A stretch of DNA of 64,000 bases from assembly GCF_000478585.1 (NCBI RefSeq), contig NZ_ARWI01000001.1:1550001-1614000 (forward strand). The letters are read 5' to 3'. Below are positions 1-64,000 of this stretch, piece after piece. Origin of the DNA: Thiomicrorhabdus sp. Kp2. Lineage in GTDB: Bacteria; Pseudomonadota; Gammaproteobacteria; Thiomicrospirales; Thiomicrospiraceae. The position numbers and the translations under genes are program-made. Each line of letters begins with the position of its first letter. Position 1 is the stretch's first letter. Below the pieces are notes generated by a model that saw nothing but the letters and a program-made list of their open reading frames with translations, did no database searches and was not told the origin of the DNA.

Positions 1-1627
1 TGGCTGAAACCGTGTCTTTGGCTTTAGCTACACCCACTGAACGACGGTTATCTATTTGCAAATACACATAAGCCATTGCCTGAGCATTTTTACCTTGTTC
101 ACCATTAGGGCTATCGTCCAAAGTATGTAATGCGTGTTCAGCATAATCCATAACATCAACAGAATGACCTGTGCGCTTATGCCAAGCATCACACAAAGCA
201 CTCAGCGTTCCATTGCCTGTACCTTGCCAAACTTCTCCATTAACCTCAATCGATAAGTGCTCTAAATCCCCATCTCTATCAAGCTGGTAATGGTTGATTT
301 GAATACTGCTGTCTTCCAATTCATACTGTTTAGTAAACGCATTATACAAATCTTTATGGCTGACCACTCCACCCTGCTTCTCGGCTAAAGTTTGAGCAAT
401 AGGGGCAAAATCTAATTGCACCCATTTTGGTAAATTTAAACCATATTCTTGTGCTAAAACAAAGGCCGAACCCGCTTTACCTGACTGGCTGTTTACACGA
501 ATAATCGCTTCATAATCACGACCAATATCTTTGGGGTCAATGGGTAAATACGCCACATTCCATGGAGCATCAGGCTTCTGTTTTAATAAACATTTACGAA
601 TGGCATCTTGATGGCTACCAGAGTAAGCGGTATAAACCACATCGCCAACCCAAGGATGGCGAGGATGGGTTTGTATTTGAGTGACCTCTTCAACCACAGG
701 TATCCATTGATTTGGATGAGATAGATCTAATTCGGGATCAATACCCTCACTAAATAGATTCATTGCAAGCGTGACAATATCCATATTACCAGTACGTTCG
801 CCATTACCTAATAAAGTACCTTCAATACGATCTGCACCCGCTAAAAGCGATAACTCTGCAGCGGCCACAGCACAACCACGGTCATTATGGGTATGAATCG
901 AGATCAGTACAGATTCGCGGTTTTGTAGGTGATTGATAAAATACTCAACCTGGTCGGCAAAACGGTTAGGCGAGGTACTTTCAACAGTGGCTGGTAAATT
1001 CAAAATACATTTTTTATCAGGTGTAGGTTGCCAAACATCCATTACCGCTTGGCAAACTTCTACCGCATAATCTGTTTCAGTTTGCGAAAAACTCTCTGGA
1101 GAGTACTGGAAAACCCATTTTGAACCAGGGCTTACCTTAGACGCTTTAACAGCATATTCTTGAACCCATTTAGCACCCTGAACAGCCATCGCTTTAATCT
1201 CGGCTTGGCTTTTTTCAAAAACGTTTTCACGTTGCACAACAGAAGTGGTGTTATAGACATGAATTACCGCCTGTTTAACACCCTTTAATGATTCATAAGT
1301 TCGCTCAATCAAATGTTCACGAGCCTGTACCAAAACTTGAACCGTCACATCATCAGGGATTAAACCTTCTTCAATCAAACGACGTGTAAAATCAAACTCT
1401 AACTGACTAGCGGACGGAAAACCGATTTCAATCGTTTTAAAACCCATCGCCACTAACTGCTTCCAAAGAGCCAACTTTTGCTCTACGCTCATTGGGTTAG
1501 CTAAGGCTTGGTTACCATCACGTAGGTCGACACTAACCCAAATAGGCGCTTTTTTTAGAAAGTTATTTGGCCACTGGCGATTAGCCAACACTGGCGTTGC
1601 AGTACGATGATATTTTTTTGGATTCAT
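1..1627 (-). CDS. leuA: 2-isopropylmalate synthase, LeuA2-type (3' end outside window)
   Basis: Condenses acetyl-CoA with 2-oxoisovalerate, the first committed step of leucine synthesis. I translated the reverse strand from the ATG at 1627; 542 codons are open to the window edge, so the C-terminus is missing. Visible motifs are [13 protein letters not shown] near residue 35 (catalytic Arg and metal-binding Asp), HTHNDRG (metal-binding His pair) and [10 protein letters not shown]. The N-terminal KYHRT...NRQWPN pattern is typical of the longer type 2 synthases. The C-terminal regulatory domain is only partly present. An Lrp/AsnC regulator is divergent upstream, suggesting control by branched-chain amino acids (inference). 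Confidence 0.93.
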
Positions 1628-1676
1628 GGGTTTTCTCAACAGATTTACAGGTTCGTTTTAATAGCTCTATTGTATT

Positions 1677-1688
1677 ACCAGGCCTGGT
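1677..1688. repeat. dispersed palindrome ACCAGGCCTGGT, copy 1
   Basis: Perfect 12-bp core in the leuA/lrp divergent intergenic region, 49 bp from the leuA start. Confidence 0.9.
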
Positions 1689-1787
1689 ATATTTTATTGC
1701 AAACAATTCCATAAAATATCAAATAATTAACATTAAATTCTAATATTGATACAATTATTAAAATATTATTTAAATATTGGTGAAAAT

Positions 1788-2252
1788 ATGCAATTAGATA
1801 GCTATGACAAAGCCATTTTAGAAGCGTTACAAAATAACGGTCGTTTAACAAATCAAGAGATTGCCGATCAAATTGGCTTATCCCCTTCTGCCTGTTTAAG
1901 ACGTTTTAAGGCGTTAGAAGAGTCGGGGGTAATTATTGGTTATAGAACCTTGTTGGATTCGAAAAAACTCGGTTTAGACTTATTGGCTTTACTGCATATA
2001 TCAATGGATAAACATACTAAAGAACGGTTTTCACAATTTGAGAAAGCAGTGCAATCAATGCCAAATGTTTTGGAATGCTTACTGTTAACGGGTCAAACCG
2101 CAGATTATCAGCTAAAAGTATTAGTGAAAGATTTAGAAGCTTATCAAGATTTATTACTTAACCACATAACCCAAATAACAGGAGTAAGTGGTGTGCATAC
2201 CAGTTTTGTATTAAGAAAAGTGGTTAATAAAACCGCCATTCCTATTCAATAA
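1788..2252 (+). CDS. Lrp/AsnC family transcriptional regulator
   Basis: A 154-residue regulator with an N-terminal winged helix (DKAILEALQNNGRL...EIADQIGLSPSACLRR) followed by a RAM ligand-binding domain (roughly residues 65-145, including VLECLLLTGQTADYQLKV). I chose the ATG at 1788 because GGTGA precedes it at good spacing and it gives the usual Lrp length; an in-frame TTG at 1746 would add 14 atypical residues. It is transcribed away from leuA, so it is a good candidate to control leuA and itself. The effector is unknown. Confidence 0.9.
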   Translation: MQLDSYDKAILEALQNNGRLTNQEIADQIGLSPSACLRRFKALEESGVIIGYRTLLDSKKLGLDLLALLHISMDKHTKERFSQFEKAVQSMPNVLECLLLTGQTADYQLKVLVKDLEAYQDLLLNHITQITGVSGVHTSFVLRKVVNKTAIPIQ

Positions 2253-2269
2253 AAATAGACTTTATTAAG

Positions 2270-2554
2270 TTAATTTTGCTTAGAGTCATCAGCTGATTTA
2301 TTTGATTTATTGGCAAAACCAACCCCTTTTTTGGTTTTAGCGGTCAACTCAAGTTTTTCAATGATTTCTTTATAATCCAAACCCGCTTTTTTCATCTCAA
2401 CAAAGCAAACAACAATAACCGCAATCGGGTTAGGAACCTCACCCTTCTTTTTATAAGATTGAATATTTTTTTCGCTTACTTTTATTAGTTTACTGAACTT
2501 AGGCAAGGTAATTTCAGCATCTAATAAGTGCTTTTTAAACTCAATAAAAGTCAT
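2270..2554 (-). CDS. Small helix-turn-helix protein (XRE-like), function unknown
   Basis: A 94-residue protein read from the ATG at 2554 (MTFIEFKKHLLDAEITL). The segment LPKFSKLIKVSEKNIQSYKKKGEVP has the spacing of an XRE-type helix-turn-helix, and the tail is Lys/Ser/Asn-rich and probably disordered. The ATG at 2602 would add a hydrophobic, atypical leader. It lies between the Lrp regulator and a lysine-rich DNA-binding-like gene, transcribed toward the former. I do not recognise a named family. Confidence 0.6.
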   Translation of the reverse strand: MTFIEFKKHLLDAEITLPKFSKLIKVSEKNIQSYKKKGEVPNPIAVIVVCFVEMKKAGLDYKEIIEKLELTAKTKKGVGFANKSNKSADDSKQN

Positions 2555-2704
2555 TTGATTGGACCCAAAAATGAAATGAACAAATATTATATATAAACAC
2601 AAAAATTAATTTGTATTTAAATCACATAAAAGTTAGTATTATCTATAATTTATTACTATTAGTATGTAATAAATATGTTTATACATAAAATAAAGGATTT
2701 AAAG

Positions 2705-2905
2705 ATGGCAAAAGCACTTAAGAAAAAGTTAGTAAAAAAAGCAGCTACTAAAGCAACTATGAAGGCAGTAGCTAAAAAAGATATTAAGAAAAAAAATGCT
2801 AAAAGCGTCATTAAAAAAGCAACATCAAAGGTTCTAAAAAAAGGTCTCTCTAGTAAGAAAAAAGTAAAAGTTGCTGCTAAAAAAGCAGTCAAAAAAGCGG
2901 CATAA
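2705..2905 (+). CDS. Lysine-rich histone H1-like protein
   Basis: A 66-residue protein of about 40% Lys with abundant Ala and almost no acidic residues (one Asp, no Glu). It is built from short KKA/KKV units, resembling the C-terminal tail of histone H1 and bacterial H1-like (Hc1/BphP/AlgP-type) proteins. Start ATG 2705 follows AAGGA (around 2692). A rho-independent terminator lies directly downstream. Likely binds DNA or RNA non-specifically (family knowledge plus composition). The opposite-strand frame is a compositional shadow. Confidence 0.7.
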   Translation: MAKALKKKLVKKAATKATMKAVAKKDIKKKNAKSVIKKATSKVLKKGLSSKKKVKVAAKKAVKKAA

Positions 2906-2924
2906 TTCTATTGCCCCTTTTAAT

Positions 2925-2952
2925 GCCCTCTTCTAAATAGAGGGCGTTTTTC
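2925..2952 (+). terminator. Rho-independent terminator after the histone-like gene
   Basis: GCCCTC (2925-2930) pairs with GAGGGC (2940-2945), followed by GTTTTTC. Confidence 0.8.
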
Positions 2953-3148
2953 TACATGCCCCTCCTCTTAAAACTTCTCAACAAACGCCATTCAACTAAT
3001 TAATACATAATAAAACGTATAAAAAAGATAAATTGTTCTAATAATTTAGTTTTTTTATAGATTTGGTATAAATCTAGCTAAGTTTTTATTGATATAGAAT
3101 TTAGTAAATTTATAATGAACAAATTAAATTAAGAAGCTGGCTAATATT

Positions 3149-3694
3149 ATGGCAATCGATAAAAATATTAATATTCTGGTAGTAGATGACTTTTCTACTA
3201 TGATTAGAATCGTAACCAACCTGTTAAAAGAACTTGGCTTCACCAATATTGATGATGCTAACGATGGTTCAAAAGCTTGGCCAATGATTCAAACAGGCAA
3301 ATATGACTTTATTGTTAGTGACTGGAATATGCCTGAAATGACAGGAATTGATTTACTAAAAAAAGTCCGTGCAGATGAAAATTTTAAAGATATGCCTTTT
3401 ATGCTGATTACGGCTGAACAAAAACGCAGTCAGATATTAGAGGCGGCACAAGCTGGGGTAGATGGTTATATTGTTAAACCCTTTACAGCAGCGATTCTTA
3501 AAGAAAAAATTGATAAAATTGCAGAGCGTAAAAGCCTAGAAAAACGTGGCGCTAAAATAGCAGCCCCTTCTCAAGCTTCTCAAGATTTTGCCGCTCAGCA
3601 AAAAGCAAAATTACAACAAATGTTAGCTTCTCTACCACCAGAGAAACGCAAAGCCTATTTAGAAAAATTAAAGCGTGACCAATACTCTGGTTAA
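3149..3694 (+). CDS. CheY-like response regulator with C-terminal extension
   Basis: A 181-residue protein. Residues 1-125 form a receiver domain closest in pattern to chemotaxis CheY: acidic pocket D13/D14, phosphoacceptor D58 in SDWNMPEMTG, Thr in LITAEQ and Lys in YIVKPF. The last 55 residues are an extra Ala/Gln/Lys-rich helical tail ending PEKRKAYLEKLKRDQYSG, which classical CheY (about 128 residues) lacks. There is no DNA-binding domain, and no chemotaxis or flagellar genes are in the window, so the partner kinase is unknown. It is monocistronic, with its own terminator. Confidence 0.85.
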   Translation: MAIDKNINILVVDDFSTMIRIVTNLLKELGFTNIDDANDGSKAWPMIQTGKYDFIVSDWNMPEMTGIDLLKKVRADENFKDMPFMLITAEQKRSQILEAAQAGVDGYIVKPFTAAILKEKIDKIAERKSLEKRGAKIAAPSQASQDFAAQQKAKLQQMLASLPPEKRKAYLEKLKRDQYSG

Positions 3695-3729
3695 ATTAAA
3701 ACGAACACTTAATGCATTCTTTTTTCAAA

Positions 3730-3770
3730 AAAACACAGGCTCTTTTAAAAAGCGCCTGTGTTTTTTTATT
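3730..3770 (+). terminator. Rho-independent terminator after cheY-like gene
   Basis: ACACAGGC (3733-3740) pairs with GCCTGTGT (3754-3761), flanked by A-rich and T-rich tracts, so it could work in both directions. Confidence 0.85.
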
Positions 3771-3807
3771 TTAAGTATGTATAAAGAAGCCTCACAGGTT
3801 AAAAAAG

Positions 3808-4287
3808 TTAACGCTCACAATCTGTATTTTGTATTAAATGTGTTTTAGTTGGATCAATTAAAACCCCATCCAGAGCGGATCTTCCTATTAAAAGTGGCTT
3901 AGAAAAATGACTTCTGTTTACCAAATTCACTTCTATTTTTCTTTTTATTCCAGCGATACAAACCTCCAATAACACCACTGGCCTTAATTGAACTCCTGCT
4001 TTTTTTGTTTTGATTTGCGTCTCTTTATAAAAAAGAGTTTCTATAACAAATTCTTTGTCTGTGGTAAATTTAATCCACGTTTGTTCATCTTTTTTATAAT
4101 AGATAATCTCTTTTGCATGAAGAGAAGAATGATCAGCACCACTATCAATCTTTGCAGGCAGAGTGATCTTTTTATCGTTGATTATTAAGGTAATATCTTC
4201 AAGCCAACCAACAATCGTTTGTGCCTGCAATATAGGCGCATAACTCAATAAGCTTAGATTCAATAATAGGATAGCCAATAATTTCAT
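3808..4287 (-). CDS. Secreted retropepsin-like / 'ATP-dependent zinc protease' family protein
   Basis: A 159-residue exported protein. The signal peptide MKLLAILLLNLSLL...ILQAQ starts at the ATG at 4287, which has AAGGTG about 7 nt upstream; longer reading from 4374 would bury this signal. AKIDSGADHSSLHA carries the D-S-G-A signature of retropepsin-like folds, and LLIGRSAL matches the conserved LLGR element of the RimB-like family (PF05618). Family members usually sit with an inactive transglutaminase/7TM gene and an ATP-grasp glutamate ligase. The former is present and divergent; no ligase gene is in the window. Confidence 0.8.
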   Translation of the reverse strand: MKLLAILLLNLSLLSYAPILQAQTIVGWLEDITLIINDKKITLPAKIDSGADHSSLHAKEIIYYKKDEQTWIKFTTDKEFVIETLFYKETQIKTKKAGVQLRPVVLLEVCIAGIKRKIEVNLVNRSHFSKPLLIGRSALDGVLIDPTKTHLIQNTDCER

Positions 4288-5806
4288 GTTGCACCTTACT
4301 AATATAAAAGTTGTCTTAGGTTTAATAGGCTTGGCCATTATTATTTTCTTGGCAAAAACCTTTTGGATACCCATTTCTAAACCCTCAATGCATCTACAAA
4401 GTAAATTGGTAATGCATTATGAGTTTAATAATAAGGTTAAACCGAATACTGAAATCCGCCTTCCTTTACCTTACTCAACAAAAGAAAATAGAGTGGTTTC
4501 TCAGACTTTAAATTATAACGGCTGGCGTATTATAAAACGTAACTATAAAGAGGGTATTGACCGAGGAGTAACCCTTGTTTCGATTGATGATAAACCTGGT
4601 TCAATTTCTTTTGAATACTATTTTTCCCATTTAAAGACTTCTAAATTATCTTTTTCTATTACTGATGAGGATAGAGATAGATACACTCAAATTGATGATT
4701 CTCAACGTAAAAACATGTCTAAATTTTTAAACTTTTTACAAAAAAATCAATTTAATATCAATCCATCAGAAACATTTCCAATAGACACTTATTTACAACT
4801 TTACTTTCAATACTGGGGAAAAGCACCCATTTATTCTAAATTAGTTGATAAGCCATGTAATACCTGGATACAAAAACAAAATAATCTCTTTATTGCATTA
4901 AGAACCTATCAGGTACCTACTCGTAATGTTTGTGGTATTGCGATAGATCATTTAGGTAATAGTTATAGACGTAGCTGGTTAGAAATCTATAACGGTCAAT
5001 TTTGGCAAACGATTGATATTTGGTCTGATAACACCTATAAGCTTTTTCCTTTAACTAAAAACTTATTGGAATATTCTAAACTGACTCATAGTCACCATTT
5101 AAAAGAAACGATTGAATTTAACGAGGTTCAAGTTGAGCCAGCTAACGCTTTTGATATTGAGAAACTCTATAATCTAGAATTATTAAGTTTGGACATGCAA
5201 AATGTCCTTAAAGTATTACTTACCTTACCTTTTGCGGTTTTAATTATCGCCTATTTGAAAACACTGTTTCATATTGAAACTTATGGGAATTTAACCCCTG
5301 CTTTACTCGGTATGGCCTTAGCTTTTAATGATTTATTACTGAGTTTAGCTATTATGGGTTTGGTCTTTCTACCCACTATTTATATTCGAAAATTAGTCAA
5401 TAATAAAAATAAAATTGTTGAGCATACCGTTACCCTAACCTTTTTAATATTAGTGCTCATTTTGATTATTACTTTTTCAGATATGATGGATTGGTTAAAT
5501 AATCCAACCGATGCTTTATTACCCGTTGTTGTATTAGCTTTATTAATTGATAAATACTTTGTTAATTTAAAAAAACACGGTCAATATCCATCTAACCTAA
5601 AAATGTTCAATACTTTGATTCTCTCTTTATTAGTGGTTTTAATTTTGCAGTTTTCGATTATTGGAGAACAATTATTAAAACATCCAGAACTGCACTTAAT
5701 TACGATTGCATTGGCTATATTACTTTGTAGACCACATAGTACTGAAGACAATAAACCCCCTGTTGAAATGGATATAAAAAAGGATTCAGAAACGAAGGAA
5801 AATTAA
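4286..5806 (+). CDS. Inactive transglutaminase fused to seven transmembrane helices
   Basis: A 506-residue membrane protein. One N-terminal helix (residues about 9-27) is followed by an extracytoplasmic transglutaminase-like domain (about 40-280) and a block of hydrophobic helices (about 302-490). The core LRTYQVPTRNVCGI and SWLEIYNGQFWQTID follow the transglutaminase pattern, but the His expected before SWLE is replaced by Arg-Arg, so catalysis is unlikely. The start codon overlaps the divergent protease start (CATG at 4285-4288). The nearest Shine-Dalgarno-like sequence is about 14 nt away, so the start is less certain than the family call. Confidence 0.8.
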   Translation: MLHLTNIKVVLGLIGLAIIIFLAKTFWIPISKPSMHLQSKLVMHYEFNNKVKPNTEIRLPLPYSTKENRVVSQTLNYNGWRIIKRNYKEGIDRGVTLVSIDDKPGSISFEYYFSHLKTSKLSFSITDEDRDRYTQIDDSQRKNMSKFLNFLQKNQFNINPSETFPIDTYLQLYFQYWGKAPIYSKLVDKPCNTWIQKQNNLFIALRTYQVPTRNVCGIAIDHLGNSYRRSWLEIYNGQFWQTIDIWSDNTYKLFPLTKNLLEYSKLTHSHHLKETIEFNEVQVEPANAFDIEKLYNLELLSLDMQNVLKVLLTLPFAVLIIAYLKTLFHIETYGNLTPALLGMALAFNDLLLSLAIMGLVFLPTIYIRKLVNNKNKIVEHTVTLTFLILVLILIITFSDMMDWLNNPTDALLPVVVLALLIDKYFVNLKKHGQYPSNLKMFNTLILSLLVVLILQFSIIGEQLLKHPELHLITIALAILLCRPHSTEDNKPPVEMDIKKDSETKEN

Positions 5807-5814
5807 GATACAAA

Positions 5815-5846
5815 AAAAGCGGTTAAAAATTAAATTAACCGCTTTT
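5815..5846. terminator. Bidirectional terminator between convergent genes
   Basis: AAAAGCGGTTAA pairs with TTAACCGCTTTT across an 8-nt loop, between the 7TM gene and mnhG. A-tract and T-tract on each side suit both directions. Confidence 0.8.
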
Positions 5847-5900
5847 ACTCAAGAACTCTTACAAATAAATAACTTTATTCAAGTGACTAACCTTTGATAT

Positions 5901-6239
5901 TTAAGGCTCTTTTTTAAAGTGATATTTTTTCGTTTTAGCTAACTGGTTTGTATGAATATGAATCGCTGCTTTTGCCATTAAATGAGCACCAATTGGCGCT
6001 GTAATAAATAAAAACAACGTGACTAAAATTTCATGCAAACTTAAAGCATCTTGTTTCATACTAAAATAAATCACTGAGGCGATAAGAATGGCTCCTACCC
6101 CCAAAGTACTGGCTTTAGTAGGCCCATGTAATCGCATATAAAAATCAGGTAGTTTATAAAGCCCTATTGAACCAACTAATGTAAATACTGCACCAATAAT
6201 TATTAACAAGCCCAATAAATATTCCGTCCATTCGCTCAT
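5901..6239 (-). CDS. mnhG: Mrp Na+/H+ antiporter subunit G
   Basis: 112 residues, three hydrophobic segments (about 7-27, 39-60, 68-88), with the subunit G pattern GLYKLPDFYMRLHGPTKAST. It is the last gene of the six-gene mrp operon, 9 bp after subunit F, and runs into the shared terminator. It is part of the membrane complex that exchanges Na+ for H+; its individual role is not defined by the sequence. Confidence 0.93.
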   Translation of the reverse strand: MSEWTEYLLGLLIIIGAVFTLVGSIGLYKLPDFYMRLHGPTKASTLGVGAILIASVIYFSMKQDALSLHEILVTLFLFITAPIGAHLMAKAAIHIHTNQLAKTKKYHFKKEP

Positions 6240-6248
6240 ATTATTTCC

Positions 6249-6518
6249 TTATTCCATTATATCGCCACGCAGCAAATATTTGCTGAGGGCTACTGTGCCT
6301 ACAAAGCCCATAACCGCAATCAACAATGCCGCTTCAAAATAAGCTGTACTATCAAAGTAGATGCCTGATAAGACCAACATCGCAATACTATTAATATAAA
6401 GCGTATCTAACGCTAAGATTCGATCAGGTTGACTTGGACCTACAATTAATCGATAAAAGCTTAGAATTAAGGCTAGTGAGATTAAAACGAAACCCATTTG
6501 TAAGCTAATTTCTAACAT
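6249..6518 (-). CDS. mnhF: Mrp Na+/H+ antiporter subunit F
   Basis: 89 residues, three transmembrane helices, with the family pattern RLIVGPSQPDRILALDTL. Its start overlaps the end of subunit E by 7 bp, a sign of translational coupling. A small structural subunit of the Mrp complex; the length matches the family. Confidence 0.93.
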   Translation of the reverse strand: MLEISLQMGFVLISLALILSFYRLIVGPSQPDRILALDTLYINSIAMLVLSGIYFDSTAYFEAALLIAVMGFVGTVALSKYLLRGDIME

Positions 6519-7003
6519 GATTCAAACACCTTTTTTAATGGCTGTTCATAGCGCTGTTTAATTTCGTTTATGGTCGCTTCTGGGTCTTCTTCATGTAGAC
6601 CATGCACTAACAAGGTTTTTTTGTCTTCACTGAGGTCACAAGAGACCGTTCCTGGCGTTAATGAAATAGTATTAGCTAATAAACTAATGGCTAGAGGCTG
6701 TTCTATGTCGAGAGGAATATGCAAAAAGGTAGGCTGTAATTTATCTTTATTGCCTAAAATCAATTTTGCGACAATTACATTCGCTATCATAATGTCCCAA
6801 AGCACAGTCAAAACAAACTTAAACAGAGTAAATGGATAACGAATACAGACTTTTTCTGGCCAAAATCCAGACGTTAACAATGGAATAAAAAATGCCAAAA
6901 TAGCACCTAATAATATATGCCCTGGCGCCACAGTATTATTGAGCAGTAGCCATACTAACCATAAAACCAAGCTTAAAATTGGATGAGGTAAAATCTTTTT
7001 CAT
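6512..7003 (-). CDS. mnhE: Mrp Na+/H+ antiporter subunit E
   Basis: 163 residues. Hydrophobic N-terminal half (LWLVWLLLNNTVAPGHILLGAI) and a cytoplasmic C-terminal half carrying the conserved NTISLTPGTVSCDL and VHGL elements of MnhE. It overlaps subunit D by 4 bp (ATGA) and subunit F by 7 bp. Confidence 0.94.
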   Translation of the reverse strand: MKKILPHPILSLVLWLVWLLLNNTVAPGHILLGAILAFFIPLLTSGFWPEKVCIRYPFTLFKFVLTVLWDIMIANVIVAKLILGNKDKLQPTFLHIPLDIEQPLAISLLANTISLTPGTVSCDLSEDKKTLLVHGLHEEDPEATINEIKQRYEQPLKKVFESC

Positions 7004-8568
7004 TCGACTAACTCCTTAAGTGGGTTAGCAATGGTATTTACTTCCAAAACCTGTTGTTGATACAAATTACTATCAAATATTTGCTTAGCAACTGAATCGG
7101 TAAACTCATGAAACGGTTTGGCAAAAACCACTAAAATAACGGCAACCGAAAACAAACCTATAACTGAAGCGGCACCTTTTAACTCCATGGTTTTGGGTGT
7201 TTTACAAACTTCTTTACCATCTACGGTATGACATTCTTCTTCAGGTAAAACATTATAAAATAGTAACGATCCTGAACGTGCCATGGCAATAATCATTAAT
7301 AATCCAGAAATTAACACAACGGCTAAAATCCAGAAAAAATCAGGATGTGTTAACGCCGAAGATAAAATCAATAACTTACCAATAAATCCAGATAAAGGTG
7401 GCAGGCCTGTCATAGCGACAGCACCAAATATAAAGATACTACCCACTAATATGGATTTAGGCATAGCTTGAGCACGAATAAATTGATCTTTAGCTTCACC
7501 ACGACCTTGACGAATCCAATCGGCAAGAAGAAACATCGCTCCAGCGATTAAAGTAGAGTGAAATAGATAAAAAATGGTCGCTGACATCGCTTCAATGCTG
7601 TTTATTCCAACCCCAATAAGCAAAGTAGCCACTGAAGCTAACACTAAATAAGCCACTTGTTCACGTAAATTTCGTGAAGCCATAACCCCTAAAGCAGCTA
7701 ATAACAGTGTCACTAAACCCAACCATAAAACCCAAGGGATATGAATAAAGGCCAAAGCACCTGCTTGCTCGCCAAATAAAGTACCATGAATACGAATAAT
7801 GGCATATAAACCCACTTTGGTCATAATCGCAAACAAAGCGGCAATCGGTGCTGAAGTATTTGAATAGGCTTGCGGAAGCCATAAATAGAGTGGGAACATA
7901 GCGGCTTTTATACCAAAAACCACCAATAACATAAGACCAGCGGCCGAAACCACACCTTGATCTTCTGGCGATAATTGTGTGATTTTAACCGCCATATCGG
8001 CCAAATTAAGAGTACCTAAAATGCCATATAACGCCCCTACAGCAAATAAAAATAGGGTTGAACCTACTAAGTTTAATGCCACATAATGAAGCCCAGCACG
8101 GGTTTTTAGACGCCCCCCTCCATGCAATAATAATCCATAAGAAGCCAATAATAATACTTCAAAGAATACAAAGAGGTTAAACACATCTCCAGTCATAAAT
8201 GCGCCATTCAAACCAAATAGCTGAATATGAAATAACACATGAAAATGTGCACCTTTCTCATCCACTTTTTGGCGTACCGCATACCACAAGGCCGCTAAGG
8301 CTAATACCGAAGTCAATAACACTAAGGTTGCAGAGAGCTCATCTAACACCATTACAATACCAAACGGTGCCATCCAATTACCTAATGCATAAACTTGTGG
8401 TGGCAGTTGAACAGCGGCCTGTATAGCATTTAAATTAACGAGAATAAGTGCTAAAACCGCTAATAAACTAATAATACGCTGTAGGCCAATTCCCCAGGTT
8501 CTAGCAAGAAGCACTACAATACCGCTAATTAATGGCAACACTACAGGCATAAAGGTTTCTAGTAACAT
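7000..8568 (-). CDS. mnhD: Mrp Na+/H+ antiporter subunit D (NuoN/NuoM-like)
   Basis: 522-residue polytopic protein of the proton-translocating NADH-quinone oxidoreductase superfamily. The segment GIKAAMFPLYLWLPQAYSNTSAPIAALFAI includes the Lys and the WLP...A..AP motif that define this fold, and the following MTKVGLYAIIR holds the second conserved Lys. It is one of the two ion-channel-like subunits of Mrp. Start ATG overlaps the stop of subunit C (TAATG). Confidence 0.95.
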   Translation of the reverse strand: MLLETFMPVVLPLISGIVVLLARTWGIGLQRIISLLAVLALILVNLNAIQAAVQLPPQVYALGNWMAPFGIVMVLDELSATLVLLTSVLALAALWYAVRQKVDEKGAHFHVLFHIQLFGLNGAFMTGDVFNLFVFFEVLLLASYGLLLHGGGRLKTRAGLHYVALNLVGSTLFLFAVGALYGILGTLNLADMAVKITQLSPEDQGVVSAAGLMLLVVFGIKAAMFPLYLWLPQAYSNTSAPIAALFAIMTKVGLYAIIRIHGTLFGEQAGALAFIHIPWVLWLGLVTLLLAALGVMASRNLREQVAYLVLASVATLLIGVGINSIEAMSATIFYLFHSTLIAGAMFLLADWIRQGRGEAKDQFIRAQAMPKSILVGSIFIFGAVAMTGLPPLSGFIGKLLILSSALTHPDFFWILAVVLISGLLMIIAMARSGSLLFYNVLPEEECHTVDGKEVCKTPKTMELKGAASVIGLFSVAVILVVFAKPFHEFTDSVAKQIFDSNLYQQQVLEVNTIANPLKELVE

Positions 8569-8966
8569 TACAGCTCTCCCCCTGCCGATTTAGTTGCTTT
8601 CTTTGGCGGTAAGATTTGTTCTAGTGACTTTTCATCTTTCGCAAGATGAATACCATCAACATGATCATTTCCTAACTCTGAACGGGCTTTTAAAGCTAAT
8701 ACAATCAAAAAAGCCGTCATCCCAAAAGCAATAACAATAGCTGTTAAGACTAAAGCTTGCGGTAAAGGGTCTGCATATTGTGTTTGCACATCATTGATTA
8801 CTGCTGGTAATCCACTATTTAAACGCCCCATTGCAAATAAGAAAACATTCACAGCATAAGCCAATAATGTTAAGCCTAATACCACTGGAAAAGTTCTAGC
8901 GCGCAGTGTTAAAAACACACCTGCTGTGGTCATTACACCTATTGCAATCGATATTAACCATTCCAT
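8568..8966 (-). CDS. mnhC: Mrp Na+/H+ antiporter subunit C (NuoK-like)
   Basis: 132 residues, three predicted helices, NuoK-like, with the typical DPLPQALVLTAIVIAFGMTAF motif split over the second and third helices. The cytoplasmic tail is charged. Start ATG overlaps the stop of the A/B fusion (TAATG) and its stop overlaps the start of D, consistent with one tightly coupled transcript. Confidence 0.95.
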   Translation of the reverse strand: MEWLISIAIGVMTTAGVFLTLRARTFPVVLGLTLLAYAVNVFLFAMGRLNSGLPAVINDVQTQYADPLPQALVLTAIVIAFGMTAFLIVLALKARSELGNDHVDGIHLAKDEKSLEQILPPKKATKSAGGEL

Positions 8967-11809
8967 TATTGATTACCCTCTTCAATTTGAGTTTGAGCAT
9001 GATAGGCATGTTGTTGTTTATGAGAAAGTGTACTGAGTTTACCTAACTGCACTAAACTCATGACCGTTGCCCCTACAACCACCAAGAAAACACCTAAATC
9101 AAAGGCAATGGCACTGGCCAGTTCAAATTCACCGACTACTGGCCAATGAATATGGCTAAAAGCAGAGGTTAAGAATGGGTAGCCATATCCCATTGCAACT
9201 AAACCAGTGGCCGTGGCGATTAATAGACCAAAACCAATCACTAAATGCATATCTATGGGTAGACGTTTTTGAGTCCATTCAATACCGTTAGATAGATACA
9301 TCACAATTAATGCTACAGATGCTATTAAACCAGCAATAAAACCGCCTCCTGGAAGGTTATGACCACGTAAGAATATATATACCGCTACCAATATCATGAG
9401 AGGCATCATTAAACGGGTAAAGGTTTGTAAAATAACGGGATGGGTGTCTTTACTCCAGACTCTGCCATCAATATCATTATCTGGCGCAGGCAGTGTTAAG
9501 CCTTGCAACATAGCGTAAATACCCAGGCCTGCTAAAGCTAAAACCACAATTTCACCTAAGGTATCAAAACCACGGAAATCAACCAAAATAACATTTACCA
9601 CATTCGTTCCACCACCACCTGGCACACTGTTATTTAAGAAATAATAGGAGATAGGTTCAAACTCTCGACTCAATACCATCATGGTAAAGAGCGTAACCCC
9701 CACCCCTGAAAGTACGGCTAATCCAGCATCTCGCCATAAACGGCTTTGACCTATTTCTTTAGGTGTTTTTTGCGGTAAAAAATATAGGGCGAGTAATAAT
9801 AGAATAATGGTGACGACTTCTACTGAAATTTGCGTTAAAGCTAAATCTGGTGCTGAAAATTTAATAAATGCTAATGAAACAACCAGTCCAACAACCCCAA
9901 TGACCACCAAACTTACAATACGTTTTCTGTGCCAAATCGCTGTCATAATACTGGCCAAAATAAGCATTAAAGTCGCTACCACACTGACAGGATCAATCTC
10001 CATTAACGCTCTATCACCCAATAATGCGCTATTAAAACTCAAGAAACCAAAGCTAGAAATAATAATGGAAGCAAAAATAATCCATGCCGCTGAGTTTTGT
10101 AATGACCCTTTGTCAAAACTGCGACTCACTTTAATGCTAAAACGAGTTAGTTTATCCATTAACGTCATAAAATAGGCTTTAGCATTAATATGTTCATGAC
10201 GTTCATAATTTTCTATTAATACTTTTCTATTAAAGTAAATTAATCCACCGACAACCAAAGCGATGACACTCATCATAATTGGCAAATTTAAGCCATGCCA
10301 AATCGCTAAACTGTATTGTGGAGGTGTTGTTTGTAAAGTTCCTGTTACCGCTACATCTAAAATAGGCGCAACGGTATACATCGGTAAAATTCCAACCGCT
10401 AAACAAGTAATAACCAATAAATCTACTGGTATTTTCATAAATCGAGGCGGTTCATGTGGTGTTTTTGGTAAACCAACGGGTTCGCCATTAAAAAAAACAT
10501 CATGAATAAAACGCAATGAATAGGCGACCGATAAAATACCTGCAATAGTCACTAATACAGGTATTGCCCAGGCATATATAGAGGCTTGTGAAGCACTGAC
10601 GGCTTCAGCAAAGAACATCTCTTTACTTAAAAAACCATTTAATAAAGGAACCCCTGCCATAGCAAAAGAAGCAATGATGGCCAAGGCGGCTGTGTGAGGC
10701 ATATATTTGATTAAACCATTTATTTTACGCATATCACGAGAACCTGTTTCGTGATCGATTATTCCAGCCACCATAAACAGCGAAGCTTTAAAGGTAGCGT
10801 GATTAATAATATGGAATATGGCGGCTACTGCCGCTAATTGCGTTCCAAATCCAAATAATAGGGTTATTAATCCTAAATGACTGATAGTTGAATAAGCTAA
10901 TAATCCTTTTAAATCATGCTTAAATAAAGCGGTGTAAGCACCAATAAGCAAAGTAATCATGCCAGCGCCACCCACTAAATACATCCAAATATCTGTTCCA
11001 GAAAGTACAGGGAAGAATCGTGCTAATAAAAAGATACCTGCTTTAACCATTGTGGCCGAATGCAAATAGGCCGAAACAGGGGTAGGCGCAGCCATGGCGT
11101 GAGGTAGCCAAAAATGAAATGGAAATTGGGCAGACTTTGTAAATACCCCCAATAAAATCAAAATTAAAGTGACTTCATACAAGTTGTGATTACGAATTAA
11201 TTCACCCTGAAGCAAAATATCACTTAATTGATAACTACCTACAATATGACCTAGTAATAAAACCCCACCCAGTAACGCTAAACCTCCAGCGCCTGTAATA
11301 GCTAAGGCCATTCTGGCACCTTCACGGGCATCTCGACGATGTTGCCAATAACTAATCAATAAGAATGAAGTGATTGAAGTTAGTTCCCAGAAAATCACTA
11401 ATTGCAGAACATTTTCAGAGAGCACAATACCTAACATTGAACCCATAAACATCATCAAATAAGCGTAAAAACGCCCCATTGAATCTTTTTGAGCAAGGTA
11501 ATAACGGGCATAGATAATGACTAAAAGACCAATAATCAAAATCATCAGTGCAAATAACAGGGATAAACCATCTAAACGGAAGGCAAAAAACAGGCCGATA
11601 CCTTCTAACCAAGACCAGCTTTGTATTAATGTTTCTCCAGCAAAAACCTGAGAAATGGAAGGGATTAAAAAGGCTAAACTTAATAGAGTAACTAAGCCAC
11701 TGGTATAAGCCGCAGCTAAACGGTTAAATTTTGCTGAATAGGCTACTAAAATGGCGCCAAAAAAGGGTAGTAACACTACAATCGGAAGATTGAATGCCAA
11801 AAGGTTCAT
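8966..11809 (-). CDS. mnhA: Mrp Na+/H+ antiporter fused subunit A/B
   Basis: 947 residues: a NuoL-like subunit A (about 1-760), including SAQFPFHFWLPHAMAAPTPV and the AFIKFSAPDLALTQISVE module, then a fused subunit B domain (about 790-930) with RGHNLPGGGFIAGL. The A+B fusion puts the operon in the group 2 arrangement, where mrpA is fused to mrpB. First gene of mnhAB-C-D-E-F-G. Role: secondary Na+/H+ exchange at the cytoplasmic membrane, expected to help sodium and pH balance in a saline habitat (inference). Confidence 0.95.
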   Translation of the reverse strand: MNLLAFNLPIVVLLPFFGAILVAYSAKFNRLAAAYTSGLVTLLSLAFLIPSISQVFAGETLIQSWSWLEGIGLFFAFRLDGLSLLFALMILIIGLLVIIYARYYLAQKDSMGRFYAYLMMFMGSMLGIVLSENVLQLVIFWELTSITSFLLISYWQHRRDAREGARMALAITGAGGLALLGGVLLLGHIVGSYQLSDILLQGELIRNHNLYEVTLILILLGVFTKSAQFPFHFWLPHAMAAPTPVSAYLHSATMVKAGIFLLARFFPVLSGTDIWMYLVGGAGMITLLIGAYTALFKHDLKGLLAYSTISHLGLITLLFGFGTQLAAVAAIFHIINHATFKASLFMVAGIIDHETGSRDMRKINGLIKYMPHTAALAIIASFAMAGVPLLNGFLSKEMFFAEAVSASQASIYAWAIPVLVTIAGILSVAYSLRFIHDVFFNGEPVGLPKTPHEPPRFMKIPVDLLVITCLAVGILPMYTVAPILDVAVTGTLQTTPPQYSLAIWHGLNLPIMMSVIALVVGGLIYFNRKVLIENYERHEHINAKAYFMTLMDKLTRFSIKVSRSFDKGSLQNSAAWIIFASIIISSFGFLSFNSALLGDRALMEIDPVSVVATLMLILASIMTAIWHRKRIVSLVVIGVVGLVVSLAFIKFSAPDLALTQISVEVVTIILLLLALYFLPQKTPKEIGQSRLWRDAGLAVLSGVGVTLFTMMVLSREFEPISYYFLNNSVPGGGGTNVVNVILVDFRGFDTLGEIVVLALAGLGIYAMLQGLTLPAPDNDIDGRVWSKDTHPVILQTFTRLMMPLMILVAVYIFLRGHNLPGGGFIAGLIASVALIVMYLSNGIEWTQKRLPIDMHLVIGFGLLIATATGLVAMGYGYPFLTSAFSHIHWPVVGEFELASAIAFDLGVFLVVVGATVMSLVQLGKLSTLSHKQQHAYHAQTQIEEGNQ

Positions 11810-11948
11810 AAGAAAATCAGCCTGTCATAAATGAAATTTATAGAGCGTAAAGGATACTAGAAACTGATTTTTAGTCAATGTTATTCAGTCTAATAGATAA
11901 ACCAATGATTTATTATTAGACTATCTTTTTTTCACAGGAAACAACGTT

Positions 11949-12719
11949 TTAATCAAAATTAAAATCATCTAAATTTGCTACAGGGGCTTTGCCATCATAA
12001 ATAAGATTTGTACGATACTGTAAATAACTTTCACGGCTAAATACATAAGGATCTGGCTGTGTTTTCATATCTTCTAATAATTTAACGACTTTGGTGTAAG
12101 CCACAAATTTATCCCCCATTAATATTAGCACTCTGCCTGTATCATCGACATCTAAAAATTGGTTATAGGTAGGATCATAAACATTATCAGCCATACCACC
12201 CACCAACTCTCTAGTGGTATATGAACCAACAATGGGAAGAACTAAATAATTGCTTTCATTCCAAACACCCCAATGGTATAAAGTTTGGCCTAAATCTTCT
12301 CTTTTTGCTTGAAGACCTGCTGGTTCAGCGACATCCAATAAACCAAATAAACCAAAAGTGGTATTGATTGTAAAACGCATAATCTCAGATAGCCCATCTT
12401 CTGCTTTACCTTGTAAAAAACAGTTAATGGCGGATAACGGTGTTTTTAAATTATCAAAAACATTACTGATTCCAGTTCTAACAGGTTGTGGTAATACCCC
12501 GTTATAAGCATTAGCAACAGGTTTACCAACGGTATCATTAAAGCCCATATTAAAATCAAACATAACCCTGTTAAAGTTTTCATAGGGGTCTGTACTACTC
12601 ATTGGACTAGCTTTAACAAGCGTTTCATTTTTAGCTTCTGAAGTATTAGCGTAACTATTGACGCTAAACACGATTCCACTTAATAGAACCGTAATTAAAG
12701 TTTTTTTCATATCAATCAT
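11949..12719 (-). CDS. mlaA: MlaA / VacJ family phospholipid-transport protein
   Basis: 256 residues. The MlaA core is clear: DPYENFNRVMFDFN, GISNVFDNLKTPLSAINCFLQGK, RFTINTTFGLFGLLDVA and LPIVGSYTTRE. MlaA pulls mislocalised phospholipids out of the outer leaflet and hands them to the Mla pathway. The signal peptide begins at ATG 12719 or 12710 (MKKTLITVLLSGIVF) and ends in SYA, but has no lipobox cysteine; the only Cys is in the mature domain (INCFLQ). MlaA is usually a lipoprotein, so this is atypical. The rest of the Mla system is not in the window. Confidence 0.88.
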   Translation of the reverse strand: MIDMKKTLITVLLSGIVFSVNSYANTSEAKNETLVKASPMSSTDPYENFNRVMFDFNMGFNDTVGKPVANAYNGVLPQPVRTGISNVFDNLKTPLSAINCFLQGKAEDGLSEIMRFTINTTFGLFGLLDVAEPAGLQAKREDLGQTLYHWGVWNESNYLVLPIVGSYTTRELVGGMADNVYDPTYNQFLDVDDTGRVLILMGDKFVAYTKVVKLLEDMKTQPDPYVFSRESYLQYRTNLIYDGKAPVANLDDFNFD

Positions 12720-12783
12720 TTTATTTTTGGAGCTCTTTGTTGTAATCCGTACTATTGAGTTACACAAAACTCTCTAAAGTTAA

Positions 12784-13710
12784 TTACTTATTTTCAGACA
12801 GTGTACAAGGTATTTTAATATCTGCAATTGCTTGTTTAAATAATTCTAAAACTTGCATTCGTGAAAACGTCTTACGCCATGCAAGGGCAACCGTTCTCTT
12901 GGGAACGGGGTTAGCTAATGGTTTTATGGTAAAAAGCTCTTCATCACGTTCTGAGAGCGATGTACATGGAAAGATAGAGATACCTACTCCAGAAGAAACC
13001 ATATAACGAATGGTTTCTAATGAACTGCCTTCAAATGTTTTTTGTAAACGGTCACTTTGGTAGTTTAAATGCATTAAGTTTGGAAAAGCTTCAACAACTT
13101 GATCTCTAAAACAGTGTCCAGAGCCCAATAATAAAACGGTTTCATCTTCAATTTCTTGTAGCTTTATGGGTTTATTACCTTTGGCTAAAGGGTGTTCTTT
13201 AGGAATGATGGCGCTAAATGTTTCTTCATAGAGAGGATAGGTTTCAATATTAGGTTCATCAAAGGGTAGTGATAAAATAACAACATCTAATTCGCCAGAT
13301 TGTAATTTATCTGCTAAAGCATGGGTATAGTTCTCTTCAATGATTAGCGGGATGTTAGGGGCTAATTTATGAAAACTGGGTATCAGTTTAGGAAGTAAGT
13401 ACGGAGCAATGGTATAGATTGCACCAATTTTTAATTCACTGCTTAAATCGCCCTGAGCTTCTTTTGAAATTTGTTTAATGTCTTTACTGCGTTCTAAAAT
13501 TTCTTCAGCAATGGTAATAATTTTTTTCCCTACTGAAGTAATCAAAACATCTTGCTTACGTCGTTCAAATAAAATAACGCCCAGTTCATCTTCTAATTTT
13601 TTAATAGCGACACTTAAAGTAGGTTGACTCACAAAACAGGTTTCTGAGGCTTTTCTAAAATGTTTTTCTTTAGCAACAGCCACAATGTATTTGAGTTCAT
13701 TTAAAGTCAT
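12784..13710 (-). CDS. oxyR: OxyR-type LysR-family regulator lacking the second redox cysteine
   Basis: 308-residue LysR protein: HTH in residues 1-60 (LSVAIKKLEDELGVILFERR) and effector domain 90-300. The OxyR signature GHCFRDQ is present with Cys200, equivalent to the peroxide-sensing C199 of E. coli. The disulfide partner nine residues later is Phe209 (VEAFPNL) instead of Cys; codon 13084-13086 confirms TTT. The protein may sense through sulfenic acid or another modification rather than an intramolecular disulfide (inference). No catalase or peroxidase gene is adjacent. Confidence 0.85.
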   Translation of the reverse strand: MTLNELKYIVAVAKEKHFRKASETCFVSQPTLSVAIKKLEDELGVILFERRKQDVLITSVGKKIITIAEEILERSKDIKQISKEAQGDLSSELKIGAIYTIAPYLLPKLIPSFHKLAPNIPLIIEENYTHALADKLQSGELDVVILSLPFDEPNIETYPLYEETFSAIIPKEHPLAKGNKPIKLQEIEDETVLLLGSGHCFRDQVVEAFPNLMHLNYQSDRLQKTFEGSSLETIRYMVSSGVGISIFPCTSLSERDEELFTIKPLANPVPKRTVALAWRKTFSRMQVLELFKQAIADIKIPCTLSENK

Positions 13711-14051
13711 CTAATGGCCTTTTATTGAGTTAGATTATGTGTGTTTATTGGATAAGTGGTTGCGTAAGTAAAGTATATATTTTCTTTATATATAACTTCT
13801 TATAGTTCTTATTAGCAACAAGAAAGTTGTAGATAAGTATTGATTTGATCATTTTATCAAATAGTTAGATTGTGGTTAAGGTGTGTGTAGAGTTTCTGAT
13901 AAAGTATGTGTGTAAGTGTGCGTGAAATGTGGATAAAATTTAGGTTTTGAATTTTTGCTATAGTTATCCACAAAAATACATAAGTTATCCCAAGGGCTTA
14001 TTTGATTTTTTAAGGGGTAATGTAAAACTAAATTTTAGGACAAGAACAGCA
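13711..14051. other. 341-bp intergenic region with two inverted DnaA boxes
   Basis: Divergent promoter region between oxyR and the nitroreductase gene. It is AT-rich at 13770-13800, GT-rich at 13875-13925 (repeated GTGTG), and contains perfect TGTGGATAA at 13928-13936 and TTATCCACA at 13964-13972 in inverted orientation. A near match, TTATCCCAA, starts at 13985. No coding sequence seen. Confidence 0.7.
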
Positions 14052-14663
14052 ATGAAATCGACCAATATTGAAACAGAATCTCTTTATGAGTTAATTCAAT
14101 CAAGAAGAACATGTTACCAATTTTTGGATAAAGACATTGCGCCTGTTGATGATATAAAGTTGAATATTTGTTTACAAGCTGCGCTTTGGGCACCTAACCA
14201 TAAACTGACTCAACCATGGCGGTTTTGGGTGATAGGTGATGAAGCTAAAATGAAATTAGCGCATATTTATGCGGATAATAGAGCAAATAAAAAAGCGTTA
14301 TTAGAAGCGTGTTGTTATGAGCGTTTTTATGAAAAAGCGTTTGCTAAATTTATGGAAATACCCAAAGTGGTATTAGTTGGTCAAGCTTTATCTCAATGTG
14401 AAACCACTCAAAAAGAAGACTATGCGGCTTGTGCCTGTGCGATACAAAATTTTCAATTAATGGCTTGGCAACAAAGTATGGGCGTTCAGTGGAGTACAGG
14501 CCCCATTATCTCTGATAGTAGAACCTATAGAGAGCTAGAGTTACAACGTAATGATATTGAAATTATTGGTGCTTTATATATAGGAAGTATTGACGAACAA
14601 TGCTTCTCAAATTCATTACCTAAACGCAAAACCCTAGAAGAAGTCACTGTTTATTTAGATTGA
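14052..14663 (+). CDS. Nitroreductase family oxidoreductase
   Basis: 203 residues from the ATG at 14052 (MKSTNIETESLYELIQSRRTC). SRRTCYQF and APNHKLTQPWRFWVIGD are the FMN-binding N-terminal elements of the family, and the IIGALYIGS strand is near the C-terminus. The length is close to small nitroreductases such as YdjA. Likely an FMN-dependent NAD(P)H oxidoreductase; the substrate cannot be read. It has several Cys (CC near 88; CAC near 125). It stands alone, divergent from oxyR, so oxidative-stress control is possible. The open frame extends upstream to 13947 but without a good start. Confidence 0.8.
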   Translation: MKSTNIETESLYELIQSRRTCYQFLDKDIAPVDDIKLNICLQAALWAPNHKLTQPWRFWVIGDEAKMKLAHIYADNRANKKALLEACCYERFYEKAFAKFMEIPKVVLVGQALSQCETTQKEDYAACACAIQNFQLMAWQQSMGVQWSTGPIISDSRTYRELELQRNDIEIIGALYIGSIDEQCFSNSLPKRKTLEEVTVYLD

Positions 14664-14670
14664 ATTTAGT

Positions 14671-14692
14671 AAGTTACCAGGCCTGGTAACTT
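14671..14692. repeat. dispersed palindrome, copy 2 (22-bp perfect palindrome)
   Basis: ACCAGGCCTGGT core at 14676-14687 extended to a perfect 22-bp palindrome by AAGTT/AACTT arms. It starts 7 bp after the nitroreductase stop. Confidence 0.92.
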
Positions 14693-14780
14693 AAAAATAA
14701 CAGTTTAATAGCTTAGCCAACTTGTAATTTATTGAGTAATCCTCTAATTTACCCGCTCATTCATTAAACAGAATATTTCT

Positions 14781-16583
14781 ATGTCGTTAACGGCCTTGCA
14801 AGTTTTACAAAGTGTTTATGGTTACGACCAGTTTCGTAGCCAGCAAGCAGAGATTATTGATGATGTTATTTCAGGACAAGACTGTTTTGTTTTAATGCCA
14901 ACAGGGGGCGGTAAATCGCTCTGTTATCAAATCCCTGCGCTTATTCGCTCTGGTACGGCTATTGTGGTTTCGCCATTGATTGCCCTCATGCAAGATCAAG
15001 TCTCTGCTTTGCAAGCCAATGGTGTGAGTGCTGCTTATTACAACTCAAGTTTAGATGCTCAATCAGCTGAAAATGTATTAAGTCAATTACATTTAGGTCA
15101 ATTAGATCTGCTTTATGTGTCGCCAGAACGTTTATTAAATCAGCAATTCATTCAGCGTTTACAAAGTCTACCGATTAGTTTATTTGCCATTGATGAAGCG
15201 CATTGTATCTCGCAATGGGGTCACGATTTTAGACCTGAATACAGTCAAATGGGTTCGCTTAGAGAGTGGTTTAATCAAGTACCGTTTATAGCGTTAACCG
15301 CCACAGCCGATAGAACCACCCGCCAAGATATTATCGATAAATTACACTTTCATAATCCTAAAGTGCATATCAGCAGTTTTGACCGTCCAAATATTCGTTA
15401 TAAAGTGCTCGAAAAACACAATCCAATGAAGCAATTGATGGGGTTTTTAGAAACCCATCAAAAAGAGAGTGGGATTGTTTATGCTTTAAGTCGTAAACGG
15501 GTTGAAGAAGTCGCTGAAAAACTGAAAGATGAAGGTATTAATGCCAAAGCCTATCATGCAGGTTTACCTGCTGAGATAAGACACTCTGTTCATCAGCAAT
15601 TTATTCGTGATGAAGTTGATATTGTAGTCGCTACTGTGGCGTTTGGTATGGGGATTGATAAACCCAATGTGCGTTTTGTGGTGCATTACGATTTACCTAA
15701 AAACATAGAAGGATATTACCAAGAAACAGGACGAGCGGGGCGTGATGGCTTGCCTTCAGAAGCCTTATTGTTGTTTGGTATGCAAGATGTGGCCACCGCA
15801 AAACATTTTGTTGAAAATGTACCTGATGAGAACCAACGTCGTTTGGAGAATTTTAAACTCTCCAGTATGGTGGATTTTGCGGAAGCGCAAACTTGTAGAC
15901 GCAATGTTTTACTCAATTATTTTGCGGAACCTAGCCATAAACCGTGTGGCAATTGCGATATCTGTTTAGATCCTCCCACCTTATTTGATGGCAAACAGGC
16001 CGCGCAAAAAGCGTTGTCTTGTGTGTATAGAATGAATCAAGGTTTTGGTGCTAAACAAGTGATTGATGTCTTGCGTGGCATGGATAATGAGCGTATTCGA
16101 AATCTCAATCATCATCAATTAAGCACTTATGGAATTGGTAAAGAGTATTCAGCGCACGAATGGTCAAGCATACTGCGTCAATTGATTCATTTAGGGTATC
16201 TCTATCAAGATATCCAAAATTATTCGGTATTGAAGCTTACAGCGCTTTCTGGTGATGTTTTAAAAGGTAAGATAGAGGTTCAATTAGCGTTTCCAAAAAA
16301 ACAGAATGCAAAAGTGACCAGGCCTGGTAAAAAATCATCTAAAGAGACCTTATTAGATAAAGACAGAGCTTGTTTTGAAGAGTTAAGAACTTTACGAAAA
16401 GAGATTGCAGAGAGCGAAGACATACCCGCTTACCAAGTTTTTGGCGATGCTACTTTAGTGGAAATGGCGCAGAAAAGACCACAAACTGATTCTGAATTAT
16501 TAGCTATTAGCGGGGTGGGTGAAACCAAATTAGCCCGCTATGGTTTTGAATTTTTAGGCGCTTTAAGAGCGTTAAAACATTAA
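14781..16583 (+). CDS. recQ: ATP-dependent DNA helicase RecQ
   Basis: 600 residues, full-length RecQ. Walker A in MPTGGGKSLCYQIPA, DEAH box in IDEAHCISQWGHDFRPEY, ALTATAD, and motif VI QETGRAGRDGLPSEA. The zinc site is the Cys of CRR plus CGNCDIC, followed by a winged helix and a C-terminal HRDC domain (about 525-600). Unwinds DNA in recombination and fork repair. A dispersed palindrome lies in frame at 16317-16328, encoding T-R-P-G in the linker before HRDC. The gene ends overlapping the convergent neighbour by 4 bp. Confidence 0.97.
   Translation: MSLTALQVLQSVYGYDQFRSQQAEIIDDVISGQDCFVLMPTGGGKSLCYQIPALIRSGTAIVVSPLIALMQDQVSALQANGVSAAYYNSSLDAQSAENVLSQLHLGQLDLLYVSPERLLNQQFIQRLQSLPISLFAIDEAHCISQWGHDFRPEYSQMGSLREWFNQVPFIALTATADRTTRQDIIDKLHFHNPKVHISSFDRPNIRYKVLEKHNPMKQLMGFLETHQKESGIVYALSRKRVEEVAEKLKDEGINAKAYHAGLPAEIRHSVHQQFIRDEVDIVVATVAFGMGIDKPNVRFVVHYDLPKNIEGYYQETGRAGRDGLPSEALLLFGMQDVATAKHFVENVPDENQRRLENFKLSSMVDFAEAQTCRRNVLLNYFAEPSHKPCGNCDICLDPPTLFDGKQAAQKALSCVYRMNQGFGAKQVIDVLRGMDNERIRNLNHHQLSTYGIGKEYSAHEWSSILRQLIHLGYLYQDIQNYSVLKLTALSGDVLKGKIEVQLAFPKKQNAKVTRPGKKSSKETLLDKDRACFEELRTLRKEIAESEDIPAYQVFGDATLVEMAQKRPQTDSELLAISGVGETKLARYGFEFLGALRALKH
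16317..16328. repeat. dispersed palindrome, copy 3, inside recQ
   Basis: Perfect ACCAGGCCTGGT read in frame as Thr-Arg-Pro-Gly, between the winged-helix and HRDC domains. Confidence 0.9.
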
Positions 16584-16918
16584 AAGTTAATTAACTCTTC
16601 TTCTTCAATAATTGAGTTGCCGCTTGAAAGGTTACGAATATTTTTCTTAAAGAGAATTTTATTTTGTACCGCATCAGGTAAGTCAGTAAACAGCATAATA
16701 TTTTTATCAATTAAGATATCAATCACATCTTCAATAATACGAACCATATCTAAATCTAAGCGATTTAATACGGCTTGAATAATTTCTTCGCTATTAGGTG
16801 CGGTTTCAATAAACTCTTTTAATTTAGGATCGTGAAGACTAATCTCTTCTAAATTAGGAGCTGGAGCAAAATGAATATTATCAATATCACCAGTTGAATT
16901 TCGTTCGATATAAATCAT
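16580..16918 (-). CDS. Conserved small protein, often labelled 'tryptophan synthase subunit beta-like'
   Basis: 112 residues beginning MIYIERNSTGDIDNI, with a C-terminal helical region IIEDVIDILIDKNIMLFTDLPDAVQNKIL. This matches from memory a small gammaproteobacterial family misleadingly named after tryptophan synthase; it has no PLP site and no enzyme motif. Acidic, soluble, no signal peptide. It converges on recQ with a 4-bp overlap. Function unknown. Confidence 0.65.
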   Translation of the reverse strand: MIYIERNSTGDIDNIHFAPAPNLEEISLHDPKLKEFIETAPNSEEIIQAVLNRLDLDMVRIIEDVIDILIDKNIMLFTDLPDAVQNKILFKKNIRNLSSGNSIIEEEELINF

Positions 16919-16973
16919 AGTCTTGCCTATTTTAAAAATATTCTAAATTTTAAATTTTTAAATAACTCAAACT

Positions 16974-16985
16974 ACCAGGCCTGGT
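16974..16985. repeat. dispersed palindrome, copy 4
   Basis: Perfect 12-bp core, intergenic, 55 bp upstream of the small-protein start. Confidence 0.9.
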
Positions 16986-17104
16986 TATTTAAAAGATTAT
17001 GAAGGTGTAAGTTTAGTTTGTAAAACTTTTAGCCCATCATTACAAATTAATAGAGCTAACATCCTAATTTAATTCGTATTTAATTGCAGTGTTTTGTTTT
17101 TCAA

Positions 17105-18760
17105 TCAATCATCTATTTCAGATAAAACATTACCTAACAGTTCTGTTAAACGATCATTTTGCGAGTAATCTACAGGGCAATCGATAATAGTAACGGTATT
17201 GCTATTAAGTGCCGTTTGTAAGGCTGGCAATAACTGGTCTGCAGATTCAATGCGGACGCCTTGTGCACCAAATGATTTTGCGTAATCTACAAAGTTTGGA
17301 TTTTTAAAATCAATATAAGCGGCACGGCCAAAACGGCGTTGTTGCTTCCACTCAATTAAGCCGTATTGGCTGTCATTCCATATCAGAATCACAATAGGTG
17401 TTTGGCAGCGTAAAGCAGTTTCAATTTCTTGTGAATTCATCATAAATCCAGCATCGCCTGTTACCGCAACAACGCCTTTTTTAGGATAGGCGAGTTTGGC
17501 CGCCACCGCACCAGGCACGGCAATGCCCATACCAGCAAAACCATTTGAGATAATACAAGTATTAGGTTCATCGCAACGGAACATACGTGCCATCCACATT
17601 TTATGGGCACCAACATCACTGATTGCAATATCATCTGATTTCATGGCGGTACGCAGATCCCAAATAATCTTTTGTGGCAGCATTGGCCAAGCATCGCTTT
17701 TACGGCAGCGATTCATCTCATTAATCATCGCTTCACGTAAATGAAACTCAATGTCTGTAGAGTTGATAGGCGTTTCAAGAATTTCATCTAAAGCCTCTCC
17801 TAATCCTGCAAAGTTAGCACCAATATTACCAATAAGCTCAATTTCAGGAATATAACGGTTATCCACTTCGGCTTTTTTAGTGTCGATGTGAATAATGGTG
17901 TGTTGTCGATTTGGATTCCATAGATGGGGATGATATTCCACCATATCAAAGCCTACACAAATGACTAAATCCGCTTTTTCAAACCCCGCATTTTCATAAT
18001 CACCTTTTTGTAAACCAGCGGTTCCCATCGCCATATCGTTATAAAACGGGATAATACCTTTAGCCATAAAGGTATTTACAACGGGTATTTTGTGAGTGCT
18101 TATAAATTGTTCAATATATTTTCCAGCTCGAGAACGTACGGCACCATTACCGACCAAAATAAGTGGATTTTTAGCTTCAGCTACCAGTTCAGCTGCTTGC
18201 TTTAATAAACTGCGATGGGCAAAGGTCAAACGGTTGGTGCTGACAGGCAGTGGTAACTCATCGGTGTCCATCTCAGTGATGTTTTCAGGTAGATCAATAA
18301 AGGTGGCACCTGGCTTTTCGGCTTCGGCAATTTTAAAGGCTTTACGTACCACTTCTGGAATGGTTTCGGGTTCTAAAACTTGGGTTGCGTATTTGGTAAT
18401 GGGTTTGAACATACTAACTAGGTCTACTACCTGGTGCGATTCTTTATGCAAACGAGTTGTGCCTGCTTGGCCAGCAATAGCCACAAGCGGGGCATTATCC
18501 ATATTGGCATCGGCAACCCCTGTAACTAAGTTAGTTGCACCAGGGCCAAGTGTTGACATACAGACACCAGGTTTACCCGTTAAACGACCATAAACATCCG
18601 CCATAAAAGCGGCACCTTGTTCGTGTCGTGTGGTGATGAATTTAATCTCTGAATCAAGAAGCGCATCCATGATATCTAGGTTTTCTTCACCAGGAATTCC
18701 AAAAATAAATTCAACATTTTCATTTTCTAGACATTTAACAAATAGATTGGCTGCTTTCAT
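17105..18760 (-). CDS. Acetolactate synthase, AlsS-like (ThDP-dependent)
   Basis: 551 residues with the three-domain ThDP-enzyme layout. Catalytic Glu in TRHEQGAAFMADVYGR, GPGATNLVTGVADA, and ThDP/Mg site GDAGFMMNSQEIE...NDSQYGLI. It condenses two pyruvates to 2-acetolactate. The region that carries the FAD-contacting motif in biosynthetic enzymes reads EVDNRYIPEIELIGN, closer to catabolic AlsS. No ilvH-like small subunit and no acetolactate decarboxylase gene adjoin it. Either an overflow enzyme or a stand-alone contributor to valine/leucine synthesis; other ThDP decarboxylases are a less likely alternative. Confidence 0.8.
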   Translation of the reverse strand: MKAANLFVKCLENENVEFIFGIPGEENLDIMDALLDSEIKFITTRHEQGAAFMADVYGRLTGKPGVCMSTLGPGATNLVTGVADANMDNAPLVAIAGQAGTTRLHKESHQVVDLVSMFKPITKYATQVLEPETIPEVVRKAFKIAEAEKPGATFIDLPENITEMDTDELPLPVSTNRLTFAHRSLLKQAAELVAEAKNPLILVGNGAVRSRAGKYIEQFISTHKIPVVNTFMAKGIIPFYNDMAMGTAGLQKGDYENAGFEKADLVICVGFDMVEYHPHLWNPNRQHTIIHIDTKKAEVDNRYIPEIELIGNIGANFAGLGEALDEILETPINSTDIEFHLREAMINEMNRCRKSDAWPMLPQKIIWDLRTAMKSDDIAISDVGAHKMWMARMFRCDEPNTCIISNGFAGMGIAVPGAVAAKLAYPKKGVVAVTGDAGFMMNSQEIETALRCQTPIVILIWNDSQYGLIEWKQQRRFGRAAYIDFKNPNFVDYAKSFGAQGVRIESADQLLPALQTALNSNTVTIIDCPVDYSQNDRLTELLGNVLSEIDD

Positions 18761-18842
18761 GGCATGCTCGCTTTTTTGATTTTTTTAAATTGAATTGCAG
18801 AGTGCTAAACAGGCTTTATTATGAAGATTAATAAACGAAATA

Positions 18843-18854
18843 ACCAGGCCTGGT
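18843..18854. repeat. dispersed palindrome, copy 5
   Basis: Perfect 12-bp core with TA/TA flanks, between the acetolactate synthase start and the dsbA end. Confidence 0.9.
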
Positions 18855-18914
18855 AACTTAATATTTAGAGTAAATTTGAACAAACAAGAGGAATAGCGGA
18901 TTTAAACAATATGG

Positions 18915-18941
18915 ATACGCGAGACTTTATATCTCGCGTAT
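18915..18941 (-). terminator. Perfect 10-bp hairpin downstream of dsbA
   Basis: ATACGCGAGA and TCTCGCGTAT separated by a 7-nt loop, about 42 nt past the dsbA stop. There is no clear T-tract, so it may be an mRNA-stabilising 3' hairpin rather than an intrinsic terminator. Confidence 0.5.
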
Positions 18942-18982
18942 AGATTGGTAAATATGGGTGAATTAAAATATTACGGTGTTCT

Positions 18983-19609
18983 TTATTGATTGGTTAACTG
19001 GTTTACAGCTGTCCACATTTTATCGCGGCTACCAGCCATAGGCACATCCGTAAGATATTTACCATTTACTACAATCGCAGGTACACCTTCAACACCATAG
19101 GCACGGGTCATTTTAGCGGCTTGTCTAACTAATTGGTCAACTTTAAACCCCTTAAAGGTGGCGATAAAATCGGCTTCTTTAACCCCAAATTGAGTAAAGA
19201 ATTGAGCAATTTTCTCTGGAGTAAAGAGCTCTTTTTTATCTCTATGCAAGGCATCAAAAAATGGGGTGTGAGATTGTTCTAACACACCGAGTTCTTGAGC
19301 AGTATAGAAAACGCGACCCATAAATATCCAGTTTGGGTGGTTAAATACCACGGGCATACGCTCAAAATGAACATCTTTAGGTTTGGTTTTTAACCACTCA
19401 TGTAAACTCGGTTCTAGGTGATAACAGTGAGGGCAGGTATAACCAAATATCTCAACGACCTTTTTTGCATGAGGTGCAGTAGATTGCGGTTGTGGAACCA
19501 TTTTATATTCCACTCCTTGCTCTAAACCAAACCCTTCAGCGGCAAAAGTAGATATGCTCGTTGTTGCTAATAGACCTGTTAAACCAGCTAAAAATGTTCT
19601 GCGCTTCAT
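18983..19609 (-). CDS. dsbA: Thiol:disulfide interchange protein DsbA
   Basis: 208 residues. Signal peptide MKRRTFLAGLTGLLATTSISTFAA, with a twin Arg near the start, then a thioredoxin/DsbA fold with active site C-P-H-C in EIFGYTCPHCYHLEP (about residues 54-57) and cis-Pro loop GVEGVPAIVVNG. Oxidises cysteine pairs in periplasmic proteins. It is third in the resB-ccsB-dsbA run; disulfide chemistry on apocytochromes fits this neighbourhood. Confidence 0.93.
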   Translation of the reverse strand: MKRRTFLAGLTGLLATTSISTFAAEGFGLEQGVEYKMVPQPQSTAPHAKKVVEIFGYTCPHCYHLEPSLHEWLKTKPKDVHFERMPVVFNHPNWIFMGRVFYTAQELGVLEQSHTPFFDALHRDKKELFTPEKIAQFFTQFGVKEADFIATFKGFKVDQLVRQAAKMTRAYGVEGVPAIVVNGKYLTDVPMAGSRDKMWTAVNQLTNQ

Positions 19610-19638
19610 TATGAACTCCTCAAAATCATTTAGGTTAA

Positions 19639-20817
19639 TTACAACTCACCGTACGAGTGTAAACCTGATAAGAACATATTAACCCCTAAAAAGGCGAAAG
19701 TAGTAACCAATAAACCAATCAGTGCCCACCAAGCCATCGGTGTACCACGCCAACCTTTAGACATACGAATATGTAACCAAGCCGCATAGTTAAGCCATAC
19801 AATTAGTGCCCAGGTCTCTTTAGGATCCCATGACCAGTAACCACCCCAAGCTTCGGCAGCCCACATAGCACCTAATACGGTGGCAATGGTAAAGAAGGCA
19901 AAACCTAAGGCAATGTTTTTGTACATTAAATCATCCATCATTTCTAATGAAGGCATACGTTTAACAAAAGCACTATCTGGGTTTTTAGCAGCGATTTTAG
20001 CGGTAAGTAAATAAGCTAAACCCACCATTGCGGCAATAGAGAAGGTGCCATAACCTACAAAGTTAGCAGGTACATGAATTTTCATCCACCAGCTTTTTAG
20101 TGCAGGTACTAATGGTTGAATTACATGCGCATCTTTATCAAAAATATACCAAAGAATAAAGACAACAGCGGCACTCAGAACCATCATGACAAAACCACCC
20201 AGGTTTCGTGTTTTGTATTTTTGTTCGTAATAGAGATAAATAAGTGCAGTTAACACAACAAATAGAACAAAAACTTCATATAGGCTACTGACTGGAATAT
20301 GGCCGTAATCAAAATTAATGATATACGATTCGCGCCAGCGAACCATCATTCCAATTAAGCCAAAAACAGCCGCCGACCACACCATGGCAGTTGCCACTTT
20401 TCCAGTAAATTCAGATTTCTGATAGAGTGCTAAAAAGTAGGTGACCATTGCTAATATAATCAGTGCGTTCATCCACATAATGGCAGATTGACTGGATATT
20501 AAATACTTTAAGAAAAACGCTTGTTCATTAGCGGCAAACACATTGCCATGGTTAGCATAGGTCCAAATGGCTAAAAAACTCATTGCAGCAGTAACAAGGG
20601 TAACGGTTTGAATGCTTGGCCAAAAGCGACCCAACCAAATCAAACTGATAGCAGTACCAATTAATATGGCCACCTCATACTCATCCATTAAGTTACCAAA
20701 TTCATACCACCCATAAAAGGAGATGAAAGTAACAAAAGATGCCCAAGCAATATCTCGAATTGATATGGATGGCCTATTTGAATTTTTAAATTCGTCCATG
20801 TAATTTTCAGTTTGCAT
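19639..20817 (-). CDS. ccsB: Cytochrome c biogenesis protein CcsB/CcsA (system II heme handling)
   Basis: 392-residue polytopic protein with the heme-handling WWD signature WGGYWSWDPKETWALI and conserved His residues, for example in KIHVPANFVGYG (periplasmic) and NYAAWLHIR. It works with ResB to move and attach heme to CXXCH apocytochromes. ATG 20817 has AAGG 8 nt upstream; gene spacing is 13 bp from resB and 29 bp to dsbA, so one operon is likely. Confidence 0.94.
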   Translation of the reverse strand: MQTENYMDEFKNSNRPSISIRDIAWASFVTFISFYGWYEFGNLMDEYEVAILIGTAISLIWLGRFWPSIQTVTLVTAAMSFLAIWTYANHGNVFAANEQAFFLKYLISSQSAIMWMNALIILAMVTYFLALYQKSEFTGKVATAMVWSAAVFGLIGMMVRWRESYIINFDYGHIPVSSLYEVFVLFVVLTALIYLYYEQKYKTRNLGGFVMMVLSAAVVFILWYIFDKDAHVIQPLVPALKSWWMKIHVPANFVGYGTFSIAAMVGLAYLLTAKIAAKNPDSAFVKRMPSLEMMDDLMYKNIALGFAFFTIATVLGAMWAAEAWGGYWSWDPKETWALIVWLNYAAWLHIRMSKGWRGTPMAWWALIGLLVTTFAFLGVNMFLSGLHSYGEL

Positions 20818-20830
20818 AATCGTAGCCTTA

Positions 20831-22933
20831 TTATTTATCTGAATTTTGTTTGTTGTTATCTTTTTGTTCTAGTGACTTGTTATTATAATCTTGAATCTTG
20901 GTCACAATAGATTCAAATTCTTTGGTGGTTTCTGGTAAATCTTTATTATCTTTAGAAGCAATAGTCACTTCCAAACCTTCTGTTTCATCGTCATTGTTTT
21001 TAGATTGAATATGAATCCAAGTACGGCGTTGTCTTACATAAAACAAGAAGAATACACCTATGATTAACATGGCACTACCAAAGTAAACCACGTCTTTACC
21101 TGGTGACTTGGTAATTTGTAATCCTGTGGCTTCAATGTGTTTAAAGTTTTCAATTTCAAAATACATTGGAGGCCCATAAACTGATAGGCCTGAAATGGTA
21201 TTTAAAGCATCTTCAAACCAAGTTTTATCAAAGTCAGAAATCTCTTCGTCATAACTCTTAACAACACCTTCTTCTTTTAATAGATCCATATAGAGTGTTT
21301 GCAACACAAAACTGGTTTGGCTGAAGTAGAAATCAGACACTTTTTCACGGTCTTCTTTAGGTACGTTTTTCTCAACAAAACCTGAGATACCGTTAAAACC
21401 TTTACTACGGAATAACATCAATAGTTGTTGTAGTAACTTGGTTTGAGTGTCATAGCTTTGTTGTGACATATCAGGGGCTTTAGGGTACAGCTTAGCAAAT
21501 AACTCTTTAGTGGTTAACGGGTTATTGATTTTAGTTAATAGTTTGAAGAAACGCTCTTTTTTGCGGTTTGCATCTGCTGGAATAAAGAGGTATCTAAATG
21601 GTTCGGCATTGCTTGTACGCACACCCGTCATAAAGAACCAGCGCTCTTCTTGTTTACTTGGTAAGAAGTAGTTTTCATACTCCCAAGCTTTACCTTGATC
21701 ATTTCTTACTTTAAAGATAATGGTTGGCCCATTGTTATGCATTTTGTGGCCAGTTAATTTAAATTCTTCTTCAGTAGCAGGCACAATATTGTGCATTTTA
21801 AAGTCATTAAACTCCGCCTTAAAGGTACCAACAGGGGTTTTTAAAGGTTCAATACTATTAACGCTTGTTTCAATTTTAATGGCGTTTTCAATTGGCGATA
21901 AAAGAGGGTGAACTTTAATATTTAGCTTTGTACCACCATCACCAAAAGAGGATTGATAAATGGCATAGTTCTTATAATAAAGAGGGTGGTTTACTGCAAT
22001 GGTTTGTTCGATTGGTTTGTCTAGATCGGGTGCTGTTAGAATTAAATCACTTTCAAATGACTTAGGCATTCCTGTGTCGTAATATTCAATTCGGAAGTTT
22101 TTATTCACTACTGTAAACGGCAGTTTTTGAACCAAATAACCGTTTTCATAAGGAAGAAATAGTACATCTGTTTTTTCTCCTTCAGGAACATTAACAGACC
22201 CCCTAAAAGAGAGGTTTTCAGGCCCTAACCAAGATTTTTGGTCAATTTGATCTAAACTGACAGAACGAGTTTCTGGCATTAAATCGCCTGTTAACTCTCT
22301 AAATTTAAGCAATAGGTTACTGTCTAGTAAAGCGCCTACACAAATCACAATAATGGAAACATGGGTAAAGAAATACCCTAATCGGTTCCAACGACCTTTT
22401 AGACCAGCAACAGTCACACTGCCATCATCACGAGTATGTACTTTGGTTTTATAACCATTATGTTCAAGCAATGCTTTAGCGTATCCCTGTTGTTGTTCTA
22501 AAGCTAAAGGGCTTTCAATAACGGTTTTATTTGGTTGATGTTGCAGTGCTCTTTTAGACAGTTTTTCACTGTACTGTTTCATGTCTTTTAAAAAGGTGGG
22601 GGTGTTTCTGGTTACACAAACACTGGTTGAAACTAATAAAAACACTAGTACCAATACAAACCAAGCTGCACCATAAACATGAAACAAACCTAACTGTTCA
22701 AATACCTGGCTCCAAAATGGACCAAACTTAATAATGTAATCTTGTACCGTTTGATTTTGCTGTAATACGGTACCTATTACCGAGGCGATAGAGAGCATAA
22801 CCAATAATGTAACGGCTAGATTCATTGAGCCTAAAAAGTTCATAAAAACACTCGTTTTTTTAACTTGAGTGGTTTTATTAGGCTCTCTAGAGGGCATAGT
22901 AGGGTTCGTTTTAGCTTGTGTTATTTCAGTCAT
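20831..22933 (-). CDS. resB: Cytochrome c biogenesis protein ResB/Ccs1 (system II)
   Basis: 700 residues: a helix near 30-55 (FLGSMNLAVTLLVMLSIASV), two more around 85-105 and 185-205 (RLGYFFTHVSIIVICVG), a long periplasmic domain with a large central segment (about 430-600), and a last helix at about 612-632 followed by a charged cytoplasmic tail. This is the ResB architecture; partner CcsB is directly downstream. Forms the heme-delivery/apocytochrome ligation complex. Cytochrome c4, often found between engB and resB in relatives, is absent here. Confidence 0.92.
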   Translation of the reverse strand: MTEITQAKTNPTMPSREPNKTTQVKKTSVFMNFLGSMNLAVTLLVMLSIASVIGTVLQQNQTVQDYIIKFGPFWSQVFEQLGLFHVYGAAWFVLVLVFLLVSTSVCVTRNTPTFLKDMKQYSEKLSKRALQHQPNKTVIESPLALEQQQGYAKALLEHNGYKTKVHTRDDGSVTVAGLKGRWNRLGYFFTHVSIIVICVGALLDSNLLLKFRELTGDLMPETRSVSLDQIDQKSWLGPENLSFRGSVNVPEGEKTDVLFLPYENGYLVQKLPFTVVNKNFRIEYYDTGMPKSFESDLILTAPDLDKPIEQTIAVNHPLYYKNYAIYQSSFGDGGTKLNIKVHPLLSPIENAIKIETSVNSIEPLKTPVGTFKAEFNDFKMHNIVPATEEEFKLTGHKMHNNGPTIIFKVRNDQGKAWEYENYFLPSKQEERWFFMTGVRTSNAEPFRYLFIPADANRKKERFFKLLTKINNPLTTKELFAKLYPKAPDMSQQSYDTQTKLLQQLLMLFRSKGFNGISGFVEKNVPKEDREKVSDFYFSQTSFVLQTLYMDLLKEEGVVKSYDEEISDFDKTWFEDALNTISGLSVYGPPMYFEIENFKHIEATGLQITKSPGKDVVYFGSAMLIIGVFFLFYVRQRRTWIHIQSKNNDDETEGLEVTIASKDNKDLPETTKEFESIVTKIQDYNNKSLEQKDNNKQNSDK

Positions 22934-23249
22934 AGTATCGTTTTGGTTATTTTTATCTAGAAAGCTATTATTATTTACTGATTTGTAGGTGACTGTTTTA
23001 TATACAAAAAAACAGAATTCTTCACTTTACCCTTTAATTTTAAAAGGGCGTTTTATATACAAACCATCTGGTAACTAGATAGAATCAGTTAAAAAATAGG
23101 ATAGAGTATATACCTATGTAAATCATTGATAAAGTATTAAAATATGATTTTTGTACGCCATGAATAGACTTGTAAAGCCCTTTAGTTTTGGGGGTTATTG
23201 ATGATTGAATGAAGGCGGCTAATTCACCAATGGAACTTATGACACGACT
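22934..23249. other. 316-bp divergent intergenic region, resB / engB
   Basis: No convincing gene. It holds a 14-bp direct repeat, GTTTTATATACAAA, at 22995-23008 and 23050-23063 (55 bp offset), and between them a CCCTTT/AAAGGG hairpin (about 23030-23047). The repeats could be protein sites for the resB promoter (inference). Confidence 0.5.
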
Positions 23250-23948
23250 ATGCAGCATCCTCTTTATCAGCAAGCCACTTACTTAAAAAGTGTACCCACT
23301 ATTGATTTATGTCCAGAAGAGCTTACCCATGAGGTCGCCTTTGCTGGACGTTCTAATGCAGGTAAGTCGAGCGCTTTAAATGTGATTACAACGCAGAGAA
23401 CCTTGGCAAGAACCAGTAAAACCCCAGGGCGTACTCAGTTAATTAACTTTTTTCCAGTCGATGAGACTCGTGCTTTAGTGGATTTACCAGGCTATGGTTT
23501 TGCCAAGGTGAATGTAAAAGTAAAACGCGCCTGGGAAGCAGGGTTAAGTACCTACTTAGAAAAACGAGAAGCCTTAAAAGGGTTAATTTTATTGGTTGAT
23601 TCGAGAATGGAACCCACTGAAATTGATTTAGTGATGTTGGATTGGACCTTAGATATAGGTTTGCCTGTTCATGTTCTGTTAACCAAATCTGATAAGTTAA
23701 AGAAAGGTCCAGCAAATGCTAGCCTGCATACCATGCAAAATATTATTGAAGAGAACTATCCTCATGCAACAGTTCAACTTTTTTCATCTTTAAATAAGCA
23801 AGGTTTAGATGAGGTTTGGGACAAGCTTGATTGTTGGATGGAGTTTGAGCGACCTAAAAAAGAGGTCGTGGTTCAGCATAGACACTTAGCTGAAAAGGGC
23901 ACTAAATTAAAGAAAAAGAAAAAAAAGAGCAATATTAGAACGTTTTAA
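23250..23948 (+). CDS. engB: Ribosome biogenesis GTPase EngB (YihA/YsxC)
   Basis: 232 residues. G1 GRSNAGKSSALN, G2 KTPGRTQLINFF, G3 DLPGYGFAKV, G4 TKSDKLKK and G5 SSL are all present. Essential GTPase in large-subunit assembly. The C-terminus has a Lys-rich extension (KGTKLKKKKKKS) that could touch rRNA. The start at 23250 has no strong Shine-Dalgarno but matches the family N-terminus HPLYQQATYLKS. Confidence 0.95.
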   Translation: MQHPLYQQATYLKSVPTIDLCPEELTHEVAFAGRSNAGKSSALNVITTQRTLARTSKTPGRTQLINFFPVDETRALVDLPGYGFAKVNVKVKRAWEAGLSTYLEKREALKGLILLVDSRMEPTEIDLVMLDWTLDIGLPVHVLLTKSDKLKKGPANASLHTMQNIIEENYPHATVQLFSSLNKQGLDEVWDKLDCWMEFERPKKEVVVQHRHLAEKGTKLKKKKKKSNIRTF

Positions 23949-23977
23949 ACGTTGGCTCATATTGCTCTCGTTTTACT

Positions 23978-24340
23978 TTAAGCTTTTTTAAAGGCTTTCA
24001 TTTTCTGAATCTGCTCTGGGTTCAGAATATTTTCGATTTGTTGTTTGCTTTCTTTATAGAGTTGGCGTTTCTTTTGCATTTTAGTTTTTAAAATATCAGT
24101 TAACTGAGCCTGTTGCTGTTCAGTTAAATCAAGCTTTTTAGTCATGCGCTCAACCTTATGGCTAATGCGTTTTTCCATTTTTGCTTGGCGTTCTTCTGGG
24201 CTTAATTTTTTATGATCTTTATGCATAGAGTGATGGTGACATTTTTTAGCCCCTTTATCATTCATGTGTGAATCGGCATAGACAGCAAATGAAGCAGAAG
24301 TTAAAGCAAGAGCCGCCATAAGAGTAGTGAGTTTTTTCAT
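23978..24340 (-). CDS. Spy/CpxP-like periplasmic protein
   Basis: 120 residues from ATG 24340, preceded by AGGAG. Signal peptide MKKLTTLMAALALTSASFAVYA, a His-rich stretch (KKCHHHSMHKDHKK) and a helical region with LDLTEQQQAQL, the LTxxQ motif of the Spy/CpxP family. Such proteins act as periplasmic chaperones or stress-signal dampers; the His/Met-rich N-terminus may bind metal. It lies downstream of a BaeSR-like pair, and spy is a BaeR target in E. coli, so regulation by that pair is a good guess. Confidence 0.8.
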   Translation of the reverse strand: MKKLTTLMAALALTSASFAVYADSHMNDKGAKKCHHHSMHKDHKKLSPEERQAKMEKRISHKVERMTKKLDLTEQQQAQLTDILKTKMQKKRQLYKESKQQIENILNPEQIQKMKAFKKA

Positions 24341-24508
24341 GAGATAATCTCCTAAACAGGGTATGTTAATAAACAGAAGCGGATTTTTTAAGAGAACCAT
24401 TTTTACGCTTTCTGTTTTGGTCAGGTGTAGTATCTCAATGAACTGTGCAAACTTTATGCAAGCAAAATGGTAGTTTGTGAAAGGTGTTGGTTTCTCTTTT
24501 TAGGTATC

Positions 24509-24759
24509 CATATTTTGTGATTGATTAGTTAGAATCAACCACGAAGACACGGAGACACGAAGGTTTAAAAAGGAGTAATAGCGATTAGAGATAACACTGT
24601 TCATATGTTTTAACTCGTGCGACATAAATACTTTATTTATAAGGTTTTATAACGAATGGCAATTAGTAGGGTTATTCATTCAAATAAAACTAGTGTGCTA
24701 TTTTAGAATTCTGCGTGCTTTCGTGTCTTCGTGGTTAATATTTTTATTAATCATAAATA
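24509..24759. mobile_element. MITE-like element, copy A
   Basis: Non-coding element of about 250 bp with inverted ends: left AACCACGAAGACACGGAGAC (24537-), right ending CGTGTCTTCGTGGTT (to 24736). Outer flanks around TATTTTGTGATTGATTAG are also partly inverted. It aligns along its full length, in inverted orientation, with the copy at 58662-58930. It ends 3 bp before the response regulator stop codon, between that gene and the spy-like gene. Confidence 0.8.
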
Positions 24760-24762
24760 CTC

Positions 24763-25461
24763 TTACCCTTCTGTTTTATCTAATAAAAACTTATAACCCA
24801 CACCATAAACAGACTGAATCCAATCGTTTTCACCAAATGCACTGCTGAGTTTTTGGCGGAGTTTCTTGATATGGCTGTCAATAGTGCGGTCAGAAACCAC
24901 TCGATTATCATGGTAAATGCTGTCAATAATTTGCGAGCGGGAGAAGATTCTGCCTGGTGATTTAGAGAGTGTTTGCAGAATTTCAAATTCTACGGCAGAA
25001 AGGTCAGTACTTTTATCTTTAAAGTGAACTTGATAGCGCTGTTCATCAAGTTGCCAATCGCTTGATTGTATTGTTTGATTCGGTAAGTTTGAACGACGTA
25101 ACAGCGCTTTGACTCTGGCCACCACTTCACGCGGGCTGAACGGCTTACAAATATAGTCATCTGCACCTAATTCTAAACCCAAAATACGGTCAAGTTCCTC
25201 AACTCGAGCGGTAATCATCATAATGGGCACTTGGCTAAAACGGCGAATATTCTTACAGAGTTCTAAACCATCGCCATAAAGCTGACTATTTGGCAGCATA
25301 ACATCCAGCAATACGCAGTCAGCTTGGTTATTTTCTAGCCAGTTAATCACCCCCTCACCCGATTCAAAATATTGAGTTTGATAACCGTGGCTGTGAAGGT
25401 ATTCAATAATAATCTCAGCTATTTTTATTTCATCTTCAACGATGACAATGGTTTGGTTCAT
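24763..25461 (-). CDS. OmpR-family response regulator, BaeR/CpxR-like
   Basis: 232 residues: receiver domain with D9-11 acidic pocket, phosphoacceptor D53 (CVLLDVMLP), Thr in MMITAR and Lys in YICKPFSPREV, then an OmpR winged helix (about 135-230) with SRSQIIDSIYHDNRVVSDRTIDSHIKKLR. It follows its kinase by 3 bp. The Spy-like gene downstream suggests an envelope-stress circuit. Confidence 0.92.
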   Translation of the reverse strand: MNQTIVIVEDEIKIAEIIIEYLHSHGYQTQYFESGEGVINWLENNQADCVLLDVMLPNSQLYGDGLELCKNIRRFSQVPIMMITARVEELDRILGLELGADDYICKPFSPREVVARVKALLRRSNLPNQTIQSSDWQLDEQRYQVHFKDKSTDLSAVEFEILQTLSKSPGRIFSRSQIIDSIYHDNRVVSDRTIDSHIKKLRQKLSSAFGENDWIQSVYGVGYKFLLDKTEG

Positions 25462-25464
25462 ACA

Positions 25465-26904
25465 TTAACCACCTTTTGAGTTATCAGACGGTAAAAAGAT
25501 ACACACTTTTAAACCGCCTAATTTGGATAATTCAATTGTAAACTCACCTTCATGTGCTTCTATGACCTGGCTAACCATGGCTAAACCAAGGCCAGTGCCG
25601 CCTGTTCGGCGGTTTCTGGAAACTTCAGCGCGGAAAAAACGCTCTTTTAAATGGGTCAGTTCTTCTTGAGTAACGGCTGGCGAACTGTCTTCAATGCAAA
25701 GTAACCAGGCCTGGTTACTTTGCATTAAGCTCAGTTGCACAGTGCCTTTAGAACCATCAGCTTGAACGGCATCGGTATAGTCAATGGCATTTTGTAGCAG
25801 GTTATTAAGCATCTGTTGTAAACGTTCGCTGTCACCTTGAATCCAGGCTTTGTTTTCAAACTTGGTGATTTGCAGCGCTAAGCCTTTTTGTTGGGCTTTG
25901 TTTTCAAACTGTGCTGCAGTTTGTCTGAGCAGTTGGCTAAAATCTAGGCGTTGCATCGCATATTGTAAGGCACCTACATCACTTAAACTGAGTTGGTAGA
26001 GGTCTTCAATTAAACGTTGTAATAAACCCACTTCTTGATGCAACTGCTCAAGGTTTTTTTCATTCATTGGGCGAATCCCATCGCGCATCGCTTCAATAGA
26101 CCCATTAAGCACGGTTAATGGGGTGCGCAACTCATGTGAAATATCGGCTATCCATTGATTACGACTGAGCTGAGAGGCCTCTAAGGTTTTAGCTAAGTGA
26201 TTGACATCTCTTTGGAGTGCGCCAAACTCATCTTTACGTTGGATGTTTAAGCGGTGACTAAAATCACCCGAAGTGAGCTGGCGCATTGACTCTGTGATCT
26301 GGCGAATTGGCGCAATGAGGTGATTGGCTAATGGCCAAATAATCAGCAGAGCAAGTAGGGTGATAAACAACGCACCTAAACTGAGTAATTTGAATTGATT
26401 TTCGGCAAATTCAATGTCGGTTTTTTCAATAAGCTCTTTTAAAGGGTGGTAACCAATTTGCCCAATGATGCGGTTATCTTGATAAATTGGCAGACGAATA
26501 TTTGTTTTTTCAAGGGTGGTACCAAAGATGATTAACTCATTATCACCGATTAGGCTTACACGGTTTTCAAACTCATCAGATGGAAAGCTACGTTTACGTT
26601 TTTTGCTCTCTTTTTTTAGTACAAATTCAATTGGAAGCGGGTTCTCTTGTAAATCAACTCGGTGTGATAGACGTAACATTCTCAGCCAGATGACTTCGGG
26701 GATTTGTTCAGCGGTGGTGACAGGCTCATGTTGCAAATAAAAATCTAAATTACTTTGCAAACGTTCAAGACGTTGTTGGTCGCGCTGATCGATGTAGTGC
26801 AACATGGTTTTATGCAAAACAAACTGGTTACTCCACAAAAGAGCTCCCAGCACAATAAAGCCAAATAGCAGTAATAAAGTGATTAACTTTAAGCGTATAC
26901 CCAT
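25465..26904 (-). CDS. Sensor histidine kinase, BaeS-like
   Basis: 479 residues. TM1 (7-26), periplasmic sensor domain (about 28-170), TM2 (about 173-195), HAMP (SGDFSHRLNIQRKDEFGAL), H-box IADISHELRTPLTVL with the phospho-His, N-box QMLNNLLQNAIDY and G-box GGTGLGLAMV. All catalytic motifs intact. The periplasmic part contains a basic KKESKKRKR run. A perfect 34-bp palindrome (25693-25726) lies in the coding region between N- and G-boxes, read as part of SLMQSNQAWLLCIED. Confidence 0.92.
   Translation of the reverse strand: MGIRLKLITLLLLFGFIVLGALLWSNQFVLHKTMLHYIDQRDQQRLERLQSNLDFYLQHEPVTTAEQIPEVIWLRMLRLSHRVDLQENPLPIEFVLKKESKKRKRSFPSDEFENRVSLIGDNELIIFGTTLEKTNIRLPIYQDNRIIGQIGYHPLKELIEKTDIEFAENQFKLLSLGALFITLLALLIIWPLANHLIAPIRQITESMRQLTSGDFSHRLNIQRKDEFGALQRDVNHLAKTLEASQLSRNQWIADISHELRTPLTVLNGSIEAMRDGIRPMNEKNLEQLHQEVGLLQRLIEDLYQLSLSDVGALQYAMQRLDFSQLLRQTAAQFENKAQQKGLALQITKFENKAWIQGDSERLQQMLNNLLQNAIDYTDAVQADGSKGTVQLSLMQSNQAWLLCIEDSSPAVTQEELTHLKERFFRAEVSRNRRTGGTGLGLAMVSQVIEAHEGEFTIELSKLGGLKVCIFLPSDNSKGG
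25693..25726. repeat. dispersed palindrome, copy 6: 34-bp perfect palindrome inside kinase gene
   Basis: Core ACCAGGCCTGGT at 25704-25715, extended on each side by AATGCAAAGTA and its complement without a mismatch. It lies within the ATPase domain at a surface loop position (inference). Confidence 0.93.
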
Positions 26905-27079
26905 GAACGTTTTCCAATAATTTTTTACAGTTTACCACTCGCTCTTTTAGACAGCGGAATAAACCCGTTTTGAATAAGCTAAGGTTTTATGGCTAAAGAG
27001 CGCTAACCAGATATAAAACTATAGCTAAAATTTTAATTTTAAAGGTGCAAAAAATGTGCAACTTTGCCAAGGTTGAAAT

Positions 27080-27120
27080 AAAAAAACCACTCAAAACCTT
27101 TTGGGTCTTTAGTGGTCTTT
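27080..27120 (-). terminator. Rho-independent terminator after DUF5666 gene
   Basis: On the minus strand ACCACTAAAGACC pairs with GGTTTTGAGTGGT, followed by a T-run (the A-run at 27080-27086). Confidence 0.8.
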
Positions 27121-27138
27121 TAATAGATTAAATATGAG

Positions 27139-28206
27139 TTATTTTTTGAGGTTCATTTGACTTTTTATGTCATTCATATTTTGTATGGTTTCTTTCATCT
27201 CTTGAATTTGGTGCATCTGTTCTAGCTGGTTTTGCATTGAAAATTGATGATCCTTAAAGGCTTCATGAGCCTCTTTGATATCTAGAGGCTCTTGGGGCTT
27301 TTTTATTTGACCACCTTCGGAAGAACTCTCTTTTAGGTGATTCAATTCACTTCCTTGTTTAACGTTTTGGCCTTTTATCACACGATAGTAATCATGAAGG
27401 TGGTAACCCGTTATTTTGCCCTGGTTAACCTCTGCTTTTAACAAGTATTTTGGATTGGATTGGCTACTCTCAGGGTTTTGAATTACATTGATGTTTAGTC
27501 CTGAGAAGGCTTTATTCCACTCGGATAACTGTGTCTTATTGGTTTCAATAATAAGATTGGTTACCTTGTTAGAGAACAATACATTAGGTGTTACTTGGTA
27601 GAGGTGTTTGTTCTCTGTATTGTGACTCAATCGGGTTGCTACCCAGTGGTTTTCGTTTTCTGGATAACCGTTGACCGCAATCATTGAACCTTCTTTAAGC
27701 TCTAAGCCGTCAGCGATAATAGTTTGATTATTGATAGTAACGGTATGTCCATCAATAACAAGTTGGTTATCCTCAACCTTTTCTACCAGGCCTGCTAAAG
27801 GATAGAAAACCTGAATGGTATCTGTCCAAGGTTGTTTATGGTTGCTGACGGTTTCTACCACTACCTGTTGCCCAAGTTGTAGGGTTTCTTTGCTTGAGAG
27901 GTTTGAACTGACATTTACATTTTGGTCATATTCAACTTCAATCCCATTTACCCAAATACTGCCAAACTCGGTAATGGTACCAATAATACCTGTACCTCCA
28001 AACCCAGAGTTAGAAGCCACTTGGCCTGTGCCACCAAATCCAGAAGTTTTAGCCACTTGTGTTGGTTGTTCTGCAGTTTTCCCTGTGCCACCAAACCCAG
28101 AGTTAGAAGCCGTTTTAACTTCGCTTGGCATTAATTGACAAGCACTCAGAAAAGTCAGCAGAGTAAGCCCAATAATCCCTTTTTTTAGAGCAGCAAAATG
28201 CAACAT
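27139..28206 (-). CDS. DUF5666-type lipoprotein with SGFGGTG repeats
   Basis: 355 residues. Lipobox LSAC near residue 22 follows a hydrophobic leader, so it is probably membrane-anchored. Three SGFGGTG repeats (about 35-75) precede DUF5666-like beta domains (GTITEFGSIWVNGIEVEYD..., ending near 210). The last 35 residues are Met/Gln-rich and helical (SMQNQLEQMHQIQEMKE). It is last in a four-gene run, 4 bp after the DUF6502 gene. Biochemical role unknown; the Met/Gln-rich tail resembles the secreted protein at the head of the same run. Confidence 0.75.
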   Translation of the reverse strand: MLHFAALKKGIIGLTLLTFLSACQLMPSEVKTASNSGFGGTGKTAEQPTQVAKTSGFGGTGQVASNSGFGGTGIIGTITEFGSIWVNGIEVEYDQNVNVSSNLSSKETLQLGQQVVVETVSNHKQPWTDTIQVFYPLAGLVEKVEDNQLVIDGHTVTINNQTIIADGLELKEGSMIAVNGYPENENHWVATRLSHNTENKHLYQVTPNVLFSNKVTNLIIETNKTQLSEWNKAFSGLNINVIQNPESSQSNPKYLLKAEVNQGKITGYHLHDYYRVIKGQNVKQGSELNHLKESSSEGGQIKKPQEPLDIKEAHEAFKDHQFSMQNQLEQMHQIQEMKETIQNMNDIKSQMNLKK

Positions 28207-28210
28207 GAAC

Positions 28211-29077
28211 TTATTCCTGCTCTAATGAACTTGATTGCGCATTTTTTAGTGATGCGCGGCTAAAATAAGCACCAACATGCATCTCTTTATTGGCATTGTT
28301 AGCGGTAGAATCTTGTTCTTGCAATTGGTTAGCAAACTGGTTGATTTCAGTTAATGCAGCCATCATGCGCTCTTTTGAAAGGCGTTCGATTTTTTCAATC
28401 GAATCATCAGTAAGATTTGAGTAATAGACGGCTCTATCAAACATAGCAGGGGTTTGATTTTCTAAGTTATGTGCTACTGAGGTAAGGTGGCTACCAATGT
28501 TTTTACCCGCAAAAAACAGTTTTTCTTCAAAGTCTTCTTCAGGCACATAACCCGCTTGAGTTAGCTGAATTTTTTCTAAGCCATCTTCATTTAATAGCTC
28601 TACCAAGTCTTGAGTAAGCCATTCGTCTAAAATAGATCTGGGGTGTTTATCTTTAGAGATTGAAAACACGAGCTCTTCAAAAGAGGGGCTACCATCTTGT
28701 TGGTAGCGGAACAGTGAGAGCGGTAATCCTTCTGAATCAATATAGCCTTGATGCCCCATCCAAATAGACATAAGTTGCGAACTTAAACTGGCCTTTAACT
28801 CTTTTTCAGTAGGTTGGTTACAGTTTTCGGTACGGATGCGTTTAACGTCACCACGATGAATCCCCGTTAATAGGCTAATACGACTATCAGTAAGCTTTTT
28901 GGTTTCAATAGAAAACGACTCTTCAGCAACTTCCACATAAGTACGTTTAAGCAAGTTTAGTAAACCAACATACGTAATATCTTGATGAATTAATAGACGA
29001 ACCAAAGGCCTAAGCATGGTGCTTAGTGCTTTAGCAAGTGCTTTTTCTTTAATGGATGCAGGAGAGTCTTGAGTCAT
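28211..29077 (-). CDS. DUF6502 family protein
   Basis: 288 residues, soluble, no signal peptide. N-terminal part ALSTMLRPLVRLLIHQDITYVGLLNLLKRTYVEVAEESF followed by LTDSRISLLTGIHRGDVKRIR has the look of a helix-turn-helix domain and matches DUF6502 as I remember it. The tail is Gln/Asn-rich. In other genomes it tends to accompany DUF5666 proteins. Possible transcriptional regulator of the cluster (inference). Gaps: 10 bp from the barrel gene, 4 bp to the DUF5666 gene. Confidence 0.7.
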   Translation of the reverse strand: MTQDSPASIKEKALAKALSTMLRPLVRLLIHQDITYVGLLNLLKRTYVEVAEESFSIETKKLTDSRISLLTGIHRGDVKRIRTENCNQPTEKELKASLSSQLMSIWMGHQGYIDSEGLPLSLFRYQQDGSPSFEELVFSISKDKHPRSILDEWLTQDLVELLNEDGLEKIQLTQAGYVPEEDFEEKLFFAGKNIGSHLTSVAHNLENQTPAMFDRAVYYSNLTDDSIEKIERLSKERMMAALTEINQFANQLQEQDSTANNANKEMHVGAYFSRASLKNAQSSSLEQE

Positions 29078-29087
29078 ATTCTATTCT

Positions 29088-29807
29088 TTAAAATTTGGTT
29101 GTTAAACTTACACCAATGCTATTGGTTTGCGTTGTGTCAAAGCCAGCAAATCCAGACAGGCTATAGGTTTCATTCAGAGGCTTGCTGATAAAGGCGGCAA
29201 TACCCAGTTGGTCATCTAAATTTCTAAACACACTTTCTCTATAGTCTAGGCTTACACCAATACTGGTTTTATCGCTATAAAGACGGCCTGTACCAATGGA
29301 TGCATAAGCGGTATCTTGCATATTTTGACCCGCGACCTTGCCGACCAGTTTATAACCAACAGACCCAAAGAAAGAGACGTTTTTGTCCGCGATTGCAAAA
29401 TAATCCAGTTGAACAGAGGTGTCGTTTTCACCTGTACTTAAACTTCTGTTTTCATCACCCGTAGGGAGTTTTTCTTTCAGTTTAACTGTAAAGTTACGGC
29501 TTAAATCGTAACCCAGTGAAAGCGTTGTATCACCTAGGCCTTGTTCATTAATATTGCCGCTCTCAATGGTCAAATAGGACATAGATACACCAAAAGAGAG
29601 TTTGTCTTTTTTTACAGACAGTAACAGTGGTACTGATATAGAGGTAACATCGTCACTATTGATGGTGTCACTTTGACCGTTAGCATAAAAAACGCCCGTA
29701 GTGAGTTTTGTGCTGTCAGCCGCTTGAACCACTTTGCTTAACGTTAAGGCACCTATCAGGATGAGCACGATTGGCAAAAAAATGATTTTAAAAATTGTAT
29801 GAGTCAT
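29088..29807 (-). CDS. Outer-membrane beta-barrel protein
   Basis: 239 residues. N-terminal signal (FKIIFLPIVLILIGALTLSKVVQAA), then alternating beta strands with aromatic girdles and a C-terminal strand ending TNSIGVSLTTKF, with the terminal Phe recognised by the Bam machinery. Content such as FTVKLKEKLPTGDENRSLSTGENDTSVQLDY resembles small DUF3187/transporter-like barrels, but I cannot name the family. Second gene of the four-gene cluster. Confidence 0.7.
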   Translation of the reverse strand: MTHTIFKIIFLPIVLILIGALTLSKVVQAADSTKLTTGVFYANGQSDTINSDDVTSISVPLLLSVKKDKLSFGVSMSYLTIESGNINEQGLGDTTLSLGYDLSRNFTVKLKEKLPTGDENRSLSTGENDTSVQLDYFAIADKNVSFFGSVGYKLVGKVAGQNMQDTAYASIGTGRLYSDKTSIGVSLDYRESVFRNLDDQLGIAAFISKPLNETYSLSGFAGFDTTQTNSIGVSLTTKF

Positions 29808-29863
29808 TATTAACCTTTATTAATGTGGTACCAAATCCAGTACCACATTTTTAAACTTATCGT

Positions 29864-30211
29864 TTATTCAGTGACCGTTGTTTCTGTTACATTCGCTTCT
29901 GTTTCAATAGAAACGTCTTCTGCTGTGGTAACTTCAGTATTGCTGGTATCAATTTCTAATTGCGCTCTAACACGGTTTTGAGCTTGTTCCATTGACTGGT
30001 TCATGCTTTGTGTATGCTCCATGATTTGGGTCATCGCCTGAATTTTTTCCATATTCTGCGTCATGGTTTGCACTTTTTCTTGAGCATGTAACGCCATCTC
30101 TTGTTGCGCTTGTGTATTGGTCATATCCATTGCCATAGTGGCAAAAGTCGCAGTTACTAAAGCGGTTGCAGCAAGGGTTTTTAAAACAGTTTTTTGAGTT
30201 TGAGTGTTCAT
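29864..30211 (-). CDS. Secreted Met/Gln-rich coiled-coil protein
   Basis: 115 residues from ATG 30211, preceded by GGAG. Signal peptide-like start (VLKTLAATALVTATFATMA), then roughly seven-residue repeats rich in Met and Gln (TMTQNMEKIQAMTQIMEHTQ), and an acidic Thr/Glu/Val tail. Periplasmic or surface coiled coil; Met clusters could bind Cu(I)/Ag(I) or resist oxidation (inference). First gene of the run that leads to the barrel, DUF6502 and DUF5666 genes. No family recognised. Confidence 0.65.
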   Translation of the reverse strand: MNTQTQKTVLKTLAATALVTATFATMAMDMTNTQAQQEMALHAQEKVQTMTQNMEKIQAMTQIMEHTQSMNQSMEQAQNRVRAQLEIDTSNTEVTTAEDVSIETEANVTETTVTE

Positions 30212-30440
30212 GGAACGGTCTCCGATGTGAGTATTATACAAAATATGTTAAACGTTTACATTTGTAATGTTACTTAATAAGAGCGATTGTTGTCAATTGA
30301 AATGTAAAATAATTACATTAAATATAAAGAGCCTTGGGTTTATTTTAAATAATTTCTGTTTTGGAGTTTATTAACCTATTGAAATATAGAGATTATATTT
30401 GAAAAAGGTTTGTAGAGAGAATTAGATTGGTTTTAAGAGA

Positions 30441-30493
30441 CACCAGGCCTTTATACCCCCTTGCGGGGTATGGTAGATGGATTTTGGCCTGGT
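30441..30493 (-). repeat. compound repeat: split palindrome around a CCCC/GGGG hairpin, copy 1
   Basis: ACCAGGCC (30442-30449) and GGCCTGGT (30486-30493) flank a hairpin TACCCC...GGGGTA (30454-30470). The minus strand reads ACCCCGCAAGGGGGT then ATAAAGGCCTGGTG, nearly the same as 61927-61954. Lies 54 bp downstream of polA and may end its transcript. Confidence 0.75.
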
Positions 30494-30546
30494 TTTTGAT
30501 GAGTTGTTCTTTGAGATGTATAGAATGAGCGTGTTTTTAATGAACT

Positions 30547-33372
30547 TTAATGCGCTTCATCCCAATTTTTGCCTTCACCCATTTCAACAATTAAAGGCAC
30601 TTTCAGCTCTAAAGCCAATTCCATTAAACGTTTAATTTCTGGTTTAACCGCTTCTAGGTCAGATTCAGCTACTTCAAATACCAATTCATCGTGTACCTGC
30701 ATGAGCATTTGAATATCAAAACCACAGGTCGCTAACCATTGCTCTATTTGAATCATCGCAGTTTTAATAATGTCAGCCGCGGTACCTTGCATTGGGGCGT
30801 TAATCGCGGTGCGTTCTGCATACTGGCGTAATTGACCATTACGGGCGTTAATGTCTGGTAAATACAGTCTGCGACCTAATAAGGTTTCGACATAACCTGT
30901 CTCTTTAGCTTGTTCTTTGGTGTTTTGCATATAGTGCAATACACCAGGATAGCGAGAGAAATAAAGATCGATATATTCTTGCGCTAAATTACGCCCCACA
31001 TTTAACTGCTTGGCTAAACCAAACGCAGACATGCCGTAAATCAATCCAAAGTTTACTGCTTTGGCACTTCGACGTTGCTCGGTGGTGACCTCTTCTAAAG
31101 GCACACCAAAGATTTCAGCTGCGGTGGCTTGGTGAATGTCTTTACCTTGGGCAAAGGCATTTAACAGACCTGTATCGCCCGATAAATGCGCCATAATTCT
31201 TAACTCAATTTGTGAGTAATCGGCGGCAATCATTTTATAACCAGGCCTGGTAACAAACGCTTGGCGAATGCGACGACCTTCTGCAGAACGAATGGGAATA
31301 TTTTGTAAGTTCGGTTCGGTGGAAGATAAACGACCAGTTGAGGCAACGGCTTGCATATAAGAGGTGTGCACACGACCTGTATTAGGATCGACCTGTTTAG
31401 GCAAAGAATCCGTATAGGTTGATTTCAGTTTGGCTAAACTACGGTACTCTAAAATCAAAATAGGCATCTCATGCCCTTGTTCAGCCAGTTCGGCTAATAC
31501 AGGTTCGGCAGTTGATGGCTGGCCTTTTGGGGTTTTTTTGATAATCGGCAATTCTAAGTTTTCAAACAAAATCACTTGTAACTGCTTTGAAGAATTGAGG
31601 TTAAACGTTTCGCCAGCAATTAAGTGCGCTTTTTGTTCGAGTTCGGTCAGTTTTTTACTAATCTCTTCACTTTGAATCGCCAACATATCGGTATCTAGTA
31701 AAACGCCATTGCGTTCCATGTGTGCTAAAACAGGCATTAAAGGCATTTCTATGTCGGTAAAAACCTTTTTAAGAGAAGGTTCTGCTTCTAACTGCTGCCA
31801 AAGTGTTTGATGTAGTTGCAGAGTAATATCGGCATCTTCTGCCGCATAATGTGCCGCGGTTTCAATCTCTATTTGGTTAAAAGTTAGCTGTTTTTTGCCT
31901 TTGCCGGCAATCTCTTCAAAGTGGGTGGTGCGATGGTTAAGGTATTTAAGCGCTAAATCGTCCATATTATGACGCGTGGCCACACTGTTTAAACTGTAAG
32001 ATTCGAGCATGGTATCAAACTGCATGCCTTTTAATGAGATGCCGTGATTTTGTAACACATGCCAGTCATATTTAAGATTTTGACCACATTTGGCGATAGT
32101 TGAGTTCTCTAGAATCGGTTTTAAGCGATTTAACACCATATCAATATCAAGTTGTTCAGGTGCGCCTTCATAATCGTGCATTAATGGAATATAGCAGGCC
32201 TGGTTACCTGGATTTTCTGGGTCTTTAACGGCGAGGCATAAACCCACAATTTTGGCTTGTAAGGTATTTAATGAGGTGGTTTCAGTATCTATGGCAAACA
32301 GCTCGGCGTTTTCAATACGTGTTACCCAAGTTTCAAATTGTTCTTGGGTGAATACGGTTTCATAATTTGAAGCGACGGCTTCTACCTGTGGTGAAGAAGG
32401 TTCATTTGAATCAGAATTTGCTGCTGAACTTTTCTTTTGCACGGTTTGGCTATGGGCTTTTGCACCCGTTGATTTAGAAAAAGGCAGATGACCTGCCATC
32501 ACTTGATTTAACCAGTTTTTTAAATCGTATTCGGTAAACAGTTCTTGTAGGCGTTCCATATCGGCAGGTTGGCGCTGAATATCATCCAGGCTTACAGGTA
32601 AGTCGCAATCCACTTTAATGGTAGTTAACTCTTTGGAAAGCGCTAATTGGTCTAGATTATTACGCAGGTTTTCACCAATCTTGCCGCCAATCATCGGTGC
32701 ATTTTCAACCAAATTATGGATGCTACCAAATGAATTAAGCCATTTAACGGCTGTTTTAGGGCCACACTTTGGGATACCAGGGATATTGTCGGCACTGTCT
32801 CCCACTAGGGCCAAATAATCGATGATTTGATCTGGGCGTACACCAAATTTTTCAACAACGGTTTCTGGAGTAGAAAGGGTATCATTCATGGTGTTGATTA
32901 GGGTGACGTGTTCATTCACAAGCTGAGCTAAATCTTTATCACCCGTAGAGATAAGGGTGTCGTGCTTGGCTGCTGTGGCTTGATGTGCAAAAGTTCCCAT
33001 AACATCATCAGCCTCAACGCCATCAATCACCAATAACGGTAAACCAAGCGCTTTAACAATTTCATGTATTGGTTCAATTTGGGTACGTAACTCATCAGGC
33101 ATTGGTGGGCGGTGCGCCTTGTATTCGCTGTACATGTCATGGCGAAAGGTCTTGCCTTTAGCATCAAAAATCACCGCCATTTTTTCAGGCTGGTACTGTT
33201 CAATCAGTTTACCTAACATATTAATGACCCCAAAAATCGCACCCGTTGCTTGGCCTTTACCGTTAGTAAGTGGTGGCATGGCATGAAAGGCTCTAAACAG
33301 ATAAGAGGAGCCATCTACTAAAATAAATGGGCTATCTGGATTAAAACTGTTTTGCGAATTGGAATCGGTCAT
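30547..33372 (-). CDS. polA: DNA polymerase I
   Basis: 941 residues with all three modules: 5'-3' exonuclease/flap domain (about 15-290), 3'-5' exonuclease (about 345-530) with intact FAIDTETTSLN, and polymerase A domain with ADYSQIELRIMAHLS (catalytic Asp near 717) and VHDELVFEV near the C-terminus. Removes RNA primers and fills gaps. Two palindrome-related sequences lie in the gene: a perfect copy at 31240-31251 read T-R-P-G (VTRPGYK), and a partial one near 32195. Confidence 0.98.
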   Translation of the reverse strand: MTDSNSQNSFNPDSPFILVDGSSYLFRAFHAMPPLTNGKGQATGAIFGVINMLGKLIEQYQPEKMAVIFDAKGKTFRHDMYSEYKAHRPPMPDELRTQIEPIHEIVKALGLPLLVIDGVEADDVMGTFAHQATAAKHDTLISTGDKDLAQLVNEHVTLINTMNDTLSTPETVVEKFGVRPDQIIDYLALVGDSADNIPGIPKCGPKTAVKWLNSFGSIHNLVENAPMIGGKIGENLRNNLDQLALSKELTTIKVDCDLPVSLDDIQRQPADMERLQELFTEYDLKNWLNQVMAGHLPFSKSTGAKAHSQTVQKKSSAANSDSNEPSSPQVEAVASNYETVFTQEQFETWVTRIENAELFAIDTETTSLNTLQAKIVGLCLAVKDPENPGNQACYIPLMHDYEGAPEQLDIDMVLNRLKPILENSTIAKCGQNLKYDWHVLQNHGISLKGMQFDTMLESYSLNSVATRHNMDDLALKYLNHRTTHFEEIAGKGKKQLTFNQIEIETAAHYAAEDADITLQLHQTLWQQLEAEPSLKKVFTDIEMPLMPVLAHMERNGVLLDTDMLAIQSEEISKKLTELEQKAHLIAGETFNLNSSKQLQVILFENLELPIIKKTPKGQPSTAEPVLAELAEQGHEMPILILEYRSLAKLKSTYTDSLPKQVDPNTGRVHTSYMQAVASTGRLSSTEPNLQNIPIRSAEGRRIRQAFVTRPGYKMIAADYSQIELRIMAHLSGDTGLLNAFAQGKDIHQATAAEIFGVPLEEVTTEQRRSAKAVNFGLIYGMSAFGLAKQLNVGRNLAQEYIDLYFSRYPGVLHYMQNTKEQAKETGYVETLLGRRLYLPDINARNGQLRQYAERTAINAPMQGTAADIIKTAMIQIEQWLATCGFDIQMLMQVHDELVFEVAESDLEAVKPEIKRLMELALELKVPLIVEMGEGKNWDEAH
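31240..31251. repeat. dispersed palindrome, copy 7, inside polA
   Basis: Perfect 12-bp core, extended to TTACCAGGCCTGGTAA. Read as Thr-Arg-Pro-Gly just before the catalytic Asp segment. Confidence 0.9.
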
Positions 33373-33512
33373 TTATATTGCTCATTGTGATAAAATTTGC
33401 GCTAACTGCTTAGGTTTAGCCAATTGGTTTAAATTCAGCAGTGGGTTGAAATACAACTTGTTTAATTAACTAGAGACTTTTTAGCAAGAAAACTCGCCTA
33501 AAAGCCTCAACC

Positions 33513-33532
33513 GATTATTCTACCGAATAATC
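33513..33532. promoter_or_regulatory. Perfect 8-bp inverted repeat upstream of thrB
   Basis: GATTATTC and GAATAATC separated by TACC, 24 bp before the thrB start. Could be an operator or a leader hairpin. Confidence 0.5.
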
Positions 33533-33556
33533 AATCCATTTAAGAGACTTTACTCT

Positions 33557-34501
33557 ATGTCTGTCTATACAGTCGTTGAAGAACACCAATTAGTGGCCTT
33601 TTTAGAAGATTATGATGTTGGCACTTTAGAATCCTTTACTGGAATCAGTGCTGGAATTGAGAATACCAACTACTTTGTAAACACCACAAAGCATGGTCAG
33701 CTAGAACAGTTTGTTTTAACGATTTTTGAACACCATACATTTGAGGAGTTGCCATACTTCTTAAATATTATGGCATTTATGGCTGAGCACAATATACCTA
33801 CTGCACACCCAATGCCAACCCACTCAAATGGTTATTTAAAAGAACTTTGTGGCAAACCAGCTGCGCTAGTGGAACGATTAGTGGGTAATACGGTAGAAGA
33901 CCCATCTATTGAACAGTGCGGTGTGATGGGTGGTCAATTGGCACGTTTTCATATCGCGGGACAGCATTATGAAGGCACACGTGAAAATGATCGCGATTTA
34001 AACTGGATGCAAAACACCTACGCAGAGATTAAAAGTCATTTAGCTGATGATGAGCGCCAAATGATTGAGTCTGAATTTGTATTTCAAGCTCAAACTGATT
34101 GGGCAGAGCTACCAAAAGGCGTTATTCATGCGGACCTGTTTTGCGATAACGCCATGTTTAATGGCGATGCATTGACGGGCATTATTGACCTCTATTATGC
34201 GTGCAACTCAACCTTACTATACGATTTAGCGGTTATGGTAAATGATTGGTGTAGAGTTCATGCTGATAATCCAGCACAAATAGAGTTTGATCAAAAGCGC
34301 ATCGATGCCATGCTGTCCGCCTATCAAACCCAACGTTCGTTAACCGAACAAGAACAGATTGCTTGGCCAGCGGCTTTGCGTTTAGCTGCATTGCGTTTCT
34401 TCTTATCACGTTTAAAAGATAAACACATCCCAAGAGAGGGTGAAATAACCCAAATTAAAGACCCAGAAGTCTTTAAGCGTGTTTTACAACTTCATCAATA
34501 A
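33557..34501 (+). CDS. thrB: Homoserine kinase (aminoglycoside-phosphotransferase fold)
   Basis: 314 residues. TGISAGIENTNYFVNT nucleotide-binding loop, Brenner motif GVIHADLFCDNAMFNG (catalytic His-x-Asp), and metal-binding GIIDLYYA, where IDF is usual. Phosphorylates homoserine on the way to threonine. Diverges from polA, a common gammaproteobacterial neighbourhood. SD AAGAGAC-like, weak. Confidence 0.95.
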   Translation: MSVYTVVEEHQLVAFLEDYDVGTLESFTGISAGIENTNYFVNTTKHGQLEQFVLTIFEHHTFEELPYFLNIMAFMAEHNIPTAHPMPTHSNGYLKELCGKPAALVERLVGNTVEDPSIEQCGVMGGQLARFHIAGQHYEGTRENDRDLNWMQNTYAEIKSHLADDERQMIESEFVFQAQTDWAELPKGVIHADLFCDNAMFNGDALTGIIDLYYACNSTLLYDLAVMVNDWCRVHADNPAQIEFDQKRIDAMLSAYQTQRSLTEQEQIAWPAALRLAALRFFLSRLKDKHIPREGEITQIKDPEVFKRVLQLHQ

Positions 34502-34525
34502 CCTCTTTATCGCAACAGATTCAAG

Positions 34526-34545
34526 ACCTACCAGGCCTGGTAGGT
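34526..34545. repeat. dispersed palindrome, copy 8 (20-bp perfect palindrome)
   Basis: ACCTACCAGGCCTGGTAGGT, perfect, 24 bp after the thrB stop. A second partial sequence ACCTGGTAA follows at 34565. Confidence 0.92.
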
Positions 34546-34594
34546 TACTACACGCGTTTTTAACACCTGGTAAGTATAAAAAAGGATGTGCGTT

Positions 34595-35155
34595 GTGATT
34601 CAACCAAGCTTACAGCAGCAAATTCAACTAGCGGTAAATGACTTAAAAATGGGTAAAACCATTGCTTATCCAACCGAAGCGGTTTATGGGTTGGGATGTG
34701 ATCCATTTGATGAAGTGGCGGTTAATAATCTGTTTCACGTGAAACAACGTCCGATTGAAAAAGGGATTATTTTAGTCGCAGGATCTGTTGAACAAATTGA
34801 GTCTTGGGTTGAGTTAATCGGCGCACCTTGGGAACAGGCGGTATTATCAACTTGGCCAGGGCCTGTTACCTGGGTATTACCTATTAAAAAACCGATGCCC
34901 GACTGGGTTACGGGTGGACGAAATACCGTTGCCATTCGGGTTTCGAATCACCCAGTGGTTAAGGCTTTGTGTAAAGGTTTTGGTGGGCCAATCGTCTCGA
35001 CAAGTGCCAATGTGACAAGCCATGCCCCTGCAAAGTCTTGTAAAGAGGTGGTGGAGTTTTTGAGTGATAAGCTTTTTTGTATTGATGCTGAATTAGGCGG
35101 ATTAACCAAACCTACTGAAATTCGTGAAGCCAAAACAGGTAAGGTTTTACGGTAA
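34595..35155 (+). CDS. tsaC: Threonylcarbamoyl-AMP synthase TsaC (YrdC/Sua5)
   Basis: About 186 residues. Binding-site motifs KTIAYPTEAVYGLGCDP, KQRPIEKGIIL and STSANVTSHAPA are clear. Makes threonylcarbamoyl-adenylate for t6A37 tRNA modification. I prefer GTG 34595, since AAAGGA lies 8 nt upstream; the ATG at 34586 overlaps that Shine-Dalgarno. A perfect parS sequence is embedded at 34731-34746, encoding LFHVKQ. Confidence 0.94.
   Translation: MIQPSLQQQIQLAVNDLKMGKTIAYPTEAVYGLGCDPFDEVAVNNLFHVKQRPIEKGIILVAGSVEQIESWVELIGAPWEQAVLSTWPGPVTWVLPIKKPMPDWVTGGRNTVAIRVSNHPVVKALCKGFGGPIVSTSANVTSHAPAKSCKEVVEFLSDKLFCIDAELGGLTKPTEIREAKTGKVLR
34731..34746. promoter_or_regulatory. parS: parS chromosome-partition site (ParB binding)
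   Basis: TGTTTCACGTGAAACA, an exact 16-bp match to the widely conserved parS palindrome, inside tsaC and about 20 kb from the dnaA-side origin. ParB nucleates here for chromosome segregation (established knowledge). I found no second perfect copy in the window. Confidence 0.92.
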
Positions 35156-35186
35156 TTTAAATTGCAGAGGTTTGAAAAAGGGTTTC

Positions 35187-35420
35187 TATATTTTGAGGTT
35201 GATTATTCAGTATTTTACAAAATTAACCACAAAGACACTAAGACACGAAGTTTAAAAAATTTTAAAAAAATATTAATCTATATTCTTAATAAGAATTTTA
35301 TTTCTAAAGCTTTAGAGCGAATAACTTCGTATATTTAGATTATTTACTCGTTCAAAGAAAACAACTGTTAGGTTCTCTAATTCTTCGTGCTTTCGTGTCT
35401 TCGTGGTTAAAACCTTTTTA
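35187..35420. mobile_element. MITE-like element, copy B
   Basis: Inverted ends AACCACAAAGACACTAAGAC (from 35225) and CGTGTCTTCGTGGTTAA (to 35410), with outer flank TATATTTTGAGGTTGATTA resembling those of the other copies. The centre is AT-rich and more diverged than copies A and C. No ORF. Confidence 0.75.
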
Positions 35421-35445
35421 AAACACGCTTGCCATATAAATAACG

Positions 35446-35465
35446 AGTTACCAGGCCTGGTAACT
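35446..35465. repeat. dispersed palindrome, copy 9 (20-bp perfect palindrome)
   Basis: AGTTACCAGGCCTGGTAACT, perfect, between MITE copy B and the M48 protease stop. Confidence 0.92.
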
Positions 35466-35495
35466 TGTAATAACACTTGTTTAAAGTATCTTATT

Positions 35496-36317
35496 TTATC
35501 GTTTTACCGCTTTTAGAAACAGAGGCTCTACCTTTTTAGCGTACTTGGTAAGGTCTTTAATACGGCTTGAGTGTGATGGGTGGGTGCTAAGAATTTCGGG
35601 TGGTTGGCCACCTTCAGACTGCTTATCCATTTTTCGCCAAACACTGACGGCTGCATAAGGGTTGTACCCTGCTCTTGCAGCGAGCTCTACGCCCATTCTA
35701 TCGGCTTCAACTTCATGGGTACGGCTATTTGGTAAAGTCAGTGTGACTTGCAAAGCCAGGGAAGCAGCATCTAAAGCTGGGCCTTGAACCCCAGTGAAGA
35801 TACTCAAAGCAGATAAACCAACTTGTGTAAGCGTTTGTTCAGAAGCACGTTCACGGCCGTGTTCACGCAAGGCGTGGGCAATTTCATGCCCCATAATCGC
35901 GGCAATTTCAGCATCGGTTAACTTCAGTTTATTAATAATGCCTGTGTAAAACGCAATCTTACCTCCAGGCATACACCAGGCGTTTAACTGTTCTGATTCA
36001 AGAACATTGACCTCCCAATCCCATTTAGGAGCATCTTCTCTAAATACCGCGGTTTGCGGAATGATGTCATTCGCTATTCGGCGCACACGTTGTAACATTG
36101 CGTGGTCTGTATTGAGTTTTTTAGCTGTTTTAGCCTCTTTTAGAACCGATTGATAGGCAATTTGAGCACCTTGAGTCATCTCTTGAGGTGAAATCAAAAG
36201 CAGCTGTTCGCGCTTGATTCCAACCGTACCTTGTTTGGTGCTGGTTGAGGTACAAGCAACCAATCCTAATAAGGAAAAAGCAATTACGGCCTGTTTGATA
36301 AAAGTAATTGTTCTCAT
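35496..36317 (-). CDS. M48 family metalloprotease, lipoprotein (BepA/LoiP-like)
   Basis: 273 residues. Lipobox LVAC at about residue 22, zinc motif HEIAHALREHGRERA and third ligand in THEVEADRMGVELAARAGY. Predicted periplasmic, membrane-anchored zinc protease for envelope quality control. Lacks the TPR tail of BepA, so it is closer to LoiP/YggG in size. It follows the DUF4197 gene by 21 bp, so co-transcription is likely. Confidence 0.9.
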   Translation of the reverse strand: MRTITFIKQAVIAFSLLGLVACTSTSTKQGTVGIKREQLLLISPQEMTQGAQIAYQSVLKEAKTAKKLNTDHAMLQRVRRIANDIIPQTAVFREDAPKWDWEVNVLESEQLNAWCMPGGKIAFYTGIINKLKLTDAEIAAIMGHEIAHALREHGRERASEQTLTQVGLSALSIFTGVQGPALDAASLALQVTLTLPNSRTHEVEADRMGVELAARAGYNPYAAVSVWRKMDKQSEGGQPPEILSTHPSHSSRIKDLTKYAKKVEPLFLKAVKR

Positions 36318-36338
36318 CGTTGTGTTCCTAGGTGATGA

Positions 36339-37127
36339 TTATTGACCAAAGACTTTTTTCAGTAGTTCGGTTGTTTGTTTAACGGGGTCTTTACGAATAG
36401 CCGCTTCTTCTTGGGCAATGTAATAGAACATGCCATTCATACCTTCGGTAACCACGTGGTCAAGTAAATCGGCTTTAACGTCTGGCACAAAAGGTAAGTC
36501 CTTATATTTAGAAATGGCCGTGTCGTAGGCTTTAATCGCACCAACTTCATTGAGTGAGTTTTCAACAATAGGTGCCATTTTTTCTTTAATACCTGGCGAT
36601 GTTTTCGATTTTAAATATTGCGTAGCAGAGTCTTTTGGCCCTTCATATATCTTTTTAACATCATCGAAAGACATATCTTTGATGGCTTGTAGAAATAGCG
36701 CTTTTGCTTCAGGGGTGGCGGCTTCAGCCGCTCGGTTGAGTTTGGTTTCAACATCGTCCATGTATTTACCCATACCAAATTGGCTTAGGGTAGATTGAAC
36801 TGTTTTCAATGAATCGGGTAGTGGAATATGGATTTTAGGATCGGCATTAAAACCGTCTTTAACCCCCAGTTGATTGACGACCGTTTCTGAGCCTTTAGAT
36901 AAAGCCTCTTTAAAGGCTTTTTGAATCTCTTCAGTTGATAAGCTGGATGGAATCACACTGTTGGTATTGGAATCTGTTTTGGAGTCACTTGTTGATTCTT
37001 GAATACTTTTAAATAATTCTGCACCTTGGTCAAACCAACTTGCCTGAGTATGCGTTGCCAGGCCTGTCAAAGTCACACATAGAGTTAGTGTGAAAAATGG
37101 TTTGAAACTTATGTTTGTTTTACGCAT
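36339..37127 (-). CDS. DUF4197 domain-containing exported protein
   Basis: 262 residues, signal peptide (FFTLTLCVTLTGLATHTQA), then a helical domain with TEEIQKAFKEALSKGSETVVNQLG, HIPLPDSLKTVQSTL and TEGMNGMFYYIAQEEAAIRKDP, the DUF4197 hallmarks. Periplasmic; function not known. Probably one operon with the M48 protease, so a role in envelope protein turnover is conceivable. A partial CAGGCCTG palindrome lies in its signal region (37059). Confidence 0.85.
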   Translation of the reverse strand: MRKTNISFKPFFTLTLCVTLTGLATHTQASWFDQGAELFKSIQESTSDSKTDSNTNSVIPSSLSTEEIQKAFKEALSKGSETVVNQLGVKDGFNADPKIHIPLPDSLKTVQSTLSQFGMGKYMDDVETKLNRAAEAATPEAKALFLQAIKDMSFDDVKKIYEGPKDSATQYLKSKTSPGIKEKMAPIVENSLNEVGAIKAYDTAISKYKDLPFVPDVKADLLDHVVTEGMNGMFYYIAQEEAAIRKDPVKQTTELLKKVFGQ

Positions 37128-37252
37128 GTAAAATTACCTTTTAGTGAATAAGTATTGATGCTAATTAAAACAGAATACCGAATTTAACCATTTTTATCCA
37201 AATATTCTTCATGTTAAAGGTTTATCAATAGAGCTGCATTTAAGAGTTAAGT

Positions 37253-37768
37253 CTATAATTTATGGTAAATACTGTGTTTGCCACTCGTGCGAAATTCATA
37301 GTTCAATAAACATATTTTTTTATCACCCAAACTCACTTCTTTAGTAAACAAGACAACGCCTTTTTTATCCTTATATCGTTTGAAATCAAACTCGGGTAGA
37401 TTGTATTGAAGGTTCCAGACTTTTTTATCGACCGCTTTCTCACAAGAATCAAAGGCGGTGATCTGCCCAGATTTATGTAAAAAACACTGCTTTAGAGTTT
37501 GAATAAAAGTGTAGTTAGTCTTAAACGATTGGCCAGGTTTTCCTGATATTTGGGTTAAAGAGACCTCGGTACTGGGTCCATCAATACCACCAGGATGTTT
37601 ATTCATAAAAAATTTCCAAGCACCTGGGGTTGCCGTATTTTTAGAAATAAATTCATCGCAATGGGTAATGCCAAATTCATGAAATTGCTTTAATAACTGG
37701 TTTTTATCCTCTTCAGCATAGGTTAGCCAACTTTGTAACATGAGAGTGATTAATAGAATGTGTTTCAT
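37253..37768 (-). CDS. Exported protein of unknown function
   Basis: 171 residues with signal peptide MKHILLITLMLQSWLTYAEE. The mature part has four Cys (TKC-type positions in THCDEF, LKQCFL, DSCEKA and KICLL), which could form two disulfides, and a basic C-terminus. I do not recognise a family. It is a separate transcription unit between the DUF4197 gene and hemF. Confidence 0.6.
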   Translation of the reverse strand: MKHILLITLMLQSWLTYAEEDKNQLLKQFHEFGITHCDEFISKNTATPGAWKFFMNKHPGGIDGPSTEVSLTQISGKPGQSFKTNYTFIQTLKQCFLHKSGQITAFDSCEKAVDKKVWNLQYNLPEFDFKRYKDKKGVVLFTKEVSLGDKKICLLNYEFRTSGKHSIYHKL

Positions 37769-37933
37769 ATCATGGTTCTTTTATTTGCTGTGTTTAAAAA
37801 GTTTCTTTAAATAAGTCTGGTTATGAGTGTAATGCTTTATTGTTTTGATATTATGCGGTTTTTTTGACTTAAACCCGAAATTTTTTCAGGTATTTAACTT
37901 ATGCAAAAGGTCTAAATGATTTATTTGATCTAA

Positions 37934-37958
37934 TTTGCATGGTTTCGATACATGCAAA
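37934..37958. promoter_or_regulatory. Inverted repeat upstream of hemF
   Basis: TTTGCATG and CATGCAAA separated by 9 bp, 50 bp before the hemF start. Symmetry and position suit a dimeric repressor or activator site; the regulator is unknown. Confidence 0.5.
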
Positions 37959-37999
37959 CAGAACAAAGAACGACTAGAATAACCTTACACATTATTTAA

Positions 38000-38965
<966 letters not shown>

Positions 38966-38970
38966 TTTGT

Positions 38971-39339
38971 ATGGATAAACTTCGCGTAGACAAATGGTTA
39001 TGGGCAGCACGCTTTTTTAAAACCCGCGGGGTCGCTTTAGAAGCGATAAAAGGTGGTAAAGTTGAATTGAATGGTTGTAAACCTAAACCCAGTAAAACTT
39101 TGAGCATTGGCGATAAACTCAAAATCACCCAAGTGCATCGTCAGATTGAGGTGACAGTGCTGATTGTCAGCGATAAACGCGGCAATGCCGAACAAGCTTT
39201 AACCCTTTATCAATTAGATAATGAAGTCTTAAACCAGCGTAAGCCCACCGCAGACATGGCTTTGGTTGGCTATAGAGAAAAGGGCGCAGGCCGTCCAACT
39301 AAACGTGATAGACGAAAAATTGAAAATTTAGGTTTTTAG
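38971..39339 (+). CDS. hslR: Hsp15-like S4-domain RNA-binding protein
   Basis: 122 residues from ATG 38971. S4 domain at the N-terminus (LRVDKWLWAARFFKTRGVALEAIKGGKVELNG), then a basic tail (GAGRPTKRDRRKIENLGF) as in Hsp15. Hsp15 binds 50S subunits carrying blocked nascent chains after heat shock. The in-frame extension to 38944 overlaps hemF and is less likely. Confidence 0.9.
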   Translation: MDKLRVDKWLWAARFFKTRGVALEAIKGGKVELNGCKPKPSKTLSIGDKLKITQVHRQIEVTVLIVSDKRGNAEQALTLYQLDNEVLNQRKPTADMALVGYREKGAGRPTKRDRRKIENLGF

Positions 39340-39391
39340 TTTATAATCCTGAGTTGTTAAAATTACTTATTAAGTTAATTAAGGACATAAG

Positions 39392-40048
39392 ATGAAAAAA
39401 CTCATACTTGCTTCTGCACTTTTTGCAGGTTCATTTGCCTCTCATTCTTTATATGCTTCTTCAATGGAAAATGTAGGTTTAGGTATTAATTATGGAGCCT
39501 TTTCAGGACCTTCTTTAGAGCTTTCATACCCAATTTCAGATACTGTGCAAGTACGTGGTGCACTGTCTGGTGGAATGGGACTTTCAGAAACGGCAAAAGA
39601 TACTGATATTGAATATGATGTAGAAGCCGATGGTGGTATTCATCGTATAGCTTTGGACTACCATCCTTTTGCTAATGGGTTCTTTTTATCGGCAGGTTAT
39701 GCCATTAACAATTTTGAACTGGATGCGAGTGGAAGTAAATCAGGTAGCGTAACGGTTGGTAATGATACTTTCACTGGTGATGTGAATATAAATGCTAACA
39801 TTGCTTGGGATAATGCGCCTACTTTAAGTTTAGGTTGGGGTCATTCACCTCAACAAGGTTTAGGGTTTATGATTGAAGCAGGTGCTTTCTTTACTGGGTC
39901 GCCAAATACAGATATAAACGGTACTTGTACTGGTACATGTACGGGATTTGACGAAGCTTTAAAAGACGAAGAAGTTAAGCTACAGAAAGACGTGGCCGAT
40001 TATGATTTCCTTCCAATGCTTCAAGCAGGCATTACCTACCGTTTTTAA
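39392..40048 (+). CDS. Outer-membrane beta-barrel protein (OmpA/OprF-like small barrel)
   Basis: 218 residues with signal peptide (MKKLILASALFAGSFASHSLYAS) and repeated amphipathic strands, ending in GITYRF with terminal Phe. Includes LALDYHPFANGFFLSAGYAINNF and LGWGHSPQQGLGFMIEAG, reminiscent of small lipid A-related or adhesin barrels, but not firmly assigned. A two-Cys loop (GTCTGTCTG) is near residue 178. Followed by its own terminator. Confidence 0.7.
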   Translation: MKKLILASALFAGSFASHSLYASSMENVGLGINYGAFSGPSLELSYPISDTVQVRGALSGGMGLSETAKDTDIEYDVEADGGIHRIALDYHPFANGFFLSAGYAINNFELDASGSKSGSVTVGNDTFTGDVNINANIAWDNAPTLSLGWGHSPQQGLGFMIEAGAFFTGSPNTDINGTCTGTCTGFDEALKDEEVKLQKDVADYDFLPMLQAGITYRF

Positions 40049-40095
40049 GTTAACTTAGCAGTGATGTTTCATCACTATTTACCCAGTTAACGATT

Positions 40096-40130
40096 AAAAA
40101 GCACCCCTGTTTTTCTGGGTGCTTTTTTAT
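40096..40130 (+). terminator. Rho-independent terminator after beta-barrel gene
   Basis: AAAAAGCACCC pairs with GGGTGCTTTTTT, T-tail following. Confidence 0.88.
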
Positions 40131-40179
40131 TTATTAGAGTTTTGCATGCCCGTAGACAAAAAAATACACCTTACTGGGG

Positions 40180-40194
40180 TGAACAATTTGTTCA
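40180..40194. promoter_or_regulatory. 15-bp palindrome TGAACAATTTGTTCA
   Basis: Perfect 7-1-7 palindrome 47 bp beyond the cargo gene stop, between two convergent genes. It could be a protein site or a 3' hairpin; nothing else identifies it. Confidence 0.4.
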
Positions 40195-40241
40195 GCTGTT
40201 CGAGTGTACTTTAAAAATGATTTAATTTTTTAATTGTAATT

Positions 40242-41396
40242 TTATCGATTGGTTTGAGGGGAGTTTGCTATAGAACTATCCATTTCATTAGCAAAGACAC
40301 CAACGGTACGGTTGCCATCTATATTGACATCAACTAAACCTGTTAAATTTTTAGCTTCTGTACCATTAAACGATCCATTAATCGAGCCTGTCGCCGCTTG
40401 GTTATTTTCTACCCAGTTTGGCCTAAAGAAAGAGCCTTGATTTTCATAAGTTTGGTAGTTTAAGCTGTTTTCTGTTGAGCTAAATTGATTACCTGTGACC
40501 ACACCTGAAGCTTGTAGTTTGCTATCAGGAGCAAAAATTCTACTACCATCCAGCTTCCAGTAACCATCCCAACTTGAATTACCAAAATTCACTGTAATTT
40601 GATTATATCGAGTACCTGACTTATCTCCTTTATACATACCATAACCACTGTAAGTAGCCGTTATATTGTTTAAAGCCAATTCATTGATATAGTCTGCACT
40701 GGTTAATGACCCAGCAACAAATTTTGATTCATATGGAAAACTGCTATCATCTTGGGTTGTAAAATAACCTGATGTTACATTCTCATTATTGAGAGCATCA
40801 GGTAATTGACTACCACCAAAAAGGGTGGGTAAAACAGAACTTACAACAGTAAGAGATTCATCTTCTGAAGTTATTTTAAAGTAGGAGTTATCCCAAGCGG
40901 GGGCCGTAAAGGATGCATCCTTATTAAATGTGACAGTTGATCCATCCTCTAAGTTCATAACCGCCAAAATATTATCATTATCAGGATCATGATTAATATT
41001 TAATACGCCTGTTAGATATTTGTATTGTTGAACATTGCGACGAGCAGGTTGTTGTTCAACTGGATTGTTGTCCATCTCTACTGGCACTCTCAAAATGGCG
41101 TAACCTCGCCAGTTGTATGAAGCCTCTTCATTAACTTCATTAGGTACAACAACAGATCCACCAAATTCATCGCCATCAATAGCTGGTAATCCAAGTGCTG
41201 AGTTGCTTCCATCAACGGGCCCAGCGGCTGTAGGCTCTTGCTGGCTTAAATAGGTGTCAATACCACACCAAATCCCCCATCCTTGGAGGGTATCAGTGCT
41301 GTTACACTCTTTTTTGTCAATAGCGTAAACCGTTGTTGGGCTGAGTAAGCCTAAAATGATTAGGCTAAGTATTTTTTTTGAGAAATGAATGTTCAT
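40242..41396 (-). CDS. Secreted TbpB-like beta-barrel protein, putative Slam cargo
   Basis: 384 residues. Cleavable signal peptide (KILSLIILGLLSPTTVYA) without a lipobox Cys; two Cys lie just after cleavage (ECNSTDTLQGWGIWC). The C-terminal half carries the TbpB-type barrel pattern: AATGSINGSFNGTEAKNLTGLV followed by DVNIDGNRTVGVFANE. This matches transferrin-binding-protein-like and hemophilin-type cargos, which are exported through Slam proteins. The Slam-like gene lies directly upstream, 37 bp away. Likely ligand (heme, metal, other) is unknown. Confidence 0.7.
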   Translation of the reverse strand: MNIHFSKKILSLIILGLLSPTTVYAIDKKECNSTDTLQGWGIWCGIDTYLSQQEPTAAGPVDGSNSALGLPAIDGDEFGGSVVVPNEVNEEASYNWRGYAILRVPVEMDNNPVEQQPARRNVQQYKYLTGVLNINHDPDNDNILAVMNLEDGSTVTFNKDASFTAPAWDNSYFKITSEDESLTVVSSVLPTLFGGSQLPDALNNENVTSGYFTTQDDSSFPYESKFVAGSLTSADYINELALNNITATYSGYGMYKGDKSGTRYNQITVNFGNSSWDGYWKLDGSRIFAPDSKLQASGVVTGNQFSSTENSLNYQTYENQGSFFRPNWVENNQAATGSINGSFNGTEAKNLTGLVDVNIDGNRTVGVFANEMDSSIANSPQTNR

Positions 41397-41433
41397 GAAT
41401 TATACCTCCTGGTTTATTTCATAAAAAACCTCT

Positions 41434-42711
41434 TTAAAAACGTTTACTGACTTCTAAAGAAGCGTCGGTTCGCTCGTATTCATAAATTGAGACATCCGAC
41501 GTATTGTTGTATCGGCTAATTTTTCCGTTAATAATCCAATCAGCAAAATAACCTGTTGGAATGCTATAGGTAGCACCAATAATGGCTGAGACTTCACTGT
41601 CATTTCTAGCAATGTTATAGACAGGTTCAACACCGTCATAATCAACAACTTTATATTCAACTTGACCGAAAACGAGCGAGTTTTCAGTTGCTGCGTAATA
41701 GAGACCAGCATGAGCGGATTTTGATATATTTTGTTTGTTATCATCTTTTGCATCGTTTAATGCATAGTTTAGGCCTGCTTTTGCAAGTAACTCTTGATTG
41801 TATTGGTGTTGCATCTCAACACCCAAACCGTATTTGATGCCATCTCTACCATCATTTAGGGCGGATTCAAACTCTTGGTTTGTGACTTCCCCTGTAACGG
41901 TATATTGGTTGGCTTTGTCCACTTTGGTGTAATGCGCATGGAGGCCTGTGAAAAGACCAAGTTGAGTATCTCCTAGACTAATGTGGTCAACGCGTAAATT
42001 CACACCTGCTCGCCAATCTGTACTAGAGATAAAATTGGCTCCTGTGGTAAGGGTAGCAACATCTAAATTGTAGTCGCCTGTGTCTTGATAAGCTTTTCGG
42101 TATAACCCAACAGAAGTCGCCCACTCCATTTTGACTGGACGAGATCCAATACCTAAAGTTCCAGGAACACGGTAAGTGTGATTAAGCTGAAGATTAATTC
42201 CGCCATAGTTTTCTTCTTGGGCAATGGAGTTATTCGCTAAGGTAAAGTCCGTGCCATTGATATTGATAATGGAATCAGTTGGACTGGCATTAATGTTAGT
42301 ATCATGACCAATGCTAACACCGACACTGCCTTCAAAAGTATGTCTGTTTTTAGATTCAGCTTCTTCAATTTCTTGTAATTGGCTTAAAAAAATCTCAATG
42401 GTTTCTTTCACTTGCGGTGGAGTGTTGGGGTCACTTAGGACTCTGTCCGCATGTAGTTTTGCTTGGCTGTATAGCGTGGCTCTAAAGTATGAAACAGCTA
42501 ATTCTAATTCGGCTCTTTTTAACTGGGGTTGGCTGTCGATGAGTTTTTCGAGCATTTCAATGGAGGCAAAGATATCACCACTTTCACGTGTTTTTAGGGC
42601 ATCTAAAAACTGTTGGTTGAAAATGTCAGAGTCTACTGAATCTGCTGCCAGTGCAAAGTTTGCCGTGGAGATAGCGAGCACACCGATTAAAAGTTTTTTC
42701 GAAAATGTCAT
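41434..42711 (-). CDS. Slam-like surface protein translocon (DUF560)
   Basis: 425 residues. Signal peptide (KKLLIGVLAISTANFALAA), an N-terminal TPR-like helical domain (about 25-125; ALKTRESGDIFASIEMLEKLIDSQPQLKRAELELAVSYFRATLYSQAKLHADRVL), then a C-terminal beta-barrel of about 290 residues ending TDASLEVSKRF. This is the two-domain layout of Slam/SlipAM (PF04575) outer-membrane proteins that move TbpB-like cargos to the surface. Cargo gene follows in the same direction. Four tandem 10-bp repeats lie 110-149 bp upstream of the start. Confidence 0.75.
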   Translation of the reverse strand: MTFSKKLLIGVLAISTANFALAADSVDSDIFNQQFLDALKTRESGDIFASIEMLEKLIDSQPQLKRAELELAVSYFRATLYSQAKLHADRVLSDPNTPPQVKETIEIFLSQLQEIEEAESKNRHTFEGSVGVSIGHDTNINASPTDSIININGTDFTLANNSIAQEENYGGINLQLNHTYRVPGTLGIGSRPVKMEWATSVGLYRKAYQDTGDYNLDVATLTTGANFISSTDWRAGVNLRVDHISLGDTQLGLFTGLHAHYTKVDKANQYTVTGEVTNQEFESALNDGRDGIKYGLGVEMQHQYNQELLAKAGLNYALNDAKDDNKQNISKSAHAGLYYAATENSLVFGQVEYKVVDYDGVEPVYNIARNDSEVSAIIGATYSIPTGYFADWIINGKISRYNNTSDVSIYEYERTDASLEVSKRF

Positions 42712-43029
42712 GTTTAAATCCTTAGATTTGAATAATTTTGTTTAGTTAATTTCAATTCTAGTCTTAAAAAATGACTAATCAATGGCTTGCAGTGGTTAAG
42801 CATTATAAGAGTCATACTATTGTCGCTGCATGTCGGTATTTGTCGGTGTTTGTCGTTTTCTTAGATGGTTTGAGGTTTGATTGATTAAACGCGTTAGAAA
42901 ACGGGTTAAATATTTTGCAAACGTTTGTATTTGATTCAATCAATAAAAAGATTGATAAGGTTCTGCTCATTGCTTTGATTATTATGAATATAATCTCTTC
43001 TATCACTGTTAAATTAACTTGGAATTTTC
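42712..43029. other. 318-bp divergent intergenic region with decamer repeats
   Basis: Between the Slam-like gene and the DUF389 gene. Besides the tandem decamers (42821-42860) it shows AT-rich promoter-like sequence near 42960-43000. No gene seen. Confidence 0.5.
42821..42860. repeat. Four tandem 10-bp repeats, TGTCG-N5
   Basis: TGTCGCTGCA, TGTCGGTATT, TGTCGGTGTT and TGTCGTTTTC follow each other without gap, so TGTCG recurs exactly every 10 bp, about one helical turn. Sits upstream of the Slam-like gene. Confidence 0.85.
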
Positions 43030-44910
43030 ATGACAAATCTTTCTGACTATACGGTTCTCTTTGATGCTCAAAACGCGGAGTTGTTTGAAAGTTCGATTGC
43101 ACCTCAGCTTGAAAAGAGCTGGACTGTTATACCTTTTCAATCTGTTAATGAGTTGTCTTTGCCTAGCGATATAAAAGTTTTATTTTGGTTGGGAGACTTG
43201 CCTCTATATGAGTTGATTCCCCATGCAGTAGAAAAAAATTGGTCAGTGGGTTTTCTGCCTCACCCTGATATGAATCGTTTTTATCGTACTTTTCCGATTT
43301 CTAAAAAAATAGAAGAGGTATTAGAAGATATAAAAAGCACAGAAGACCCTGTTTTATCAGATCTACTGTTTTGTAATGAACAACTGGTATTAGGCTCTGT
43401 CATGCTTGGCAATCCAACGATAATGCGCCCAGCATCAAATATGGACAATAGCATTTGGAGTAAATTGAAATACCTGGCTTTAATGACCTTTAATTTGAGT
43501 AAAGTTCATCTTTCATCCTATAAATTACAAACGGAAAAAAATTCCGTGGTTAATACAGCTGCGTTGGGGGTGACATTTGTTTATCGCCCAAGTGGCAGTG
43601 ATTTTACTAAGCGTGTGATTGGTGAAACTGAGGTGGATGAGTCTTCATTGAATGCAATTCTTTTGGCACCTAGAAGTATTTCTGAGGTGATACGATTTTT
43701 GTTCTCGCGTTTGTTTCCTAGTAAAGAGGGTGCTCAAGGTTTTGCTAATTATATTGGTTATATTAAAACAAGCTCAATTGAGGTTTCGTCCACTCAGTCT
43801 TTATCTTATACCGTTGATAGCGTTCCTTACACAAATGAAGTTGTCAATGTGGCTGTTAAGCCAAATGCACTTAAAGTAATCAGTTCAAGATTGCCAAAAA
43901 AGCTTCCAGTAGAGGAAGCTAAAGAGTCTATTCGAGTATCCACGTTACCTAAAGGACAAGCTGTTAAAGAGCTTATAAGTCGTCCACTACCATGGATTCA
44001 TCACGTAGATGCCGAGGAGGTGAAAGAGACATTTGTTAACTTAAAAGAGAGTGCTCAAATAACTGAATCGTATTTAATGTTAATGGTACTTTCAACATTG
44101 CTTGCTACGGTTGGTTTATTTGCAAACTCTGCACCTGTGATTATAGGTGCGATGATTTTAGCCCCGTTAATGGCGCCAATTATCTCTCTATCTATGGGGG
44201 TCTTACGCCAAAATATTGATTTAATTTCTACCAGCATTAAAACATTGCTTGTTGGTATTGTTCTGGCACTGTTTTTTGGTATTTTGCTTACACTTATTAC
44301 GCCATTGCAAGCGGTCACAAGTGAGATTTCGGCACGTTTAAGCCCTACGATTTTAGATTTAGCCGTCGCGATTATTTCAGGTATTGCTGGTGCTTATGCT
44401 AACGCTCGTTCTGAGGTGGCAAAAAGTTTGGCGGGTGTTGCTATTGCAGTTGCACTTGTTCCTCCATTAGCGGTTTCGGGTATAGGAATCGGCTGGTTAG
44501 ATTGGCATACTTTTTCAGCCGCTTTTTTATTGTTCATAACTAACTTGGTAGGAATTGTCTTAGCTTCTACTTTGACTTTTTTGGTGATGGGTTTTAGTCC
44601 ATTTCATTTGGCAAAAAAAGGGGTGGCCTATGCATTAGGCTTTGTATTGCTAGTGAGTATTCCTTTGAGTTTTTCATTTAAAAAATTAGTTGAAAAACAA
44701 CAGGTTATTTCTACCCTGGAAGGGTTGAATCTGGCTGGAATTGAGGTAAGGGATGTGCAAATTCGCGACCAATTTCCTTTATATGTTTCCGTTACTTTAC
44801 TATCTAATAAAAGTATTGATATTGATCAGATTGAAAAAGTTAAAAAACAGATAGAAGAAAGATTAAATCGTGATATTCAATTAGAGTCAAAGATAGCCAT
44901 TATGCGTTAA
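43030..44910 (+). CDS. DUF389 family membrane protein with N-terminal cytosolic domain
   Basis: 626 residues. Residues 1-310 are soluble; parts (VLFWLGDLPLYELIPHAVEK...VGFLPHPDMNRFYRTF) resemble the diacylglycerol kinase-like fold found in some relatives. From about 343 come the DUF389 helices: SAPVIIGAMILAPLMAPIISLSMGVL, AIISGIAGAYANARSEVAKS and VAIAVALVPPLAVSGIG. A cytosolic tail of about 80 residues closes the protein. Function unknown; possibly transport or lipid-linked. Convergent with the phosphoribulokinase gene via a shared terminator. Confidence 0.8.
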   Translation: MTNLSDYTVLFDAQNAELFESSIAPQLEKSWTVIPFQSVNELSLPSDIKVLFWLGDLPLYELIPHAVEKNWSVGFLPHPDMNRFYRTFPISKKIEEVLEDIKSTEDPVLSDLLFCNEQLVLGSVMLGNPTIMRPASNMDNSIWSKLKYLALMTFNLSKVHLSSYKLQTEKNSVVNTAALGVTFVYRPSGSDFTKRVIGETEVDESSLNAILLAPRSISEVIRFLFSRLFPSKEGAQGFANYIGYIKTSSIEVSSTQSLSYTVDSVPYTNEVVNVAVKPNALKVISSRLPKKLPVEEAKESIRVSTLPKGQAVKELISRPLPWIHHVDAEEVKETFVNLKESAQITESYLMLMVLSTLLATVGLFANSAPVIIGAMILAPLMAPIISLSMGVLRQNIDLISTSIKTLLVGIVLALFFGILLTLITPLQAVTSEISARLSPTILDLAVAIISGIAGAYANARSEVAKSLAGVAIAVALVPPLAVSGIGIGWLDWHTFSAAFLLFITNLVGIVLASTLTFLVMGFSPFHLAKKGVAYALGFVLLVSIPLSFSFKKLVEKQQVISTLEGLNLAGIEVRDVQIRDQFPLYVSVTLLSNKSIDIDQIEKVKKQIEERLNRDIQLESKIAIMR

Positions 44911-44944
44911 TAGCATAGACAAGAAATAGCTTATTTTAAGTATA

Positions 44945-44971
44945 AAAAAACCCCATAAAATGGGGTTTTTT
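44945..44971. terminator. Bidirectional terminator between DUF389 gene and prkB
   Basis: AAAAAACCCC pairs with GGGGTTTTTT across a 7-nt loop. Confidence 0.88.
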
Positions 44972-45008
44972 ATTACCTAAAACCAATTAGGTTAAGCTAG
45001 AGGATAGC

Positions 45009-45944
45009 TTATTTAGCCATTGCCGCACGTTTTTTAGCAATTAGGTTTTGAATGATTGGAGTCATCATTAAATCCATTGCTTGAACCATGTGAGAACCGC
45101 TACAAACTAAAGTTTCAGCATTCTGTAAGAAAGCCCCTTCAATTTGATCTTTGATTGCTTCAAGGTTAACGTCTTGGTGACGAACGTGACAGATGATTAG
45201 TGAATCTTCTGGCGCTGGTCCCATTGGTGCATCTGGAGACATGGTTGAAAACGGATCAGAGGTATCAATTAACGGTACACGGTGGAAGTTAATGTGTGTA
45301 CGGTGGAACTGAGGAACGATTGTTTCAATATAGTCAGGCATACGCTCTAGGATTGTGTCACGAACCTGCTGTACTGAATATGGACGTTCAGCGGTATCAC
45401 GATAGATTTTCTGCATCCACTCAATGTTGATAGATGGTGCTACACCAATCCCTAAATCAACATACTGTGCTACGTTATGCATACCTTCTTCTGGACCGTG
45501 ATCCATACGCTTAACCATTCCGTGAAGACCTTCATAGAAAAGTACATCTGTTCCTTCTGGAATTGGCTCCCAAGGAGTGAATTCACCAGACTGGTAGTTT
45601 GTTCCACCTAGACGTGCATTATGCTCATCTGCTTCTTCATCACTGTGAATGTAGTAACGACGTTTACCCGTAGCCGTCTCTTTATACTCTTTAAAAAGTG
45701 CTTCTAGTTCGCCAAATTCGTTTGCCGCTTCTGAGAAGTGAGTAAGTGTTGGACCACCGCTGGCTTTTGATTCAGCCACTTTTTCTTTCATTTCAGCACG
45801 GCTGTATTTGTGGTAGCTGTCACCTTCAACGATAGCTACGTTAAGGTTTTCGCGATCAAAAATCTTTTCTACAGCGCGTTTAACAAAAGAGGTACCTGCT
45901 CCAGATGAACCTGTTACGGTAACGATAGGGTGTTGTACTGACAT
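45009..45944 (-). CDS. prkB: Phosphoribulokinase
   Basis: 311 residues. P-loop VTGSSGAGTSFVKRA, VEGDSYHKYSR, and the RuBP-cycle-specific YYIHSDEEADEHN and VLFYEGLHG blocks identify the proteobacterial class I enzyme. Phosphorylates ribulose 5-phosphate to ribulose 1,5-bisphosphate, so the organism fixes CO2 by the Calvin cycle. ATG is preceded by AGGAG. Stands alone here: no RuBisCO, carboxysome or cbb genes in the window. Confidence 0.95.
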   Translation of the reverse strand: MSVQHPIVTVTGSSGAGTSFVKRAVEKIFDRENLNVAIVEGDSYHKYSRAEMKEKVAESKASGGPTLTHFSEAANEFGELEALFKEYKETATGKRRYYIHSDEEADEHNARLGGTNYQSGEFTPWEPIPEGTDVLFYEGLHGMVKRMDHGPEEGMHNVAQYVDLGIGVAPSINIEWMQKIYRDTAERPYSVQQVRDTILERMPDYIETIVPQFHRTHINFHRVPLIDTSDPFSTMSPDAPMGPAPEDSLIICHVRHQDVNLEAIKDQIEGAFLQNAETLVCSGSHMVQAMDLMMTPIIQNLIAKKRAAMAK

Positions 45945-45969
45945 GAACTGTCTCCTAATTTAAAGAGCT

Positions 45970-45981
45970 ACCAGGCCTGGT
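45970..45981. repeat. dispersed palindrome, copy 10
   Basis: Perfect 12-bp core 26 bp upstream of the prkB start, in its 5' leader or promoter. Confidence 0.9.
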
Positions 45982-46109
45982 AACTCTGTGTTTTTACTTT
46001 ATAAATTCTTTATAGCTTTAGACTTGTGACGCATATTAGAAACTAAAAGAGTTAATTTTTCAAAAATAAATCACTTTTAGCTTCTTATTGGTAAATTTAA
46101 ATTTGCGTT

Positions 46110-48569
<2,460 letters not shown>

Positions 48570-48759
48570 TCATTGTTAAGAATGCTTAATCTCAGGTTAT
48601 TTTTATAATCAAAATATTAGACGAATTTTACCATAAAATTGCATAAATTACCTAATCGAATTTAGCCGTTTTTTACTAGTATAACTACATGTTTTTAAAA
48701 GAATTATTGATGTTGTAAAAGACGCAAAAAATTGGTGTGGAGAGAGAGGACGAAATTCC

Positions 48760-48790
48760 TAATAAAAAAGGCCACAAAAGTGGCCTCTTT
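48760..48790 (-). terminator. Rho-independent terminator after DUF4870 gene
   Basis: Minus strand reads GAGGCCAC, TTTT loop, GTGGCC, then TTTTTTA. Confidence 0.85.
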
Positions 48791-48824
48791 GATAAGCGGT
48801 AATTTATTAATTGTGGTTGTAGAA

Positions 48825-49196
48825 TTAACCAAACATCCAGCTAGTAGGCTCAGGAATTGATTCTTGTTTACCTAGGTATTTAATGCCTTTAACACAACGA
48901 ACGATATACCAAACTAGAACAAAAAGTATGATGATCCAACCAATCATCACTGCCGTTAAAACTACGCCGATAATGGTATAGAGTAAGCCAATCCAAAAGG
49001 TACGAATTTGGAACTGATAATGGCTATCTAGATAATTGCCATCGCCTTTATTGATGTAAGCCATAATAACCCCCACAATTGAGGTAATTCCAACGAGCAA
49101 GCTTACAAGATAAAGCACATAGATAATCATAGGTACGGTTGTGCTAACAACCGCTTGCGTACCTTCAGTTTGCGGCTTTTGGTTCTCTTCTGACAT
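48825..49196 (-). CDS. DUF4870-like membrane protein
   Basis: 123 residues with three helices (about 25-45, 65-85, 87-105). It has the DUF4870 pattern: INKGDGNYLDSHYQFQIRTFWIGLL near the second helix and a positive stretch CVKGIKYLGKQ. Function unknown. Lies between recF and gyrB, own terminator. Confidence 0.75.
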   Translation of the reverse strand: MSEENQKPQTEGTQAVVSTTVPMIIYVLYLVSLLVGITSIVGVIMAYINKGDGNYLDSHYQFQIRTFWIGLLYTIIGVVLTAVMIGWIIILFVLVWYIVRCVKGIKYLGKQESIPEPTSWMFG

Positions 49197-49325
49197 AAAT
49201 ATCCTTTTCTAATTATTGTATTTTTTATAAAACAGATGGATTTTACCAAATATAAGCAAATGTCCTTATAAAAATAATTGTTATTTGCATTAAATAGATT
49301 TTATTACGGGCTGAGCGAGTTGTGC

Positions 49326-50435
49326 TTAATTAGCGGGGTTTACTAAACAATCAATGTGACCATTTTGAATTGACCAGGCCTGGGTAGTTTGAGAATTGAG
49401 AATGGGAACAAGTTCTGCAGAGGTTGTGGTGATGATATGCTGAATATTAAGGATTTGGAGTAACTCAAGCAACTTAGTTCTGTGGATTTCATCGAGTTCA
49501 GCAGGTAGGTCATCAATCAACATAATAACGGGTTCATTGACTATTTTTTCATGCAGACTGGCCTGAGCCAATAACAGAGCACAAACAAAGAGTTTTTGCT
49601 GACCACGAGAGAGAATATTCATCGCTTCTTGGTTATTAAATTTAAAACGAATATCGGCACGGTGTGCGCCATATTGGGTGTGACCAACTTGTTGGTCTTT
49701 AGCAAAATTTTGCTGGTACAACGCCAATAGGTCGTCATTGGTTTTTGGCCAGCCAGCACGATACTGACAAACAACTTCACTTTCGATTTCTGGCATTAAG
49801 GCTTGGCAAAAAGTCACTAAGTAAGGTGTTAATTCAGCCAAATAATCTTGGCGAATGGCATCGATTTGTTGAGCATTTTCGACCAAAGTACTGTCCCATA
49901 GCTGCACTTGTTCTTTAGGTAATCGTTTTTTTAACGCATGGTTTCTCTGCTTTAACCCACGTTGATAATTTCGCCACAAAGGCATAAAGGTTTCTGATTG
50001 ATGAAAGCAACCCCAATCCATAAATTGGCGACGCGCCTTTGGACCTTCTTCAAGCAGTTTATGGCTTTCAGGAGTCAATAGTTGAATCGGTAACAGTTTG
50101 GCAATAGGGCCATGGGACTTAACGGTTTCGCCATCAATTCTTAATAAAGTGTTATCGGTGGTTTTTTGAATGCCGATTTTATGAGTTTTGTTCGCATCGT
50201 GACTGGATGATGCTTCACAAAAAAGAGTGGCTGATGTCTGTTCATGCTGAATAAGGTGGTGTGATTTCTGAGAGCGAAAAGAACGCCCTGTCGCTAATAA
50301 CCAAACCGCCTCAATAATTGCAGTTTTACCCGCCGCATTATTACCGATAATCAAGTTCAACCCTGAACTCAACTCAAAGCAAGCCGAATCACAATTACGA
50401 AAGTTCTGGATACTCAGTTTGCTTAATTGCGTCAC
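49326..50435 (-). CDS. recF: DNA replication and repair protein RecF
   Basis: 369 residues from GTG 50435. Walker A IIGNNAAGKTAIIEAVWLL, ABC signature LSRGQQKLFVCALLLAQ and Walker B VIMLIDDLPAELD. Loads RecA at gaps with RecOR. The frame extends to an ATG at 50471, but that has no Shine-Dalgarno, overlaps the preceding gene and adds residues foreign to RecF; GTG sits 1 bp after the upstream stop and begins with the family-like TQLSKLSIQNFRN. A near-perfect palindrome copy (CCAGGCCTGG, 49374-49383) lies near the C-terminus. Confidence 0.94.
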   Translation of the reverse strand: MTQLSKLSIQNFRNCDSACFELSSGLNLIIGNNAAGKTAIIEAVWLLATGRSFRSQKSHHLIQHEQTSATLFCEASSSHDANKTHKIGIQKTTDNTLLRIDGETVKSHGPIAKLLPIQLLTPESHKLLEEGPKARRQFMDWGCFHQSETFMPLWRNYQRGLKQRNHALKKRLPKEQVQLWDSTLVENAQQIDAIRQDYLAELTPYLVTFCQALMPEIESEVVCQYRAGWPKTNDDLLALYQQNFAKDQQVGHTQYGAHRADIRFKFNNQEAMNILSRGQQKLFVCALLLAQASLHEKIVNEPVIMLIDDLPAELDEIHRTKLLELLQILNIQHIITTTSAELVPILNSQTTQAWSIQNGHIDCLVNPAN

Positions 50436-50436
50436 G

Positions 50437-51330
50437 CTACTCTTTACCCCAGTTATGGTGTGAAGGGTCATATTTCAAACTAGCAGGTTCTTGGTGAATT
50501 ACCACATCCAAATCAGTAAAACGTTGCTTGAGTTTTTTGGTGACATTTTCGGCTATTTTATGGCTTTCAAATAGGCTAAGATTGTCGTCGAGTTCTAAAT
50601 CAAATTGCACAAACTTATTAGGCCCAGACTGATAACTTCGTAAGTCGTTCATGCCTAAAACACCTTCAGTGGCTAGAGTGATTTGCTTAATCTCTTCACG
50701 CATCTGTTGTGGTAGTTCATGGTCAAGAAGCTGATTGCCAGCCTCAATTGCTATGCGTATTGCAGAGTAAAAAATCCACGCGGCTATGGCAAAGCCTGCT
50801 AGTGGGTCAAGCCATTGAATGGCGCTAAACCATAGGGTGATAATAACGAGAATATTGGCTAAGACATCAGATAGATAATGCAATGAATCGGCCTTGATGG
50901 CAGTTGATTGGGTTTTTCTGATGACATAACGTTGAAAACTTAATAAGCCTAAGGTCACCATTAGCGAGATAATCATAACGATAAACCCTAAATCAGCCGA
51001 TTGGATTGCTTGAGGATGAATAAATCGTTCAATTGAATAGATAATTAAATAAACCGCCGAGCCAGAAATAAATACACTTTGCGCCAAAGCCGCGAGTGGT
51101 TCGGCATTGCCATGTCCAAATCGGTGCTCTTTATCGGCTGGGGTTTGCGCGATTTGCACGGCAATTACAATCATAACCGAGGCGGCAATATCAATCGCCG
51201 AATCAAGAAGTGAAGCCAAAATACTCACCGATTCGGTGTACCACCAAGCATAAAGCTTTAGCAATAAAAGCAAGCTGGCAATCACAACCGAGGCATAAGT
51301 GGCAATCCTGACAAGACGAGCTTTATTCAT
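50437..51330 (-). CDS. Cation diffusion facilitator, FieF-like
   Basis: 297 residues, six helices then a cytoplasmic domain. Metal-site residues appear in SLLDSAIDIAAS (D-x3-D) and ADSLHYLSDVLAN (H-x3-D), and HRFGHGNAEPLAALAQ matches the FieF loop. Exports Zn2+/Fe2+ in exchange for protons. It lies inside the dnaN-recF interval and is 1 bp from recF, so recF translation may be coupled to it. Confidence 0.9.
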   Translation of the reverse strand: MNKARLVRIATYASVVIASLLLLLKLYAWWYTESVSILASLLDSAIDIAASVMIVIAVQIAQTPADKEHRFGHGNAEPLAALAQSVFISGSAVYLIIYSIERFIHPQAIQSADLGFIVMIISLMVTLGLLSFQRYVIRKTQSTAIKADSLHYLSDVLANILVIITLWFSAIQWLDPLAGFAIAAWIFYSAIRIAIEAGNQLLDHELPQQMREEIKQITLATEGVLGMNDLRSYQSGPNKFVQFDLELDDNLSLFESHKIAENVTKKLKQRFTDLDVVIHQEPASLKYDPSHHNWGKE

Positions 51331-51422
51331 AAAATATCTGCATGAGTGAAGGCAAAACTAAAGTCTAATACTATATTGTTTAAAAAGGAAAAAAGATAAG
51401 CTTAATAAGGTGAAGTGGTTAA

Positions 51423-51496
51423 TGCCTTGAATAGAGTTCTGACAATATTTATTAGATTGGATTTAATTTGTTCAGAAAGTGAGTCTATTCAAGGCA
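51423..51496. other. Long imperfect hairpin in the dnaN-cation exporter gap
   Basis: TGCCTTGAATAGA (51423-51435) and its exact complement TCTATTCAAGGCA (51484-51496) enclose a 48-nt region with further pairing (TTCTGACAA against TTGTTCAGAA). On the minus strand it lies between dnaN and the exporter gene. Terminator, leader or small RNA are all possible. Confidence 0.6.
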
Positions 51497-51576
51497 AAAA
51501 AAAGGGAGTGTACAAACTGTACATGACCGTTTTCTAACGCTGAAGAGGCTTACTTTCTGGACGAATTAAACCAATA

Positions 51577-52686
51577 CTAGAGGCGCATTGGCATGATTAC
51601 GTGCTGACAATGACAAGTATCGGTTGTCGCTTCAATCAAACAACTGCTATTGGCATCTTTCATTAACAAAGTGACGCAATCTTCATGCATTGAGTTGAGT
51701 ACATCTAGAATGTAGTTGACGTTAAAGCCTACTTCCATTTCAGTACCCGTGTAATCAATTGCCATGTCTTCATGTGATTCATCTTGTTCACTGTTAGAGG
51801 CATTAACCGCAAGTAGATTATTGCTTAACACTAAACGAATGCCTTTAAATTTATCATTAGATAAAATTGAAGCACGCTGTAAAAGGCTGCGTAAAAGTTC
51901 GCGGTCAGTCTGTACAGGCTGATCATTATGCTGAGGAATGACTCGGCGGTAATCAGGGAAACGACCATCAACTAATTTACAGGTGAATACTGTTTCTTCA
52001 AACTGAACCGTTAGGTAGTTTTTAGCAAGCGCAAACTCAATTAACGCATCATCGTCACCAATGAGCTTAGATAGCTCTAAAACCCCTTTACGTGGCAAAA
52101 TCGCTTGCGTCGGTGTTAAGCCTTCAATCGCTAACTCTGTTGAGCAAGTCGATAAACGGTGACCATCTGTGGCAACCACACGCAGTGATTGATTGCTAAT
52201 ATCAAACAACATACCGTTTAGGTAAAAGCGCACATCTTGGCTGGCCATTGCAAAACTAGAGTGTTGAATAAGCTGTTTTAACTGGTGTTGTGACAGTGAG
52301 AAAGACATATCCGCTTGCGTTAAGTCAATCGTAGGGAAGTCTTCAGCAGGCAAGGTGGATAGTTTAAAACGTGAACGACCCGCAGAAAGATTACAGCGTG
52401 ATTCGTCAAAGTCTAAAACAATGGTTAATCCGTCAGGCAGTGAACGCACAATGTTGATGAGTTTCATGGCTGGCAAAGTGATAGCAAATTGACTTACTTC
52501 AGAAGATTCAAGCTCAGTTTGTGCTCGGGTTTCAATCTCCAAGTCTGATGCGGTTACGGTTAAGGTATTTTCTGAAACTTGAAATAAAACATTGCCCAAA
52601 ATAGGCATGGTCTGACGCTTTTCTACGACACCGCCTACGGTTTGCAAAACTTTTAAAAGATTTTCACGAGTTAAAGTGATTTTCAT
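51577..52686 (-). CDS. dnaN: DNA polymerase III subunit beta (sliding clamp)
   Basis: 369 residues, three clamp domains, starting MKITLTRENLLKVLQTVGGVVEKRQTMPIL. Has VVATDGHRLS and ends VIMPMRL, the conserved clamp C-terminus that forms the partner-binding pocket. It follows dnaA by 20 bp. Tethers polymerase to DNA. Confidence 0.97.
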   Translation of the reverse strand: MKITLTRENLLKVLQTVGGVVEKRQTMPILGNVLFQVSENTLTVTASDLEIETRAQTELESSEVSQFAITLPAMKLINIVRSLPDGLTIVLDFDESRCNLSAGRSRFKLSTLPAEDFPTIDLTQADMSFSLSQHQLKQLIQHSSFAMASQDVRFYLNGMLFDISNQSLRVVATDGHRLSTCSTELAIEGLTPTQAILPRKGVLELSKLIGDDDALIEFALAKNYLTVQFEETVFTCKLVDGRFPDYRRVIPQHNDQPVQTDRELLRSLLQRASILSNDKFKGIRLVLSNNLLAVNASNSEQDESHEDMAIDYTGTEMEVGFNVNYILDVLNSMHEDCVTLLMKDANSSCLIEATTDTCHCQHVIMPMRL

Positions 52687-52706
52687 GCCAAGTGCCTTTT
52701 TGAGTC

Positions 52707-54086
52707 CTAGTTGGTAATGATACGAATTAAACTATTAAAGTCTTCATCAATATGATGATCTGTTTCACGCAATTCTTTCACTTTGCGAACCGCATGTAAT
52801 ACTGTGGTATGGTCTCTGCCACCAAAGGCATCACCAATCTCTGGCAAGCTGTGGTTGGTCAGTTCTTTAGCAATACCCATGGCAATTTGTCTTGGACGAG
52901 CTACATTTCGTGAACGACGTTTAGACAAAATGTCTGCCACTCGAATTTTATAATAATCGGCGACCGTTTTTTGAATGTTATCAAGCGTAACCATTTTTTG
53001 TTGTAATGCCAACAAATCTTTTAGGGCTTCTTTGACGACATCTACGGTTAATGCTTGCTGAGTAAACTGAGCATAGGCACCAACACGTTTTAAAGCGCCT
53101 TCCAAATCACGAACATTACCACGTAAACGTTTCGCAATAAAGAACGCCACTTCATCAGGTAATACTACGCCAAATTCAGATGCTTTCTTTAATAAGATAG
53201 CGACACGCATTTCAAACTCAGGTGGTTCAACCGCAATGGTTAACCCCCAACCAAAACGTGATTTAAGGCGGTCTTCTAGGCCATCCACCTCTTTTGGAAA
53301 GCGGTCACTGGTTAAGATAACCTGTTTATTACCTTCTAAGAGCGTATTGAAGGTGTGAAAAAACTCTTCTTGTGACTGTTCTTTATTGGCAAAGAATTGA
53401 ATATCATCAATTAAAAGCGCGTCTAAAGAGCGGTAAAAACGTTTAAATTCGTCAATTTTATTGTGACGCAGCGCATTAACCATATCGGCAACAAAACGTT
53501 CAGAATGTAAGTAAACCACACGAGCATCAGGCTTATCTTTCATCAGCTGATTACCAATAGCATGCATTAAGTGAGTTTTACCTAAACCTACGCCACCATA
53601 AATAAAGAATGGGTTGTAACTTCCGCCAGGGTTTTCGGCCACTTGGCGCGCTGCGGCAGCGGCCAATTGGTTGGCTTTACCTTCTACAAAAGTCCCAAAG
53701 GTGAAACTGGTGTTTAAATTGTGTTTAATACCGTTTTTATTGGTAGTGGACTTAGCTTTATCTTGCTCAGGTTTACTGTCTGCTTTGGGCTTGTTTTGCA
53801 AAGGTTGCGGAACAGTCGGTTCTGGTTCATCAAGGCTTTCTAAAGCATAGTCACCAATTTCTAGGTGAACTTCAGGGGTATTGGTTGGAGCGGCAATCGC
53901 TACAGCTTGACGAATATTCTCCATGAGCTTTTTATTGACCCAATCCAAAATAAAAGTAGAGGGTGCTAATAAGCGAATTACAGACTCTTCTTCAATCGCC
54001 TGTAGTGGACGAATCCAGGTGTGGAATTGTTGGTCGTTTAAGTCGTTTTCTAAGTGTTTAAGACTTTGGGTCCAAAGTGATGACAA
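52707..54086 (-). CDS. dnaA: Chromosomal replication initiator DnaA
   Basis: 459 residues: domain I (1-85), a flexible domain II rich in Lys/Pro/Gln, AAA+ domain III with [16 protein letters not shown] and LLIDDIQFF, and domain IV with the signature [15 protein letters not shown]. Binds DnaA boxes and opens the origin. Probable oriC with DnaA boxes lies directly upstream, so autoregulation is expected. Confidence 0.98.
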
Positions 54087-54523
54087 GATTGTATCCTCAA
54101 AAGTATCTAATGAAAAACTTGAGAATTGCGCATTAGGCTAGTCAAGTTGTTCAAACACCGATTTTTACCTTAAAACGACTGTGCTCTGGAGGTAAACGCG
54201 GTTAAATAGGGTTTTTAGTTATTTTTTTGACCTAACGGCGGTTTTTATTTTTATGTAGTTTGGTCAGTAACAAACGTTAAAAAGCCGTTTGGCCATTTAA
54301 GGTTTGTGAAAATAATCACAGTGTTTTATTGGCGTTAACGTTTATTTTTTAACTCAAAACCGCTGTAATTATGGGTATTTATTTATTCTGTGAACAGTAT
54401 ACCTGTGAATAACTTTAAAACAAGGAATATTTCTGTGGATAACTCTGGGTATAAACCATGTGGATAACCGCTTTTATGAACAAGATAATAGGTTGTTTTT
54501 AAACAGTATTCTTCGGTTATGCA
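54087..54523. other. oriC: Probable replication origin (oriC)
   Basis: 437-bp AT-rich non-coding region upstream of dnaA. Two perfect DnaA boxes TGTGGATAA at 54434-54442 and 54459-54467 (25 bp apart), a one-mismatch box TGTGAATAA at 54404-54412, and a T-rich stretch near 54205-54255. The leading strands fit: dnaA, dnaN, recF and gyrB run left, rpmH onward run right. Confidence 0.7.
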
Positions 54524-55333
54524 CTATGAGGTAAAAAACAGCATTTTTATCGCTAAAATAATCAATAAAACTCCAAAGATTCGTTTCAATAATTTCACAG
54601 GAAGTTGGTGCGCCCAGCGTGCGCCAATGGGTGCGGTAAAGTAACTTGCTAGTACAATTCCAAAGAATGCTGGCCAATAAATATAACCCGTTGCTAAGGT
54701 GGGTAAGTTTTCTGCATCTAACCCTGCAATAAAGTAACCAATGGTTCCAGCAATTGCAACGGGCAGGCTTACGGCTGTCGAGGTTGCAATCGCTTGGTGC
54801 ATTGAAATATTATTCCAAACCAAATAAGGTGTGGTTAAGGTTCCGCCACCTACGCCTACTAGTGAAGACAAACTACCAATGATTGAGCCTGCAAAGCTAT
54901 TACCTACCAGGCCTGGTAACTGTCTATGTGGACTTGGTTTTAAGTCTAAAAGCATATTGATAGCAATCAACACCTCTAAAATTCCAAAGATTATGCCTAG
55001 CATATTAGAAGCCACAAATTGGGAACTCCAGCCACCCAAAAAAGCACCAAGCAGCACGCCAGCGGTTAACAGTTTAAACGCATCCCAACGCACAGCACCA
55101 TGACCATGGTGCGCTCTAGCAGAGGCAAAAGAGGTCACCACAATGGTGGCAAGAGAAGTACCAATCGCTAAATGAACCACTTCAGAAACATCTAAAAAAT
55201 AGATAAACACCGTGCTTAATACTGGCACAATTAATAATCCACCGCCAATACCTAACAGGCCAGCGGCAACGCCTACCACAGCTCCAGTAATTAAATAGGT
55301 GGTTAATTCAATGATTAGGTTGGCATCGAACAT
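54524..55333 (-). CDS. TauE/SafE family sulfite/anion permease
   Basis: 269 residues from ATG 55333 (AAGG upstream), eight or so helices, with two GxxxGxGGGxLxxP-like motifs: GLLGIGGGLLIVPVL and LVGVGGGTLTTPYLVW. The family moves organosulfonates, sulfite or other small anions across the inner membrane; the substrate is open. A perfect palindrome (copy 11) is in frame, read P-G-L-V. Confidence 0.88.
   Translation of the reverse strand: MFDANLIIELTTYLITGAVVGVAAGLLGIGGGLLIVPVLSTVFIYFLDVSEVVHLAIGTSLATIVVTSFASARAHHGHGAVRWDAFKLLTAGVLLGAFLGGWSSQFVASNMLGIIFGILEVLIAINMLLDLKPSPHRQLPGLVGNSFAGSIIGSLSSLVGVGGGTLTTPYLVWNNISMHQAIATSTAVSLPVAIAGTIGYFIAGLDAENLPTLATGYIYWPAFFGIVLASYFTAPIGARWAHQLPVKLLKRIFGVLLIILAIKMLFFTS
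54906..54917. repeat. dispersed palindrome, copy 11, inside TauE-like gene
   Basis: Perfect 12-bp core, in frame, encoding part of LPGLVGN. Confidence 0.9.
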
Positions 55334-55378
55334 AAATATAGCCTTGAGTTGCAGCACGTGAATAATCGTTAAAGAGAT

Positions 55379-55390
55379 ACCAGGCCTGGT
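55379..55390. repeat. dispersed palindrome, copy 12
   Basis: Perfect 12-bp core, 45 bp upstream of the TauE-like start. Confidence 0.9.
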
Positions 55391-55504
55391 AAACTCTGTT
55401 TATTCTATTTTATGCCAGATTGATTATGTGAGTTTTTAAGTCATTATGGTGTTTAAATTAAACGAGTTTCACTGAAAAGAAAGAGCGATAGTTAAAAGAG
55501 GCAA

Positions 55505-55945
55505 ATGGATTATTTTATAGAGCTCGGCTATTTAGGCCTATTTATCGTGTCATTTTTGGCGGCAACCATTTTACCCATTGGTTCAGAATTGCTACTTGTG
55601 ACTCTAGCAACTCATGACCATAATCTCTATGTTCTGCTAATAGTTGCCACCTTAGGCAATGTTTTAGGTTCGGTGGTCAATTATGCTATTGGCTTTTACG
55701 GCGGCGACTGGCTCACCCACAAAGTGTTAAAAATATCCCCCCAGCAAATGCACAAAGCCGAACAACGCTACAACAAATGGGGGAAATGGAGCTTATTACT
55801 CGCTTGGGTGCCCATTATTGGTGATCCTCTTACCGTGATAGCAGGCCTGTTAAAAGTCTCTTTAATTTGGTTTTTAGTTTTGGTTACTATCGGTAAGCTT
55901 GGGCGTTATGCAGTGGTTTTATTGGGTGTGAATTTTTATGTTTAA
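55505..55945 (+). CDS. DedA/SNARE-associated membrane protein, YqaA-like
   Basis: 146 residues, short DedA type. FIVSFLAATILPIGSELLLVTL, NVLGSVVNYAIGFYGGDWL and the reentrant-loop element LLAWVPIIGDPLTVIAGLL match YqaA family proteins. These are candidate phospholipid scramblases or transporters. Convergent with the next gene. A partial CAGGCCTG lies near its end (55853). Confidence 0.88.
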   Translation: MDYFIELGYLGLFIVSFLAATILPIGSELLLVTLATHDHNLYVLLIVATLGNVLGSVVNYAIGFYGGDWLTHKVLKISPQQMHKAEQRYNKWGKWSLLLAWVPIIGDPLTVIAGLLKVSLIWFLVLVTIGKLGRYAVVLLGVNFYV

Positions 55946-55969
55946 TTCTCTGTTGCTTTGGTTAATTTG

Positions 55970-58336
55970 TTAGATTTCTTCTACACCCAGCATAAACCGA
56001 GTGAGTAGAGCTTTTTGGTCGTTGGAAAGTTGAGGGTGTTCAATTAGCTTGTATTTAGCAATCGCCAATTTGGTAATCTCTTGTAAATCGCTCTGTTTTT
56101 CTGGTGTAAGGTGCTCGTAGTCGTTTGGCAGGCCTGCTAAGGCATCAAAAAAGGCTTTTATGTTTTCTGCGGTTTGTTGGGTTTGCGAGAGCATTTCCAT
56201 GCAACTTACCAGGCAAGCTTCGGTCGCTTCTTTATGCAGCGGATAACGTACACTGTGCAAAATAAACAGTTGGTTAAGGGCGTTAAAGGCTCCCGTTTTG
56301 TCGCTTTTTAACATGGTGTTATGAAAGGCAATGGCTTCTAGCATGATGCGTATGGGGTAGTGGTTTTGGGCCGCTTCGGTTTCAATAATGCTCGTTTGGT
56401 TTTGAGCCGTGAGTAAAAACCATGTAAATATTTCATTGCTAAAACAAGCGTTTAAACTAAAAACTAAAGCACCAAATTTATAGCCAAGGTGGTCAATAAA
56501 ATCTTGTAAATCAAGGTTTGCCGTTTCTATATCACTTTTCAGTTCTGTGAGTATTTCACTAAACAAGCCTTCAATGTGATCTACACGGCGCATAGCCGCT
56601 TGGTTGAGTTTGCGCTCAATATCATATTCATAACGCTCAGGGTCTTGGATGTAACTGGTGTCGTCATATTCATCAATTTGGCGCATAATAAGTTTTGAAA
56701 GTCGCTCGCCCGCGCGAATATAACGTAGCACTAAATTGATCAGTTTTTGCGGTTCAATTTCTACCAGGCCTGGTTGTTTTCGAACTGTTTCGTAATGTTT
56801 CTCGGCCTGAATTTCAAATTGCTCCGTTATGGATTGATAAAACGCTTCACGGGTTTCATTATCGAGTCTGTTGAGAAGCTGAGCCATGACATTATCTGGC
56901 AGCGTTTTAAGCAGTTCATAAAACCGATAACGCTCACCTTTTATCAGCATTTTAGCAATCCCATTGGTGACATCAGCCTTTGAAGCCTCATCTTGCTCAA
57001 TTGCTTCTTCATCACTAATGTCATCTTCATCATCAATGCAGCCCATTTTCCAAAGGTCAGACTTTATGCCAATCAAACTTGGCCCCGTGTCCGAGCCATC
57101 CACTTTGGTCCAAATCGCTTTGCGAATTGTTTTTAGTTTGTCTTCTCGTTCTTGTAAATACCCATAGCTCTCTGGGGTGAAGCTGTTGGCGTGTTCAGGC
57201 CATTGATAATCATAACCAACCCATTTACGACGAATATCGTGATGATTATCTGGCAGATCTCGGATTTGCGCCAAGACGTTAAGCCATGAATTTTGCTGGA
57301 AGACATTCAGCAAAATGTCCTCATCATGCAGACGCTTCATAAAACGAATTAGCAGGTCTTTGATTTCGCGGTCATTACGCTGGTCGTTTTTTAACAACAG
57401 GCCAAGCAAGAGGAGCTCAATATCAAATAAGGTGGTCGCCAAAGTTTTAGGGGATTGATCCGCCAGAATCAAACATGACTTTAACCAGAGGATTTTGGTT
57501 TGTGGCTTGGCATTGTTATTCGCTAAGATGGGTTTAAGCAGTTCAGCAGGCGAATTAAATAAAGTACGCTGTTCGGCTGAAAAAGGCGGGAAGCGTTCCA
57601 TAAACTGCATCAGTTCAGGCGCATCGTTACCTAAAGATTTGGCACGATAGGATAGGGCACTCAAAAGCGGTTTGGCATGTTCGGAAAATGCTTGTGCAAA
57701 GCGTACCAGTTCCATTTTTTTACGAGGGTCAGTTTCAGAATCTATTTTTTCCAAAAAATCTTTTAATAACCGTAAGGTTGCGTCGCGCATTTTTGGATAA
57801 GGCAAACGTACAATCGATTCCAAAACCTCTAAAATCACCGCCATCGTTGCGCCACTGTGTTGGCTAATGGGCGTAAATTGCTCTGTCACCCTTGACCAAG
57901 GCGTTAGCCAATAAACCAAAGTGGCTATGCCCAATAACAATAAAGCAACCCAACCCCAGCCAGTTGGGGAAATCATGATTAAGAAAAAACAACCAAATAA
58001 CGCAATGGCAAAGGCACTGAATTTATTTTGCGCTTTGGCACGTTGGGAAACTCGGGCAATGAAAATGGTAACAACCAAAAGTACCAGGCCTGCCAAAATA
58101 TGAAAAACAGGATAAGTTTCCCATAACACGCTGCCTGTGTTCAGTTCTAAAAACACCGCAAACCCCTGCACCAAAAGCAAATACCAAATGGCCACCGATG
58201 GCATAAGGCCAGCTGCGGTTTTGAGAGTGCTGAGGACGTGAGCTTGAGACCAAAATCGGCCTGCTCGCCTGTTATCAGCCGAGGTTTGAATTTGTGCCAA
58301 AAAGGAGTCGATAAGATTGTTTTGTTTAGGGGGCAT
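55970..58336 (-). CDS. Large membrane protein of unknown function (788 aa)
   Basis: 788 residues: four hydrophobic helices (about 44-63, 76-98, 104-124, 125-145), then a long soluble alpha-helical region of about 640 residues with HEAT-like spacing and an acidic patch near 425-440 (GCIDDEDDISDEEAIEQDEAS). No catalytic motif seen. SD AAGGAG is 8 nt upstream of ATG 58336. It holds one perfect palindrome in frame (56763-56774, P-G-L-V) and partial ones at 56132 and 58085. It lies between dnaA and rpmH. Confidence 0.65.
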   Translation of the reverse strand: MPPKQNNLIDSFLAQIQTSADNRRAGRFWSQAHVLSTLKTAAGLMPSVAIWYLLLVQGFAVFLELNTGSVLWETYPVFHILAGLVLLVVTIFIARVSQRAKAQNKFSAFAIALFGCFFLIMISPTGWGWVALLLLGIATLVYWLTPWSRVTEQFTPISQHSGATMAVILEVLESIVRLPYPKMRDATLRLLKDFLEKIDSETDPRKKMELVRFAQAFSEHAKPLLSALSYRAKSLGNDAPELMQFMERFPPFSAEQRTLFNSPAELLKPILANNNAKPQTKILWLKSCLILADQSPKTLATTLFDIELLLLGLLLKNDQRNDREIKDLLIRFMKRLHDEDILLNVFQQNSWLNVLAQIRDLPDNHHDIRRKWVGYDYQWPEHANSFTPESYGYLQEREDKLKTIRKAIWTKVDGSDTGPSLIGIKSDLWKMGCIDDEDDISDEEAIEQDEASKADVTNGIAKMLIKGERYRFYELLKTLPDNVMAQLLNRLDNETREAFYQSITEQFEIQAEKHYETVRKQPGLVEIEPQKLINLVLRYIRAGERLSKLIMRQIDEYDDTSYIQDPERYEYDIERKLNQAAMRRVDHIEGLFSEILTELKSDIETANLDLQDFIDHLGYKFGALVFSLNACFSNEIFTWFLLTAQNQTSIIETEAAQNHYPIRIMLEAIAFHNTMLKSDKTGAFNALNQLFILHSVRYPLHKEATEACLVSCMEMLSQTQQTAENIKAFFDALAGLPNDYEHLTPEKQSDLQEITKLAIAKYKLIEHPQLSNDQKALLTRFMLGVEEI
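56763..56774. repeat. dispersed palindrome, copy 13, inside unknown membrane protein gene
   Basis: Perfect 12-bp core in frame, encoding part of QPGLVEIE. Confidence 0.9.
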
Positions 58337-58410
58337 TAAGTTAACTCCTTAAGCAGGCCATACACAATTAACCATGCTAAAGCACCTATAAAAAGTTTGA
58401 TTTTAGACAT
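58336..58410 (-). CDS. Possible 24-aa single-helix membrane microprotein
   Basis: Short ORF from ATG 58410, one hydrophobic helix (LFIGALAWLIVYGLL) flanked by Lys, stop overlapping the next start as TAATG. The overlap suggests translational coupling to the 788-residue membrane protein. No Shine-Dalgarno for the ORF itself is visible, so it could be chance. Confidence 0.35.
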   Translation of the reverse strand: MSKIKLFIGALAWLIVYGLLKELT

Positions 58411-58661
58411 AAACGACTGTGTTGGCTGAAGATTCAATGAGAGGTTCTCCACTGCTAAAGAAAGTAAGATTTGATAATAGTACCGACCCGTTGCTAGGAC
58501 GAATTTATTACTAATACACGTATAATAACGTATTTATATTGTTTGGTGCTTGATGTTTTTTAGTAGAAAAATAAGGTATAAAAGTCAGTTGTTAGAGTAA
58601 GTTTGTGCTCTAAAGGAAGGGTTCAAATTTAAGAACGGCACGGTAATTAATCGGGTAAGCG
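58411..58661. other. Intergenic DNA before MITE copy C
   Basis: About 250 bp, AT-rich, no gene seen. Contains an imperfect dyad ATACACGTATAATAACGTAT near 58513. Probably carries the promoter of the 788-residue gene. Confidence 0.4.
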
Positions 58662-58930
58662 TATTTTGTGATTGATAAAAACAAAAAAGAACCACGAAGA
58701 CACGAAAGCACGAAGAATTCGAAAATCTAAACCAGTTTTATTTGAGCAAATAGCCGTACTCATTGCCATTTGTTATTCGTTATAAATCTTATAAATAAAG
58801 TATCTATATCGCATGAGTTAAAAAACATGAACGCTGTTATTTCTAATCGCTATTACTACTTTTTAAACCTTCGTGTTTCTGTGTCTTCGTGGTTGATTCT
58901 GACTAATCAATCACAAAATATGGATACCTA
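58662..58930. mobile_element. MITE-like element, copy C
   Basis: 269 bp without ORF. Left end TATTTTGTGATTGATAAAAA, then ACCACGAAGACACGAAAGCA; right end complements the same sequences (TGTGTCTTCGTGGTTGATTC, AATCAATCACAAAATATGGA). It aligns with copy A (24509-24759) in inverted orientation over its whole length and more weakly with copy B. Non-autonomous element; no transposase in the window. Confidence 0.82.
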
Positions 58931-58977
58931 AATTAATTTAAACGATAAAAAATGTATTTAGGTGATATTAAGATTGC

Positions 58978-58987
58978 CAGGCCTGGT
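58978..58987. repeat. near-perfect dispersed palindrome CCAGGCCTGG
   Basis: Ten-bp core with one flank changed (GCCAGGCCTGGT), intergenic, between MITE copy C and rpmH. Confidence 0.75.
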
Positions 58988-59102
58988 CAGTTATTTTTAT
59001 GGTTAAAGCACAATAGCTTGTAGTTCACTCTAATTAATACACAACCTTAGGTGGATGGTTTGTTACCATCTTGATTTAGATAGAATTTATTTTGTAGAAT
59101 TG

Positions 59103-59131
59103 TTGTTTTCTTGTTGATAACTCTATATAAT
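59103..59131 (+). promoter_or_regulatory. Probable rpmH promoter
   Basis: TTGTTT (59103-59108), 17-bp spacer, TATAAT (59126-59131), followed by a leader containing the small hairpin TTCCG-AATC-CGGAA near 59140-59153. Confidence 0.65.
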
Positions 59132-59174
59132 TCCCGTTTTTCCGAATCCGGAATAGAATTTTAAGGACAGTGAC

Positions 59175-59309
59175 ATGAAACGTACATTTCAACCAAGCGT
59201 AATCAAGCGCGCTCGTACTCACGGTTTCCGTGCTCGTATGGCGACTAAAAATGGTCGTAAAGTTATCGCGGCTCGTCGTGCAAAAGGACGCAAGCGCTTA
59301 ACACCATAA
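59175..59309 (+). CDS. rpmH: 50S ribosomal protein bL34
   Basis: 44 residues starting [20 protein letters not shown] and ending KRLTP, the standard L34 sequence and length. ATG 59175 is preceded by AAGGA. First gene of rpmH-rnpA-yidC; the upstream neighbour is normally dnaA but here lies about 5 kb away. Confidence 0.98.
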
Positions 59310-59364
59310 GCGATTGAGTGTTGGGAAACCTCCCATGCGCGCAGAAAATCTTCTGGAGACAGTA

Positions 59365-59781
59365 ATGAATTCTAATCAAGAGTTATCGACTTCTCCAGAG
59401 ACCCCCTCTTCTAAACAAGCGAAACACGACTTTCCCAAGTCAAATCGATTGTTATCTCCCAAATCTTATTCTCATGTTTTTGCTCAAGCAGAACGCTTTG
59501 GTAATCGTAACTGGACATTTATCGTTCGCCCGAATGATGAAACCTTTCCACGTCTAGGATTAGCGATTGCAAAAAAACAGTTACAGCGTGCCGTTTGGCG
59601 AAATAGAGTAAAAAGAATTGCTCGAGAAGCATTTCGCTCACATAAGAAAGAGTTAAGTGGGTATGATATTGTCGTTTTAGGAAAAAAAGGTATGCAAGAG
59701 ATTGATAATGAGACTCTGCATAATAGCTTTTTGCATCTAATACGCAAAATTAAAAAAAGTAACTTAAAAAATCGCCCTTAA
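59365..59781 (+). CDS. rnpA: Ribonuclease P protein component
   Basis: 138 residues from ATG 59365 (GGAG at 8 nt). Family core FPRLGLAIAKKQLQRAVWRNRVKRIARE with the RNR motif. The first 25 residues, Ser/Pro/Lys-rich, are longer than in E. coli. Binds RNase P RNA for 5' processing of tRNA. A TTG at 59314 would extend it further but lacks a Shine-Dalgarno. Confidence 0.95.
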   Translation: MNSNQELSTSPETPSSKQAKHDFPKSNRLLSPKSYSHVFAQAERFGNRNWTFIVRPNDETFPRLGLAIAKKQLQRAVWRNRVKRIAREAFRSHKKELSGYDIVVLGKKGMQEIDNETLHNSFLHLIRKIKKSNLKNRP

Positions 59782-59832
59782 AGAAATCTAGATATAGATT
59801 TCTTAAACAAAGATTCATAAAGAGTATCACAC

Positions 59833-61512
59833 ATGAACATGAGATCAATTTGGTGGTTAGCGTTAGCCTTTACGTTAACTTGGATTTGGCTTGAATGGAC
59901 CCAATTTACAGCACAAAAAACTCAGCAGACACTAGAAACAAGTACTGCTCAAGAAGTACCTGTTGCGAGTCAAAATGCGGTGGTTTCTGCCTCTAATTCA
60001 GCTTCGGATGTGCCTGGCGCGCATTCAGGTGGTGTACAAAATAACGCGGTACCTGTGTTGCAAAATGGCATTCTTCAAGGGCAGCGTATTCATGTAACAA
60101 CAGATACTTTAGATATTATTATCGACACAAACGGTGGTGATATTCGCGATGCTAAGCTTGTAAAGTATGCATCTAATGAAGACCGTTCTTTGCCTTTTCA
60201 TTTGATGTCAGATACTGGACCTTTAGTTTATATGGCACAAAATGGCTTGGCGACACAATCTCAAGCTAAATTACCAGCGCCAACACACAAAAGTGTTTAT
60301 CAAGCAGTACAATCTCGTTATGAAATGACGGGAGATACTTTAAAAGTCCCTTTAACTTGGACGCAAGATGGCGTTACGGTAACGAAAACTTACACTTTTA
60401 GAAAGGGTGAATATCTCGTTGATGTCTCTTATAAAGTTGATAATGCGGCTCAAGAATCATGGACAGGAAGCCTGTATTCTCAGTTAGTGCGTAACCGTTA
60501 TAACCCTGATGATAACTTTATGATGTACACCTATACAGGACCTGTTCTGTATGATGGTAATGCCGAAGAAAAATATGTTAAACACTCTTTTGATGACCTA
60601 AACACTCAGGCAGTCTCTGGTCGTAATGTAACTGGCGGTTGGGCGGCGATGATTCAGCAGTATTTTTTAACTGCTATTGTTCCAAATCAGTCAGCGCAGA
60701 ACAGTTATTTTGCAAAACCGTTGGGTGAAGACCGTTATGCTGTGGGTGTGGTTGAGCCGTTGGTTGAAGTTGCGCCAGGTCAGAGTCAAACATTAACTTC
60801 GCAGTTATTCATCGGCCCTGAATCGCAAAATATGTTGGCAGAAATCGCACCTGGTTTAGAGCTAACGATTGACTACGGTATTTTAACTTTTTTAGCAGAA
60901 CCTCTATTTTGGTTACTCGATAAAATTCACAGTGTGGTGGGTAACTGGGGTGTGGCAATTATTCTGCTAACGCTACTTATTAAGTTAGTGTTCTATAAGT
61001 TATCCGAAACCAGTTACCGCTCTATGGCACGTATGAAAAAATTCCAGCCTAAGTTAAAACAGCTTAAAGAGAACTATGGTGACGATAAAGTTATCTTTCA
61101 ACAGAAGATGATGAAGCTTTATAAAGAAGAGAAAATTAACCCATTAGGCGGTTGTTTACCGATCTTTATTCAAATGCCAGTTTTCATCGCACTTTATTGG
61201 GTACTTTTATACTCTGTAGAAATGCGTCATGCACCATTTATGCTATGGATTGATGACTTATCTGCACAAGATCCTTATTTCATCTTGCCTGTTATCATGG
61301 GTATTACCATGTATATTCAGCAGAAATTAAACCCTTCTGCAATGATGGATGAGATGCAGCAGAAAGTAATGAAAATGTTGCCATTTATCTTTACAATCTT
61401 CTTCCTATGGTTCCCAGCAGGTTTAGTACTTTATTGGGTAGTGAACAACATTCTTTCTGTATCACAGCAGTGGTATATCACTAGAAAGATTGAAGCTGGC
61501 GAAGAGAAATAA
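59833..61512 (+). CDS. yidC: Membrane protein insertase YidC
   Basis: 559 residues: N-terminal helix (6-22), a large periplasmic P1 domain (about 60-350) and five C-terminal helices with GNWGVAIILLTLLIKLVFYKLSE (hydrophilic-groove Lys), QMPVFIALYWVL and FFLWFPAGLVLYWVVNNILSVSQQW. Inserts inner-membrane proteins with or without SecYEG. yidD, normally between rnpA and yidC, does not fit in the 51-bp gap. Confidence 0.97.
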   Translation: MNMRSIWWLALAFTLTWIWLEWTQFTAQKTQQTLETSTAQEVPVASQNAVVSASNSASDVPGAHSGGVQNNAVPVLQNGILQGQRIHVTTDTLDIIIDTNGGDIRDAKLVKYASNEDRSLPFHLMSDTGPLVYMAQNGLATQSQAKLPAPTHKSVYQAVQSRYEMTGDTLKVPLTWTQDGVTVTKTYTFRKGEYLVDVSYKVDNAAQESWTGSLYSQLVRNRYNPDDNFMMYTYTGPVLYDGNAEEKYVKHSFDDLNTQAVSGRNVTGGWAAMIQQYFLTAIVPNQSAQNSYFAKPLGEDRYAVGVVEPLVEVAPGQSQTLTSQLFIGPESQNMLAEIAPGLELTIDYGILTFLAEPLFWLLDKIHSVVGNWGVAIILLTLLIKLVFYKLSETSYRSMARMKKFQPKLKQLKENYGDDKVIFQQKMMKLYKEEKINPLGGCLPIFIQMPVFIALYWVLLYSVEMRHAPFMLWIDDLSAQDPYFILPVIMGITMYIQQKLNPSAMMDEMQQKVMKMLPFIFTIFFLWFPAGLVLYWVVNNILSVSQQWYITRKIEAGEEK

Positions 61513-61523
61513 AAGGAACTCAC

Positions 61524-61853
61524 ATGCATTTAACGTATCAAAAACTGGGTACAGATCACCCAATGTATGGCAAAGTAGAATCTTTAGTTGCAGATGGCAC
61601 TAAGCCAATTTGTTATAAAACTAAGGATGGTTACATTCCATTAGAAGAGGGTGCAGCTCCAGTAGCGGCTTCTACTAATAGTGACTCTGATTTAAACACC
61701 AAACCACTTTACGTTTTATCGTTTAAAGTGAATGGTGAAGAAGAAGAGATGAGTTTTACTTCTAAGAAAAAATTGGATAAAACCATCGCTTTGTATTCAG
61801 ACAAAGAGTTTATTACTGACTTAACGACAACAACTTTTCAAATTGTGGCGTAA
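61524..61853 (+). CDS. Small conserved-looking protein of unknown function
   Basis: 109 residues, no signal peptide or helices, mixed charge, beta-rich in appearance (KPLYVLSFKVNGEEEEMSF). It starts 11 bp after yidC with a GGAAC-type SD and is followed by a terminator, so it is co-transcribed with yidC. I considered ribosomal protein L31 type B and rejected it. No family recognised. Confidence 0.6.
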   Translation: MHLTYQKLGTDHPMYGKVESLVADGTKPICYKTKDGYIPLEEGAAPVAASTNSDSDLNTKPLYVLSFKVNGEEEEMSFTSKKKLDKTIALYSDKEFITDLTTTTFQIVA

Positions 61854-61891
61854 TTTAGTTTAAGCAATCATTCAGCTTAATTAGTCAGACT

Positions 61892-61919
61892 AACGCCCTT
61901 AATTGGGCGTTTTTTGTTT
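61892..61919 (+). terminator. Rho-independent terminator after the yidC transcript
   Basis: AACGCCC (61892-61898) pairs with GGGCGTT (61905-61911), T-rich tail to 61919. Confidence 0.88.
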
Positions 61920-61926
61920 TTAGCCA

Positions 61927-61954
61927 CACCCCGCAAGGGGGTTAAAGGCCTGGT
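61927..61954 (+). repeat. compound repeat, copy 2
   Basis: CACCCCGCAAGGGGGTTAAA followed by GGCCTGGT, almost identical to the minus strand of 30441-30470. It contains a CCCC-GCAA-GGGG hairpin and half of the dispersed palindrome. Lies between the yidC terminator and mnmE. Confidence 0.75.
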
Positions 61955-61973
61955 CGTTTTATTTGGAACATTT

Positions 61974-63335
61974 ATGGAATTTGACAATATAGATACCATT
62001 GCAGCCGTAGCCACCGCACCTGGACGAGGTGGCGTTGGTATTGTGCGTGTATCGGGAAAAAAAGTGGGCGAGATTGCACAAGCCGTTTTGGGTAAAATTC
62101 CCCAGCCTCGTTATGCGCATTACGGGGCTTTTTATGCCGAAGATGGATCCGTTCTAGACCAAGGTATTGCCCTGTATTTTCCAAATCCCAACTCATTTAC
62201 GGGTGAAGACGTTTTAGAACTTCAAGGGCATGGTGGGCCAGTTGTTTTACAGTGGCTTTTGGCCAGAGTGGTTGAATTGGGTGCACGATTAGCCGAACCA
62301 GGTGAGTTCTCTAAACAAGCGTTTATGAACGATAAGTTAGATTTGGCACAAGCAGAAGCCATTGCCGATTTAATTGAGGCCTCATCCGACCAAGCCGCCA
62401 AGTCTGCATTACGTTCTTTGCAGGGTGATTTTTCACGTGAAGTAAATACTTTGGTTGAAGAGCTGACTCAACTGCGAATTTATGTCGAAGCGGCGATTGA
62501 TTTTCCTGAAGAGGAGATTGATTTCTTGTCTGATGGAAAAGTCGCAGGTCAGTTACAACATATTCTAGACCGCTTACATGCCGTATTTGCTTCAGCCAAA
62601 CAAGGAGCTTTATTGCGTGAAGGGATGTCGGTTGTTATTTTAGGCCGCCCTAATGCGGGTAAGTCGAGCTTATTGAATGCTTTATCTGGGCGTGAAAGCG
62701 CTATTGTGACGGATATTGCGGGCACAACTCGTGACATCGTTAAAGAAGAGATTAATATTGACGGTATGCCATTGCATATTTTAGATACCGCTGGGGTTCG
62801 AGAAGCGACCGACCAAGTAGAACAGATTGGGATTGAACGTGCCTGGCAAGCTTTAGACAGTGCTGACCGTGTATTAGTTATGTTACAAGCGGGTGAGGCG
62901 ATTCATGCCGAAGACCAAATTATTTTAGACAAGCTGCCTGAACATATTCCCGTGACTTTAGTGAGAAATAAGATTGATTTAATCAATCATGCGCCTATGG
63001 TTGAGCTTGAAGCAGAAAGCGGTAGAACCGTGATTTGGTTATCCGCCAAACACAAGTTAGGTTTGGACGCTTTGCAAGACCATTTAAAAACCGAGATGGG
63101 TTACGCACAGACAGAAGAGGGTGTTTTTATGGCAAGAAAACGTCATTTAGATGCCTTGCAAACGGCGCTTAATTGGACAATGAATGGTCAGCATCAATTA
63201 GAGCATTTTGCGGCAGGCGAGCTTTTGGCAGAAGATTTACGTTTAGCGCAAGAAGCGTTATCCGAAATAACTGGGCGATTTACCTCAGATGATCTGTTGG
63301 GTCGTATTTTCACCTCATTTTGTATAGGAAAATAA
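61974..63335 (+). CDS. mnmE: tRNA modification GTPase MnmE (TrmE)
   Basis: 453 residues from ATG 61974. Formyl-THF-binding N-terminal domain ([20 protein letters not shown]), helical domain, inserted G domain ([33 protein letters not shown]) and the catalytic C-terminus FTSFCIGK. With MnmG makes cmnm5U34 in tRNA. mnmG, often downstream, is not next. The in-frame upstream extension covers a repeat element and is not coding. Confidence 0.97.
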
Positions 63336-63337
63336 TT

Positions 63338-63928
63338 ATGCATCTACTGGGAAATTTATTCAGCTACTTATTTATTGGCTTATTGAGTTTAAGTTTATTT
63401 TCTACAGCACAAGCAGAAGAGCCCGCAGTTTTTTGGAATGCGCTTAAAGAAGGTGGCAAGGTCGTGTTGGTTCGTCATGCCGAAATCGACCGATCATTTG
63501 GCGACTCTTTTTTATTGGATGATTCCTGTTTTTCGGAGAAAAACTTAAATGAGTTTGGGCGTAAACAAGCGCAAGCCATTCGTTCTCAATTTGCGAAGCA
63601 TAAAATCAACCTAAATAAGGTATTAGTCAGCCCACATTGCAGAACGAAAGAGACGGCTGAATTGGCATTTGGTACATATAGTGTGGAACCTATTTTACGC
63701 TTAACCAAAGCGTTAACCGTAGAACAAGCCAATGCCAATATTGCCAAAACTAAAGAACTTATAGGTGGCTACAACGGCAAGGGAAACTTAATCCTAGTGA
63801 CGCACAGACCTAATATTGGTGAACTTGCCTTAATAAGAGTAGAGCCTTCTGAGATGGTCGTACTGCAGCCATTAGGTGACGGTTTATTTGATATTGTGAG
63901 CCGTATTCAATTATTAAAACCCGAATAA
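63338..63928 (+). CDS. Exported histidine phosphatase family protein
   Basis: 196 residues. Signal peptide (MHLLGNLFSYLFIGLLSLSL...AQA), then a phosphoglycerate-mutase-like fold: VVLVRHAEID (catalytic His; RHA in place of RHG), SPHCRTKETAELAFG and ILVTHRPNIGEL (second His). Probably a periplasmic phosphatase; substrate unknown. Start ATG 63338 lies 2 bp after the mnmE stop, so the two are likely co-transcribed. Confidence 0.85.
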   Translation: MHLLGNLFSYLFIGLLSLSLFSTAQAEEPAVFWNALKEGGKVVLVRHAEIDRSFGDSFLLDDSCFSEKNLNEFGRKQAQAIRSQFAKHKINLNKVLVSPHCRTKETAELAFGTYSVEPILRLTKALTVEQANANIAKTKELIGGYNGKGNLILVTHRPNIGELALIRVEPSEMVVLQPLGDGLFDIVSRIQLLKPE

Positions 63929-63967
63929 CGGGAGTTCTCTATTGCCTTGATTTGCCTATCGCGAGTT

Positions 63968-63979
63968 ACCAGGCCTGGT
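63968..63979. repeat. dispersed palindrome, copy 14
   Basis: Perfect 12-bp core 39 bp after the histidine phosphatase stop, at the window edge. Confidence 0.9.
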
Positions 63980-64000
63980 AGAATAAAATAAATTTTTTTA

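Follow-up and report, generated by a model that had tools for sequence, protein, structure and literature searches.

Genetic organization of the locus

Two adjoining genes on the minus strand form the center of the locus, which lies in a window of 64,000 nucleotides (the whole stretch of DNA that was analyzed) from Thiomicrorhabdus sp. Kp2. The first gene of this operon (41434–42711) encodes a Slam, the outer-membrane translocon of a T11SS, of 425 aa with a signal peptide, a TPR part, and a barrel ending in F. The second (40242–41396) encodes a secreted handle-barrel protein of 384 aa, its putative cargo, and is separated from the first by a gap of 37 nt that holds AGGAGG (41405–41410, minus strand), which resembles a ribosome-binding site for the cargo gene. 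The N-termini of both proteins were read as signal peptides. Four TGTCG repeats with 10-bp spacing (42821–42855, plus strand), proposed here to be a response-regulator operator, lie between the Slam gene and a divergently oriented DUF389 gene, 110–144 nt before the start of the Slam gene.

Several other genes of the window deserve mention. A small outer-membrane protein is encoded convergently with the cargo (39392–40048); it resembles CarO weakly (46.4 bits, cut-off 300), and in genome G009 the same place is occupied by a protein that resembles it at its start and end. A phosphoribulokinase gene is found at 45009–45944, and the named relatives of the pair come from Thiomicrorhabdus, so that the autotrophic lifestyle suggested by the initial annotation is probable.

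Identification of the Slam translocon

The barrel of the first protein (residues 128–425; 41437–42330, minus strand) matches SlipAM (PF04575) with 26.2 bits at a cut-off of 22, across profile positions 3–288 of 288. A TPR_Slam-like stretch (residues 34–85; 42457–42612, minus strand) scores 19.3 bits, under the Pfam cut-off of 35.2. Both families that the initial annotation had named for profile searches, PF04575 for the translocon and PF01298 for the cargo (28.9 bits, cut-off 26), were thus found above their cut-offs, and further tests were made because the margins were small. The NCBIfam model slam_lipo (NF041636) gave 23.4 bits with the Slam, under its cut-off of 80. Searches of the PDB with phmmer, using either the Slam alone or the cargo alone, returned no recognizable relative, and a Slam profile reached nothing relevant in the same database. 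When the seven orthologous Slams were aligned by hhalign with five other Slam homologues, the probability was 100, with an E-value of 1e-40 over 382 columns, and the proposed Slam-like translocon is supported by this match.

It is very improbable that the protein is a porin of the DUF2860 or BBP2_2 type standing beside an unrelated secreted protein. DUF2860 does score slightly higher than SlipAM (28.8 bits, cut-off 22.9) and, at E ≤ 0.01 in orthologues scanned singly, it was detected in six of the seven and SlipAM in four; however, TPR_Slam was detected in all seven at the same threshold. Moreover, SlipAM is aligned across its whole profile, whereas DUF2860 is aligned across its C-terminal part only (positions 161–285 of 294), and both the hhalign match and the strict pairing with a TbpBBD protein speak for a Slam.

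Anatomy and fold of the cargo

The cargo begins with a signal peptide (41322–41396, minus strand) that ends by eye in a signal peptidase I site, VYA-I. A simple lipobox pattern is absent from all nine members of the cargo family, which agrees with the earlier description of the cargo as non-lipidated. It would be made as a Sec precursor and then cut by signal peptidase I. The mature protein starts with a conserved head (residues 26–83; 41148–41321, minus strand) that carries invariant C31, W43, and C44 and a QQE..AAG motif. The two Cys that the initial annotation had noticed near the mature N-terminus, C31 and C44, are present in all nine cargos as well as in a MAG homologue (L037 3886–5172), and are consistent with a disulfide; the mature cargo probably holds one such small N-terminal bridge. 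The dsbA gene reported for the window was also found (18983–19609, PF01323). It was described that unfolded TbpB is moved by Slam1 with the help of Skp (PMC9090332), which bears on how a periplasmic disulfide would fit into the process. In the MAG homologue, a small residue (S, by eye) precedes the first Cys, which leaves room for a loose lipobox in this protein, unlike in the nine family members.

The C-terminal part of the cargo (residues 234–369; 40290–40697, minus strand) matches TbpB_B_D (PF01298), which was detected at E ≤ 0.01 in five of the nine family members. An AlphaFold model of the mature cargo built from eight sequences had a mean pLDDT of 54.5, with the head below 50, and only its barrel is usable; a single-sequence model (pLDDT 32) was discarded as useless. 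The best part of the model is an eight-stranded C-terminal barrel of the TbpB C-lobe type (mature residues 221–347). A Foldseek search with this model placed the TbpB C-lobe in the first row (E 2e-8), in a list that also contained TbpB, NHBA, LbpB, fHbp, and hemophilin, and the 50 rows listed from VIA-align comprised fHbp, NHBA, TbpB, HphA, and a hemophore (Z 11.9–14.1). The HphA and hemophilin chains were ranked under rows of TbpB, NHBA, and fHbp, and the cargo has the handle-barrel fold. A cargo profile searched against the PDB reached hemophilin (E 0.056) and a transferrin-binding-protein-like chain weakly, at E 0.05–0.06. The TbpB-type barrel ending is therefore confirmed by both family and predicted fold and, judged by the model, the cargo is unlike an integral barrel of the outer membrane. 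Neither outcome that the initial annotation had named as refuting its proposal, a lack of profile similarity to Slam or TbpB or a cargo predicted as an integral barrel, was observed.

Different parts of the cargo have changed to different degrees. When the genome of the window is compared with G009, the Slams share 75% identity, and the cargos share 62% in their heads, 14% in their middle parts, and 28% in their barrels; in the draft genome G029, the middle is missing altogether, with head and barrel kept. Such a pattern would suit a competition or evasion factor whose hypervariable body is exposed to phages, predators, or competitors, the variation itself being its point. However, no defence or toxin gene was recognized by eye around the pairs, and rapid change is common among surface proteins whatever their function, which makes this explanation improbable.

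Distribution of the pair

Among 58 genomes searched, the cargo family was detected in 7 of the 32 genomes of the genus and in none of the 26 others. The same seven genomes possess a close Slam (49–75% identity), which adjoins the cargo in every case. Two chromosomal contexts of the pair were observed, with genes named by eye in relatives: beside gyrB and phosphoribulokinase (three genomes) and downstream of an rpoD-like gene (four genomes). A search with the Slam (P0002, E ≤ 0.001) gave matches in 9 of the 32 genomes, of which those in G022 and G028 were distant only. PF04575 was likewise found in nine genomes of the genus, above cut-off in six; the Slams of G001 and G029, as well as the one beside the cargo of G012, escaped detection. 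Within the class, 369 sampled genomes were searched: the cargo profile was detected in four, including the own genome, and PF01298 in ten, of which seven exceeded the cut-off. A plain protein scan for relatives among genome contigs found nothing; an alignment scan of the contigs found six named loci, five from Thiomicrorhabdus and one from an unclassified gammaproteobacterial MAG.

The own genome has one Slam and two cargos. The second cargo is an orphan (C1:565933–566991), about 1 Mb away from the pair, and no recognizable Slam was present among its neighbors; it is probably exported by the same Slam, acting in trans. Two arrangements were seen elsewhere. G016 contains a tandem pair of cargos behind one Slam (L030 8773–11624), and in G086, a member of the class, a head-like stretch (WARWC..PTAAGG) inside a reading frame that contains stops lies near an integrase-like gene (by eye; L040) and looks like a cargo remnant.

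Is the cargo a hemophore?

The initial annotation had compared the pair to secreted Slam cargos such as hemophilins. The likeness extends to the fold and to a lipid-free secretion signal, but a role in heme binding is not supported. No His is invariant among the nine cargos, each mature cargo having zero to four and that of the window one. Seven TonB-receptor barrels were found by a profile search of the own genome, none of which lies in the window, and the nearest is about 38 kb from the pair; none was recognized by eye around the other six pairs. For comparison, the heme ligands are two His in HphA and one in hemophilin, and the HphA locus includes the receptor HphR (PMC8560813).

The cargo could nevertheless be a hemophore or metallophore like HphA, capturing heme or a metal extracellularly for delivery to a TonB-dependent receptor. 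Its fold class is the same, with HphA or hemophilin chains among the structural matches and hemophilin within weak reach of the cargo profile; receptors of the required kind are encoded elsewhere in the genome, and hemF (38009–38965) is located 1.3 kb past the cargo. On the other hand, inspection by eye of the four loci with the rpoD context revealed no hemF, and the receptors are placed as described above. A single unconserved His, or other ligands, might still serve, but the lack of an invariant His in the family makes a hemophore less likely, and we regard this explanation as unlikely overall.

A shared array of TGTCG repeats

The repeats upstream of the Slam start at 42821, 42831, 42841, and 42851. 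Three places in the 2.7-Mb genome carry an exact triple TGTCG pattern with spacers of 5–6 nt, namely upstream of the Slam, upstream of the orphan cargo, and at C1:1821557; the reversed-pattern control gave none. The orphan cargo has three repeats at a similar distance, which also stand before a divergent gene (L025 10299–11039). The third site is located 98 nt past a gene for an OmpR-type response regulator (Response_reg and Trans_reg_C), which comes after a gene for a 7TMR-DISM histidine kinase. These two genes lie between a type II secretion operon (GspD and GspG above their cut-offs) and an MSHA-type pilus operon, with the array between the regulator gene and the latter. The pilus operon encodes prepilins, MshL (278 bits, cut-off 250), and an MshE-type ATPase with an MshE-type c-di-GMP motif (52.5 bits, cut-off 38).

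Among the matches listed, orthologues of the regulator with at least 62% identity were present in 4 of the 32 genomes (the own genome, G009, G015, and G022, the last with two), and the remaining matches listed had at most 35% identity. In all four genomes, an array follows the regulator gene at a distance of 63–128 nt. The second regulator of G022 (L118 7264–7962, 62% identity) adjoins an exported-looking protein of 1617 aa, and no TGTCG array was found in the stretch around it. When the fixed 10-bp array was searched with at most one mismatch in the 32 genomes, 12 matches were obtained versus 12 with the reversed control, so that genus-wide only the placement of the array is telling, not its frequency. 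The four regulator genomes had 8 matches versus 0 in the control, and the other 28 had 4 versus 12; all eight in the regulator genomes stand at the regulator or at the Slam.

A matrix was built from 16 repeat units beside regulators only, with the Slam sites left out. It scored 35.2 for the upstream region of the own Slam, 28.1 for that of the orphan cargo, and 28.2 for that of the G009 Slam; the real score was not reached in any of 200 shuffles of each region, the largest of which was 15.2. Slam arrays were thereby found in both genomes that contain the pair together with the regulator, and in none of the five with the pair alone. Background scores (−2.7 to 4.3) were obtained for ten other Slam or cargo upstream regions, namely those of the five pairs without regulator, the second G016 cargo, and four FecR-associated Slams. 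Three of these four Slams, all of which are devoid of the array, belong to regulator genomes (two in G009, one in G022). Among 50 ORF upstream regions of the window, only the two lying in the common intergenic region reached 35.2, the next score being 6.1. The drifted form of the repeats in G009, in a pattern written after its sites had been seen, was found twice in the 32 genomes, once at the Slam promoter and once in the regulator-side array of the pilus locus. A scan for sigma-70 promoters returned 6 matches, fewer than in shuffled sequences (mean 9.8).

As the array stands between the Slam and DUF389 genes and is absent from five of the seven pairs, one could suppose that an ordinary T11SS pair happens to lie beside repeats that belong to the divergent DUF389 gene, the link to the pilus being coincidental. 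However, arrays are also carried by the orphan cargo and by the G009 Slam, and inspection by eye showed no DUF389-like gene next to either of them. The absence of such a gene from the inspected surroundings of the G009 pair favors the Slam as the target. Together with matrix scores far above those of shuffled sequences, this renders a coincidence rather unlikely.

It should be noted that the pair occurs without regulator and array in five of the seven genomes, of which one is 99% complete and four are drafts of 79–93% completeness, from whose assemblies the regulator could be missing. Co-regulation with the pilus is thus not essential to the job of the cargo, and the retention of the pair in these five genomes suggests that the link is lineage-specific.

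FecR-type cargos and a tryptophan element

A second kind of TbpBBD protein was encountered in the course of the analysis. Proteins with both a FecR (PF04773) and a TbpB_B_D domain, each over cut-off in all five scanned (two from L060 and one each from L061, L062, and L063), occur in Thiomicrorhabdus genomes G009 (L060), G028 (L061), and G022 (L062) and in the class member G276 (L063). In the three Thiomicrorhabdus loci, they adjoin a second, distant type of Slam; no second Slam was found in the own genome. L060 continues with a CHASE2-guanylate cyclase (PF05226, PF00211) and a lactamase-fold/GAF/HD protein, and similar-looking ORFs follow in L061 (both kinds) and L062 (the first kind only). 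It is possible that this FecR-cargo/Slam/cyclase locus is a secretion-plus-signalling module. Of the papers found on FecR with CHASE2, none describes the present system by its title or abstract.

A short element, [WYF][GA]xW, is present in all 19 cargos of the Thiomicrorhabdus, FecR, and G279/G157 types (set E; 1.75 expected by shuffling), ten of which represent one family and nine of which were not found through the element, and in 2 of 13 other TbpBBD proteins (set H; 0.57 expected), both sets having been chosen after the proteins were seen. Set H comes from loci L042–L059 and L066, and its label "host-type" refers to protein architecture rather than to named organisms. Omitted from it were L045 (G169), just a 103-aa barrel piece without the element, L046, for which L066 stands in, and L052, the same protein as L043; L047 and L050 were placed in set E as G279 and G276. 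A 440-aa ORF of L048 (G251), which has the element twice, was left out of both sets. In two long proteins of L063, the element recurs three and four times with a spacing of 240–260 residues. The conserved head of the present cargo was considered as a Slam-recognition tag, which is not claimed here since in FecR-type cargos the element stands just before the barrel and not at the N-terminus.

A proposed role in surface colonization

With a probability of about 0.5, the pair is a T11SS operon whose cargos are co-regulated with an MSHA-type pilus as part of a surface-colonization program, and does not serve heme uptake. Once processed, the cargo would cross the outer membrane by way of the Slam and become a handle-barrel protein that is either soluble or loosely held at the surface. 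The 7TMR-DISM kinase and its OmpR-type regulator probably control the Slam operon and the orphan through the 10-bp-spaced TGTCG repeats, and would activate both of them jointly with the pilus operon, the cargos serving at the cell surface during attachment. As the regulator is probably common to all three, the cargos most likely belong to the surface-colonization program. A more specific version is put forward tentatively, at less than even odds: a single two-component system would switch the pilus, the T11SS translocon, and two cargos, the latter being secreted or surface-held colonization factors, each combining a hypervariable body with a constant head closed by a disulfide, that act with the pilus in a free-living chemolithoautotroph.

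Soluble T11SS cargos, including some from free-living bacteria, have already been published (PMC8406197), and what is new here is therefore the regulatory link, not the pair alone. According to PMC12282271, the experimentally verified T11SS are all from the animal-associated cluster 1, and cargos were surveyed in clusters 1 and 3. The main texts of these two papers contain neither "thiomicro" nor "FecR". By title and abstract, none of the best-ranked matches in the literature on T11SS or Slam, on Thiomicrorhabdus with secretion or T11SS, and on surface lipoprotein assembly with response regulators or MSHA describes such a system. If the proposed role is true, T11SS would be used outside host colonization and heme capture. 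In a free-living genus, a small system that comprises a single Slam, two cargos, and a predicted operator offers a tractable test of T11SS function away from hosts. It also allows one to ask whether one Slam serves an unlinked cargo, and the conditions of its use can be approached directly through the predicted operator.

Comparison with known systems

TbpB, NHBA, and fHbp are surface lipoproteins of host-adapted bacteria. The cargo shares with fHbp, NHBA, and the TbpB C-lobe the eight-stranded C-terminal barrel but, unlike these proteins, it is devoid of a lipobox and has one barrel. It also resembles hemophilin and HphA (the latter with HsmA), which are soluble Slam cargos with an N-terminal clamp or handle and a C-terminal barrel (PMC8560813); HphA has two heme His and HphR in its locus, neither of which was seen for the present cargo. 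By its features, the pair can be likened to subcluster 1B of the T11SS/TXISS with soluble TbpBBD cargo, in which a DUF560/SlipAM protein stands beside a protein with a signal peptidase I site and one TbpBBD barrel (PMC8406197, PMC12282271). It differs from that subcluster in the Cys-bearing head of the cargo, in that no heme locus was recognized, and in sharing a putative response-regulator operator with an MSHA-type pilus locus.
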